From: Tribonema minus
Taxonomy: Eukaryota > Sar > Xanthophyceae > Tribonematales > Tribonemataceae
DNA: 64,000 bases
Reading direction: 5' to 3'
NCBI GenBank assembly: GCA_017506865.1
Contig: JAFCMP010000223.1
Span: 1,922,001 to 1,986,000 of the forward strand
A program made the translations under genes and the position numbers. The notes beneath the pieces were generated by a model. The model saw nothing but the letters and a program-made list of their open reading frames with translations. It searched no databases and had not been told where the DNA came from. Of this stretch, positions 1 through 64,000 are shown in pieces (within the stretch, counting starts at the first letter, position 1; each line of letters starts with the position of its first letter).

Positions 1-10
1 AAACATGTCT

Positions 11-384
11 ACAAACCAGCATGTTCACGAGCCGCAGTCAACAGCAGCAGCAGCAGCCGCAACGGATTATCATCAACAACAGGCGCAGCGAAAAATTTGG
101 TGTATTATGAACATGTGCCACAGAGGAAGCTGTGTTCTTAAGCGCTGCTTGCCGTCTTGCTGAATCACACTCGAGGCACAGCTACATTGATATATTTACA
201 AACCAGCATGTTCACGAGCCGCAGTCAACAGCAGCAGCAGCAGCCGCAACGGATCATCATCAACAACAGGCGCAGCGAAAAATGTGGTGTATTATTAACA
301 TGTGCCACACAGGAAGCTGTGTTCTTGAGCGCTGCTTGCCGTCTTGCTGAATCACACTCGAGGCACAGCTACATTGACACGGCA
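11..384. repeat. 187-bp tandem duplication
   Basis: Two head-to-tail copies (11-197 and 198-384) begin with ACAAACCAGCATG and include a short CAG run and the shared tail ending in GAGGCACAGCTACATTGA. The copies differ at only a few positions. 187 is not a multiple of 3, so a shared reading frame is not kept; I see no gene here. The first copy is close to the window edge, so more copies may lie outside. Confidence 0.9.
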
Positions 385-794
385 CAAATTGTTGTACTCG
401 AAGGCGTCCTTGCGAGGCTGGCCAAGCACACACTCGTGCCACGGCTGCTGGACGAGAGTGCTGGCGTTACCAGTGGCGTACACATTACATAAACGCGGAG
501 GTGCCTGAGGTACCTCCATGGCGGTGCGCTCCTCCGCGGTGCGCGCCGCCCAGTCCCCGCCCCCCCCCCGCCGTGAGCCACATCCTGCGTCGAGGAGAAA
601 TATGCCTCAAGAGCCACTGGACGCACTTCTCCATCGCTAGCGCGTTGTGGGGCTCGGTGGACTCGAGAAGCACACTAGGGACTCCGTCATCTCCCGCACC
701 AGGATCATGGAGGGCAAGGGGTCGACGACTCTGGTTTTTCTTAGACTAGCACCAGCCACAGTAAAGGCTCAGCCACGGCGGCGACCGGCCCTGA

Positions 795-1202
795 GCCCCG
801 TGTATAGCCAATGTAGACCGCCGGTCCCGTGGCGTCATACTCTGCGAAGTAGTCTGTGGCTGTGGCCATGGCGATGATGTGCTGGCTGCAGCCACTCCCA
901 CAGGCGACTGGAAACCTGATGGAATCGTCGATGCCAACGACGTGCCGCCCGCCCCTGCAGTGCCTGGGGCCCCTGTTGCCCCTGTGGCGCCCGTCACGCC
1001 TGTGGCACCCGTTGCGTCTGTTGTGCCTGTTGCCCCTGTCATGCCGGCAGTGGTGCCTCCTGTGCCCGTAACGCCAGTGCCGCCGCCTGCCGGCGGCGAT
1101 CTGAACGGCGACGGTCAGGTCAACGGCCCTGATGAGCTGCCGGGGGACTACAACTATGATGGCGTTGTGGACGCCAACGACGTGCCGCCGCCCCCCGTGT
1201 AA
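795..1202 (+). CDS. Possible exon with dockerin-like calcium-binding repeats and a Pro/Ala/Val-rich spacer
   Basis: The frame is open from 795 to a TAG/TAA-type stop right after 1200 and has no clear start, so it would be a 3' exon. It contains three Asp/Asn-rich loops: PDGIVDANDV, then a spacer of about 45 residues rich in Pro, Ala and Val, then LNGDGQVNGPDE followed by YNYDGVVDANDV. The D-x-N-x-D-G-x-V-x-x-x-D pattern is that of dockerin type I and related EF-hand-like calcium-binding loops; the repeated VDANDVPP supports real selection on the protein. Proline-rich spacers are common in algal wall or secreted proteins, but no signal peptide is visible. I cannot name the protein. Nothing next to it helps, and a decayed or chance frame is possible. 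Confidence 0.4.
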   Translation, partial: APCIANVDRRSRGVILCEVVCGCGHGDDVLAAATPTGDWKPDGIVDANDVPPAPAVPGAPVAPVAPVTPVAPVASVVPVAPVMPAVVPPVPVTPVPPPAGGDLNGDGQVNGPDELPGDYNYDGVVDANDVPPPPV

Positions 1203-2276
1203 GCAGCGGCAGGGGGTAGGGCTATTATTTTTGATAGTGCTGGAGCCAGTGGCACCGGCCTACTGCTGCGACTGACACAGCCCCACAATGCCGCACGAGG
1301 GGGGGGGGGGGGGGGGGGGGGGGCACATCGACTGGGAACGTGGGGGGGGGTATACAGAGCAGCAGACAGCGAGGCGCCCTCCGTCCGTTAAACACACTGC
1401 CGCATTACTTCGTGCCAGGTGGGCGGCCGCCTTCCCATCTGCAGCGTGCTCTGCTGCTACTGGCGGGGCCCACAGAGCCTGCGCTGCGGCTCAACAGCAA
1501 TTGCAGCAGCCCGCAGCTGCTCTGTTGTTCTATTGTTTTGTGTCAGGCGGGGAGATGGTGTAAGACTTGGGAGCGAATCGACATATGGTAGAAAAGCAAT
1601 GCAGGCAGGTCTGCCGCCTCTGCAATGTGTCATGCATGGGGCCGATAGGGGCAGAGAGAATATAGTTGTGGACTGTTGATGGATGCCATTTAAGTGGGTT
1701 ATTTTCCTCTAAGACTTATCACTCAGGATGGCACAGGCGGTGGGCGAGCATGAAGAAGTGCCGCTGTCTTGCACAGTTCGGGCCGCGCCAGGACACCCAC
1801 GTAAGACCTGTGTCTCGGAACAGAGCAACAGCGACAGCTTTCCATTTTCATCCGTTGTGCAAATTAAATTATCCCTCTTGGAGTGGAACAGACAGACCCT
1901 GCTGGCTCTGGACCGACAAAGCGTTGCCTACGGCTGGGATGCTTAGTTCCCCCCTCTTTCACCGTGACAGATCCTTTTAAGATCAGATTACATCCCATGG
2001 CTGCACGTGTGATCTTCGTGTTTAATGTCCTCTTGTTTAAATGGTGCTCGCTCAACTATGCTAATCTGTGTTCATGATGCTGTTGCTTCGGCCGCCGCTC
2101 TTCTAAGGACAATGGCCTCTGTTGTTTCTGGTTAGGCGGCATCTCTGTCAGTCAGAACTCTTTTGGACCGATTATATAGGCCTCAGCCACTGGCAGTTGG
2201 GTTGCCTACTGCCGAATTGCGTGCTGTAGCAATCGCACACATGTGATCTGTGGGAGCTCAGCTTTGACCTGCTGTT
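1203..2276. other. No gene recognised; contains a G25 homopolymer
   Basis: No frame here shows a domain or splice-bounded coding pattern I can support. The notable feature is an uninterrupted run of 25 G at 1299-1323, followed by a second G-rich stretch (TGGGGGGGG) near 1340. Confidence 0.6.
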
Positions 2277-3560
2277 CTGTGGCCTTGGGCCCAAGAAGTG
2301 TGCTGTCAAGTCATGACAGCGATCCAAGCAAGCTCCGTGGCTAGTCGTCTTCATTCCATGATTTTGGGTGTTCAGTGATTATTATCCAGATGACATGCAT
2401 GCAGCATTGCTCAGCGCGGCCCGCTGAGCATCCACTCCAGATCAGTCTCAACCTCAAATGGGAGTGTGAACATTGCACAACCTCAGCTTCAAACTTCAAC
2501 TTCACCTTGAAGTTCAACTTCAACTTCAACTGTTGCCACAGTGCTCAACATGCATTTTTGCACACTTCAGCCTACCGCTGCCACGTACCCCCCCTGCATG
2601 GTGCTCTGCCACATACCCCCGCCCCTGCATGGTGCTCTCTGCATCCTTGCACAACCTGCAGCGGTACAAGTAATATGCATGTGCTGTGCATCACTGGATG
2701 TTCTCACATCACGTGCAAATGATCCGTTACACCTAATACCTTGCTGCAGAAGCAGAAAACGCACACAGCACAGTGGCCGGTGCCAACGCACTGCGCTCGC
2801 GCAAACGCACAAACAACACCCCCCCCCCCCCCCCCCATGTCCTAGGCTGGGGGGCAGCCCAGTTGTGTACTCCGTCGCAACACAAGTTGCGACCAAACTC
2901 TTGGTACCCCCAAACCCCGGTCTCGCGCCAGACGCTGAGCAACCAGCAGCCAGAGAATCCAGGCATTAACTGCATGATGACGACATCCTCCTGCAGTTGG
3001 CCGCGTGGAACAGGTATGTGGCCAGACATTGCTAAACTACACCATGTGCCCTCTTGCACATTTGAAACCCGCTTGAAGCCCATAGCGACTACGGGTAAGC
3101 ATTCAGAGAATCTACGGCACTCCGTATCGAGGAACGACAACTTCCTCCGCCAGACGCCGTGCCGTCTGCACTAACGTGAGCCCTGACATCCGATTGCCCC
3201 CACCACCGAGCCAGATAGCCGGTGAAAACAACAGTATGATCCTGCTACCACGTATATAGTCGGAAACGGCCCAATAATAACTATACCCCCCCCCATGACA
3301 GAGACGGGCTCCTCGTTTCCCCCCTGCCAACGCCAAGACCACGCTCCGGCATGTTGCCTTGTTGCCATAGCTTGCACGCCAGGCATGCAACACTGTAACT
3401 CACGTGTCATCTCTTGCTCTAGCGTCAAGCAACCTCGCCGGACTTGCGGTCAAAACAACAACTGTTGTACGCCAACGGCTCCTACAAGTGTCTGAGGCAC
3501 AACCACCCCTCAACACCTCAGGCTGTCCTCCTCCGGCAGCCTCCCGAAGGCTGCGCAGAG
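2277..3560 (+). repeat. Left arm of a 1.26-kb inverted repeat; copy 1 of the terminal repeat family
   Basis: This segment is matched in reverse complement by 17900-19158. The outer edge is sharp: it starts CTGTGGCCTTGGGCCC, followed by a palindromic CTGTCAAGTCATGACAG, a TTCAAC/GTTGAA array (about 2480-2530), a CCCCTGCATGGTGCTCT motif found twice, and a C18 run at 2819-2836. The first about 300 bp are shared with the copies at 4726, 8540, 19158 and 22521; the rest is shared only with the right arm. Long, slightly diverged inverted arms of this kind are typical of large terminal-inverted-repeat or foldback DNA transposons. I see no target-site duplication. Confidence 0.75.
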
Positions 3561-3670
3561 TGTGTTTTGCCCCAAGCTGACCCGAATCCATGCCGTCAGC
3601 TGCCAGGAAAGACTCCTGATTGATATCACACCCTAGGTATCTGTGCTGCACGAAACTGAGAGCTGTGCAG

Positions 3671-3706
<36 letters not shown>

Positions 3707-4725
3707 AGCCCCCCCCCCAGCGCCAAGCAGGCGATCAAGGGTTGCACAGCGAGCCAAGAGGGTGTAAATCAACTGTCAACCACCAGCACTCACCCAAAAC
3801 AGGACAGTGCAGGAGATACAGGCAACCCCATCCGAGAAAACGTGTATGCAGCAAACCCCGAGGACTACGCCCGAAGTCCTTTAAAACATTACCCTCCGGT
3901 GGATGTAGCGTGCCAGTAAATCGTTGATAGGGTCACTGACACTGCATACACCGCCAGACTGCCGCCAGGCCGCAAGATGCGCGATGAACGACGCAATACA
4001 AAAAAGCACGGCAGTAGTGAGAGAGGGCACTGAATGAACAGCCGGCGAGCTAGCGCCAGCGTGCCAAAACAACTACTGGGCAGCAGCGCAAGCCACTCAC
4101 CTAATTTCAGCCGTAAATACTCCCGCCAATCGCCAGAGCGCGCCACCCACGCTCAGGAAAAACTCAAACCGAAAACGCCGAGCTCAGCGCACGCCACGTC
4201 AAGCAATTTTTGAGCTGCCCATCGCTCCAGTTACTCCTCCAGCAGCAATAACCCCCCTGATACCCCCAAGATTCTCACTGCAGGCCCTCGCGGTGGTAGA
4301 CACTCACGCCCCTGCAAATGATGGACTTCACGCGCAAGTTGAAGTCGCCTTCTTCCGCACGCAGAGCACGCCGGACCGTGGTAGACACTAATCCAGCACA
4401 GGTCTCGGACGCAACCGTGACGCGACAACTGGTGGCCAGTTGACGTCGTTGCACTCCGATATGCCGCCAAAGTCCTGCTGAAAAACAGCTCTATCAGTTG
4501 CTGTTCGGTTTCCCGGCCCGATAGATCAGCTGCGAGCGCCCCGTATACACGTAAGCGCCAACTAAGAGACGGAGAAAGGGCTGGCGCTGAAGGCAGCCCG
4601 CTTTTAGTTGACAGATAGATGGTCCGCTCGCGGCACTTGCCGGTACAGAAGTCCAGTCCAGAGCTCTCCGTTCGCTGGCTCGAAACGGCGAAGGTGTCGG
4701 CTCGAGCACTCCAGTCTCCAGATGC
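3561..4725. other. No gene recognised; contains a C36 homopolymer
   Basis: A run of 36 C at 3671-3706 is followed by a second run of 10 C. The frames crossing these runs give only poly-Pro or poly-Gly. The remainder holds no domain I recognise; a short motif GTGGTAGACACT occurs twice (about 4292 and 4379). Confidence 0.55.
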
Positions 4726-5065
4726 GGCCTTGCGGCCGTGATGTGTCTACAAACTACGTCTTTCCAGGGCGAGGGCCATATGTACAATGACCAGATCCAT
4801 GAGAGGTAAGCTTCCAGCTTGATTCAAGGTGTACAGTGATTTCATTAGCAGTTGCAAGCAACGCAGCATTGCTCAGCACATGACGCTAACCCTCAACCAA
4901 CATGCGGAGCAACCCTACTTCAACTTCAAGTTGAACATCAACCTCAACTTGAAGTTGAACTTACAACTTCAAAAAATGCTGCATAATTGTGCGTCTCATC
5001 AACCGCTACACATGTGCTGTCGCACTTGCACCTCTGCATGCACCGCTGCCACAGATTGCCGGCGT
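4726..5065 (+). repeat. Terminal repeat family, copy 2
   Basis: Starts GCGGCCTTGCGGCCGTGA, a variant of the terminus at 2277, and is closest to 22521-22860, with which it shares the run GACCAGATCCATGAGAGGTA. It contains alternating TTCAAC and GTTGAA arrays at about 4918-4975 that can fold back on themselves. Its inner about 250 bp recur in reverse complement at 5738-5992, so the two copies flank fragment C. Confidence 0.75.
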
Positions 5066-5689
5066 GGCCACCGACCAGGCTTAGCGTTGTTGCGTTGGCC
5101 GCGCTGTTGCTAGCGGTTCCAGACTGCGATACCAAGCTCTGTGCGCTGTAGAAGCTGCTGCATTGCCCAGCACCTGTCACACCTGAAGTCAGCGCAAAGC
5201 CGTGCGCAGTGCTGATGACACCACTGTCATGTGTACCGCCATCGAGAAGAACAGGTAGCGGCACTGAGCTGTGGGTCCCAATACCACCGTCACCTCCATC
5301 GACAGCTGACTGTGCGAAGCCTTGTGTAGACAGAGGCCCTGAGCTACAAGTCCCGTCGTCATGATTGCCGCTGGCGCCAGCAGACTTTGCCAGGCCTTGA
5401 GCATTGCTGCCAGCACTCTCCATCTGCGGCTCCGAGCTTGGAGTCTGTGTGTGGCAGTGCACCGTTCTGCGACACCATTAACGGCTGCACATGTGCACAC
5501 CTGAATGACACGGCCATGTCCATCATAAAGCGGCGCTGAGCCGTGCGCCGCATGATGACGACCACCACTACTGACGGCGGATTGCGCGGTACTGTCTGTG
5601 ATGCTGCTACCAGCAGATGGTACTGTTGAGCTCCGTGATGGGCTGATAGCGTCACGACCGCCACCATCGCCTATGGTGATTGTAAACAT
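5066..5689 (-). pseudogene. Fragment C: inverted, truncated copy of the Ser/Gly-rich repeat region of gene A
   Basis: Read on the minus strand this matches plus-strand 14975-15600 almost base for base. Shared peptides include SPSRSSTVPSAGSSITDS, VCTCAAVNGVAERC and SAGASGNHDDGTCSSGPLST. It has no N-terminal domain and stops where it meets the inverted repeats at 5065 and 5738, so it is a captured piece and not a gene. The high identity to one part of gene A suggests recent copying. Its frame drifts (the best frame changes near 5460), consistent with no selection. Confidence 0.75.
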
Positions 5690-6073
5690 TAATCCAGCCC
5701 TGCGTTTATAAAAACTGACAATGTATAGGATAAATCAGTGTGGCAACGGTGCATGCAGAGGTAGGTGCAAGTGCGACAGCCCGTTTGCGGTGGATGATGA
5801 ACAGCTAGCTCACCACTCTGCATGCATTGTTTAAGTTGCGAGATCAACAGCCGATGCTTAACGTGAATTCAAAGTAGGGTTCTTTGCAGGTGGGGCTAGG
5901 GAATAGCGTGGTCATGCCGGGCTAGGGTTAGTGTCATGCGCTGAGCAATGCTGCGCTGCTTGCGCTTTTAATAATCACTGTACTCCTGAAACATAGATAT
6001 GGTGATTGTATACATTAATCCAGCCCTGCGCGTTTTAAAAACCGACATACTCTATAGGATGAATAAATGTCGA
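5669..6073. repeat. Direct repeat of about 77 bp (5669-5745 and 5997-6073)
   Basis: Both copies carry ATGGTGATTGTA, then ACATTAATCCAGCCCTGCG and a TATAGGAT motif. They lie on either side of the inverted repeat at 5738-5992, so this edge of fragment C was probably duplicated together with its flank. Confidence 0.65.
5738..5992 (-). repeat. Inverted partner of copy 2 of the terminal repeat family
   Basis: Reverse complement of about 4810-5060: shared landmarks are GGTGCATGCAGAGGT and GCTGAGCAATGCTGCG. It lacks the outer terminus. Together with 4726-5065 it brackets fragment C in a unit of about 1.27 kb with inverted ends. Confidence 0.7.
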
Positions 6074-6399
6074 GGAAAAATCGGTTTAGAGGTCCGCGAG
6101 TTATGAATTCTTGTTATGAATGCTTGTAAAAAAGCTCGGGAACTCTGCACCGGATTTTAGTATGTAGAGAACACTTCACAAACAACAGGTTGCTTCGTAG
6201 CACAGACTGGGGTCTTGGATGCCGACCTGCGCTCTGTGGCATGTACCCTTCAATACGTGCGACTCGTGGCGCAGTAGCGAGCCACATGGACGGGATGCCG
6301 GCCACACCACCGCTATCCTGGTGCAGCAGTAGAACGAACTGCTGTTTGATTATTTCGACTTATCCGTGCTGGAGAAGGTGAGCGCTTTAGCTCGAAGGA

Positions 6400-6570
6400 T
6401 ACGTACATTTGTAGCCCTGCATACATGACGTTACCCTTCGAAAAAGATATCGTCAACTCAACAGCTGTGATACTTGATACCTTTGGCACGAAACAATAGC
6501 ATTCGGTTCAAATCATCGCGCGCGCGCTCACTAAAACCAGCAAATCAAACCGTAGATTTCCAGTACCCGT
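6400..6570 (-). mobile_element. Diverged partial copy of the 0.8-kb TIR element
   Basis: Its reverse complement resembles the left part of 30588-31384: a GCGCGCGC stretch, then GAACC, AATGCTATTG and CCAAAGG in the same order and spacing, followed by ATCACAGCTG. The end is truncated and diverged. Confidence 0.45.
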
Positions 6571-6846
6571 TCTGAAGCACATCACACTATGTCTGTGAGA
6601 GTGATTGCCCAGCTTTCTTACGGCTGAAAAAATCAAGTGAAGCGCTAACTAAGCTGTCTCGTTCTGTGCGACAAATTTTTTGTTGTGCCAAGGCGGAGAG
6701 GTATACATATAAGTGGACCTGACGGGCACGCTGCATACCGTAGGCAAGAACGAATACACACCTGAGCAGGTTACCACCATACACTAGATGATGCGATGAT
6801 AAGCCTGAGCATAGATGTAGAGATGCAGTAGGTAGACTGATCAAGT

Positions 6847-7296
6847 CTAGTGCGAAGTTCTAAAGATCTGCCTCGTAGCAGCCAATATCCACAGCCAGCA
6901 TTTCAGGAAGATCTCCAACTGATAAGAAAAATGGTTGTTGATCACACCAGGGCCACCGCCCGGCAGCAGGTAGCTTAGCGTTTCAGATATTACAATGGGC
7001 TGGTGGTGTTTGTTTGGCTTTGTCTTCCAATGAATGGGATACAATAGTGCATTGCCTAGAAGCATTGGCTTGCCTGTGCAAATGACCGCGCGTTGACATG
7101 GAGCTATGTCATGTACGACTTGTACAATGATGGCTGCAGGTGCAGCCCTCCCGTTGACAAGGATAGTGTTGCTGGGCGAGATATAGACAACATGCTGAGA
7201 AGCGAAGAATGCATGCTGCATGGGACCTCTGCCGAGCAGCCGCGGGACAGAAGCAACATCCTCGCCTTCCAGCGCCCTTAGCACTGATGCCTGCAT
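6847..7296 (-). CDS. Hypothetical open frame, 149 codons
   Basis: The longest frame between the repeats at 6.1 and 7.4 kb, with a balanced residue composition and no low-complexity runs. It includes a hydrophobic middle (about residues 38-70) and a stretch rich in Pro and Gly near residue 120. I recognise no family. It lacks a convincing splice context and lies in a transposon-rich stretch, so it may be an element-borne frame or chance. A further frame on the same strand (6587-6844) follows directly downstream and could be another part. Confidence 0.25.
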   Translation of the reverse strand: MQASVLRALEGEDVASVPRLLGRGPMQHAFFASQHVVYISPSNTILVNGRAAPAAIIVQVVHDIAPCQRAVICTGKPMLLGNALLYPIHWKTKPNKHHQPIVISETLSYLLPGGGPGVINNHFSYQLEIFLKCWLWILAATRQIFRTSH

Positions 7297-7384
7297 TGAA
7301 ACATATGGAGAAGGGACATGCTGTGGATTTGTCGCAGAAATTTACTGATGTGGCCGAGATGCTACTTCGTTCAATCCTATTTAT

Positions 7385-8203
7385 GAGACCCTGACCCTGA
7401 CCTAATTCCGGCGTTTTTTAAGGCTTGCCCTAATCAGGTTTTCCCTGGCGCAAACCCTAGCTTGACGTGGATGCTGGCGCACGCTGAAGTCCGCAGCAGG
7501 AGACGTGACACTGTCTCCTTAGACACAGTCGTGCTTGCCTACCAAGCGGGATTACCTTACCGTGGGCGCTAGCCGCTGAGAAACCATCTTTCGTGTTGAG
7601 ACCTCTCTGTGCGAAAGGCAGCGTTGATGCACACCACTCCTGCTGGAGGCGGTGCGGTGCGTCGCTACCGCTATGATTTAGGCACTTTACATCTATGCTA
7701 GCGCAGCCTGACCCAGCGTCGCCGCCGTGCCTCACAGCGCGCGCCATGATCACTTTTCAAGAAAACTCAAAAAGTTGCGCACACTGAAAGCTTATCAACT
7801 CCACTGCAACACTATGATTTGCGGCGCTGATGGGCTTGATGGCTAGCCCCTGCTGCCCTTGATAAAAGTATGCATGGGTGTGGCCATATGCCATCGCCGT
7901 CTTGGTAGCTTAGGAAGAATTGATTTTAATTTCTGTTTTTGACCCGTTCACGAGGTGGTGAGCTGAACGGATGCAAAATTTTGTAGCCCTGTGTGCATAC
8001 ATGAGTCCTTGAACTGATTTTGATTTGTGTTTTTGACCCGTTCACAAGGTGGTGAGCTCGTTGTGCCGAACGGATGCAAACTTTTGTAGCCCTGTGTGCG
8101 TACATGAGTCCTTGATAAAAACCCTATAGCTAACTCTTCAGCTGTGATTAGCTGAATGCTTTGGCGTGAACAGTGTCGATTTGCGCGCGCTCGCGGAAGC
8201 GGA
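7385..8203 (-). mobile_element. Truncated, inverted copy of the 0.8-kb TIR element
   Basis: Matches 30588-31384 in reverse complement over most of its length. Shared landmarks are TAATTCCGGCGTT at the 7.4-kb end, CCACTCCTGCTGGAGG, GACCCGTTCACGAGGTGGTGAGC and GCGCGCTCGCG. The end at about 8203 stops inside the GC-rich end of the element and abuts the terminal repeat copy at 8205-8540. No long frame is present, so the element was probably non-autonomous. Confidence 0.7.
7915..8117. repeat. Tandem pair of 94 and 105 bp inside the TIR element
   Basis: Two adjacent copies each carry TTTTTGACCCGTTCAC, GGTGGTGAGCT, ACGGATGCAAA and ACATGAGTCCTTGA. The second is longer by an insertion around CGTTGTGCC. 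The copy of the element at 30.6 kb has a single unit, so the duplication is specific to this copy. Confidence 0.8.
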
Positions 8204-8204
8204 G

Positions 8205-8540
8205 AAACAAAATGTGGCAGCGGTAGGCAGAAGTGTGCCAAAATGCATGTTGAGCACTGTGGCAACAGTTGAAGTTGAGATTGAACTTCAAGTTGAAGTT
8301 GAAGTTTGACAATTGTTGAAGTTGAGGTTGTGCAATGTTCAACACGCTTCAGTTGAGATTGATACTCGTCTGGAGTGGATGCTCAGCGGGCCGCGCTGAG
8401 CAATGCTGCATGCATGTCATCTGGATAATAATCACTGAACACCCAAAATCATGGAATGAAGACTTCTTCTTGTTCAGCCACGGAGCTTGCTTGGATCGCT
8501 GTCATGACTTGACAGCACACTTCTTGGGCCCAAGGCCACA
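8205..8540 (-). repeat. Terminal repeat family, copy 3 (reverse orientation)
   Basis: Reverse complement of the family end at 2277. It contains GTTGAAGTTGAGATTGAAC arrays and GCTGAGCAATGCTGCATGC, and ends exactly at CCCAAGGCCACA (8540), the same boundary as at 19158. It lies about 1.36 kb upstream of gene A; copy 4 has the same orientation just upstream of gene B. Confidence 0.8.
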
Positions 8541-9897
8541 TTTGGTGACCGGAGTTTGCGGATCTGGACGCTACGTCCTGGGGGACGCCCCGCCCGCAGA
8601 CAAAGGTTCCTCGGGTGTTCCCTGCTGACAGGGGCCCGGACTTCACAAGTGGCAGGGACAGAACGGCATCGGTGTTCCCTGCTGACACGGGCCCGGACTT
8701 CGCAAGTGGCAGGGACAGAACGGCATCCAGGACCGTTCGGACCTTCTTCCTGTCAGCCTCGGCGCACCGAGGTCTGCTTTCTGGCGCACGCACTTCATTT
8801 TAAGGTGTTTGCGATCGTATCGTCAGCCGGACGGTACTGGGGAGGACCCCAGCCCGCCAGACCGCCAGATTAAGGGCTGCTGACAGCCTACGTGGTAGTT
8901 TGGTTCATTGGGCAACGGCAAACTTTCTACAGGCATCGTGGGCTTGCCGCAGGCCTACGTATCGCCATCGCACGCAATTTAACTTTTCCGGTGGGCAGTT
9001 ACACATCGAACGCGCAGAGTTTTGCAGGGCGGTGTGTGGCGTACGCACAGAATTTGAAGGATTAGCGTGGCAACCTTCATCTACAAGCATTCGTGGGCTC
9101 GCATCACGCCTACGTCGCCTTCCTCGCACACAGTTCAACTTCCGGTGGCAGTTGAACGTCGAACGCGCAGAGTTTTGCAGGGCGGTGAGTGCGCACAGGA
9201 CTGGGGGATTGGCGTGCGGTGCTTTGGAGCTGGTGGGAGGGAGCCGTGCGGGTCATCTGGGCGGCTTTGGCGCTTGGGTGAGCAGTGGGGCTGGCGCTTG
9301 GTGGAAAAACAGGAGAACCGGGTTAATTGGTTGGCGCTGAGGAGCGATTGCGAGCAGCGCTGGCGTGGCGTTGAGGCAGCGGCGCAGTACATCGGTACGT
9401 CATCTAGCCTGCTTCTCGATTGTCGTAGCTGGCCTGCTCGCACGATCGCAGCGTACTTCTGTGGCCTCATGTTGCAGTTTTCGCTTCATTGCTAGTTTTC
9501 GAGGCGTATTCTGCGTGTTTGCCGAGGTCGCATGGTTGCGTGCTCTGGCAAACTGCTAGTTCTACAACATTGCGATATTGCCTACTTCGGAGCACGGTGT
9601 CCTACGGCCTGGTGGAAATTCGTGGCGTGCGGAATCGATTTTCGACAGCCAATTTTTCTTGCGAGGCAGCGCTGCCACACCCTGCTGCCTCACTGGTGTC
9701 ACTGGCATAGAAGTCACACGTACTGCAGCTCTGCACCGCCTACGGCGCTGGGGGGGGGGGTTGCTGCAGACGTCTGGTGCAGAAACTTGGCGTACAAACT
9801 GGCTCGGCAACGGCGTATCAGCTTGCTTGACGCTCGTCTATTGAGCTCAGTGATCATCGGATGATCGAGACAATCATGGTGAGCTCATTCGGCAACG
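8541..9897. repeat. Leader of gene A: two sets of tandem repeats, no recognised gene
   Basis: A 57-bp unit beginning GTGTTCCCTGCTGACA is repeated head to tail at about 8617-8673 and 8674-8730. A second, looser pair of about 145 bp (about 8930-9060 and 9080-9200) shares TCGTGGGCT, CTACGT and CGAACGCGCAGAGTTTTGCA. The rest, up to the first ATG of gene A at 9898, shows no domain. Its position between copy 3 of the terminal repeat and gene A makes it a candidate 5' leader. Confidence 0.6.
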
Positions 9898-11487
9898 ATG
9901 TTGAGAGCGCATGACATGCCAGCTTCGGTGAGACCGAGGGAAGATGATGTACAGTCATGGTGGAACTTCGGCATGCTCAGTAACGTGTCGAAAAACTTGA
10001 GGCCACCGATGACAACATCACGTACAGATGCCGTCGAAGCTGCTTTGCCGTGCCTCAGTTCTACGCGCGGTGCAGTCGAGCTGGATGGGTCAGGCGCATG
10101 TGAGCAACCACGCTGGACGGCAGCCACAGCAGCAGCACACCAGCCTGACGCTCTTGCGAAGGAGCTCAGGGACTTCAATCAGGTGTATGGTTCGTTCGTC
10201 TCGAAGCATCCGCACCCAACTGACGTGCCGGATTATCGGTTGGTGCCGCCGGCCTCGGTCACCAGCGGTTGTATGGTGTCAACGTGGGAGCCCCGAGACG
10301 AGCTAGACTGCTGCGCGTCCTTCACCGACGATGACGAGGTCCTATGCACGGCATACGAGCGGGTCGTGTGGACGGTGGCTGGGGTTCATCCTGACTCCGG
10401 TCGAGTTACGCTGGTCTGTGGCGGCGGCGCAGGTCCTAATGGTGAGATCCGTCCCAACAAGGACTTCGAGGCGGCGGATTGGAAGGAGTCATGGGTAACT
10501 GGCGAGGTCAGTCCATGGGCGCCTCAGGTTGGTGAGGTTGTCCTTTACTACAGCAGCAGTTACGCAGACAAGAAGGCCATGCCCTCTATCGCGCAGGTCA
10601 CAGGTCATGCACAGCCAGTGTCACATCCGTTCTCGAAGGACTGATATGGTGCGTATCTGGCACCCTCGGCTCGGCAGGGAAGTGGAGATACCGGCTTGGC
10701 AGCTAGCGCCTTGTTGGTTGCCTCGTAACACTCGTCTGCTGGCACGCTGTGGACTTCCGGGGGTCACCACCGGCGATATTACCATGCTGGTGGAGGTGGA
10801 GTGCTCGCTGATGGCCAGGCTCGTCTGCGAGACATTCGTGATGGTTATGGCGGAGTACTTGTACGTCCCATCATCAACGGCAAAAGACAGCCAACAGTCA
10901 TGCTTGCGTGGCATAAGCTACAGTCACTGGGGCGCAGTGTATCTTCCTTCTGCACCCTACCTCCTGACCGGGCGCTGACGGACTCATACGTGATGGCCCC
11001 AACAGATGTCAAGGAGTGGGCTAGGCCGCTGGTGTACGCGTCTTCTCCCTCCTTGCTGGACTGTGCATATACGTGCAATACGTCCAGTGCACTGCGCGCG
11101 TGGTTTAACTCTGTTGGTTACCGGGTTTCCTCGCACCGCCCCAAGAATGGCCTTCAAGGGTTTCAGATGCAGCCCTCAGTGCTCCAGCGCAACTCGTGTG
11201 CAGGCTATGCGCCGGCTGTGCCAGGCGGTGAGACGCGCAGTCAGTGCAGCAGGGTAGTGGATGGCGCAACCAGCAAGTCTCTGCGGATGCCGATGTGCTC
11301 GGCGGTCCAGGTTTGCTCTGGGCCAGGTGACTCCAGCGCGCACGGGAGGCGGCGTGCAGATGGCGATCATGCACGTGCAATCACTGACGGTGCTTTATCG
11401 ACAGCGGTGGCTCGTCAGGGCGGCAGTGCCGACAGAGGTACCACGCCTACCACCCGCAACTGCGACAATGGCCTCAACAGTCATTGA
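9898..11487 (+). CDS. Gene A, N-terminal domain: unknown protein family shared with gene B
   Basis: The first frame runs 9898-10644 from an ATG. Homology to gene B then continues in the next frame (about 10640-10790) and again in a third (about 10795-11487). Conserved blocks, in order: a P-T-D-(V/L)-P-D-(Y/F)-R motif; VVWTV; a VGEVVLYYSS segment; WHPRLGREVEIPAWQLAPCW; then VRPIINGKRQ, TYCSLPP-like SFCTLPPD, and EWARPLVY. Gene B has VELTLMYSRS, VSVWNPFGHN, VRPIFNGQ, TYCSLPP and SWAQPLVYF at matching places. That two diverged copies keep these blocks shows past selection. The alternating strand-like blocks suggest small beta-barrel (SH3/Tudor-like) modules, but that is inference. I do not recognise the family; a transposon-encoded protein is possible given the repeats around it. 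Confidence 0.55.
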
Positions 11488-11752
11488 TGGTGACACGGAC
11501 AGCGGCGCACAAGCGAGTTCGCTCAGCATCGGTGGGGGCGGCGCTCAGTTGCATGTCGATGGCGGTGGTCGCGTTGGTGACGCGAGGCGAACGAGTGCTC
11601 CAACGACAACTGCTCCAGCGGCAGCAGAGACGCGTGTTTTGGCCAGAACGCAGGCGCCGGCATGTGTTCTAGCCCCAGTGCAGGCGGGTGCAGCTGCAGC
11701 ACAAGCAGATGCAATGGAGGCTGTTGCGGAGCACGGGGTCGGAAGGATTAAA

Positions 11753-11775
11753 TTTTTTTTTTTTTTTTTTTTTTT
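11753..11775 (+). repeat. T23 homopolymer inside gene A
   Basis: An unbroken run of 23 T adds seven consecutive Phe codons to a frame that is otherwise Ser/Ala/Gly-rich. It could be an expanded slippage tract or the mark of an insertion. Confidence 0.85.
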
Positions 11776-14767
11776 ACTGCTGGAGGAGAGTTTTCGTCAG
11801 GCATTCAGTCGGCTGCAGAACGCCTGGCTGCCACTGCAAGGTCTGCAGCAGCTGGCGACGGCTTGCTCAATGCTGCATCAGCATCAACATCAGTGTCAGG
11901 TAGTGACGCTGCTGAGCTGCAGTATCTCAGCCATGTTGCCATGTTGGAGAAAGCATCATCCTTGCTGGGCTGCCGGTACCACAAGTAGCTGATGGCAGCA
12001 GCAGGGGGCGTTGGGAAGACAGAACACCAGTGTGCGGTGGTGCATGTGAGTCAGAGCGGGCTACTGGCTCTGGAGATTGCGTGCCTGCTTCAGCGCTGTC
12101 CGAACATGATGCCAGCGGTGTACATTGCCCTCCCGGGTGCACAGGTGCCGCTTGCGAACGTGGCAGCGATGCACGGAGCCCAGAGGCAATCAGTAATGTC
12201 AGTGTCAGTGCGCCGCTGCTGGTCAAGGGCGTCGATGGCAGTGCTCAGGGCTCGGGTACAACATCTTCGTTGACGACACTGTGCGACCCTGCATTGGACG
12301 CACCTCAGCAGCACATGCCTCAGGCAGAGGTGCTGTCCACAGCAGCTCAGGCGGGTGTAGCAGCAGCACAGGCTGGTGCGAGTGGAGCGGTCGCAAAGCG
12401 TAGAAGTCAGGGCAAGGACACGGCATTTGCGGAGGCGACTCTTCAGTCAGCGGCACCACAGGGCAAGGACACGGAATCTGCTGTCGTGGCACACCAGTCA
12501 GGTACTCTGTCGCCTGCACTAGTATCGCTGTCCCTGCCTGCAGAAACCTCAGCTAGTACTGCAGATACGGGATCGGCTCAAGGCATCTTGTCTGCCGGCG
12601 CGCTAGCACTGCTGTCAGCGACACGCACTGGTGACGCTGGCACTGGATTGCAGTCTCGGAGCCATGCCGCTATGGAAGGCGACAGCACCCTGGACATCGT
12701 TGTGCCAGCGCGGCTGGAATTCGATGTTAGTAGCAGCGCACGAGGCTCAGCAACACTGACTGCTTGCCGGCATGGCAGCACTTCACCGAGCTCAGCACGG
12801 GCTGGTGTTTGCAACAGCGGCGCACCGGGCCAAGTACAACCGACAGGAGTTCTCGTCGGCTGCTCACTCAGGCTCAACATAGCTATGGCGACAACTGGTC
12901 TGAATGGCTGTGCGCCGGATGCAGCGGTGCTGCCTGAAGATCGAGGCAGCAGTGCTCAGTGTTCTGCAGGGGTCGCAGGTGCCGCGCGTGAGATCAGCAG
13001 CATGTCACGGAGTCCGTTGCAGGGCGTGGACGGCAGTGTGTTCTGCAGCAGCTGTCAGAGGCGTTGATCAACAGTTGTGCTGGCAGTGCTCGTCGCTCAA
13101 CTCCGCCGGCGGAGGGTCATGGAAGTATGTTCTTGTGCTCTGAGCAACACACAGGCTCTACGGATCCACCTGGCGGTCATGGACAGAGGACAATGCAGCA
13201 AATCTCAGAGCCACCTGTTCATTGCAGTAGTGCTCACAGCCCTATGCAGTTCTCGGACGCTGTTGGTGACCATGGCAGCAGCGCCCTCAGCATGGCACCA
13301 CGGACCGCTGGTGAGCATGGATGCTGCCCTTGGAGCTCAGCATCGGAGACTAGTTCTGGCGGCAACTCATCCGACTTGACATCGACAGACGGGATCGCCG
13401 ATGGCAGCACTTGCGTCTCGATGCAGCTGACTGCCGGTCATCACAGCAGTGGACAAGGCACTCAGTCTGCTCCATTAATTAGTCTTGTTGAAGGCGGGGG
13501 CAGCTGTGAACAGTGTTCAGTGCTGCGGACAGACGAGTTTGGTGGCAGCAGCATCGAGGGCTGTGTGCGGGTTGTAGGAGTCGGTGCTACTCTCAACGAC
13601 GAGGCCCTGGGACACGAAGCAACAGTACTTACGGCGGCTAGGCCAATGGCGGGTGACAGCAACACGGATAACGTCACACAGTCTGCTTGCAGGGGCAATG
13701 GCGGTACAACACACACGCCCGCACCTCTATGCGGTGGTGGTCAAGTCGGCATTCAGCCGTGTTTTGCAACGGTTACAGGCGCTGCCTGCGAGCGTGGCGA
13801 CACTGCATGCAGCTGCATGTCACTACCGGCTACCGGCTATGTCTGCAGCACATCTGTCTCAGCGCCGCCGACTGGAATCTTGTGGCGGTGGCGCACAGTG
13901 CTCTGCAAGGGTGGCTGTTGCAGGCGCTGCTTGCAGGCATGGCAGCACCACACGCAGCTCAGTACCACAATGTCTTGGCTTTGGTGGCAGTGCTCTGCCC
14001 ACAGCGCCGCTGCTCGATCGTCTTGACGGCACTACTCAGCAATCAACTCCGCTGCTGGACACGCATGGCAGCAACACTCAGGGCCTTGTGCATTTGGCAG
14101 GTTGCGCAGGTGGACCTCTTTGGTCCGGGCAGTCCTCAATGCGGTCCTGCAAGACTGATGGCAGCGGTGCTCAGGGCTTCGCACAGCGCTCCAACATTGC
14201 TGATGGTCTCGGCAGCAGCGCCCTCGGCACAACACCACCGATTAATTGCGAGCACGAAGGCCATGCACAGAGCTCAGAGATGCCGACGGGTCCTTGCAGC
14301 AGGGCACTACGGCCAGCGTCGTTCAGCCTGGTCAACGGCAACGCTCAGCGCTGTTTGCAGCCTGCCAACGTGATTGATGGTCGCCGCGACGCAACACACA
14401 GTACTACGACTCCTTCTGGCGGTCTAGGGCAAAATGCACAGGTTTTGGCGGTGGCCGTAGGGGCTGCCGGAGAACTTGGCGTCCACATGCGGAAAATGGG
14501 GCCGTTCACTGGGACCGATGAGAGTAGCACAGTGCCGACTCAGGGCTTGGCACAGACTGCCGACATTGCTGACGGTGACAGAATGGCTCGCAGTTCAAAG
14601 CAGCTACCTGGTCACGTATGCAATGCGAGAAGCTCAGCCGCAACCGTAGGCGCCAACATACAAAGCTCAGTGCCGCAGACAGAGGGAATCAGCGGCGGTG
14701 CTCACGGCTTTGCACAGCATGCTGACGCCGGTGGTGGCAATGGCGATGGGGTAGCTGGTTTAGCATT

Positions 14768-15101
14768 GCCGCCTGCTGGCGACACAAGTACGGAAAACTC
14801 AACGCAGTAGGCAAGCGATGGTGGCGGTCGTGACGCTAGCAGCCCATCACGGAGCTCAACAGTACCATCTGCTGGTAGCAGCATTACAAACAGTACCGCG
14901 CAATCCGCCGTCAGTAGTGGTGGTCGTCATCATTGCCGCCTGCTGGCGACACAAGTACGGAAAACTCAACGCAGTAGGCAGGCGATGGTGGCGGTCGTGA
15001 CGCTATCAGCCCATCACGGAGCTCAACAGTACCATCTGCTGGTAGCAGCATTACAGACAGTACCGCGCAATCCGCCGTCAGTAGTGGTGGTCGTCATCAT
15101 A
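14768..15101 (+). repeat. 167-bp tandem duplication in gene A
   Basis: Copies 14768-14934 and 14935-15101 are nearly identical (each begins GCCGCCTGCTGGCGACACAA). Because 167 is not divisible by 3 the second copy falls in another frame, and the frame ending at 14810 stops inside the first copy. Fragment C carries only one unit, so the duplication is younger than, or not part of, the copying that made fragment C. Confidence 0.85.
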
Positions 15102-17100
15102 CGGCGCACGGCTCAGTGTGATGGACATGGCCGTGTCATTCAGGTGTGCACATGTGCAGCCGTTAATGGTGTCGCAGAAAGGTGCGACTGCCACACACAG
15201 ACTCTAAGCTCGGAGCCGCAGATGGAGAGTGCTGGCAGCAATGCTCAAGGCCTGGCAAAGTCTGCTGGAGCCAGCGGCAATCATGACGACGGGACTTGTA
15301 GCTCAGGGCCTCTGTCTACACAAGGCTTCGCACAGTCAGCTGTCGATGGAGGTGAGGGTGGTATTGGGACCCACAGCTCAGTGCCGCTATCTGTTCTTCT
15401 CGATGGCGGTACACATGAGAGTGGTTTCATCAGCACTGCGCACGGCTTTGCGCTGACTTCAGGTGTGACAGGTGCTGGGCAATGCAGCAGCTTCAATAGC
15501 GCACAGAGCTTGGTATCGCAGTCTGGAACCGCTAGCAGCAGCGCAGCCAACGCAACAACGCTAAGCCTGGTCGGTGGCCATGCCGCAATCTACAGGGCTC
15601 TCATGCTGCACAGGCGGTAGCGGGTCATGATGGTACCATGCAGCCAATGGGCATGGGCTCAGGCCCGACTGAGAGGGTTGAGCAATCCCGAATGGGGGGG
15701 TGCTCTACTCTCCTGCTGGAGGCGGCGAGCAACGCAGTGCAGGATCTACACACAGGTGCACTGCTTGAGCAGCAGGCCATAGCTCCCACCCGCCCTCTCG
15801 CCCTGGCTGCTGTGTTAGCACGCTCTCTTCTTCGCTCTCGAGCGTGGGGGGGGGGAGATATCGGCAATGATGACACAGCAGCATCGGCTGGCACTGGCAA
15901 CGGCGACCTCTTGCTGCAGCAGCGGGTGCGTACAGCCTTACAGTATCAGCGACCGCAACTGTCAAACGAGGCTACAGGTACAACATATGCGATCGGCTAT
16001 TATAGTGGCCACTTGCTGCGCCAGCAACAATGGTTGGTGGCAGCTGGTCATGCTGGTGGTGATACGACGGCATGTGTGTCAGACAGTGGTGGTACCTCAA
16101 GGGCGGCCCTCGACATCAGCCAGACAGCACAACTCGGTGTGCGGACTGGCACATTATTGCCGCATCAGGCACACAAGGCTCTGCAACAGCAACGCTCAGC
16201 CCTGCCACACCAACAGCAAGCGTTCGCAATGCAGCAGCTGCGGTCAGCACCGGTCCAGCGTTCATTACCAGCGCAGCAAAAGCATCATCGGCAGCTCCTC
16301 CTCGCAGCACCACAGCCGCAGCAGTGCTCTGTTCTGACTGGCGGCACTTGTTTTCATCAGGCACTGAGTGACTGTGTCCTGAAGTGCAATGGACAGACTC
16401 ACCAGCACCAACGCACATGGCTACAGGGCCCACAACAGAGGAGGCCGCTCTTGTGCCCACTGGTGGCATTGATGACGCCTCTGCGCCGTTCGATCCAGGG
16501 ATCTGTAGCAAGGCATATGCAACAGTCCCTGCTGGCATGGGCGTCATCTCTACGCAATCGCCTGCTACAACGCGCATCAACGACAGCCTCTCGGTAGGTG
16601 CAAGGCTCAATGACGAGATGCAGCGGCCGCTATTGCCTCTGACAGTTCAACGCTGCACGGAATGCAGAACTGTTGGGTTGCTCAGCAGCACCAGCAACAC
16701 AGGGACAGGAGTTGCATCATGCCACAGCAGTGAAGGCTCTGCATCGTTCGCAGAGGTTGGAGGCAGCTGTGGCGTCTTAGCACCCTTGACGGCAGCGCCC
16801 AACAGCCATGATCCTATCACGGAGGTCAGTAACATGGTGATTGCCACGGCTTCTCCTGGGCTTGTGTACAGCAGCGAAGGTGGCACAGCAGTGTTCATCA
16901 GCACCAGCAACGGGCAACGCTCAATCGCTGGGAGCCCTTCGGCAGTTGAGTGCAACGTGGAGGCACTTCAGCTCGTTGCAGTGATGACTACAGCTGGCGC
17001 ATGTCGGTTGGCGGAGGCCGTGCGACGCAAGGCAATGGTGCTCGTACTGCAAGGCACTGCAAGAGCTGGGATCACGGCTCTACGCGATGCACAGCACTAG

Positions 17101-17899
17101 TGCGTGCGCAGCATAGTCCGATGGCAGGGCGTACAGCAATGGCGACACGCAGCATTGACCCCGGAGAGGAAGCCGCACGCAACAACGGCAGATATACGGG
17201 GCATACAAGCGGCGATGGTGAGACACACAATGCTGGCAGCTGTGTCGCAATATGCAACGGCGGAGGCAAGGCATACAGCTATGCTGTGCTGCGTGATGAT
17301 GAGGTCAGGACGCGTGATGTGGTTGTGCCACGCGGCGGGGAGAACTATGTACAGCCGATGGCACACACCGCAGTTATGCGGCAGAAGGCACATGGTGACG
17401 TGGTGACGGGTGGGATTCGAGGACAAGGAGCCTAACGCAACAGGGGAAGTCGGCGGCAGTAGCGGAGTACAAGCGGTGCCACAGAGAGCAATGTTGCGTA
17501 CACCGGCGTACGCATCAAGGACTAGAGCTCGGGCGACAGTCGCCACTGAGGAGGTTGTGGTGTCCAGCAATCGGGCTCATGTGCGCAGGTGGCGGCTCAC
17601 TGCGGACTTGATGGGTTGCTCACACCGCAGCGGGGCAGCTTGCAGCAGGCAGGACTTGGCGGAGTGCCCAAGGAGGAGATTGCTCTCAGCTAACATTACA
17701 ATTGTGGCTCAGCAAGCAGACCTGTTGCTGGCGGCGATAGTCGCACACCTCAAGGGCGGCGTGATGCTGCTCTCCTCACTACGCAGGTCAGGGAAGTGCA
17801 TGCGGCCAACTGTCATTTTTTTTTATGTGCTGACCGGAGGGTCATACGGGTTAGTGGAGCTCAGTACCGCCGACGCCTGAGGCGGCAAGGAGAGAAGGC
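17101..17899. other. Tail of gene A region, no recognised gene
   Basis: Two stop-poor frames cover it (16950-17435 and 17410-17880). Their composition resembles the preceding Ser/Gly-rich repeats, but no repeat unit is clear. It ends at the right inverted arm. Confidence 0.35.
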
Positions 17900-19158
17900 G
17901 GTGCCGGAGGAGGACAGCCTGAGGTGTTGAGGGGTGGTTGTGCCTTAGACACTTGTAGGAGCCGTTGGCGTACAACAGTTCTTGTTTTGACCGCAAGTCT
18001 GGCGAGGTTGCTTGACGCTAGAGCAAGAGATAACACGTGAGTTAAAGTGTCGCATGCCTGGCATGCAAGCTATGGCAACAAGGCAACATGCCGGAGCGTG
18101 GTCTTGGCGTTGGCGGGGGGCAAAAGGAGGAGCCCGTCTCTGTCATGGGGGGGTAGTTATTAGTGGGCCGTTTCCAACTATATACGCGGGTAGCAGGAGC
18201 ATGCTTGTTTTCACCGGCTATCTGGCTCGGTGGTGGGGGCAATCGGATGTCAGGGCTCACGTTAGTGTAGGCGGCACAGCGTCTGGCGATGTCGTTACAC
18301 GATACGGAGTGCCGTAGCTTCTCTGACTGCTTACCCGTAGTCGCTATGGGCATCAAGCGGGTTTTCAAAATGTGCAAAAGGGCACATGGTGTAGCTTAGC
18401 AATGAGCTTAGCAATGTCTGGCCACACACCCATTCCACGCGGCCAAGTGCAGGAGGATGTCGTCATCATGCAGTTAACGCCTGGATTCTCTGGCTGCTGG
18501 TTGCTCAGCGTCTGGAGCGAGACCGGGGTCTGGGGGTACCAAGAGGTTGGTCGCGACCCTTAGCGTGGTGCGACGGACTACACAACTGGGCTGCCACCCC
18601 AGCCTAGGACATGGGGGGGGGTGTTGTTTGTGCGTTTGCGCGAGCGCAGTGCGTCGGCACCGGCCATTGTGCTGTATGCGTTTTCTGCTTCTGTTTTGCA
18701 GCAAGGTATTAGGTGTAACGGATCATTTGCACGTGATGTGAGAACATCCAGTGATGCACAGCACATGCATATTGCTTGTACCGCTGCAGGTTGTGCATGG
18801 GTGCAGAGAGCACCATGCAGGGGGGGTATGTGGCAGCGGTAGGCTGAAGTGTGCAACAATGCATGTTGAGCACTGTGGCAACAGTTGAAGTTGAAATCAA
18901 ACTTCAAGTTGAAGTTGAAGTTTGACAAGTGTTGAAGTTGAGGTTGTGCAATGTTCAACACACTCCCAGTAAATGTTGAGACTGATCTGGAGTGGATGCT
19001 CAGCGGGCCGCGCTGAGCAATGCTGCATGCATGTCGTCTGGATAATAATCACTGAACACCCAAAATCATGGAATGAAGACTTCTTCTTGTTCAGCCACGG
19101 AGCTTGCTTGGATCGCTGTCATGACTTGACAGCACACTTCATGGGCCCAAGGCCACAG
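17900..19158 (-). repeat. Right arm of the 1.26-kb inverted repeat; copy 4 of the terminal repeat family
   Basis: Reverse complement of 2277-3560, ending ...CCCAAGGCCACAG at 19158. Landmarks in both arms are CTACACAACTGGGCTG next to a C/G run, GCACGTGATGTGAGAACATC, the GTTGAAGTTGAAG array and GACTTGACAGCACACTTC. The C18 run of the left arm is here only G8, so homopolymer length is unstable. Small indels and substitutions separate the arms. Confidence 0.75.
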
Positions 19159-19199
19159 TGATAGCAATCAGGAGTTTTTCCTGGCAGCTGACGCATGGA

Positions 19200-20603
19200 C
19201 ACACAGCTTGCGGCAAAACATATTATGCGCAGCTTGGAGGGGACTGCCTCAAATCTTTGGGATTTTCATCAGGCCTGGGGACAGAGGTCACTTGGTTGCC
19301 ACACAGGTTTGATGTATCAGCAAGAGGTGTCAAGGGTGCCATCTGGCGCAGCTGATTTGGCTGCGCCAACAAGTACGGGGGTTGCTTGCACACGATCAGC
19401 CTGTCTCACGTCGTCTTGTTCTACAGCCGTGGTTGCGAGGCGCGGCACTGGCTGGCCAGCATCCTGCAATTCGTCAGCAGCTAGCAAACATGCGTGCTGG
19501 CACGCCATTCATGCGGCCCGGCGGGTTCCCTACTGACTTGCCAGACTTTCGTGCATACGGCACTGGCTGTTTGGTGGGTGGCACCATGGTGGACCACGCA
19601 ACGAGGCGTTCGGCGATGTCTTTGAGCTGGGCGTCGCGGAAAGCACGGTGATAGAAAATTATGATGGCCTTGAACTTGTCGTATGGACAGTTCGCCACTG
19701 TCATGATGATGGGTGAGTAACATTGACGCGGGGTGGTGGCAGTACTGCCCAGGGACGAGTACGGCCAGACCGTCAGCTGGAGGCTGTTGAGGTGGATATG
19801 GGCTTTCATCAGGAGCTCCTTGCGCCATTCTCCCCACAGCTTGTTGAGCTCACGCTCATGTACTCCCGCAGCTCTGACGGCGAGAAACCGAAGCCGCGCA
19901 TTGTGCAAGTCATTGACTACGGAGGGTGGGCGTCTCAACCGCTTCTGCACGCCGACGACCAGGTGTCTGTGTGGAATCCTTTTGGTCACAATGGCCATGG
20001 TAGTGAGTGTGGGGTGAGTGCATGGCGTTTGGCACTGCTTCGACTGCCTGCAAGGACCCGTGTCATTGCGCTTGTTCCCGCAAATGGGCCTGTGGCGGTG
20101 GCCTACTAATGGCCGTAGTGGCCATGTTGGCAACATGGCGTGATGCGCAGCTGCACTCACCAGAGTCGCGCACAGGTGCCTTCAAAATTCAGGTTCGCCC
20201 CATCTTCAACGGACAGCCCTCGGCTCACGTGGTGTCAGTGAAGTGGACACACGTGCGGCTGATCGACATGGCGGTCACCACCTACTGCTCCCTGCCACCA
20301 ATGGAGACCAGCAGGCCCGCCTACGCCGTCAACCCTCGTAACCTGCAATCATGGGCACAGCCGCTCGTGTACTTCTGCACAGATGACAGCATGCGCTCAT
20401 ACCCGCAGGCTGTGCGACCACTGCGTAGCTGCTCCTCCAAGCTTGCCTTTTGTAAGCGTTCACCGAACGCGTCAAAGCTTGCCTGCGGGGCTCTGCAGAC
20501 CTGTGCAGCGATGGAACCGATCTCGTATCGGGATCACCGACCAGCCGCCATGGTGCTCGTGTCACAACGGTCAGGGACAGCTCCTTTACTTCTAGCGCGG
20601 TGA
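19200..20603 (+). CDS. Gene B, N-terminal domain: paralogue of gene A
   Basis: Blocks that match gene A start near 19490 (FPTDLPDFRAYG, then VVWTVRHCHDDG in an adjacent frame), continue with VELTLMYSRSSDGEKPKPRI, DDQVSVWNPFGHNGHG and LPARTRVIAL in the frame 19723-20109, and after a frame change with VRPIFNGQPSAH, YCSLPPMETSRPAY and LQSWAQPLVYFCTDD in 20007-20603. The frame change between the WNPFGH and VRPIFNG blocks is in the same direction and at the same place as in gene A. Copy 4 of the terminal repeat ends 40 bp upstream of this feature. A short intron (for example about 20074-20150, ending GCGCAG) would join the frames; otherwise it is a shared frameshift. Function unknown. Confidence 0.5.
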
Positions 20604-22430
20604 CACACGCGCGAGCGCAGGGCAGCAATGGGGTTTTGACAGTGGTCGACGACACAAGTGTCTCAACAAATCCGCGCACCGCATCATGCAGCCCCAGCAG
20701 CAGCAGCTGCCACAGCGTGACACGGCTCAGCGACGATGGCAGCACTCAGCTAGCACTGGTAATGGCGATTCAACAGTGCTCAACGGCGGTGAGGGCATTT
20801 CTGAGCAGTGGAGCGCCTCGTGCAACAACATCTGCGAAACAGCAGTGCTCAGCAGTGATGGCAGCACGTGTGTGCCGCACAGCTTGGAAGGCAGCGATGT
20901 TGACCTCGCACCAGCGCCCTGCGATGTGATGCCTGCAGCCACCACGCACTCTGTCTGCAGAGAGAATATTTGTGCTGCCTTGGCAGCCAGCGCGGACATT
21001 CGCTCTGTGCTCTCAAATCCAACAGGCGACAGTGGCACAGGCATGGTTACACGACCTGGTGTCGATTATGACGGTGTCCGTGACGGCTTTGCTGGGGTCA
21101 GCATCAGCATGGCAGCTCAGTCGACACAATGACGTCGGATGCCAACAGCAGCAGAACTGATAAGGAGGACAGACCTGCAGTGCTCAACATCAATAGCGAA
21201 ACGAAACCCATGCTGAGCCTTGCGACACTGAGCAGCTGCATGGTCAAACTCACATGTCACAGCAATGATGGTGATGCTGCCCATGGGGTTCAGCATGCAG
21301 CAGCTGGAAGCGGCCGCGACATGGCAACTGACGACCACGGCTCTGGCACTACACTCATCATTGCTGCAACGGAGCCACCTGCAGCTGGGTGCGCCTCCAA
21401 GTACTTTAGTCGCAAAAGGCGCCATCATCTCGCAGCAGTGGTGCCAGATACTGCAGCAGGCAGTGTAGCCATTGTGGGATGCTCGGACATTTGGTGGCCC
21501 GGTGCTGAAAGCTGCATTCACAGCTGCGACGCAAAGCTTCACATGCGCAGACGGCATCAACGGCAACAGCGTCCGGGGTGCCGCCTTCAGCGGCTCAACC
21601 TGTCACAAAGCGTCACGGTGGTGGCAACACACACACAGGCATCCTGCTGGTGCGCGTCTACGTGCTTCAGTTGCCTCAAAGAGTTCAGCAGGTGTATGCA
21701 GTCATACAGCCAGCAAGGAGGAGCGTGCTTTACGCAATCAGGTTGCAGGACTCAAACAGGATCAGCATGCTGCTGTCTCAATCGCTTGGCGGGATTGGAG
21801 AGCCGGGAAAAGGAGTCTTCTGCAGATGCGCTTGCGGCATCTTGCGGCAGTGGGCGGCAGTCAACAGCCTTCCGCGCTGCGCTTCAGGCGATTGTGGAGC
21901 TTTGTCAGCAGCTGCTGGCAGGTGCCGCATATTCAACGTCAAAAGTGGCTTTGCTCAGCACTGCGCTTGCGGACGGGCGCAGTGGCGTGACGGCACCAGC
22001 ATGCGGCAGCAGTAGCAGTGGCAGCAGCAGCACAGTGTGTGGTGGAGTCAAGCCTAGCACCATCAACTCTGAGCAATGCCACACAGGTGCGCGCAGGGTG
22101 TTGGGGCCAACGGCAATGACATTCACGCAAGGTTGGTCAAGGCAAGTGTCGCGACGTCTGGGCAGAGAAAAGTGGCCGCACTGCAGCTGGTGCTCGTGTA
22201 AACACGGTTCAGCCAACAGTGGCTGAGCAGGTGCCACAGTGTCTTCAAGGAAGCCCGCAGCTGCTGCTGGCTCCTTGCATGCAGATGACACGCTTCCTGC
22301 AGCTGTCACCACCTTTGACAGCAAAGCACACAGGCGACATTGCAGAGAGCGTGACAACGCGACAGTAACGGCTCGCTGTGGCGTATCACGCGGCACTGCA
22401 GTAAGGCACTTTCATTCACAGCTAAGGGCC
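20604..22430 (+). pseudogene. Gene B, C-terminal Ser/Cys/Ala-rich region
   Basis: Low-complexity, stop-poor sequence like the tail of gene A but shorter. Frames 20686-21132 and 21129-22226 carry units such as SSDGSTCVPHSLEGSDVDL and CHSNDGDAAHGVQHAAAGS. It ends about 90 bp before terminal repeat copy 5 at 22521. Frame changes make an intact product unlikely without splicing. Confidence 0.4.
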
Positions 22431-22520
22431 GAGCGAACGACTTAGCAGGTGGCTCAGTCTCAGTCTAAGCATGGAGTCGTCAGTGCACTGCCTGCAAAAC
22501 GCAGTGCGCCCGTGAGTGCT

Positions 22521-22860
22521 GTGGCCTTGCGGCCGTGAAGTGTCTAAAAACTACTCATCTTACCGCGTTTGCCATATATACAGCGACCAGATCCATGAGA
22601 GGTAAGCTTCCAGCTTGATTCAAGGTGTCCAGTGATTTTATTTTTTAATGTTAAAACAGTTGCAAGAAGCGCATTTTTTTTTGCTCAGCACGCATAAACC
22701 TCACCCTACAGCTAGCACCTCAGGTTATTTCAACTTCAACAAAATATGCAGAGAATGCGCAGCTTCTGCTCATCGACCACCACACATGTGCTGTGGCAAT
22801 TGCACCCCTGCATGCATCGCTGCCACATAACCCCCTGCATGGTGTTCTCTGCATTCATGC
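22521..22860 (+). repeat. Terminal repeat family, copy 5
   Basis: Starts CTGTGGCCTTGCGGCCGTGA and is closest to copy 2 (4726), sharing GATCCATGAGAGGTAAGCTT and CACATGTGCTGT. The TTCAAC array has decayed to a single short remnant. In this orientation it would be the left end of an element extending rightward, toward the Fanzor gene, but I see no matching right end before 36 kb. Confidence 0.75.
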
Positions 22861-23186
22861 ACACAACCGGCAGCGGTCAATGACTCCTCTATTTTTCTTG
22901 TGCATGCCTTCACGCAGCAACTGTATGAACAACCGCATGTGCGCAAAACTCTCCATGGCGCACTGGCAGACATCACTGTGAAAAGAGCAGGCACCACATG
23001 CAGCAGCAATTGTGCAAGGCCGCATCCGCACGAACTAGTTGCACTAAGGCTAGTCACAGACTGCCCAGAGACGGCAAAACACGCTTCCCCCCCCATCGCT
23101 GCGTCAGTGCAAGGGCTGGTTATGGCGCTGTGCGTCTGCTCCTCTCAAGGCTACACCCAAAACTGCTAGCACCGCTTTTGGCCACT
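22861..23186. other. No gene recognised
   Basis: Sequence between terminal repeat copy 5 and the direct repeat at 23187. No coding pattern stands out on either strand. Confidence 0.5.
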
Positions 23187-23362
23187 GTGCTACTGCCCGC
23201 CCGCCTGCAAACACAAATGCAGGATGTACACTACTTCTACCCTCTGTCTGCTGCTGTTGCAACTGTGGCTGGTGATATGTACTGCTGCAGCAGTCCCGCA
23301 CACCGCGTGACAAACCCCCCGTGCCTGCCCCCCCCCCCCCCCCCCCCCCCCCCGCCCCCCCC
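23187..23362 (+). repeat. Left member of a direct repeat flanking the Fanzor locus
   Basis: Begins GTGCTACTGCCCGCCCGCCT and shares GCAAACACAAATG, AGGATGTACACTACTTCTAC, CTGTCTGCTGCT, GTGGCTGGTGA and ACCCCCCGTGCCTG with 30301-30498, then runs into C26. Copies lie in the same orientation on both sides of the Fanzor gene. Confidence 0.75.
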
Positions 23363-23396
23363 CGGCTGCATGACCTCCATACTGCCCCTCATGCCA

Positions 23397-26300
23397 TTAT
23401 GGCATCCCCCTCTTCATCGACCCCCTCCTCGTCACCACCGCCCTCCCCGTCATCGACGCCCCCCCCCCCCCATCACCGCCCTCGTCGCCGTCGCCGCCCT
23501 CCTCGCCGTCCTCGTCCTCGTCGTCTCCCTCGTCGCCGTCCTCCTCATCGTCGTCCTCCCCGTCGCTTTCCTCCTCCTCTTCTTGATCCGCCGGGACATA
23601 CCCCGGGATGATGTCATCGACGCCGCACGTGGCATAGACGCCGCGCATGCCAAGGTTGGCCCGCGCATTGGTGTCGCGGTCGATGACAGCAACCCCCCCC
23701 TCCGCCGCCTGAGTGAGAGCGCAGTTCTCGTTCCGGCAAACCCTGTTTCTGTGCCCAAACTCATTGCCGCCGCCCCGCGTGGGCTGTCCACACACCAGGC
23801 ACGAGGCGGAACTGTATGGCTGTAGCGTCATCAATGTCGGACACCGGCAGGCCAGCTGCGCCACCAATTTCTTGATGGGAGTGGCGGCACGGCCGCCGGC
23901 GGGGAAGCGCGCACATGCGCCGAAGAAGATGATTCGACGGGGCCTCCTGTGCGTGTCGCGCCACCTCCTGTGCCTGCGCCTGCGCCGTGGATACTCGCGG
24001 CCGCGGGACCGCACACGCTTTTATCCCGGGGGCCTGTGCTGCAGCCGAATTGGGGCCAGCTTTTCTGCCATCTTGGCAATGGCAGCCTGCTGCGCACGGA
24101 AGCGGCTGAACCTCTGATGCCGTCGTGCTGGGTGCAGCAGCTCTCCCCACATGGCATCTGCATGGTGCCCCCAAGTGGTGCAGTAGGCGCGTAGCACCTG
24201 CAATGATGCAGCCACCAGGACGGGCACCATGTGTACACAGAGCGGAATGAGTGGGGGCTACCATTACAGTGGGGGCAGGCCCTGGGGTAGAGTCACGTGA
24301 GGGCCCACCGCATCAGATTGTAGAGGACATACTATGTACCATTACAAAAGCCCCAAGGCTTCTTCTCCCACTGTCAAAGCTCTGGGCAGCGAATCACAAT
24401 CATTGGCTCTACGCAACATTCATACATCATGTGCACCAGAATGAGTGAATGACAGGCCCTTGGTGAGGTATGCCATTGATCTTGAGATCCACAAGGCTTT
24501 CAATGGCAGCAGCAAGGAACATATGAATGCACACATCACTCCAGACTTTCAAACTTTGATGCGCTTCTGTAATTGTAGCAGTCACGTGGCACTTGCTGAG
24601 ACGACGACAAATACGGTCACGTCCAACCGTCATGATGTCATGTGCTCGCTCCCATTGTGCATCGAGATAGACAGCAGTGGGCCCTTGCGCACTGTTGAAC
24701 CAGTATAACACAAGGCAAGAGCATGCATGTATGCACACTCATGCAAGAGCCTGCGGTGCTGGCTCAAGACAACACAAGGCCCGGTGCTGCTGCAGTGCCC
24801 GACAATTCTTACCTGATAGCGGCCCGTGCGCGTGTGCCTGTCCGCGAGCGCCGCGAGTGCATCGCTGTACGCCTGGTTGGCCCCGCGGCGTTGCGCCTCC
24901 CCCTGCTCATTGCGGACAGACTGTGCCCATACGCGGTACTCCGCCCCTGACACCTCCTGCGCCGTTACGCCCTCGCCCTCTGGGGGCGGATTTGCTGCAA
25001 AATCCGCGGCGCTATCGCGCCTCCAGCGCTGGCCAAGGGCAGTGACCGCACTGAAAGCCAGCACCTGGCCCGGGTCCACCCCAGTCACCACGACATGGTC
25101 CAGGGCGTGCAGCCGCTCCTGTGCAGCAGGGGTACTGTCCGCCACCGTAGCCGGCTCCGCCCCTATCTCCCTATGCACACGCTGGAGGCGGAACACCCCA
25201 TTGGGGCCTTCAGCCACCTCCCCCTCCAGCACATCCCCCAGCTCCTCATGGATGTACCCAACCTGTGACAGAAGAGAATGCAATGAACATGAGTGGAGGG
25301 GGGGGGGGGGTAACAGCAAGCTGTTGGGTGTACTATTGTCAGTCTGCCCATGAGGCGTACGCTATAGTACAGCACCATGACAATCGGCGGCCTCACCAAT
25401 GGCATGCTGATGGCATGCTGGAGTCACAAAGGTGAGGCTACACAGTGTCTGCATGCAGTCGACATTGAATTTTCACATCATATCCAGACTGTGTCGGCAT
25501 GCCATCGAGTCAGATTGCAAAATGGGACTTCATGGCGCAAGTATGACATATATCAATACCACAGTGGCAATGTTCATGATCGGCAAGAAAGCTGTTGAAT
25601 CAATTAATCAACCTATGATTGAATCAACGGACGCAACAGTTGTGACGCGCGCCCCTCACCAGGTTGCATCTGCAACTGCAACATATGTTGTAGAACTCCG
25701 AGCAGCTCCGCCTAATGCAGCATTTAACATCGAGACGGGTAGAAGTACCTGATTGATGAGCATTGCACAATGGATGATGATGACAGCAGACACTTTCTCT
25801 TTCAACCAGACATTCCTACGAGCTATCAGTAAACAATGTGTATAAAGCGCACCTGGTAGCCCCTCCGCGGCAGTTTGGTCAGGCCATGGGGGCCTTGGTG
25901 CGAGTCGTGGCTGGTGACCAGCAGAAGCTTGAGCTGGTGCCCATCGGTCATGAAGGTCCTGTCCACCAGCCACGGGGCCAGGATGCGGTACCCTGGTTGG
26001 CCGGCGCGCTCAATTGCCCGCATCACACCGCGCTCGCTCCGCGCATAGTGATTGGTGCGCTGCCGCATGGTGGTGATGTTGGCTGCCTTCGCCCATGGCT
26101 GCATGAACTCAGCATACCACCAGGGGCCCCGGCCGGCCATCCGCGCAGCAAGACCTGGAAACAGCTCGCCCATGCCGCTGCATATCAGTGGGGCAGCGCA
26201 TGACACAGCGACAACAAAAGCACATCATGGTGAGACACTGTCACCAATGTCACACTGCGACGCGATGGGTGCATACTGAAAGCATAAGACCAACCAACCG

Positions 26301-28390
26301 GTTTGAGCGTATGACAATCTCAATCAGTAGGCTAAGCGTGCTCATCCTGTCGACAGGCGCTACGCAGCGGGGCTATGCCTGCAGCCCTAGAGCACCCATA
26401 TGCGCACTGTCTCGCAGATGTCCAGGATCTTGAGGTAATCGGCGCCCTCCTGCACGTCTCCGTCATCGTCCAGCTCTGCACCCCTGAAGCCCAGCTGGTT
26501 GAGGCGTGCCTGCAGCTCCCCGTGCAAGTCGTTGCCGGCATAGGTGGTCGCCAGCTCAGCCAAGTCATGTACAGCCCTGGGAGCATCATGTGCAATCAAT
26601 TTGGCAAGGGGAAGTCCGTAAGTTGGGTGGCAAACAAGCACTGTCGCTCTGACTGTACTTGCAGGCCACATCCAAGCCTGGCTAGAAGGCCAAGTCAAGA
26701 ACATCCAGACTGCGGGTTGATTATTCTGAGCAGGCCATCACACATCAACTTTCTTGCATGTAGGGACAGAATAAGGCGCATACATGCAGCGTGTGGCTGA
26801 ACCAACAAGTAAGGTTGAAGTTGTCCACTACCACTTTGCTCAATGGCAAAAACAGCTGCCTGCTGCCATTTCCACCTCTGCCGAGCAGGGCTGGCGCAAG
26901 TGTGAATGCAGCCTGCACCCAGCCCTCTGTGCAGGTTACATCACGCCGAACATAGTGCACCACAAAAACAGCAGATATGTGAGCCGTTGAGACACCCGCA
27001 TCACTTGCACAAATGCCATGGTGCTGATGAGAGGATGCGAGCCGTTCCAGAAACTGCTTGCAAATGTATGCACAGTGAACCTTGTGAATACAGGCATTTA
27101 ACTAGGCATTTGCCGCCCACCTGGTGAACGGCCGCACAGTCATGTCGACTTGGGTGTGTGGGTCATCATCGTCGTTCATGATGTGCGCCCGCAGGGCTTG
27201 GAACAGGGCCCAGTATGTGATGGCCAGGCGCCGCCGCTGGAAGTGCACCTGTATGTACGTGCTGGCAACCGTTGCCATGTCCTTGGCCACATAGAGGAAG
27301 ACCTCATGCAGGCGCCAAGGCGCCCCGGGGGCCTGCAGGGCCTGCAGGTTGCTGTTGTTGCGCAGGTCCTGAAATCGTTGAAGCGTCGAGGCGGCAACTG
27401 CGCAACAGCAAGCACACGAGGAGCGCGCGTCACTCCACATGAACGAGTTGACCCCCTCGCACTGGCTTCCATGTGTTGACTTGGCGCTGTAGCCAGAGTA
27501 GCCAGCTGTGATGATCGCAGATTGATTGAGGGTTGCATGCTGGTCCATGCGAGTGTCAGTACCACTCGCACAGGTGACATCTCCAGGCACGTTGCGCAAG
27601 ACATTCCAGGTACTGTGAGGCTGTTGGCATACTGGTCGACAAGGTCATCATGTGCTGGATGGAAGGCTGCCTTCACGACACTGTTTGACAAGCATGCATG
27701 AATGGCTCACCATGCACATCCTTCTCAGATAAGGTCGTGAGCCATGCACGAACAACAAGTCATGCGACACTGCTGAAGTCCTGCGTGAGTTCCAACGCTG
27801 GTCAAAGTTATAGCTTGCGCCTGAGGCAGCAGCATGCGCTTTTTTTAAACGCAGAAACAGTCACTGTTGTTGCGCGGATGCGAAGGGAATAGCGATGCCC
27901 AGTGCACGCTACCGCTTCAAAGGCCACGCTGCGAAGAAGAGAAGACTTTGTTCTTGTACCTGAGCAGCTCCAGGTCCTGCTCCTTGCGTGTAACCTGCCC
28001 CCGCTCCTTGCACATAGCAGGTGAAACACTCCATGAAGAAGCGCTGCGTGGCATCAGGGAAGGGCTGTCCGAGATCTAGCTTCCAGGTGCAGATGTAGTT
28101 GGCCAGCAAGGAGGCCAGATGCCGCACCTTCCCCACGTAATCTGCAGCGTCCTGGAGTGTTTGGGCGATCTCAAGGCTAGGGTGCCGATGCAGGACCTTG
28201 CAAGGCTGCAAGAGACGGTCTTGTGCCTGAGCTTCACGCCTTGATCCGCTCCAGGGATGCGTCGCCTTCGCTCGAAGGTCCGCAACAGAGTCTCGTGCAG
28301 CCGGCGTGTGTGTGAGGGCTCATGCCCCTGGGCAGTATTCACCGCCGCCTGCCCGAACCTGTTGATGAGCCGCTCGACCAGGTCCGCCAT
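23397..28390 (-). CDS. Fanzor-type protein (eukaryotic TnpB homologue, candidate RNA-guided nuclease), probably inactivated
   Basis: Seven exons on the minus strand: 28390-28238, 28205-28014, 27368-27121, 26576-26408, 26177-25853, 25262-24813 and 24197-23397, about 770 codons. Diagnostic parts: a TDG motif (FMTDGHQLKLL, exon 5); RuvC-I Asp in VVVTGVDPGQV (exon 6); then in exon 7 an FFGACARFPAGG segment, a zinc ribbon (CLVCG ... CRNENC) and RuvC-III Asp in DRDTNARANLGMRG, followed by a strongly acidic tail. This order is that of Fanzor/TnpB nucleases, which use a guide RNA to cut DNA and travel with transposons. Oddities: an in-frame TAA at 24021-24023; Gln where Fanzors usually have a Glu before the zinc ribbon (LQPYSSASC); a 32-nt gap between exons 1 and 2; and phases that do not fit between exons 4 and 5. 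I am sure of the family, less of the first exons; it is probably a recent pseudogene. Confidence 0.85.
24021..24023 (-). other. In-frame TAA stop inside the Fanzor frame
   Basis: The frame of exon 7 is open from 24197 to 23397 except for this single codon, between RLQHRPPG and KRVRSRG. The conserved RuvC-II-like segment, zinc ribbon and RuvC-III lie downstream in the same frame. No GT donor sits between the conserved upstream helix and the stop, so a normal intron cannot remove it without losing that helix. Confidence 0.85.
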
Positions 28391-29006
28391 AATGTGAAAA
28401 TCGCTGCACCATGTGGAGGAGACGATACACAGAGACAGGCTGTGACTGATGGCGTGGGCTCATAATTAGGTACAGGTGGTGTGATCACGAGTCAAAGTGG
28501 ATGTACTGGGAGCTTGACACATGGGGTGCTGGGGCTGACAAATGGAAATTGCCACTTTCACAAAAATCCGCGAATCTCATTAATGGATACTATGCGAAAA
28601 AGCGATGCTGAATGCTGCACTGGCGATGCGATAAGATGATGCGATGCGATACGGATAGCGAAGAAGCCTCGCAAGCATGGCGACGTGTCCACACTTGAAA
28701 CGACGAGGATAATCGGTCGGACACTGCGGCCGTCGTGAGACACTGCAGCCCCAGGAGAACTAAAACATACTGTAGCGGCGAACACTGCACCGAAGTGGTG
28801 CACGAAGACAATGGGCGACAGCACCATCAGCAATTTATGACCTCAGCGAGTGCGCACCTGTCGTCTCTGTATCAGGCCGCACACCTAGGACACAGTTTAT
28901 CTTCCAGAACTGCGCGCTGAGAGTCACATCTTTCAAGTTGAGGGAGGGATATCCATCAAATCGATGGATTTCGGTTAACGCGTGTTGTGACTACAGCATC
29001 AGGTGT
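28391..29006. other. Upstream region of the Fanzor gene, no gene recognised
   Basis: About 600 bp between the first ATG of the Fanzor gene and the small repeat element at 29007. It may hold the promoter of the minus-strand gene, but I recognise no core element in it. Confidence 0.4.
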
Positions 29007-29322
29007 GACACGGCTTGGTATATGTGTTCTACACAAATGAATCACTCCGCAGTATATGATGAGCACTTTCTGGTATCCGGTCATACTCAAAGGTTCAGAA
29101 TGCAGCAGTTAGAAATGACTTAAGGTCTCAAAAGGAACAAGGTCAAGACCCCCTGTTAAAGTTCGGACTTGTGGCCTGGTGGTTTCAGTTGTTCTGATCA
29201 CAGCAGTACTGGGATCCCTGGAGACTGAGAGACAAGCACGGAAACTGGCCCTGATACCAGCCCAACAGACCAAATGGCTCCCCCATGGAAGCACAGTCTC
29301 AACTATAACTACCACACGTCAC
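29007..29322 (+). mobile_element. Small non-autonomous element, copy 1
   Basis: About 315 bp matched in opposite orientation by 33605-34015. Shared landmarks are TATATGTGTTCT (TATATGTATTCT in the other copy), GATGAGCA, CTGGTATCCGGTCATACTCA, GACAAGCACGGAA and GTCTCAACTATAAC. Ends are roughly inverted (TGTGACACGG at the left, CCACACGTCACA at the right). It encodes nothing recognisable, so it resembles a MITE. Confidence 0.7.
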
Positions 29323-29399
29323 AGGTGGGCTCTCCAGCTCCATCTCCGCCCTCGCACCTCGGCGCTCTGAGAAGTCGGCATAGGGCCGCCCTTATATGG

Positions 29400-30080
29400 G
29401 CACACGTAAATGAACTGTGCTATACTGTGCATAGGGTCTCAATATTGTAAGTACCCTTAAAGCTCCACAGCCACACTGCGCGCGCCCTGCTATTGGTGAC
29501 ACACAACCTACTGCATCCCACCCACATTCGGTGTCGCGCCGTCGCCTCAGCAAAGGACAAAACCCCCTTGCCTCCACCTCTGCCTGGAGTTGAAGCCGCA
29601 GATGAATTTGAGAGCCTGGTAGAAAGAGGCCCCAAAACGACTCCAAACGTCATCGCTACACCGCCATTGATAGCCCCACCTCCAGCACTATGGCTGCATT
29701 GTCAATCGGCACCAGAACAACGGCTCCTGCCTCCTGCACCTCCCCTGGTTGACTGCTCTCAGTGTCCGCTCAGTGTCCGCTGAAATCTCCAGCCGCTGCT
29801 GCCACCACTCTCGCCAGCGTGGTAGCTGCTTCCCTGTGTATAGCTGTAAGTACCTCGGCCATGCCTGTAGAAAGGCATCGCGGTCGCGAAACTCGCGAGG
29901 GCAGAGCACATGTAGCAGCCGGCTCCATTGGTCAACTTGAATGTGCGCTATGACCACTGGCACCGAGTCCTCCGCATGCAGACCTCTACCGCCAGGCGCT
30001 ATGGTACGCTAAAACGCTCTCCGTATGTTGATCCACGCACCTTTCTTGAACACCTTGCCAACATTGGGGCCGGTAGCATT
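29400..30080 (-). CDS. Unidentified open frame (best part 29688-29963)
   Basis: On the minus strand 29688-29963 gives 91 codons rich in Trp, Arg and Leu (for example DQWSRLLHVLCPREFRDRDA and LPRWREWWQQRLEIS), a composition seen in retroelement Gag-like regions. It is not joined to the gypsy fragment, whose 5' side lies at higher coordinates. I cannot assign it; it could be a remnant of another retroelement. Confidence 0.25.
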
Positions 30081-30107
30081 GGGGGGCCAATACCGTTGGG
30101 ATTGGGC

Positions 30108-30165
30108 ACAATAGTGTCTTCATTATGGTATGCCACGACAGTGTCTTCATTATGAGGGTATGCCG
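30108..30165. repeat. Short tandem repeat of about 27 bp
   Basis: AGTGTCTTCATTATGGTATGC is followed by AGTGTCTTCATTATGAGGGT. A related AGTGTCTTCA occurs at the edge of the truncated integrase (about 31919). Confidence 0.6.
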
Positions 30166-30300
30166 TAGCAGGATCCTTGACCAGCGCAGACGTCGCGACG
30201 TCCTTTTGGTACTCAAGTTTCCTTGGTTAATCAAGGCCCGAAGGCACACCAGCCCAGAGATCTGGCGGCACAGAACGCCAATATGCGGCGGCAGAGCATT

Positions 30301-30498
30301 GTGCTACTGCCCGCCCGCCTGCAAACACAAATGTAGGATGTACACTACTTCTACTTGGCAAGGGGCATGAGGACTACAGTTACCCCTGTGTCTGCTGCTT
30401 TTGCAACAGTGGCTGGTGAAATGTACTGCTACGGTCCTACACACGAACCCCCCGTGCCTGTCCCCCCCGCGTAATCCCCCCCCCCCCCCCCCCCCCCC
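30301..30498 (+). repeat. Right member of the direct repeat flanking the Fanzor locus
   Basis: Same orientation and landmarks as 23187-23362, with about 30 extra bases after CTACTTCTAC (TTGGCAAGGGGCATGAGGAC...) and a C23 run at the end. Its spacing puts the whole Fanzor gene and its 1.9-kb upstream region between the two copies. Confidence 0.75.
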
Positions 30499-30587
30499 AT
30501 TCAATGGCTTGGTAAATTACATGTAGGCAGCAAAGCAGTGCTGAGCTGCGTAATGCAATTCATCATATCTGGTGGTGCTCATTTATG

Positions 30588-31384
30588 AGGCCGGTGCCCT
30601 AATTCCGGGGTTCGCCGGTTTTCGCGAGCGCGCGCGCGGCGCGGTCTTTTGAACCAAATGCTATTGAATTACGCCAAAGGCATCAACCCATCACAGCTGA
30701 GGAGTGAGCTATAGGTTTCTTAACAAGAACTCATGTATGCACCAACGGCTACAATGTTACGTATCCGTTTGGCCCCAAAAGCTCACCACCTCACGAACGG
30801 GTCAACAACAGAAATCAAAAACAAAATCAGTTCTTCCTAAGGTAGCACCAAGATGCCGATGGCTTTAGGCCAGACCCATATGTAGTCTTATGAAAATAAG
30901 CATGGGCTATCCGTCGCACCAGTCAGCACCGCAAACGGTGAAGATGCAGAAGAATTGATGCAAATCCCGTGGGCGCAACTTCTTTAATTTTGCAAAAATG
31001 TATTTTACGCTCGCCATGAAGCACGGCGGCGACACGGGGCCGCGCAGTAGCTAGTATGAATGTATATCCTCTGCACCATAGCGGTAGCAACGCAGCGCAC
31101 CACCTCTAGCAGGAGTGGTGTGCATCAACGTTGCTGTTCTTATCGAGAGGTCCCAACCCAAAAATGGTTTCTTAGCCGCTAGCGACCACTTTGGGGTGAA
31201 GCGCTTGGTAGGCAAGCAAGACAACATCTAAGGCCATTGAGGCGCGTCTCGCTGTCTCCTGCTGTGGAGTACAGCGCGCGTCAGTGCCATAGACCAACAT
31301 TGCCTAGGGTTAGGGTTAGCGCCGAAATCAAAGCGACCCCCTTTGGTCAGGAGAAACGCCGGATTTAGGGTACCGGCCTCTTGA
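30588..31384. mobile_element. 0.8-kb element with terminal inverted repeats
   Basis: The left end GAGGCCGGTGCCCTAATTCC matches the reverse complement of the right end (GAGGCCGGTACCCTAAATCC) and the match continues for a few more bases. The interior has no long frame. Copies at 7385-8203 (inverted, truncated) and 6400-6570 (partial) show it is a repeat family. The right part holds a CTAGGGTTAGGGTTAG motif. A target-site duplication is not clear. Confidence 0.75.
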
Positions 31385-31925
31385 TATAATCATGCCTGAA
31401 ACTTGTGAGCTCGCAGGTGATGGACAGGGTTTGTGTGAGGCGAAAACAGCCTATCGGCGTTGTGTGAGGAACACCACCAGCAATATTTCGGCCATGTTGG
31501 AGCTATTGAGCCAGGATGGCCTGCTATCAGGTATGGGGACGACACCTTTTTCCTCATTTGGTGCACACAACCCATTGAGGATCCACTCACCGTTGCCTCT
31601 GTACAGACTCTTTTCTGTCCTCGTTCCCTTCCCGATGCCATCGGTCGCTGGTGCTAAGCGTCACCCCTGTCCCGAACATCTATGCCACCCGTAGCCTGCA
31701 TCGACGTCTCGTGCGTGACCCCCGCTTGCGGTGCGCTCGTGCCGCATTCGCGCCAGATCTCCCTGGCTAGCCTGTGCACACTCTGTGCAATGCTTGCAAT
31801 TTGGCAGACGGCCGATTGCCCGTGATGCTATCAGGGGTTCGTTGAACATGCGCTCCCCCGCGCACTCATGATCTGACACCGAAGGCTTGCCGGCTTCCAG
31901 CAATAGTAGCACACATATAGTGTCT
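31385..31925. other. No gene recognised between the TIR element and the integrase remnant
   Basis: Frames on both strands are open for 80-100 codons, but none shows a motif. It may include diverged sequence of the retrotransposon 3' part; I find no further integrase motifs. Confidence 0.4.
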
Positions 31926-32306
31926 TCAGATGAGGTAGTCCGTAAACACCACAATGTAGCGGCTGCCGCGGTCTGACACTAGAAATGGGCCTACGACATC
32001 CACCCCTACAATGTCAAAGGGTCCACGTAGCTCCTCATTGCCAAACCCCAGCACCGGCACGTTGGTTTGCTGCCGTAGCTTCTGCGCCAGGCAGACCGGG
32101 CATTTGAGGACATGCTCCGCGACACTGGCATACATACCCACCCAATGGTCTCGTTGCGCTATTTTCGCGTATGTGCGATTGAGTCCACAGTGCCCACCTC
32201 CTATTGGGTCATCGTGAGCCCCGTGCAGCACCTGAGGAATCAGTGCTTTGGGGATGACAAGCCGGTCCTCTTCTGGCAGCCGCCCACCGCCCCGGCGCAT
32301 GGACAT
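31926..32306 (-). pseudogene. gypsy integrase N-terminal zinc finger and start of the core, truncated
   Basis: An H-H-C-C zinc finger (HCGLNRTYAKIAQRDHW, then KCPVCLAQK) is followed by the first core strand with the first catalytic Asp (DIVGVDVVGPFLVSDRG and YIVVFTDYL). The frame ends there, so the second catalytic Asp and the Glu are missing. Confidence 0.85.
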
Positions 32307-32518
32307 GTAGAGTCTCCCGCCAGAAACATAGTAGCCTGCATGCTTGGCCGCGAATATTTACTTGAGCTGCCGGTCTGAATGGCCTGCTGGTATCACCTCT
32401 CCTTCCAAGTAAGCCATAATCATTGATAACGCCCAGCTCGGCATCATTGCGTTGTGCCGTTGCTATCTCGTCCACCGACGGCAGCCCTGCCGCTCGCCGG
32501 CTCACCACCTCCTGTGCA

Positions 32519-33025
32519 TCACAGTGAGCCACGCCATGCCGGAAGCACCCGAATACTTCCAGGGACAGCGCGCAGTGCGTTGTGCAAGCACAGGGTGTTA
32601 TGGCGGACGTCACACGCGATGATCGTGACTCGTCGTCCTGCCATTGGCAAGAGCCCTCCACCAGCCGTGACAGCGCATCGGCATTGGCGTTCTTGTGCCC
32701 AGGCCTGTAAACGATGGTCATGGCATACTCCTGCAGCACTGTGACATAGCGCTCCTACGTTTCGTTCGCATGTCACCTGTAGGTTTGAGCAAGTATTAAG
32801 CGCCGCGTGATCAGTCTCCAATATGAAGGGCCGACCATTGTGAAGAAGTGGTCTGAAACGCAGCACCGCCTCCACTGTTGCGAGGGCCTCACGGTCATAA
32901 ACAGAGTAGGTGCGCTTTGCCTTATTGAGTGTGCTGCTGTAGTAAGCAAGTGGTTGGTCTCCCTCAGCGCGCCGTTGAGACAAAACCGCCCCCAGACCCA
33001 CGTCACTGGCATCTGTCTGCAGCAC
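32519..33025 (-). pseudogene. gypsy RNase H domain
   Basis: TDASDVGLGAVLSQ starts the RNase H fold with its catalytic Asp. It is followed by PLAYYSSTLNKAKRTYSV, YDREALATVEAVLRFRPLL (catalytic Glu) and FILETDHAALN (third acidic residue), as in Ty3/gypsy RNase H. It then changes frame toward the tether that leads to integrase. Confidence 0.85.
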
Positions 33026-33604
33026 CAGTTGAGTCGTGCCGCTGCGAATCCCCTCATCTCACAATCAGGGTGCGCCAGGAGTGGAGCTGAGCGGAGTGCG
33101 TCCTTCAAAATGGCCCAGGCTGCTACCACATCATCACTGAGCTCATATGTTGCCTCCTTGGTACATAGCAATGATAGGCTCCGCGATGTCACTGTAATGT
33201 GGGATGTACTCCCTGTAATATGAGGCCATCTGAAGGTACGAGCGAGCCTCCGCTATGTTGCGCGGGGGTTGCAGCTTGTCTATAGATATAGCTGCCACCT
33301 TAGCTGGGTCCACCTCTCGGCCGCCGCCGTGTACGATGTGGCCAAGGAATTTGGCTCGTACATAGCTGAGCAAATGACATTTGGTGGGTTTCAGCACCAG
33401 CCAGCCGAGTGGACACCCTCTCCACGTGCTCCCAGTGCTGCCGGAATGTGAGACTGAAGATGAGCACGTCGTCGATGCCACAGTGTATACCAATGAATAC
33501 ACCCAGAGAGCATCGTGCCCTACAGCTAACTCCATCATGCGCTGGCACGCTAGCCCCATGGTGCCCACGGTCCATTGAAACTGCCCCCACCGTGTCTGAA
33601 AGGC

Positions 33605-34015
33605 TGTGACGGGGCGAGACTCATGAGACGTTTGGTGGTTATAGTTGAGACTGTGCTTACTTGCGGGAGCCATTTGGTCTGTTGGGCTTGTATCAGGGCC
33701 AGCTTCCGTGCTTGTCTCTCAGTCTCCAAGACTGCTGTGATCAGAACAACTGAAACTTCCCCAGGCCCCAAGTTCACACCCCTAAGAAGTCTTGAACTTT
33801 TTCCCTTTGAACCTCAAGCCATGTCTAACCGCTGCTTTCTGAACTCTTGAGTATGACCGGATACCAGAAACTGCTCATCATGTACCGTGAAGTAATTCCT
33901 TGTCCAGAATACATATATCAAACCGTATCTTGAGTATGACCGGATACCAGAAACTGCTCATCATGTACCGTGAAGTAATTCCTTGTCCAGAATACATATA
34001 TCAAACCGTATCACT
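33605..34015 (-). mobile_element. Small non-autonomous element, copy 2, inserted in the reverse transcriptase
   Basis: Opposite in orientation to 29007-29322. The RT reading breaks exactly at its edges: ...IELDRE on one side and SRPVTAFQTRW on the other, which join into a normal gypsy RT sequence when the insert is ignored. TGAG is found at both edges, a candidate 4-bp target-site duplication. It is longer than copy 1 because of an 83-bp tandem duplication. Confidence 0.8.
33845..34010. repeat. Perfect 83-bp tandem duplication in element copy 2
   Basis: Units 33845-33927 and 33928-34010 both read TCTTGAGTATGACCGG... and end AAACCGTA. They are identical or nearly so, hence recent. Confidence 0.9.
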
Positions 34016-34724
34016 CACGGTCCAGCTCAATCTGCCAGAAGCCGTCCTGCGCATCTGCTGAGGAGAAGTGTACCGCGCCGTCAAAAGCATTGTGCATCTC
34101 ATCAGTGCGAGGCAGTGGGTAAGCGTCCATGCCGTCCCCATGCTCCACAATGGCCTTGTTGACAGCGCGCAGGTCCTGCACCACTCGCAGACGCCCATTC
34201 GGTTTTGGCACTAGAAGGAGCGGAGAGTTCCAGGCGAAGCTGCCGGCTCAATGACCCCCAGCCGCAGTAATCGATCTACCTCCTTCCACAGGGTGTCCAG
34301 CTCCAGGATCGAGTAGCGGCGCATCTTTCCACGAAAGGACCTTGCATCCCCCACGTCAATGTGATGCCGTACCACACTGAGTGGCCCAGGAATTGGCCGC
34401 GGGAGCTTGCCGTCGAAGCAGAACGCGCCAGCCTGTGCCAAGCGTAGAAGCACAAGGTCCAACTCCACTTGCTCCTCATCCGTGAGGTGGGCAGTTTGTT
34501 CTTGAGAGAAGCAAGCCAGAGCAGAAATCTCCTCATGGTGGGTGGCACTGCTGAACCTGTCTGCAGGCGTTCTCGAAGTCGTTGCCACCTCAGCTCAGTC
34601 CCAGCAGGTAGCTCTGAAGGCGCGGAAGGAGGCGGAGGAACTGGCAAACCCAGCTATCTATCGACATCAACATGCTCCACCTTCTTCAAGTTGTCTGCCC
34701 CCAATTTGAAAGCTGAGCTTTTAA

Positions 34725-35815
34725 CCCCGGGACAGCGAGCGCTGCTGCTCCAGCGCAGCAGCGCTCAGCGCATCTGCGCGCGCAGGCCGTGGGGACCGCT
34801 GCTGCGGCGCCTGCGCCTCACCGGCAGCAGCAGCAGCGGCGGCAGCGTCTGTCGCAGCGGCGGCGGTGCCCTGAGCGCTGCTGCCGCTGCCGCCACGTGC
34901 GCCCAGCGCCGCCGCCGCCGCGGGCCTCAGCGGGGCGCTGCAGAATGTCGGCGAGCGTCGTCTGCTGCAGCAGCTGCGCCTGGTTGAGCGCAAAAGTGTA
35001 GCGGTTGGGGGACCACAGCTCGTGGAGCGCTGCCTTGAGGGCCTCCAGCAGCGCCGCCTCGCCGGTCACAAACACCTGCATTTCTCGCGCAGCACGGGTT
35101 GCGGGTGGAGGGGTTTGGGGGGTTACGCTAGCCTAAGGGCTATGGCACGGAGGGGGATGCATGTGCCCATGGGGTACAGAGGGGGGTGCGTTGGCTACGC
35201 GTTGAACGTCGACGGCCAATCAGACAACGGCGCACATATGAACAGCGCATGCGCATGTGAAAGGGGGTCCAAAGTGCACGTGCTCAAATTGGCGGCATCA
35301 GGGCAGAAGTGAGAGAACTTCATCCAAACAAAACAGCATGAGATTCCGCACCAGCTCGGCCTAATTGGCATCGGACTTTCACACATTGTCAAGCGGATCC
35401 ATGACCCGCGCTGGACGGCTGGCATTGGACAGTGGACACTGCATTATTGTTGAACAGCGGTAAACGCTTCTGGTGAGGTTCAAGCAGCTCATGACATACG
35501 CCCACCGCTGAGCAGGGCGGCCACGGAGAGTCACCAGTTGCCGTACCACGCGCAGCCTGCATGCAGGATGCTCGATATACATGCCTAAGGATCTGCCAGC
35601 GCACCAGTATGCAAAGGCATACTCTGAAGCTACTAGTACAATGCAATCAGCGCATCACACATTCTGTGATTGACCATCGCATTCCATCAGGCCACAAACG
35701 CGCACGCGCTTACCTTGCGCTTGTCGGGCGTGACGTTGACGTCGAAGTCTCCCGGCGGCAGCTGCACGTTGATGACGGCCGCGGGCTTGTTTCTCATCTC
35801 GTACTGCTGCCACAC
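34725..35815 (-). pseudogene. MutL/PMS-type mismatch repair gene, two exons of the ATPase domain, truncated
   Basis: Exon 35815-35714 is 34 codons ending DFDVNVTPDKRK, followed by a GTAAG donor. DVNVTPDKR is the hallmark at the end of the N-terminal GHKL ATPase domain of PMS1/PMS2-type MutL proteins, which nick DNA in mismatch repair in the nucleus. The next exon starts at 35075 (VFVTGEAALLEALKAALHEL) with matching phase and continues with YTFALNQAQ, like the linker start in the family. It then becomes Ala/Gly-rich and, after a likely one-base frame change, stops at 34722-34724. The upstream ATP-binding motifs and the C-terminal endonuclease domain are not in the window, and gypsy sequence lies directly downstream. 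Either this is a fragment, or the remaining exons are too diverged for me to see. Confidence 0.7.
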
Positions 35816-35828
35816 CTGCGAGCGCGCA

Positions 35829-36220
35829 CGCGCTTGCGATGTGCAAGGTTGTTTAGGGCAGCCTCTAATATACTGTTAAGCAACGATAGGGTGAATGTTG
35901 GTGTCACCGCGGGTACGTGACCGCCATGGCAATGAGATCATGGGATAATGGGCGCCATCAACACACTTGCTGGACAGCGTGACGCCCCCGTCGTTCCAGG
36001 GTACGTGCACGTGCACAAGAGCAAGTCGCACATACCTAAATTGTCCGCACGTCAGTGCATGCGTGCACGCGCATCACAAGTCAAGTGGGAGTTGTATAGG
36101 TGCAAGACCCGGTCCGCCTGAAAGTGGACGATCACCACTTAACGAGCGAAGAAAGGGAGCCTTCAACATCGACAGCAGGCGGAGAGGGGAGGCATCAACC
36201 TGAACAGGCTTTTGGGGATT
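35829..36220. other. No gene recognised
   Basis: If the PMS-type gene were complete its upstream exons should lie here or beyond on the minus strand, but I find no ATP-binding motif such as ENSLDAG or GFRGEAL. Confidence 0.5.
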
Positions 36221-36615
36221 GCATGTCAGTGATGGCTACAGAGCTGCCCTCAAACTGTGCTGTATGTCACACGTCACTCAACCTGACGGCAATGCTTTGG
36301 TGTGCTGCTGCTGATGCTTGGTGCTGCTAATGTTTTAGGTTGGCCTCAACGTGGAAGCCAAGGATTTGTACCTTCTGGTGGGCCGAATTGACTCCAGCAC
36401 ACCAACCACTGAGGTTTCCTGCGAAGAGTTTCTGCATTTCATTGCACTGAGCGAGGATGAGGTGGACGAAGTATGTGATGCACTGAGGTAAGTCAGAGCT
36501 GAAACCTTGGTTACGTTACAAGCGTTGATGAAGTTTCTCCCGCTGTCGCTGACATCCTGTCACACTTGCGTAATAGTGGCCACATCCACAAGTGACTACC
36601 ACGAATGCTATATTC
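36221..36615 (+). pseudogene. Displaced copy of an exon of the EF-hand gene with its intron flanks
   Basis: Matches about 48205-48581. The exon part (36339-36487, 149 nt) is open and codes VGLNVEAKDLYLLVGRIDSS and EEFLHFIALSEDEVDEVCDA, with two codon changes seen relative to the genic copy. It keeps an AG acceptor and has a standard GTAAGT donor, while the genic copy has GCAAGT. Because intron sequence on both sides is copied too, it is a segmental duplication about 12 kb upstream and not a separate exon. Confidence 0.8.
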
Positions 36616-37500
36616 AGTTGCTGACATGCCCTTCATTGAAATCCAGCTACTTGTACAGCTACTTGTACAGTAGTGCAGAGAGCATGGAAAGGTGCAGCAG
36701 TGACAGATTTTCACTGAAATTTCAAGCAGCAGGAGACAGGGTCGCCAGTATTCAACATCGAGCCGTGCGGGTCGTGTGAACGTCAACGCGCGCAATCTCG
36801 AAGCCCGGGGGCCTGGTGGAGCGCTTGAAAGCGCCCCTTCTGCCCGCTTTCAACCACTCGCCGGCACACTTCAAGCGATCGTTTCCTAGTCCTGGTGAAA
36901 ACATCAAAGCGCTGCTCAACAAGCATGGTTGGGCAGGCATGACTTGGTTCTATGATGGCATCTTCACCATCGTACTTTCTACTTCCATTATAATATGGTC
37001 AGCTGTACCCATCCTCATTGCCGACATTGAATGCAGTGATATTTTGTAATATGCGTGATGCTATGCTTGCTTGTCATTAATTCAATAAGTTGGCTCACGT
37101 TGCTTGAGGATTTCGCAGCAAATTGAAGTTGTCATACTAGTAGCAGCATCTTGTGTAGTCATTTGTGCCTGTGTTACCCTATGCAAGGCGGGCCATGTGG
37201 TGTACACGCATCATAATACTTGCATGATTGCGATCATTACGGCACATACGGTTTACAGTTGGGAGTACGATTTTACAATTACGGTTATGACTGTAACTGC
37301 GGTTGTACGATCACAGGTACGGTATACGATTACGGTTGTGGTACGGTACGTTTACGGCCGGCCGGCCTACGGAGTATGTTTTCAAAAACCTGCGGTTTTC
37401 GCAACCCTAAAGAGGAGGCACATAACAGGTGCAAATGTGGGCGCCGTATGATGGCTGCGGCTGGTGCACTGAACAACGCAGAACAGAGCAGGTGCTGACG
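36616..37500. other. No firm gene; contains a degenerate TACGGTT-type block
   Basis: A 77-codon plus-strand frame (36816-37049) starts with a plausible segment and ends in a hydrophobic stretch, but nothing supports it. At about 37240-37370 short variants of TACGGTT, GTACGAT and ACGGTAC follow each other and are partly self-complementary. Confidence 0.4.
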
Positions 37501-37562
37501 CGTGTGGCGCGCACGTACGCAAGCGCACGGAAAACCGCAACATAAAGCCGGCATCGCAACGC

Positions 37563-38877
37563 TGCACTGCAGTACTCAAAGGCTCAAATTCCGTGGGCGG
37601 CTTCTTGGCCGTCCGCCGGGGCGGCGCCCTGTTGCTTTTGGGCTGAGCGGGTCCCTTGCTGTGGCTGGGGCGGCTGATGGACTGGCGGGCGTGCTTGGCA
37701 TCCTCCTCCTCCTCCTCCGCGTCCTCGTCCTCGTCCTCATCCTCCGCATCCTCGCCCTCCGCATCCTCGTCCTCCGCGCCCTCGTCCTCCGCTTCCTCGC
37801 CCTCGTCCTCCGCGGCCTGCTGCTGCTCAGGCGCCTCGTCGGGGGCCTCGGAGCCCGAGGCCTTGTCCACTTCCATGACCTGCCAGCAACAGATGGCCAT
37901 GGGCAAAGTGAGGTGGTTGGGGGGGGCGACACAGCGACACGGTGTCCACACGAGCGTCGGCAAGGGGCACTAAGGATGTGAGGCAGAGGCGGCAGCACTC
38001 GCACGGCAAATCCTTGTCACGAGAAAAGATTGCAACGCTGTGGCGGCAAAGGTGAGGATAGGCGGTGGCAAAAGAAGGACTATGCGGTTGGCAACAAGGG
38101 CAGCAGCAGCAGGACAGCACCACCACGCACAGCAAGCAACACCTTGCACGGCAACAGCACACACAGGAGCAGGAGCAGCAGTCTCACCTCGCTCGTGTCC
38201 CCCTCCAGGTCAGGCACTGTGGGGGAGGTTTCTGTGTACTTGATGCCGAAGGTGCAGGCGCGACGAGGAGCACGAGGGGTTGTCATGATGTCAGCACACC
38301 TAGCTCGCTGGTGGTGTGTTGGGATTGTTGTCAAAATTAAAAAAGGCGCCAAGGAGATTTTGTTTTTCAGAGCGGCACCCCGGCGAGGACACTGCAGTGC
38401 GTGGATAGAGGAGATGCAATGCGTGTGCCCATTTGAGCGCTGCTGAATGGCAGCCCCGGCCGCTACGCCATCGCACGCACTGCGTAAAACCCCACCACAC
38501 TCGATACCTGCACACGCAAAGGGCTATGGCTACACACCCCAGCACAGTAGCAACACCGCACGGTGCAGCTGCTGAGGTACAGCTGCCTGCTGACAGGGCC
38601 GTGTTAGCCAGCTGGAGACTGGCTGCTACTGCTGCTGATGTACCTGAAGGGCTGTGCAGAAGCTGCAGCCCCGCACATCAGCATAGCACCAGAACAGCGC
38701 ACTGACATTGGGCAACGGCGCACGTTGTAATGTACGTACCTGCGCGACCTGCTTCTGCTGCGTATCCCCGCCCCTGCCTCACAGGCAGCCTGCGCCTTCA
38801 CCAAGGCGTCCAGCGCAGCGCCGTCCTCCGACGCAGCTTCAACTGCTGCCACCGCTGCCGACACCCTCGCTGCAGCG
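37563..38877 (-). CDS. Possible minus-strand gene with an acidic region and basic tail
   Basis: Three candidate exons. First, about 38877-38732 (SAAVAAVEAASEDGAALDAL, ending in an RSRSRSR run before a GTACGT donor). Second, about 38297-38212 (CTFGIKYTETSPTVPDLEGD, followed by GTGAGA). Third, 37880-37563, from a CAG acceptor, starting VMEVDKASGSEAPDEAPEQQ, then about 60 residues nearly all Glu/Asp/Ala, then a Lys/Arg/Pro-rich part. The second and third exons join in phase. An acidic stretch followed by a basic one is common in nuclear and chromatin proteins, but I cannot name it, and linkage of the first exon is a guess. The opposite strand shows a Ser/Leu-rich shadow of the acidic region. Confidence 0.35.
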
Positions 38878-38929
38878 CTGTTTACCTGTACCCTTACCTA
38901 ACCGAGGCTTCGTACATGTACCCTCACCT

Positions 38930-39482
38930 AAGCAAGCCTTCATACAAACAATTTTGAAGCCCCCCCCCCCCCGCCTGCTGTCAATGCTGAACCCCGGGAA
39001 TAGCCCAGCGACCTCTGGATGGCGGCCCGGACGTTGTTGTGATAAATCCGTCCGCATAGGAGTGAGTGGTGACTCCAGGCCATGTCGTTGCGTTTTCTGC
39101 CCACTTTCCCATTGCTGTTGCAGAAATCCGCCTCCGTGCGGTCCAGATTATTATATACGACTTCATGTCCGCCTCCGTGCGCGTGCAGAACCAGCGTACC
39201 AGGCCGCTCCCAGGTGGCTCAAGAGAGATTTACCGACACTGTGAATGGTAGGCTGCTGCTGCTGCTGTTGCTGCTGCCGTTACGCGTAAGCTTGCGACCC
39301 ACCTCTCTGCTTTCGTGCTTTGCTTGCCACTGCTAGAGTTCCACTTGTGTGTTTGTTCTTTTTTTTGCTTTGTTTTTTTTTCAAAAATTTTGCTTTTGCA
39401 CGGTTTATTCTTGATAACCGATGAAGAGGAAGTCATGTTGAAGTTAGTTTTGTGCGTCGACGCGACACACAGCAGTAGCCAA
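38930..39482. other. No gene recognised; upstream region of the EF-hand gene
   Basis: Contains C/T-rich tracts (runs of T at 39360-39385) just before the first exon I can place. The polypyrimidine look would also fit an intron, so earlier exons of the EF-hand gene may exist upstream. Confidence 0.4.
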
Positions 39483-42060
39483 ATGACTACACGTCTCCTG
39501 GCCAATACCTTCAGATCGAGCCCAAGCAAAGCCACATCTGTGCCCGCTGCCACCGGCGGAGCGCGCCATGCTGGTAGCCCTGTGCATCGACCCAGCACTG
39601 CCAAAGTGGACATTACATCACTTGAGGGGGAAGCTTTATGGGTCCAGATCAAGACTACAGTCAGGCGACAGGCCCACAAGGGGCCCGGCGGGTGAGTTCA
39701 GCAATCTAATATTTGCAGAGTGTGCAGATACAATGAGGCCGTTAACCTCGTGATTGACTTCGTTCGCAACAGATTTCTGGAGCTGGAGCGCTACGTGCTG
39801 GAGCTGTTTGGCAAATATTCCCAATCTGGTGGGCTGCTGAGGGATGGCTTTGGAGAGGTAAGAAGTGCTCTTATGTGTTGATAGCGCAATGCTGTTCAAT
39901 CAGAGTTCTTCGAGAAAATGCCCTATCGAGCTCGTTGCAAGCTTATTTGCCAACAACAATGCCTGGAGGCACGACGTTGCGCTGATGGGTCAGCAGGAGA
40001 GCCGCAGCCAAGGCAGCAGCTGCAGCCGCAGCAGTAGCACCAAAGTGTATTACAGCCTCCAGCGGCAGCAAGCTGCCTTTGACCTATTGCAGTTCGTATG
40101 TTGCCTTTACGCAGATGTGTTTGCAAAGGAGTGGCAATAGCTCCTGAGGAATTAGCAAGAGCTCTGACTACTGGCCGATGCGGGATGGGATGCAACCGAG
40201 TAGTATTGATGCTGCATAGCAACAGAAGCAGCTGACATTTGGGGTGCCGTAGAGCAAAACAATCATTCTCACGGGCAATGCATGGTGCGCAACCACGCAA
40301 CAAATTGCCTGAGGGGCTAAACCGCAGGCACACAACGAGCCCCAGATGGGAGCGATGAGTACACCCCCATCTGATTTAATGGAGCGAACTCGCTTCAATG
40401 CCGACTGGCTGCCTCGTGTAGTCGTGTCTACAAGAGCTCTGGTGTTGTGTGTGTCTAGGCAGACTGTGAGCAATTAAGCAGAGTGTATATGGCTCCCAGC
40501 ACACTCCCCTCGCTTCCTCCTATTTATCCACTTGCTGGTTCCTGTTTTATGGCCCCATTTTGGGCCACGTCGCCAATAATCACTATGCATATCCAAAAAC
40601 GACAATATGAGTAGCAGACCACCGCTTACGATTTGAGCATGGGTGAAAAGCCAATCAACGCCGTTGTCGGCATGATTATACACTCATTGTTTGAGGGCTG
40701 GTATTGGCCTACACAGGCATTGGAGTATCAAATACTTTCAGGTACCCTCATTCAGATGACCATCAAAAATGCAAATGACTCAAAAATGCAATGACTCACA
40801 CTGCTGCTTTTAAATCTAATTTGGCAAATTGCAGGCAATGCGTGATATTGTTGGTGAGACTCTGCTGCCCTCGCGCTTGGATGGGATATTTGCAAAGTTC
40901 GATACAAAGTCTTCAAGTCAGGTGAGACAAATGCTGTGTGAAGCCACTTCACTGCCTTGCACATACCCATTGTACACCGCCATAGCATGCTCCTGAAGTA
41001 CAGGTGCCTGCTGTTGCAAGTAAATGAGTACAGTAGTGGCACTGAAAGCAATCGCATAAAGTGATGCTATACCTGATGCAACAACACAACGACCACCTGG
41101 TGCAATGCAAACACAAGAATGCTACGCATCATGCCAAGCTCCCCATCAAAGCACCGACTTTCCATTATGAATATTATAAGTATTATGTACTTCAAGTGTT
41201 GATACTTTGAATGTAATGAAAGAGGAATGCTGCCGACAGAGACACGTACTGCTGCAACAAGCAAGAATGCCACTCCATTGACTCTGCAGCGCACGACAGG
41301 TAAACAATTACTTCAGAAGTACTTCAGAAGTATGTGCTGCCTGCCTGTGTGGCCCACGCTATTCTGTTGTGACTTTTTTTTGGCAGGGGTTTGTTACTGA
41401 TGAGGAATTTGTGGAGGGTATGCTACTGGATGAGCAGGAGCTGAAGCAAATGCTCAAAACCCTGCGAGAAGCCATGAACAAGAAGTTCGGCAAAAGGTAA
41501 TCACATTCTTTCCGAGACCGCTGATCTAAATACAAGCTTACCTTGTTATGGTGCAACTGTGCATGGCTTCTGTTAGGCTGTTGTAGCCATTGTCCAGGAG
41601 TGCGCTTGCACAGCATTGTGATTTGACTGACCATTTCCACCAGTGCGCTTGCACAGCAGAGTGATTTATGTGACCATTTCCACCACGAGTCAGGTTCTTA
41701 TGGGTACGGACAAGCAGGTCACCTACTAGTGGTTGCCATTGCTCAGCAACCAGCAAAGCATCGTCAAGCTCGCTGGTGCACCGCTCTCATACTGCATTAT
41801 GATGTCATTTACAACTACTGTTCACAAAAACAGAACCTTGCTGCTTCGGTCAATACGTCGTGGCGTGCAGAGAGAGCCTTCTGCGTGAGCTGTATGACCA
41901 CCTGTCAGGGCCAAACAGGAGTGAGGCGGTGTCCATGGCGGAGATGTGTGACCTCATATCGGAATGGGTGGGTATGGACCTATCTGAGGGCGAGGTGCTG
42001 ACTGCTACAGACATTATGGACCTGGACCAGGATGGCGCTGTGTCGCTTGACGACTTCATG
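39483..42060 (+). other. EF-hand gene, exons 1-5
   Basis: Exons: 39483-39691 (first ATG in this frame is at 39483), 39719-39858, 40835-40921, 41387-41496, 41871-42060. All junctions are in phase. Exon 2 is helical (NLVIDFVRNRFLELERYVLE). Exons 3-4 hold a degenerate EF-hand (FAKFDTKSSSQ joined to GFVTDEEF). Exon 5 has a canonical loop, DLDQDGAVSLDD. The frame is open upstream of the ATG without a clear acceptor, so the start is uncertain. Confidence 0.75.
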
Positions 42061-45000
42061 GTGAGTTGACGCGCGGTGTTAACCACTCCTTTCGTTTGAC
42101 CAGTCAGGGTTTACATCATATCTATTCAAATAAACTGCTGTAAATGTGGGAAGGGTGCACCATTTAGGGCAGTTGTTAATTGTCAGTGTGGGCATGAAAT
42201 GTATTGGTCAGTGTTGGAACATTATGTCTACTGACCAGCTGATCGCAGTAATAATTGTGATGCTGTTTTACAGCAGCAGACTGCTATGCTAGAAGGCACG
42301 ATGGATGCTATGCCTGTGCACGCAATGATAGGTGAACGGTCATCAAACCATAGCAGGTAGTGGGAGTGACTTCTGTCAGACATCCACAGCTTTACCAGAA
42401 GAGTCCTGAGGCAATCTTACACGCAAAAAGGGTACTTAAGGTGGTATGGTTATGTGGCATGGAAGGTTGCCTGGGTGGTGGCAGGTTGTAAATGTCGTTT
42501 ACACGAGTTTGTGCAGCTGTAGTCTACGGCTCTGCCCGGGTGGCAGCAGCTGTGCATGCAAAGCACAAAGGCTGAGCAGGACTGTGTGCTGCACCGAAGG
42601 ATGATGAATGTTTCTATTGCCATTCTGCAGAAAGTTTTCTGTGTTTCACGAAACAGTGGGGCTAAGTGCCCCTTGCTATGTGCTCGGAGTTGTGCAGCAT
42701 TGAATTCGTGCTGCAATAATGCTCAGGTGATGAAGCTCTGGCGCAATGGCTGCTGAAGGCCAATAATCTCACCACTAAAACCTGCCGCATCATTGTGTTA
42801 TTCATGTGGTATATACAGCAGTTCTTCCAACTTATGTGAACAGGGAAGATCACGCGGTACCGCTACTACTTTCCTCCGCAATCAGTATGTACTAGCCGAT
42901 ACACTACACCACTGCTCAGTACCTGTGGAGTTATATAAATACTTCTTTCAATACAATCTCAAAGGGAGGCCGGGTGTTCAGGGGGTTCCCAAGGTTCACA
43001 GCCTATGCAGCAACCCAGTCTGCCTTGGCTCCAAGAGCTTGGACACTGGCGCTGCATTATAGCCCAACACTTGTGCTCCGCGCATGTACGTCATGATGCG
43101 CTCCGCCAGCTCCTGCGTATGATACATGCCTAGATTGTGAGGTTCTGGCGCTTGGCGCATGCTACAGAGTGTAATCTGAAGCAATAAAAAATTATAATAA
43201 AAGCGTGCTGGTGGTGATGTGTTCTAAGTGGCAACCATAGTAAAGTTGGAAATGATGCATCATTGATTGTGGCAGCAGCTCCGGGTCAATTTTCGATACA
43301 CAGACACAGTAAACGTCAACTATTAGTGGCTCAAGCAATAATGTCAGCAGTCTTGCAAAAGTCGCCACTAGCTATAACTGGCTTCAGCCATGTTGCCAGC
43401 AGAGTCTAGTCTTCCAGGATTCGTCGCATCTATCTTTCGTGTCCTGCATGCGCTGATGCCTTATGCTCGCTGTCAAACTCTGGTGATGAATTTGGCTGCC
43501 AACTCGAAGGGTTTCATGGGGCGCCAGGGGGAGGACATTGTGTCTGTTGACAGTGTGGCCTCTCGACTCTCATCCGCCATCGTGGACATTAAGGTATGTT
43601 CCTCATTAAGTCTCACGTCTCTTTTCGTTATGAATGCATACCTTTCAGCCGCAGAATGCATACAGAACGTATTTACAAAAATGCCAAACTATATTCACCA
43701 TATTGCAGCAATACAAGGTCTTGTGGTTGCATGCTGCACGGCATCATATCCTAGAAGTAGCACATGTCTGTTGTCACCATGTATACATAGCGTTCTCTGC
43801 GCTGGATTTGAGCGAGTTTGGGGTGAGCAGGCCCGCGATGCCTGGCGCCTTAGTTGTGTTTCCTGGGAGCAGTGAGAATCACATGAAGACACATGCTACA
43901 CATGCTGCAGTGGTGTGTGTGTGTGCGTTGAGGCATGTTGTTGTGTGTAAAACCAGCTGCACTGCAAGGCTCGACTCCCAACTACAACTGCAATGCAATC
44001 ACCATTGTAGTGAAGCCAGGCACGCAGTACACATCAATATGACGCAGCAACCATATCCATCCGTTGGTATTTGTCTGTGTGTTTTGAGCCAAAAGGTGTC
44101 GGCATCAAAGGCAGAGGAGGTGGCATTGGAGCAGCAGGGCTACAAATCGCTGACGGCAAATCTGAATGAGGGCACATTCGGCAAGCCCATATACTTGTGG
44201 TGAGTCGATTACACATTTCATGTAAATCGTGCTGAAGGTGCCCTTGGTAGACCCCACTATTTGCATCTGAGGGGTCTGCACCATTGTATGAAATCGAATT
44301 AAACGATCATAGAGCTCTAGGTGACAAGGGATGGTTATATGAGATGGTGGTGTTGCCGACTAGTCCCGTCCATGGCCGCCCATTCTTGTAATCATGTGTG
44401 CTTGTGCCCCCTGTTGCATCTGCTGCAACAGATCGTTGCAGTTCAAGTCTTTTCAGGATCCAGTTTTTGCTAGTAGATGGATGAATTAGCGAAGCAGAGT
44501 GTATGATATTGTGCTGCTTAAATGCAATCGCCCCGACTGCTGATCTGCATACGCCCTCTATCCGAGGGGCGTTGACGCTCTTTCAATACCATGGAAGGCC
44601 ACCATGCTATTCAAGATCAACAAGCCAGACCTGCCACATACTGGATGCAGGTTCCGGCGTTTGAAGCATGGAGGCGCAGGAACCCGCCTCAAGCCACTTG
44701 TGGACATTGTGGTGCATCCCAAGAGCGTCAATTCCGCTCTTGTGGTGGATGGGTATCAATGCATACCAGTCAGCCTCAACACGGTGAGCTGTAGCTTGTT
44801 GATTACTCAGTTGACACTGAGTGTGTGATCCACGCAGGCGTCAGTATGTGGCCATCTGTAGGAGATGCATTTGTTGATTGTTGTCAACTGCATGTGGGAC
44901 TGACTGCTGCTGAGATGGACTGGGTGCATGAGCAGGAAGAGGATGGCATTGCTAGTGCGATTGATTGTGCTCTTCTTCGGGCAGTCTATCGTGCCTTTTG

Positions 45001-48000
45001 TACTGTGGCATCCATGGCTGGTGATACTGCAAAGCATGAAAGGGTGACAAATGGTCACATGACAATCAATCGCCTTGTTGTGGCCTGCAATTACCAATGG
45101 CGATGCCCCTCTGATGGTGTGTTCTTGCAGGGGAACACACTTGCTGCTTCCAATTTCTTGTGGATCAGGCGGGCCACAACTGAAGAGGCAAGTTTCCTGT
45201 GAGCAATAAGAAATTGTCCGTGTTTTGCTGTTGCCGACGCAGGCTGAACCGCGCGTTCTCTATGAAGTGCCTGCTAATTGTAATTACGTGAGAGTGCATC
45301 GTGTAGGTGCCAGTCTGCACTTCTTGCAGCTGCATGTTTAGCGCCAGTTCAACTGCTTCAACCAGGTCGCAACCATTACTGCAATCAGCGCAATTGTATT
45401 CGAATATTCACACTTCATACTGATTTGCAAGCTGCAAAGCTGACTTACTTACATGCCGTAACCATGTTTATGTGGCTGTGCCTCTCTTGGTGCCAATAGT
45501 AACCTCATGAGCCCACATACGAGACGGTGCGTCATGGTCAGCTGCAGCAAGGTGTAGTTAGCATGCCTTGTATGCTTTGCAAAATCATGAGTGCTACTTC
45601 TACATGTGAAGCGCACGCAAGGATCAGGATGGTATGTGACAGAGGGGGTGGAAGGTCACATTGTACGACTCCGAAGGTTGCTCTGTGGCTCGAGTCACTT
45701 GGCATGGCAATCAACAAACCATGTGTTGTAGAAGTATGCTTTGCTGATGTGTAAGCCCTAGCTTTTCACTGAACAATATCCCTGGATTTTGTTTTTCTTG
45801 TAGCAGCGGTGTTAACACCGGGGTGTGCGTGTCCTCACTTCTGTGATGTGATGTCGTGAGCTGGTTGTGCAGGAGGAATGCAGGGACGCTATTATTGATG
45901 TTGCCATCACTACTGGCAAAGCAAAAGATCGCACCAGCGAGATCCACAACCCTCCGGTGAGTGATGCTGCTGATACTCAAATGTATCCCAAAAACGACAC
46001 TGTTGGCTTGCAACAGAAGTAATTGTTGCGGGTATGTGAAGGTGTGCCTACGTTGTCAATAGCCTAGATGGATTTATGGCTTCAGAAGCGCAGGGCATGT
46101 GTACAACAAACAAATTTTTCACTACCGCTGTGATGATGAATTCCCTTGATGACGACATCAACACAACAGCACTACAATAATGGGTCCATGCGGTTACCAC
46201 GTCCATTTCTATCTCTCACGCCCAATACGGCTTTAAAAGCATGCAACATACAAGGTAATCGTCTTTGAGGCTCAAGTACAATAGCGCGTGTCCCCTCACC
46301 TCTGGTTTGAACACGTGGGTAATATCTGTCGTTCCTAGGCCTGACAGGCAGATGTTGTATTAACCATGATGTCAAAATCAATAGGTACAAAGAACAATCA
46401 CTCGTCAGCCAAGACAGTCTAGGACAGATACGCATTTCATATGCATGTATGCCATCAACATATGTCAACATGCCTCCTGCAAACAAGTAGTCCGCGCACT
46501 GATTGCTGCCAATGCTCCATCAAAGCGTGACTTTGAATCCATGTGCAAGCCAGGCTGCCTCTACATCCCCCACTTGCCCCTTGCAACCCTTGTGCCCTCG
46601 CAAACTACAGTCTGCAGGGTTTTGCCGGGTTCATGGCAATCTCAACGAGCGCACCATGGGCACGGACATTTTTCTCTGGTATCGGCCAATCAAGGGGAGG
46701 CAGGTAAGTCTGCGCAAGCCACTAGTCACAGTAGCACCGACTGGGGCGGTACCACGATGCAAATGCCTTGATAGTGTGGCAATTTGGCTATCCATGAACC
46801 AGAGGTATGGCTGTGATGCAAGCTTCCCATGTACAGTGATGTGCACCAGAGTTGTGTACAAGCCATCTGTATGGTCCATTCGATGGTGACTGTAGAATTT
46901 GGTGAAATGTTGCAGCGCACCTTTAACTCTCTTGGATTTGCATGCACACGCAAGTAATGCCCACTGGCTTTTTGACATGTCCCTGCTGATCTGTTCATTT
47001 GTCCTGTGACCAGATGTCTGCCATGCCTGGAGGAAGCTCGTTTCGGGTTGCATCCACATTGACAGAAGGCCGCCGTCGCACAGAGGTGCGTGGGCCACAG
47101 TGATTGATGTGTTTGCACCATCTAACATGCCCGCATCATGGCATGATTGGAAATTGCTCTGCAATCAACATGTACTTCGACATATTATTGTTGCTTGAGG
47201 GGCGAACAATTCTGCATTGTATAGATTATGTGTAGTGTGTGCAGTACAAGCATGTACCTGGTGTGTGCATGCCATCACCTGTCATCATGGCGATCTGCAC
47301 CAGCGTGTATCTGTCAGGCTGCGCGCGCCACAATTTTCAATGCATCAGAAGCACATGAGCTTCAAAAGGAACCATAATCTATGGTCATGGAGTTTATGAG
47401 TAGTCGCCGTGACATACATAAATTTCAGAAGCTCTGAACAACTTTGCTGGTGCGTGCGGATGGTGGCCCTCATTTTAGAAAAGACCAGGCTGCAGCATTC
47501 ATAACTGCTTCGTGCATGACTTGTGTCGCCGTTGTGTCCTTGCTATCAACAGAGAGTCTCTTTACAGGGAGTTGTTGCTGCCTGTTTTTCAGCCGTGAGT
47601 AACATCTGTAACTTGCACGTTTCTTTGACTGCAGATGGGCAAAAACATCAGGCGGCATATCAGGCAGTACGTGGCGCCATCGCAAGTGTCAGCGCAGATG
47701 GTTGGGCCGATAGACTTTGCGGTGAGTACTCAATAGCTGCAAATACCACTGCTGCAGTGTTGTGAATGCGTTGCAGATCCTTGTGTCTGCAGCCTTGCTA
47801 TAATATCCTGTCTGCATCATTGTTACCATGCCATCCTGCCTGCAATTTAGCCATATCATCTCATGCCACGTCAAGCTCAATCTTGCCTGCTGGAAGCTTG
47901 ATGCACATGTGTGGATCCTTGGCCATTGGACTGTCTGCATCATGGCTTACTGACGTGCTCTGTTAATGCTGTGCGCTTGCTTACATCCGTCGCTGCACTC

Positions 48001-51000
48001 TCTGGCGTGCAGGCGATCTTCAACAAGTATGATGTTCGCCACAAAGGCAAACTCACCAAGGCACAGATGCAGAAACTGCTGCGAGAGGTAAGCTTTGCAA
48101 CTTGTGTGTCAGTTTAGCATTCTTCATAGTATTTGCTCATCTGCCATTGACATGCAACAATCTTCTCCATGACTGGCTTGGGCAATGGTCTTAAATTTCT
48201 TGTCACAGTGATGGCCACAGAGCTGCTCTCAAATCGTGCGGTATGTCACATGTCACTTAACCTGACAGCAATGCTTGGTGTGCTGCTGCTGATGCTTGGT
48301 GCTGCTGATGCTTTAGGTCGGCCTCAATGTGGAAGCCAAGGATTTGTCCCTTCTGGTGGGCCGAATCGACTCCAGCACACCAACCACTGAGGTTTCCCGT
48401 GAAGAGTTTCTGCACTTCATTGCGCTCAGCGAGGATGAGGTGGACGAAGTATGTGATGCACTGAGGCAAGTCAGAGCTGAAACCTTGATTGCGTTGCAAT
48501 TGTTGATGAGGTGTTGCTGACATCCTGTCACACTTGCATAATAGTGGCCACATCCACAAGTGACTACCATGAATGCTACAGACTTCCACTTATATGACAC
48601 AGACACAATTTACTCAACTCTGCATGCCATTAGCACTGCTGATAATTACTCAGTACTCCTCGAAGTATACAGACACCATACAGAAGCCAAACATCGTTAA
48701 ATCTCCACTGAGGTGACGAGGCTTCTGCTTCAAGACCACTTTGCTGTCATGAGAATGAATGCTCATGTTGCTGACCTGGGACACTGCCTTGTGCTCACTG
48801 CAGGCGCAAGTTTGGTATCGGCGGTTATGGCAAAGTGTTTGGGAGGCCACACAAGGAGCAGGTAGGCGACAATGTGATCAAGTGCAAAGGGGCACCCCCT
48901 CTTCTATTTGATTGTTGCATGATATGATAACACAAGCCATAACAGTATTACATGTGGATAGCTGCTCAGTGCACCCGTTCGGGAAGCCACTCAGTTTCGA
49001 TACTCGGCGCTATGTCTTGTGGGCTTTACAAGGGGGCTTTGACTGAGCAATTTGAGGTGAGGATGTCAAAAGCAGTAGGCAAGCTCATTTCGAAAAATGA
49101 TGGCTTGCGTACAGAGCACATGTCTGATCAGTGCATCAATGGCGTAGTCCTAGTACTATCTGTGCCTTTCCTTCCATGACAGTAGCGGCTGACTCAAGAG
49201 TGTAGGAGGTGAGCAGCACAACACGTCATTGGGACCACATGTAGTAAGAGCAGTCTGCAAAGCCCTTGCTCCTTACTGCTGCATCCATTTCTACGCCAGC
49301 ATTACCCTTTAAACAAGCCACTGACTGCTTCTGCTTATCTCGGCGCTTGCATGCCACTGCCCATGTGCAGATCAAAGCTCTGAGGCGCAGATTTGAACAG
49401 CTGGATGGTGACGGAGATGGCGTTCTCTCCAGGCAGGACATATGCAAGATGCTGGAGAATGCGTCCATATACGTCACCGCGGAAGAGCTGGAGACCATCA
49501 TCCGCAGGTGAATCATAGGTCACAAGACCAGAACATGCCTCGTACTCCACAAGTGGTATGTTTGCACAGGTATACCTGACTGATGCTCAAGCCAGGTATG
49601 CTTGCGCAGGTGGGTAGTGGCAGAAGAACTGGCAAGCACGTGCGCAAGCCGATGCATTGCACAACTCTGCTGATTGTACAGGCATTGCCAATGCAAAATC
49701 ACGTACTGCACCATTTTGCCTGCAAGGCCCATTCACTCTGCACTGCCTTGTTTGACATGACAGATTATGAATCACAGTGACATCAAAAATGATGATAACT
49801 TTGTATCGTATGTTGGCGTGCTTGAAGAGAACATGGCTGATGCTAATTCAAGGATCGTGTGAGCATTATCGGCCAATCAGATGGGCTTGCAAAAATGGGG
49901 GGTTTACGTATATACACACTGAGTGGCCGTGCCTCGCCTAATGTGCGCCTCTCCTGGAATAACAACCGATCACATTACCAGCAGCACAAAGCCGTAGCTG
50001 CATGAAACACTCTCAAGTATTTTCTCCTTTGGGCACCATGTTGGTCAATAGTGAAGGATTGATGTGAGGGGATATACTTCGGATGCCTTTTGTCGGCGAC
50101 GACGCAATCAAGCCCGGTATAGTGTAGTCTTTTCATTCCATACCATTCCCCCTTGCTCTTGCAGCCGGTTTGATCTGGATGGCGATGGGCGTGTGGACCT
50201 ACTCAACTTCCTTAAGTTCTTCCTGTCCAAGGACAACAAGGATCGCCGCATGGCCGCGCGTGTGTCCCATGCACTGGAAGCCCTGCGCAACTGGGCCCTT
50301 TCAATGCAGAAGGAGAAGCTCAAGGGTGCCAACACCAACAATGTGGACAGGTGCGCGCTGTTGCCACATAAAGCAGTGTACTGGCAAAGAACACAGTTTG
50401 CTGCACTGCGCCTACTTGCTTTGATCCTTGGTTCCTTGGTTCTTGCCATGAAATGAACTTTGCCACACTCTGTTCATTGGGTCATGCAACAATATGCAAT
50501 TTAACATGATCAGGCAAGACCACGCGTGGCGCACACACATCAAGAGTTAACAGTCGGATGGCGCTGAGTTGAGGGCCATAAGCGCTGTTGATACTTGCGC
50601 ATGTCAAAACACAGAACAAACATTTCCTGATCCTTCCATGCACTTGTTGGCTCTGTACTCCAATGCACTGCTTGACAAAGGACTTTTTGAGCAGAGACCG
50701 TGCAGCATAGTACTTGAAGTGTTGTCAACAACTCGTGGTACAGGCTTTTTGCAAAGTGTAAACCTGGTGCTAGGGCATTCGCAAGGCCTTGCCCATATGT
50801 AAGATCTTCGCCGTGCGATTGTGCTCCTGCAGTGTCACAGCTTGGATGGAGCTGGTTCGCCGACATACCATCGCTACCAAGAAAGCTTTTCCGGGGCACC
50901 TGGGAGTGGATGATGTGGGCATGGCGTTGGAGAGGCTCAATGTCAGGTACATGTACATGGGGCGCTTTGCTGCACATTGTGGTCGGCCGCACATAAAGCA

Positions 51001-54000
51001 CACACATGTTGCGTAGGCAGCTATCAAATCGGATGGTGTTCTTGGCATTTCCAGCATAAAATCCCACCACAATCATGCAGTTGCGGACCAAGGGCCCCAT
51101 TCCCTTTGTGGACACCATTTGACGGTTGTGCTGGCTCTGCACCGCACGCTGCTGCAGAGCAAGCCTCGATAGAGCGCAGCATCCTGTCTGTGTTATCAAG
51201 GTGTTGCATGCTACCTGATCGAATCACTCAAATAGGTACTTCGAAGTATAATTTTCTGCACAAATGTCTGGTGTCTCGTGTAACTCCTGTTGCTACAGGA
51301 TTGTTTTGCGGACTTGATATTGTGCATGATCTTCTTGTAGTGATAATGAGCATCTCAACCAGACTTCTCCCTTCCGTTGATGTGCGTGCAGACTGTCGTT
51401 GAAGGAGGTGTACCAAACGGTACAGCGCATTGCACCATTGTCCGAGGGGCAGATATCCGCCGACACCTTCCATTCATTCATCTGCACGGAGCCACGAACT
51501 ACGGGACAGCTGCTGAAGGTGTGTGAGTGCTTGACTCAGTCAGAATGATTGTAGTGGTACTAGCATGCAAGTCATGCCATCATGCAGTGGCTGGGTATCA
51601 CAAAAAAGAACATGTGTGATGTACTTCAGAAGCGTTACTCGAGAAGGAAGTTATGAGCCCCTTGAAAACCCAAAGCACTGGATGCTTCTCAACCCTTAAA
51701 CAAAAATGTAAATGCAGTCGAAGTATTCCAGGAGGTATCAGCTAGCTTTGCCGTCACCGCAACAAACAGCTCATGTTCGTTCAATGTAGATCTCCTGTAT
51801 GAACAACGAATCAAAAGGTCGTTGAGCTCTAGGTGACAAGGGATGGTTAGCCGCGAGTGCCTTCCACCAATGACCGTGGTTTGTATGTTACGAACATCAC
51901 CTCTGCATGTGAATGTGAATATGACCATTCACCGTTGCATTTGAATGCACGCGTCAAGGCTGTCACCACTGTTTGCATGCTAATGAGCAATCAGCATTCC
52001 TGTAGTACCATATGCTTCGTCAATGGCACTGCACGTGTGCCTCCAGGGCAACTTGGTTTGATGCCGCTTTCTATACTGGTGATGCTCAGGTGCTGGAAAA
52101 GGAGATTCTTCCGCAACTGGTGGAGTCGTACAGGCGGTTGAGGCATCAGCAGCACAGAAAGAACTACCATGCCGTGGAGGTGAGCTCAGATCTTGTGATG
52201 GTGCTGCTGTTGCTGCTCCTGGCCCAGAACAACGGCTTTCCTGAGTTCCGCCCTGAAATTACAGGCGATGGCAAAGTGCCATATCCAGCGTGTGCATGTG
52301 TACAGCTGTTGATGCGTATGTGCGGGCAAGTTCTTTCAGGACATACACATGTGAACTTTACAGGAATATAATGATTGTGACCTGCCCGCAGTTTGTGGAT
52401 TTGGTCATTTATGGCACGTCGCACCGGGTCAGCCCAGGGACCATGCTGGTATATATATAATTTGAAAATGCTCATCTTTCTCACGGACAGTAGATGTGTG
52501 AGGAATTGCCCAGGATACTGGCTTGTGCCCATCTTGCATTGCCAGCCTTCAAGGTTCATTCATCAAGATTTGTTCAGTGACAGATCATGGCTGCACTCTG
52601 AAATCACTATCGCGACGCACAGGCACTTTGCAGTGAAATATACTGGTACAACCGGTCTGAATTAAACACCCCCACCATCAAAAATTCAACTACCAGCTCA
52701 ACTTCGACTCCAACCGCTAGTAAGCTCGTCACCCTTCAACAGAGCTTGGGAGTTTGTGTCCACTGTTTGGGGGGGAGATGGTCATTTGCACACCCAGACA
52801 AGGTGTAGGCGATGCAATGCAGCAGTTATATCGGCACAGACACGTTGACTTTGCGTTCACAGCAGCTTGGCGCACTTGGGGGCTTGGCAGTTTCTTTCAG
52901 TTGGTTTACTGAGCTCAGAAACTTGATTTGATTTGCTGTGAACTTGAAGGTACCAGAAAGGGACAGTTGATGCTGTAGACTTGACACCATGGTCCATGAA
53001 ATCCTTGCCAGTCTAAGACTCACCTGTGCTGCTGCTGTGGGCAATGATATCATGCAGGAGGAATTTGGAGGTGGGAACATGGCCGCCACCACTAGCCCAA
53101 ATGTGTTCTTTGGACCAGGGTCCAGCCGCACTCCTGGGTCTACGGCACGGAAGCTGTTTGCCTCTCCATCGCATGGCCAGCCCCTGTCCCCCATGGGCAG
53201 GACATCTTTCAAAGGTGATCTGCAATGTGGACGCCGCTCAAGATTTACAATTCACACAAGTTTGTACATTGAGAAGATGCAGTTACTGCAACCATTAAGC
53301 GCGGGCATTACCCCTACTGAATGCAATCATTTCTTGGTGCATGCATGCCTCGCATGCAGACTCTGCCTTGTGCAAGACTGGATTCCCCTCTGGCTTTCGC
53401 AAGCATTTTCAGCATGCCCATAGTGTTCCACACAAACACACATTGATCACTGCTTAGTTCAAGTGCACCTCTCATATATGCACTCGTGGTCGTATTTGTC
53501 CTTACAGGAACAGCGAGGGCTGGCAGCACACGAGCATTGTCCGGTCTGGGCACGACGGCTAGACAGGTGCCGGCTCCCAGCCCCTTCCACCAGGCACGCA
53601 CTGCCACACTGCGGTTGGGCTCTGGTGGCAGAAGCACTAGCGCATTCCTGCTGCAGCCGCAGATAATTGAGGAAGACGAAGTGGGTGAGGAAGAGGCGGC
53701 TTTCAGGTATGTATGCCATGTATACATTTACAGGTGCAGACAGTTGTGCGTATTGCGGTGAAAACACTGCACTGTGGTATTTCATTGTCAATTATAATAT
53801 CAAGTGACCTAGGCCTGATGCGCATGACTGCAGAGCCATTCTTGAGCCAACAAGCGAGTCATACTTTTGCTAAACTGCGTAAGCGTGAGAATGAGCCTCA
53901 CATGAGTTGCTGCATCACCAATTTTAAAGAAAAGATGTCATGCAGTCACACATACTGGCATAATATTGGTGTTCTAGGTTGCACAAGATTACACATCTGT

Positions 54001-57000
54001 ACGGTGACTCATGATCCCACCTAAATTGGCCGAGCCCACCAGCAGAGGTTGATTTATGTCTTGCTAACCATAGCTTGCGATTATTTTTAGCACATGTGTT
54101 AGGCAAGGCGCCTGACCACTTTCCACGACAGCCCAACTGCAGTACTTGGTGTTTGCTGACATAGATGCGTTACTCAAGCTGTGCTTGGACATAGCAGTAA
54201 GCTGGTCACTGTACATCTGCGACAGCACAGAAAACCTTGCCACTTAGCTGCAAAGTTAAAATGCCTTTGTGAGTCCAACACCACCTGGTGTCATTATGGC
54301 TGTTACATTAGCAGGTGCAGTGTTTTTGCCTCATGCCAGTAGCACGTCAAAGTTTCTGGACAAGGTGTTTTTGTTGCCATCCTAGGGCTGTGAAAGACGT
54401 GACATAATTGCCATAATGTTGTTGTCAAACCTCGGCATAATGTTATTGTCAAACCTCGGCGCCATCTCACCCAATGGCCTTGGCAGCAACATGCACACCA
54501 GGAACTCAGTAATTCAATAGTAATTCAATATATCGCATGTGACCTACATGACCTCTTACTGCCATTGGAAAGTGCACCACCAGGTTTGTGTGCACTTCCT
54601 GGCAACTTGGTGCAAATGCTTTATATGCGTGCTTTGCATGGCATGGGTGGATACCTTCATGTATGTAACACGCTTTGTCAGCCTGTAACGCATTGAGTGT
54701 CACACACAAGGCGTACCGCCCAACGCCTAGCATGGCACTGAGACTACAGGCACCTGACGCGGTCGCTCACACGTGCGCTGCTTTCTCAGGGATGCCTTCG
54801 GGCAGCTGCTGGAAGAGGCAGAGCAGTCAATCAAAGCGGATGATGCCGGCATGGCCACAATCGACAGTGTGCGCAATGGCTTGGCAACTCTCAGCAGCAC
54901 AGACAAAGCCCTGCTCAGCGCCTCTGAGTGGGCACAGACGGTGCAGTTTGTGGGTGCCGATGACCCCGAGCGGTACCTGGTAGACTGCAAGCGCCTGTTT
55001 GAGGGCGTGTGCATGGCAATTCTCAGCGAAGAGGATACGAGTGCGGAGGAAGTGGCTGAGGAGGTTGTGCTAGCCAACATGGAGGCGCTGGACCTGGTGT
55101 GTGAGGACCTTGTCAAGATGATACAGGAAGAGGCACTTCAGCCCGACGGTAAGCTTGCAGAGCTCAGGCCATGCGGTAATTGGCATGCACAGGCACTCAC
55201 GTTGCATTCACATGGTAAACTACACAGCGATCTTTCACATGGGTGAGCCTTGCAACTTCCTTGAGTGCATGAACTCTCTAGTGTCATGATGTGACTGTGC
55301 GGGGCAGTACATACGTACACGTGTACTTCAAACACAACTTTGGAGAGTCCTTGTTTCTGCATCATCGTGTACGATCTGCGCATTACAGTGATGGTGAGAG
55401 CCCATGGCTAGTGTTGGCAGAACCTCTTGTCATGAGCTTTCTTGGATGCGTCGCTCAAAGCACCTTTAACCACGCACTAATTCGCATGCAACCGCAGAGA
55501 CCAAAGACCCATGTCAGCTGTACCCCATGCATTGTCATCCTCTTCTGCACAAGTGCATTCCTCTTGTTGAGAGACGCCAAAGCTTGACTTGGTTGCTTGT
55601 CTCTTTTCAGGGTCACTGGATTACTCCAAGCCCTTCCGACTGTTTGATGAGGACGGCAGTGGCACAGTGCCAATAGATGAGTTCAGGCGCATGCTGTACC
55701 GACTCAACGTGGATTCGCTGCTGCGAGAGAACCAGGTGGTGGAGCTCATGAACAGATTCGACGTGGACCGGGCAGGTACACTATGCTGCAGCAATGTATG
55801 GCCCTGTTTGCACACACTGCTTCATCCCAGGGAGCTTGTGCATTATGCCAAGCGAGCTCAATTCACCAGCTCTGCCATGTCCAAGGACTGAATCCATGTG
55901 TCCATGCCCATTTCTGCACTACGCTTGTGCGTTGATTTCAGTACCGTAATGCCGTATCTAGTTTGCCACGCTAGCCTTGTGGATGATTCAGACAACAGCA
56001 ATTCAGCAGGGCAACAATGCTGCATGATCATAGAGATTGCAGCGTTGATATTATACTCTTGCTGTACTCTGCAGAAACACGGTCATAAAAAATGGAACGG
56101 AAGACTGTGCACGGTGAAGGCAATAATGCAACTCTTGCCTCGAACTCGCAGGCTCAATCACTCTGCAGGAGTTCCAAGCATTTGCTGAGAAGAAGTCGTG
56201 GGGTGAGCAGGAGTCAGCCATTGAGGATGACGTGCAGTTGTCACCGCCACCACTGCACGCGAGTTCCAAGCTCATGAACAGGACCAATACCCTTGCCAAG
56301 CAGACCAGCAAAGGAAAAGCTGCCTGGCCAGAGGATGTGGACAAGTACAAGGTCAGCTAAAAAGTACCGAGCTGATGTTGGCCCTAATGGCTCTGCTTGC
56401 AGATGATCTGCGGAACGTGAAGTGCAATACAGATACAGCTTTAATTAGGGGTAATGTGCAATTTTGAAGTGTTGCCCTTCCCCTCCCAAGCTTGCATGCT
56501 CATGGCCGCTTTGCTGGTCATAGCCTGCAACTCATCCGCTGTCGATGTGCTTTGACCGTCCGTTGGGATAGGCAGTTGTCTCAGGCCATGTCTGGTCTTG
56601 TTCATACAGATATGCTTTACCTGCTGGCAGCTGCGCTTGCTGCAGACGCTTTGCATGGTACATTACAGCTACAAAATGCATTCAATGACTGGCAGCAGGG
56701 CAAGCAATGAAATTCCAAAACTTGGCGGTCCTTCATGCTGTTCTCCACTGCTGCTCTGTGTCGCAGATTACTGGCACTCAGCAAGGGGACTCGCTGGTCA
56801 TGGCCATTGCTGAGAAGCTTCACAAGTCTCACCGATGGAAGGTGGGTGCGACCTTTCATTACATGCTCTGTTGCCGTGCTCCTGCAGCAAATCTGGACAC
56901 CCCAATACCATGCAATATACAGTAGTCAGGGCAGCAGCGTATTGAATGATAGTGTTTTCCTGATTGGAGCACTCAAGGCGCACACCATGGTTGTTGAGCA

Positions 57001-60000
57001 GCAGCACAACTGAACAAAGTATACATTACGTCAGAGGTGAACAGCATGCAGCAAGCATGGCTAGAGCTGTCCACGCATAGCTGCAACAGTTTCATTGAGC
57101 TAGTGGACGTGTTCCATGTGTGCTGGCATCACAAATCAACATCAGTGGTACATACATGCGGGCCGCACAAGCGCATTCAGCTTTTGCTCCTGTGGTTGGC
57201 CTGCTGTACAGGGGGGCAAGACTGATGCAGAGATGGATGTGTTGGCAGGCTTCATGGCCATGGATCAGCAACGAGTTGGACACCTGCCGCCGGCAAAGGT
57301 ACAATGAGTCATGTACCCAATACTGTGTTGACACTTGAATGCGCTTGAAATGCTGTAATGATGCGGATTAGGTGCATAAAGGCGGCCTTGCCAACGTAAG
57401 GGCGCAGCAACTTTGCCATCACAGCTAGCACATCATGAACCCCTGCATGAACGCTGCATCATTTTGCTCTGTGCCGTGTGTGCATGCTGCTCTGTGGTGT
57501 CGAGGAAAGCAAGCAAGCCCTCATTTAGAGCAACTCAAAGCCTGTGAACCACCTGGAAGAAACTTCTCCAGCATGCAAAGTTGAAACTGCAAATGTTGAT
57601 GAAATGCTTCAGAGACATGTTGACTCAAACACGCTTGAGAAGTGTCTATTGTACTGAACGCTTGATTCCAGTTGCCCTTTTCCCTCAAAAATCCAGCTCA
57701 GCTCTGCTACACCCGAATGAACTCCGCTGCTAAGTTGCACAGCGGTACAGTGTGTTATGCGACACCATGAGCGATACCAGACATGAACCAAGTTCAAGTG
57801 ATGTACTGCTTGATCTGCTGCAGGTGATGGCTTCACTCAAGCGACTTGAGATCACTCTGGACATGCCACCAGCGGCAGTGGAGCAGGCCCTTGGTGTAGA
57901 AGCATTTCAGGTGAGGCGTACATACTGGCTTTCTGCATGCAGCCAGCCACATACTGGCTTTGTGCATGCACAGCCAGCTGATGCTGCATGTGCCACCGCA
58001 TGTGTACTGTTGCACAGAAACAATGCAGCACAATTGGAGTTTTTTTGTCGGGGGATGTACACTACACTTCTGTATTGTGAGATCTGTCAAACTTCACCAC
58101 AGCCTCATGACCACAATTCGTGCCATGTTGCACAGGCCAAAACTCACGGAGAGGTGGACTACAAGCTGTTGGTTGCAGCTATCATGAGAGGCTGGGCAGC
58201 CCTGACTGCATCCAAGGGTCCCAAGGGCAGAGGCGGCTTCACGACTGGCAGTGACACATTGGACCGCAAGCTGGCTTCACTGCAGGTGAGGCATTGCAGG
58301 CATGTTCTAAATACATTCAGTAGTAGGCCGGTATATTATATTGGATTGCAAACATGCAGTTCAGGCGTCCATTGACATGGTCATGCAGAACCAAGTATTC
58401 TGCTTTGGGTCTGTAAACATGTGGTATCCAGGCGAGCATGTGAGATCCACACAATTCATGTGGCCACATCCAAGTGGTATGAGAAGGGCAAATGATTTTG
58501 CCTTCTTGATCATCATATCATGCGCTGTTTTTTTGCGTAATGTTGGACAATGGCAACATTGCGAGACATGCGCAACTGCCAATTTTGAAAACTGCATGCC
58601 ACATCAGGGCACAAAACATTGAGAGCATCCCCTCCCATGTATTCTGCTCTGCAGAAGGAGTTCCGTGCAATTGCAACACCATCAAGAGCCAGTGATGCAC
58701 TGCAGGGGACGACGTTCTACTCACATCGCATGCACAAGGCAAGTAAGCAGTGTCACTTTCCAGTGTCACCAGAGTTTCCATGTCATCATGTCGAAGGTCC
58801 AATCCTCCGCAGCAAACGAAGTGGTCGATTTGCCAGGTACCTCTGTGCAAACTGATTTGCATGGATGCAGCAGAGGGTTTGGTTATCTCCATTCATAAGC
58901 CATAAGCTGCCTCCGGTGAGACATTACTGGGAAACATGACCTAGTCTACAGTGATTTATGGCTCAAAATTTTGGTTCTGCACTTGCTGACCTTCAACAGC
59001 GCCCCAATATAAATTCAACGTCCAATTATTGCGTCAGCAAAAACTGCAGAGTAGCTTCATCCAACAGCAGGATTTGGCTCACTTCACGAGAGGCGAATGC
59101 GTTCGATACTGACCGTTTTTGTGTTGGTCATATTCATTGCAAGCACTATTGATCATTGATCATTTAAACCAAATCAAGCGCGCGTGCCGGCCTGTGTGAT
59201 GCCAACATAGATGGGCGCACATCCCAACTGACTTTATTGCATATGCAGGTCTTCGACAAGATGGACGCAGACGGCGATGGTCACTTGTCAGCAGCAGAGT
59301 TCAGAAGGGGGCTGAGGCAGCAGGGCTTGGGAGCTTACCTGAATGACAGAGACATGCGCAGGTAATTTGTCTTCATCTGCCATGCAGTTTGACCAGGCCT
59401 GCAGTTGCATCATCTCTTGCACATGCGCGCAGCGAAAGGCATTCGTCATTGATTGCTCGCTTGTATAGCCATGTCATATGGACCATCCGTCGAGTGGCAG
59501 AGTCTGGTGGTACATGGCAGATTGAAAGGACCACATGCAATATTTGTCACAAGTGCTTGCCATTTGCCCAGGTATACTCCTGCATGCTGCTGACGGTGTC
59601 TGCTTCTTGCCATAGTCACTACTGAACAGGTGTCAATTTTCTTTCTGTGAGAGCAGTAACATGGTGACGCATCTGAAGACTGCCTCACTCTTCAAAGCAT
59701 GTGTCATGAGTATGCATGTATCATGAAGCCATACAAGCATAGGGTGTTGCCAACAACCTGTCATCCCGAAATGCAAAGCAACGTTGCGCTGCGCAACGCG
59801 GTCTATGTTCAGTGATTGCAGTTGCACATGAGCCCTTGGTGCTCATATCCGGCCTGAGCTTGTCCTGTTTGTTTTGCCGTTGCTCCCACAATGTCGAGCA
59901 GCAGATGTAATTAATGATCGACTCCACATGTTATGTCAATGCTTGCAAAATATATTGCTGTTAACTGCTTTTGAAGTATGTGTCCTTGTGATCGCATTGC

Positions 60001-63000
60001 TTGATGAACGACCTTCTCTGTGTTGTTTGACTGCAGGATCTTCAACGCTTTCGATCAGGATTCCAATGGATCAGTGGACTATGCGGAGTTCTGTGACTTC
60101 ATTCTGCACACTGTGCTGAACAAGTCGGCCACCTCTGAAGACTCAGACTCAGACTCTGCCACCTCGCTTGGCACCAGGTAACAGTGTGCAGATAGTTGGT
60201 CACCTGCCTGCTGTGTCCCTGAAGGCTGTCATTTCGGTAGTAGCAAAGACACACTGTGCAACATATATGTCAGTTACCGTCAAGATGCAATATACCGGAA
60301 TACGTTACTGACGACACGGCATGTTAAATAAGGTGCAGTGCATGCTCATGTGGTCCATCGAGCCTCAAAATATTGGTCAGTAGTGTCGACACCACTTGTG
60401 GCGGAAGTTGCAGTGCACATTCAGGTGGTAAATTGAGCTGCACAGTCAAACTAGTCAATGATGTTGCCCTGACGTATTCTGAATCCTGCCTCTATGCATA
60501 TAGTTGTATACATACAGCCCAGTGCCATCAAAGACGCTCGCAAGCTGTTGGCGAGAATTTTGTTGCTTGCAATGCATGCACATGTGCAATGACCACCGGT
60601 GACTCAATGACACTAATTTTATGTTTGTATTGTTGGTACTTCTGTGCAACAAATAGCACATGGTCTTTCGCATGGTCCTGTTCATGATGGCCATCTATTG
60701 GCAGCACTTCCTGCTGATGCATTTTTCCTGGCAGTATATGAGCAATGTTTTCTGGGCTCTTAAGCTACGCTGCTTTATCTGCTGTTGGTCCTACTGCAGT
60801 TCCTCCGGCTTTGATTCTGATGACCTCTTTGGCGATGAGCATGGAGGACACCTGTCAACCCTCTACACCAAGGTTGCAAAGGTACTTGATGTACTCAAAC
60901 CCATTCGCCACAAAGCCACGATTGAACCAAAAGTACTCAATGTCCCTCTTGATGACCATTGCAACTTAACATAGGTGAGAGAGACTGCTCAGAAGATTTT
61001 GTCTGCACCCACTGTCATCAACAAGATTTTTCCGTAATAGGGCAAATTACCTGCTGCGCTGACCATGATGGCTTGACCATCAAGAAGTATGGGTGCTTCA
61101 GCATTTGGACTTGAGAATCAAATCAATGCAAGGATCGGCTCCGGATTGCGCACTTCTTCCATGCGATGCCAATGCAGTGATCACTCCCCCGGCTGCACAG
61201 ATGCAAGCTTTGACGCATACACTCATGCTGCCAAGTCTTTGCTTGCTGTAGCACGATCATGCAGGCAGCATGTTGTCATACAAACTGCTTTACTGGCGTT
61301 TGCACGCTAATGGTGTGCCCATACCTGCCGAGCATCACATGTGCTGTGCGTTTCTCCCTTCACGGTCGTAGCTCATGTGGGTATTCGCTCCCACGGAGGC
61401 CAAGCAGAAGCGTGTGTGGGACTATATGCGCAGCAAGGAGCATGGCAGTGCTGGCGCAGGCCAGGTCAGTGACTGCTGTCACAGAATAATGCGCAAGCAT
61501 GTATGCCCAGCCAATGTAACACAATTTTTGCATGCAGAGCAAAAAAAGCCCATGTACCAGTTACGAGCACCAACACATTAGGAAGCTTGATACTCTTGTG
61601 ACGGTGGCCACTTGTCTCAAATCTTGGAGTAGCTGTTGCATCTACTTCCGAGCTTCATTTGACAACCTGAAGGTGTGCAACGCACCATGTAAGAAGAGGA
61701 CATGTTGCGCCGATTATGATGCCTCACACAAAGCCATTGTGTACGCTGGCCATGTGCATGTGTGCGTGCTGCCTGTGCCAACTTCTGTTACTTTGAAGTA
61801 TGTGAAAGAAGGTCTTCTGAGGGTGTGTTCATCAGCATCGTGCACGTTTGTGGACACGAGCTGACATTCTTCCTGATCCCAATCTTACTCAGTGTAACAG
61901 GTCAATCCTCCACCTCTTCACACACCTCTCACAGCTGCATCGTCTGTAATTGTTGTATGTTCTGAGCGCAGGTGACAGAGAAGCGGTTCAGGGACTTCCT
62001 GCGTCGCTCCGGTGCCGGACCATCACTCAAGGGCGATGCGCTCACGAGCAAGGAGGTGTCTGAGCTAGTCGGCGTGCTCGATCCTAAGTGCAAGGGCAGT
62101 GTGAACTATGCCAAGTTCCTCAAGAAGGCAAGTGCATTGCCATCTTCGCAATGTATGCCGCAGGCCATGGGAGCAAAGTGCACATGTTACTGCAGATAGC
62201 ATATGATTCGTTCTGCTTTTTATGTGACCACATGCAGACTTATCAGCGCAACAGCTGCATGAGAGACCGGGACCGCAGGGACCGCAGGGTACACTGCATA
62301 CAACTGAGTCTACCTTGACCCAAGGCACTCACTCACCCACGCCTTAGGTGAAACGTGCAACAGCCATGCCCGCACCATAAACAGGCCGACTTGCTGTGTC
62401 AAAACATTTGCAGCTCAATCCAGTGAGCTAGGTCATAGCTGCATGTGCTGTGCAGCACGCAACTGCTCGGTCATGATGACAATAATCTTTAATGCGCACC
62501 TGTGCAGGTTAAGTAGGAGTTTTGAGAGATTGTGAAAAATGACTTGTGCCTGAAGCTGAATTGTCACAATGCACGCGTGTTTTGCACAGGTGTTTGAAGA
62601 GCTCAAGCCGAAAGCCCCCAAACCTGCGGATGATGGTGCCAGCAAGAAGCCATCTCAAGCGCTAGACCTCCCATCCATACTGCATCAGCTGCAGGAGGCC
62701 ATACTACAGGTATGTTGGTGATGGCTTGTCTGCACGCACCGTGGCTTCAAGGTTACAACTGATTTTTGTGATACTGTACGAGTTCTACAGTCTACAGCAC
62801 GCTGCCAATATGAGTGGAGGTGTCGTAGCCGTGCTAATGCAGGATTCGCAGTAGCTGGTGCATACACAGGCAGGGGCAGGGAGCATACAGCAGGCTGATT
62901 ATGGCTGGCCCCATTCATGAGCGTAATCCTGATGTTCATCGTAGTCTGCTGTGCTTTTCTGCTGGCTCCTGCATACCTTTGATGGCTGTCTTGTGCCTGT

Positions 63001-63277
63001 TGTGCCAGCTTCTCCCTTGCGTATTTTCTCATGTCCAGGTGCATATTGTATTTAAATTGTGATATGCTGAGTATACCAACAATTTTGTACCATCACAATG
63101 GCTGACATGCTGAGGCGCATTGTCTGCATTTTCTTTCAGTCCAATGCCAGAGGCCGGCCCTACCATGGCCTCTTCGCACTGTCGGATGAGCACCGATCCG
63201 GGCTGGTGCAGCTGGATGCCTTGAAGCATACCCTTGGCATGCTAGGCTGCCGCCTGCAAGATGCCGATGTACTCAAG
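39483..63277 (+). CDS. Large multi-exon EF-hand protein with MABP-like repeats (gene continues past the right edge)
   Basis: About 38 exons, nearly all with matching phases, give over 1,650 residues so far. Order: a helical N-terminus; a canonical EF-hand; three MABP-like beta-prism repeats; then at least six more EF-hand loops and several degenerate ones, with helical and low-complexity linkers. Multiple EF-hands in a very long protein recall EFCAB6-type proteins of cilia and the axoneme, which bind calcium; the MABP-like part is not known to me from that family and would suggest membrane or vesicle contact. Four introns appear to use GC donors (45188, 48466, 58739, 62128). No frame break is seen in the exons, so the gene looks functional. 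Unresolved: the true first exon, a possible missing exon between 42060 and 43400, and one between 60881 and 61372. Confidence 0.85.
41599..41686. repeat. 43-bp tandem repeat in an intron
   Basis: Two adjacent copies of AGTGCGCTTGCACAGCA... ending TGACCATTTCCACCA lie in the intron between 41496 and 41871. Confidence 0.8.
43400..46703 (+). other. EF-hand gene, exons coding three MABP-like repeats
   Basis: Exons: about 43400-43593, 44096-44199, 44567-44783, 45131-45187, 45243-45287, 45873-45956, 46611-46703. Three times a (V/I)xDI/V strand is followed by GY/GF, a LN-G turn and an aromatic strand. Repeat 1: AIVDIK, GYKSLTANLNEGTFGKPIYLW. Repeat 2: PLVDIVV, GYQCIPVSLNTGN, NFLWIRR. Repeat 3: AIIDVAITTGKAK, GFCRVHGNLNER, DIFLWYRP. 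This is the pattern of the MABP beta-prism domain found in MVB12 and DENND4 proteins, where it binds membranes. The intron at 45188-45242 is only 55 nt and has a GC donor. The start of the first exon is not settled: all nearby AG sites need a phase the previous exon does not give. Confidence 0.65.
44308..51850. repeat. Same short sequence in two distant introns
   Basis: GAGCTCTAGGTGACAAGGGA followed by TGGTTA occurs at about 44311-44336 and again at about 51823-51848, with weaker similarity just upstream. Only these two short sites are repeated, not the sequence between them. A remnant of a small dispersed repeat is likely. Confidence 0.6.
47014..50350 (+). other. EF-hand gene, linker and EF-hand exons
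   Basis: Exons: 47014-47085, 47635-47721, 48013-48087, 48317-48465, 48804-48861, 49371-49507, 50165-50350, all phase-consistent. 47635-47721 is basic (KNIRRHIRQYVAP). 48013-48087 holds a degenerate loop (YDVRHKGKLTKAQ). 48317-48465 is the exon also copied to 36.3 kb and has a GC donor. 49371-49507 has loop DGDGDGVLSRQD, and 50165-50350 has DLDGDGRVDLLN, both with good calcium ligands except position 12 (Asp and Asn). Confidence 0.8.
50833..53706 (+). other. EF-hand gene, middle exons
   Basis: Exons: 50833-50946, 51392-51520, 52047-52179, 53058-53214, 53508-53706. The first two carry helix-loop segments without calcium ligands (KKAFPGHLGVDDVGMALERL; GQISADTFHSFI). 52047-52179 is helical and ends in a basic stretch. 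53058-53706 is Ser/Thr/Pro/Gly-rich and likely disordered, ending in an acidic EEDEVGEEEAAF. Confidence 0.75.
54790..57298 (+). other. EF-hand gene, paired EF-hand exons
   Basis: Exons: 54790-55148, 55611-55775, 56152-56351, 56767-56841, 57212-57298. The 359-nt first exon is helical and acidic. The second has loop DEDGSGTVPIDE, with all canonical ligands. A second loop, DVDRAGSITLQE, is split by the intron after the Gly codon start (55775/56152). 57212-57298 has a degenerate loop (DQQRVGHLPPAK). Confidence 0.8.
57824..60177 (+). other. EF-hand gene, further EF-hand exons
   Basis: Exons: 57824-57910, 58136-58285, 58655-58738, 59249-59361, 60037-60177. The fourth has loop DADGDGHLSAAE and the fifth DQDSNGSVDYAE, both canonical, followed by a Ser/Asp stretch. 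The exon ending at 58738 is in phase with 59249 only if a GCAAGT donor at 58739 is used; reading on to a GT donor near 58838 would break the phase. Confidence 0.8.
60800..63277 (+). other. EF-hand gene, last exons in the window
   Basis: Exons: 60800-60881, 61372-61464, 61972-62127 (GC donor), 62590-62709, 63140-63277. They carry degenerate loops (LDPKCKGSVNYAK; SDEHRSGLVQLDA) that keep the EF-hand helix pattern. 62590-62709 is a Lys/Pro-rich linker. A possible small exon around 60975-61018 could not be placed in phase. The 63277 exon ends with a GTGAGC donor, so the gene runs on past 64000. Confidence 0.75.
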
Positions 63278-63398
63278 GTGAGCCATCTTTTCAAACATAC
63301 ACTGCAAAATATATACCAATATCCGAAGTCATTTTCAACATCAGTCCCAGCACTTGAAGTGACAGACTCAACATGTACCGTATTATCTATGTATATTT

Positions 63399-63857
63399 TA
63401 AGCCCATGAGGCGAGTTTTTTTAATGAGTTTCCGAGCCCTCACGCAATGATGCCCCACCCTTATTTTTCGCTCATAAAAATGTGCCGCCCCCCCCTTTTC
63501 CTCACATGCATACGTAGCATGTATCCTTTGCGTACGTGTACTCTGCACACTCAGTGACTCATGCTACATCACCACATTGTGTGTGCGCGTGCATGCACTG
63601 TCAGCAACGTGCAGAGCAGACTGAAAGACAGCTCACATGTAGCCAAACTCACAAAAAGGCACCCAGAAGCAGCAGCTGGCTTTCTGACAGTTGAACCAGT
63701 TTCAGGAGCGGCATAGAAGCATGCTGGCACCTCATGATGGTGATAGTTGAGCTAACATGGCTCAAACATAAATTCGCCCCACCCTTTCCTCTCCATACAT
63801 TATGGCACCCCACCCCCCTTTTTTTCGCTGTCATAAAAAACTCGCCCCATGGGCTTA
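63399..63857. mobile_element. MITE-like element with terminal inverted repeats in an intron
   Basis: The left end TAAGCCCATGAGGCGAGTTT and the right end (reverse complement TAAGCCCATGGGGCGAGTTT) match over about 25 bp, including the T-rich run that follows. Internal segments (GCCCCACCCTT and TTTTTCGCT with CATAAAAA) also recur, giving a fold-back structure. The ends start with TA/TTA, which fits a TA or TTA target duplication. No frame is present, and the host gene is not interrupted because it sits in an intron. Confidence 0.8.
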
Positions 63858-64000
63858 CTTATAGATAATATGGTACTGGCGCTGCTGAAAAGACGAGATT
63901 ACTGGTCTTGTCTAGTATGTTGCTATCACTGTACGTTGACCCTTAATATTGTTCAACACCATAGCCCCCCGTTTAAATTCACACAGGCTCTCAAGTCGAT

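Follow-up and report, generated by a model that had tools for sequence, protein, structure and literature searches.

The gene copy in the window

The window, which is the whole 64,000-nucleotide stretch of the Tribonema minus genome analyzed here, carries the remains of a gene assigned to the Fanzor1 type, within a copy of a repeat, and a separate fragment of a related element. The following features were identified:

23183..28943, minus strand: Fanzor-bearing repeat copy with a provisional 5' boundary; other copies continue for about 145 nt to a common 3' terminus, and this part of the element is absent in the window
28390..23397, minus strand: remains of the Fanzor1 gene, from the ATG at 28390 to the final stop at 23399-23397
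27960..28390, minus strand: exon 1, starting with the ATG at 28390; a private 1-nt deletion at 28200/28199 shifts the frame
27121..27368, minus strand: exon 2, with borders from the alignment across copies
26404..26576, minus strand: exon 3 remnant, with 173 of 426 nt left; the remainder and the splice donor are deleted at 26404/26403
25853..26177, minus strand: exon 4, carrying the TDG motif
24813..25262, minus strand: exon 5, carrying RuvC-I GVDPG, with the Asp codon at 25076-25074
23397..24197, minus strand: exon 6, carrying the rest of the RuvC region, the zinc ribbon (CxxC...CxxxxC), DRDTNARAN, an acidic tail, and the stop at 23399-23397
24021..24023, minus strand: in-frame TAA within exon 6
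23820..23822, minus strand: codon of the repositioned RuvC-II glutamate, which is CAG (Gln) in the window copy
30147..30498, minus strand: separate piece from the 3' end of a related element, located upstream of the gene copy and outside the gene

The segments with TDG, GVDPG, CxxC...CxxxxC, and DRDTNARAN lie on the minus strand in the order originally predicted, and the alignment of copies gave six exons instead of the seven or more that had been claimed. The GT/AG borders of the six exons were conserved across the aligned copies, indicating that the motif segments join as exons of one gene. An assignment of the motif exons to separate genes was rejected because these exons are collinear with one intronless ORF.

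The original prediction held that one in-frame TAA interrupts a frame that is otherwise open. The TAA was found in the codon at 24023-24021, but the frame is broken elsewhere. One base is missing from exon 1 between 28200 and 28199 and is present in all eight other readable copies, and the deletion in exon 3 removed 253 of its 426 nt together with the 5' splice site. The segment of exon 3 lost here was present in 12 of 12 other readable copies, one of which had an internal 11-nt loss, and intron 3 of the window copy had a further internal deletion of approximately 219 nt. Because exon 1 is frameshifted, exon 3 has lost its donor and most of its length, exon 6 contains a stop, and Gln replaces the catalytic Glu, the window copy cannot make the protein.

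Comparison with other copies in the same genome, a check suggested together with the prediction, revealed that the TAA is private to the window copy, as a sense codon occurs at this site in 11 of 11 other readable copies (TGG in 10 and ATG in one). The TAA is damage to the window copy alone and not a novel genetic code, which removes a false lead of TAA decoding. It is extremely improbable that the gene is functional and its TAA translated by readthrough or a reassigned code; the frame of exon 6 is open for 58 codons before the TAA and 207 codons after it, but none of the other copies has a stop there, and exons 1 and 3 of the window copy are broken regardless. Thus, of the two explanations first offered for the stop, the pseudogene holds, with more lesions than were noticed, and decoding is ruled out at this codon by the sense codons of the other copies.

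Evidence for a Fanzor1-type protein

One other copy in the genome was open from ATG to stop across all six exons (984 codons). Its spliced protein was collinear over the full length with the ORF of an intronless 951-aa frame in the same genome (L067), with 32% identity and 300 bits, compared with at most 28.5 bits in 300 shuffles. The L067 ORF adjoins a DDE_Tnp_1 transposase ORF (E 3.3e-14), which we take to be of the IS4 type. The spliced family protein also matched a second intronless ORF, L006, at 72 bits (300 shuffles, at most 26.2 bits). L006 has a PF07282 zinc-ribbon match at 30 bits (cut-off 26.3) and a guided_TnpB match with E 2.7e-5, which is below that model's cut-off. When pieces of the window were compared with L067 individually, exon 4 scored 79.7 bits and the part of exon 6 after the stop 74.7 bits, and exons 2 and 5 scored only 31.2 and 23.1 bits; none of the pieces exceeded 42.7 bits against L006.

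Nothing above the Pfam cut-offs was found for seven pieces of the window, and the spliced open-copy protein matched neither Pfam (searched to E 1) nor NCBIfam (searched to E 0.1). Its best match in the PDB was a Cas12f zinc ribbon at only E 0.79, and no PDB match was obtained for a 5-sequence profile, window exon 5, or L006. The proposed HMM check gave no direct hit above the Pfam or NCBIfam cut-offs; the link to known members is indirect, via L006, which passes PF07282. Although the absence of a profile hit, named in advance as grounds for refutation, formally applies to the window pieces and the spliced open-copy protein, it is outweighed by the chain through the relatives.

GVDPG was found in 11 of the 13 copies with exon 5 read, including the window, whereas one copy has GVDPV and one is out of frame there. 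In the available part of PMC10711439, the marks of Fanzor1 are DPG at RuvC-I and a catalytic Glu repositioned six residues before the zinc finger, and both are present in the Glu copies of the family. The key residues of the open copy are D540, E753, SS756-757, C760/C763, C781/C786, and RD 801-802. These residues (D540, SS756-757, C760, C763, C781, C786, and RD 801-802) fit the Fanzor1 pattern given in the accessible text of PMC3627910, D-X(125,275)-[TS][TS]-X-X-C4 zinc finger-X(5,50)-RD. The same part of PMC10711439 gives a search pattern for TnpB-like relatives, which is not a definition of Fanzor1: DPG-x(120-160)-E-x6-CxxC-x(12-18)-CxxC-x(4-8)-D. The open copy does not match this whole pattern; its spacings from Asp to Glu and from the zinc finger to the last Asp are longer, and its second pair is CxxxxC, not CxxC.

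Sequence-level support for assigning the window family to the Fanzor1 type comes from the collinear homology, from the co-occurrence of DPG with the repositioned Glu in some copies, and from the relative passing PF07282; the Fanzor identity first claimed is thus upheld through relatives. We did not favor Fanzor2, given the six-exon structure and a protein collinear with ORFs of the L067 and L006 type.

Family copies, carrier element, and proposed function

With the window as a query, we found at least 94 matching stretches in the same genome, of which those longer than 1 kb were 83-98% identical; 40 of 125 candidates were scored in this search. Another candidate search scored 150 of 215, and the query with the 3' end of the element scored 40 of 60. 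The window very probably contains a pseudogene, one decayed copy of an intron-bearing Fanzor1 gene that occurs many times in this eukaryotic genome on a mobile element. The intronless Fanzor1 relatives in the genome either neighbor a transposase ORF or occur on contigs that have giant-virus capsid matches; on viral contigs, 51, 49, and 7 stretches matched a pattern for three queries, and none was confirmed. Since one genome holds both intronless Fanzor1 relatives and an intron-bearing, amplified relative, it is useful for studying intron gain and carrier change in Fanzors.

Intron-bearing, element-borne, and decaying Fanzor1 families have already been described in Chlamydomonas reinhardtii in the accessible text of PMC3627910, which is also the source of the Helitron2 and CRe features used here. 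As described there, CRe-1, CRe-2, and CRe-3 resemble the window family in being multi-exon (five or ten exons in CRe), multi-copy, and non-autonomous, often with 5' truncations, internal deletions, and 3' ends kept. Compared with this description, the window family differs by its six exons, by the lack of target-site duplications among those sought, and by Gln at the catalytic Glu in many copies. The same text also places Fanzor1 genes within IS4-type elements in Ectocarpus and its virus; L067, the closest intronless relative found here, is similar in having a neighboring transposase ORF. L067 belongs to a different element, located on contig C379, and the window family differs from it by its introns and by showing no accompanying transposase.

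We lean slightly toward a Helitron2-type carrier, non-autonomous as in the three CRe families. The copies have common 3' ends with breakpoints at differing 5' positions, internal deletions, and several exons, a 3' hairpin is followed by a short tail, and the genome contains Helitron replicase genes (15 PF14214 matches, 14 above the cut-off). However, neither 12 loci with mapped breakpoints nor 4 longer copies had a target-site duplication directly abutting both ends, and at the putative insertion ends of these 12 and 4 copies, words in common reached only up to 7 nt. Internal deletions, not truncations, account for some of these 12 breakpoints (L032 and L046). Additionally, the search with the 3'-end pattern found 128 places in total, compared with 4 for the reversed control pattern, and among the pattern matches listed, no replicase gene was near the matching ends.

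By analogy with characterized Fanzors, the family product is probably an RNA-guided DNA-cutting protein. The protein of an intact relative would be an endonuclease whose RuvC site combines Asp (GVDPG), Glu at the repositioned site six residues ahead of the zinc finger, and Asp (RD); associated with a non-coding RNA that the element supplies, it would cut DNA. The last 190 nt of the element differed by 4.0% among eight copies whose introns differed by 6.5%; these copies came from the window-query search, and the start of exon 6 was also little diverged in them. Low divergence of the 3' end was also seen among loci picked by that end, a choice that biases the result, and the distant columns of that comparison include unrelated flank. 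The RNA fold of the element 3' end was not unusual (z -1.41).

Glutamate and glutamine at the repositioned catalytic site

Of 25 readable copies, 17 have Gln at the repositioned catalytic Glu codon (the window and 16 others) and eight have Glu (GAG), although these counts are biased to Gln because the searches started from Gln-type sequence, namely the window itself and an element end derived from two Gln copies. They derive from 41 loci, eight of which were second looks, leaving 33; 27 matched the exon 6 core (unmatched, C224_1043k, C224_920k, C190_255k, C224_849k, C540_117k, and C334_1908k), and all of these except C41_314k and C41_358k had a readable codon. Glu was also identified at this site in L067, L006, L007, and L068, as well as in pieces from other families within L027 and L069.

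Rows with fewer than 450 of 618 bases (C525_120k, C57_613k, C41_314k, and C41_358k) were left out of the tree and the exon 6 dN/dS, giving 16 Gln and 7 Glu rows. In the tree built without the Glu/Gln codon, 15 of the 16 Gln rows grouped together with support of 93/95, which is below the tool's mark for firm support; the best tree has two Glu/Gln changes, and a single change suffices in only 48% of the bootstrap trees. The closest pair on separate contigs differed by 1.0% among Gln rows and by 4.2% among Glu rows. In seven Gln copies, the divergence at codon positions 1+2 was 0.53 of that in introns (95%, 0.42-0.64) and 0.60 of that at position 3 (0.47-0.79), in a comparison of 7 Gln and 4 Glu of 13 aligned copies whose bootstrap treats sites as independent and ignores the tree. 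The Gln copies show coding constraint.

A Fanzor1 sub-lineage that swapped its catalytic Glu for Gln and kept spreading with its coding sequence under selection would, by analogy, encode a nuclease-dead RNA-guided DNA-binding protein, but we consider this unlikely. The prevalence of Gln beside Glu in the relatives, the grouping of the Gln rows, the smaller distance within their closest pair, and the slower change at positions 1+2 argue for a natural nuclease-dead Fanzor kept for DNA binding. It is nevertheless doubtful, given the Gln-biased sample, the two changes on the best tree, and the branch below firm support. In addition, none of the Gln copies read across all six exons was wholly intact, exon 6 of the four closest Gln copies had a dN/dS of 1.16, and a gene carried as a passenger can spread even when it has no function.

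If the Gln copies were both selected and inactive, they would represent a naturally dead Fanzor that is testable with natural sequences. TldR proteins are nuclease-dead. These TnpB relatives, described as RNA-guided regulators in bacteria in the available part of PMC13418256, would be a counterpart of the Gln copies if the latter bind DNA without cutting it. No natural Glu-to-Gln Fanzor lineage appeared among the listed open-licence titles and abstract beginnings on dead Fanzors, and we do not claim that such a lineage is unpublished. The last Asp codon was GAC in 26 of 27 copies, and the GAA in the remaining copy (C212_227k) is perhaps an alignment slip.

Gene model and lesions of the window copy

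At least 94 stretches of the same genome, the window included, matched the 5.2-kb region (40 of 125 candidates scored). Thirteen other copies were aligned with the window copy, six each built from a pair of overlapping loci and the other seven each from a single locus, and several of these were partial. The motif segments listed in the original prediction lie between 28390 and 23397 on the minus strand. The borders conserved in the alignment predict a gene of six exons instead of the "at least seven" first proposed, with the end of exon 1 uncertain because a possible alternative donor in the same phase was read from the sequence slightly upstream.

Predicted exons of the window copy (borders conserved across aligned copies)
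28390-27960, minus strand: exon 1
27368-27121, minus strand: exon 2
26576 to the deleted end, minus strand: exon 3
26177-25853, minus strand: exon 4
25262-24813, minus strand: exon 5
24197-23397, minus strand: exon 6

With these borders applied, the copy on contig C224 (hereafter the open copy) has 984 open codons from ATG to stop. The frame of copy C9a is open up to the point where other sequence replaces its 3' end; in copies C40a, C97a, C71a, and C537a, all reaching exon 6, the gene is damaged by stops, frameshifts, an altered splice site, or an interruption.

The copy in the window is a pseudogene. The codon at 24023-24021, an in-frame TAA, was TGG in 10 and ATG in one of 11 other readable copies (one of the 11 has an upstream frameshift, and its codon was assigned by alignment). 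Exon 1 is without one base present in all eight other readable copies, and a deletion at 26404/26403 has removed 253 of the 426 nt of exon 3 together with its donor, a segment kept in all 12 other readable copies, one of them with an 11-nt loss. Intron 3 has lost about 219 nt in a second deletion, and the element lacks about 145 nt at its 3' end. The copy had been described as open except for a single in-frame stop, which the lesions in exons 1 and 3 contradict; together with the stop in exon 6, they bear out the pseudogene option raised at the same time. Stops of their own were also found in other copies. The window holds a dead copy of a gene of known kind, and the copies with glutamine at the catalytic position are the part worth a second look.

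Assignment to Fanzor1

The window pieces had no Pfam match above the cut-offs, the spliced open-copy protein matched neither Pfam nor NCBIfam, and the best PDB match was the zinc ribbon of Cas12f (E 0.79). The spliced open-copy protein aligned with L067, an ORF within an intronless 951-aa frame (C379:867200-871600), at 300 bits (32% identity, 848 columns), and with the intronless ORF L006 at 72 bits; the best scores in shuffle controls (300 each) were 28.5 and 26.2 bits, respectively. L006 itself scored 30 bits with PF07282 (cut-off 26.3), and its guided_TnpB match, at E 2.7e-5, fell well under the cut-off of that model. Scored as separate pieces, with the stop not read through, the window exons gave 79.7 (exon 4), 74.7 (the part of exon 6 past the stop), 31.2 (exon 2), and 23.1 bits (exon 5) against L067, and 42.7 (exon 6), 30.8 (exon 5), 16.5 (exon 4), and 14.2 bits (exon 2) against L006. 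The order of the family motifs fits the Fanzor1 signature as excerpted from PMC3627910, and the glutamate copies fit the DPG and repositioned-glutamate fingerprint in the excerpted text of PMC10711439; the spacings in the open copy depart from those of the longer search pattern quoted there. From these alignments, motif order, and fingerprints, we concluded that the family most plausibly belongs to Fanzor1, which narrows the earlier Fanzor call. L067, a full-length Fanzor1 relative in the same genome, adjoins an ORF matching the transposase family DDE_Tnp_1 (E 3.3e-14), and its contig is not among the giant-virus capsid matches listed.

Glutamine and glutamate copies

In the relevant passage of PMC10711439, six residues separate the repositioned RuvC-II glutamate from the zinc finger that comes after it. 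Among 33 distinct loci, 27 matched exon 6 and 25 had a readable codon at this position: CAG (Gln) in 17, namely the window (23820-23822) and 16 others, and GAG (Glu) in eight, a proportion that is biased because the loci were found with Gln-type queries. Glutamate was also found in L067, L006, L007, and L068, and in other-family pieces in L027 and L069. We infer from the role of the residue that a change from Glu to Gln would abolish cleavage. In a tree of 23 copies with this codon left out, 15 of the 16 Gln copies grouped together (support 93/95); two Glu/Gln changes were counted, and one suffices in 48% of bootstrap trees.

For seven Gln copies, the difference at codon positions 1 and 2 was 0.53 of that in introns (95% 0.42-0.64) and 0.60 of that at position 3 (0.47-0.79); for four Glu copies, the ratios were 0.46 (0.35-0.58) and 0.73 (0.52-1.03). 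Pairwise dN/dS was 0.42 in exons 1-5 and 0.53 in exon 6 within the Gln copies, and 0.40 and 0.52 within the Glu copies. On these ratios, constraint appears to have acted on the Gln gene over some period. The latest Gln copies may be decaying: exon 6 dN/dS among the four closest was 1.16. The closest pair on separate contigs differed by 1.0% in Gln copies and 4.2% in Glu copies.

Carrier element and possible giant-virus traces

The copies have a common 3' terminus that contains a hairpin followed by a short tail (40 of 60 candidates scored), and a 17-nt pattern from it was found 128 times when two mismatches or fewer were allowed (reversed control, 4). Breakpoints fell within the locus, at differing positions, in 12 of 30 loci; those of L032 and L046 are internal deletions, because the 5' part comes after. 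The genome has 15 matches to Helitron_like_N, 14 above the cut-off. The carrier has features like those of the Fanzor1 families that Helitron2 elements carry in Chlamydomonas reinhardtii, as outlined in PMC3627910, and may be of that class, although no clear target-site duplication was seen in the 16 copies examined. The last 190 nt of the element differed by 4.0% in eight copies (introns of the same copies, 6.5%), and some 50-nt blocks in the last ~200 nt by only 1-3%. This low-divergence end may represent a transposon terminus or a putative guide RNA; its predicted RNA fold was nothing unusual.

Within the window, an isolated 3' end from a related element lies upstream of the gene copy (30147-30498, minus strand), and 17651-19157 and 21644-22122 are further stretches in common with a locus on C479. 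At L027 (C97, about 198.6-199.2 kb), a fragment from a second Fanzor family (51% identity in exon 6) adjoins the 5' end of a window-family copy in divergent orientation. The giant-virus capsid family had ten matches, on contigs C40, C112, C179, C90, C21, C223, C144, C485, and C541, two of them on the contig of the window itself, 0.97 and 1.27 Mb off. Intronless Fanzor ORFs (L002, L003, L006-L008) were found on C90, C112, and C179, which also carry capsid matches, and this suggests integrated giant-virus DNA in the genome.
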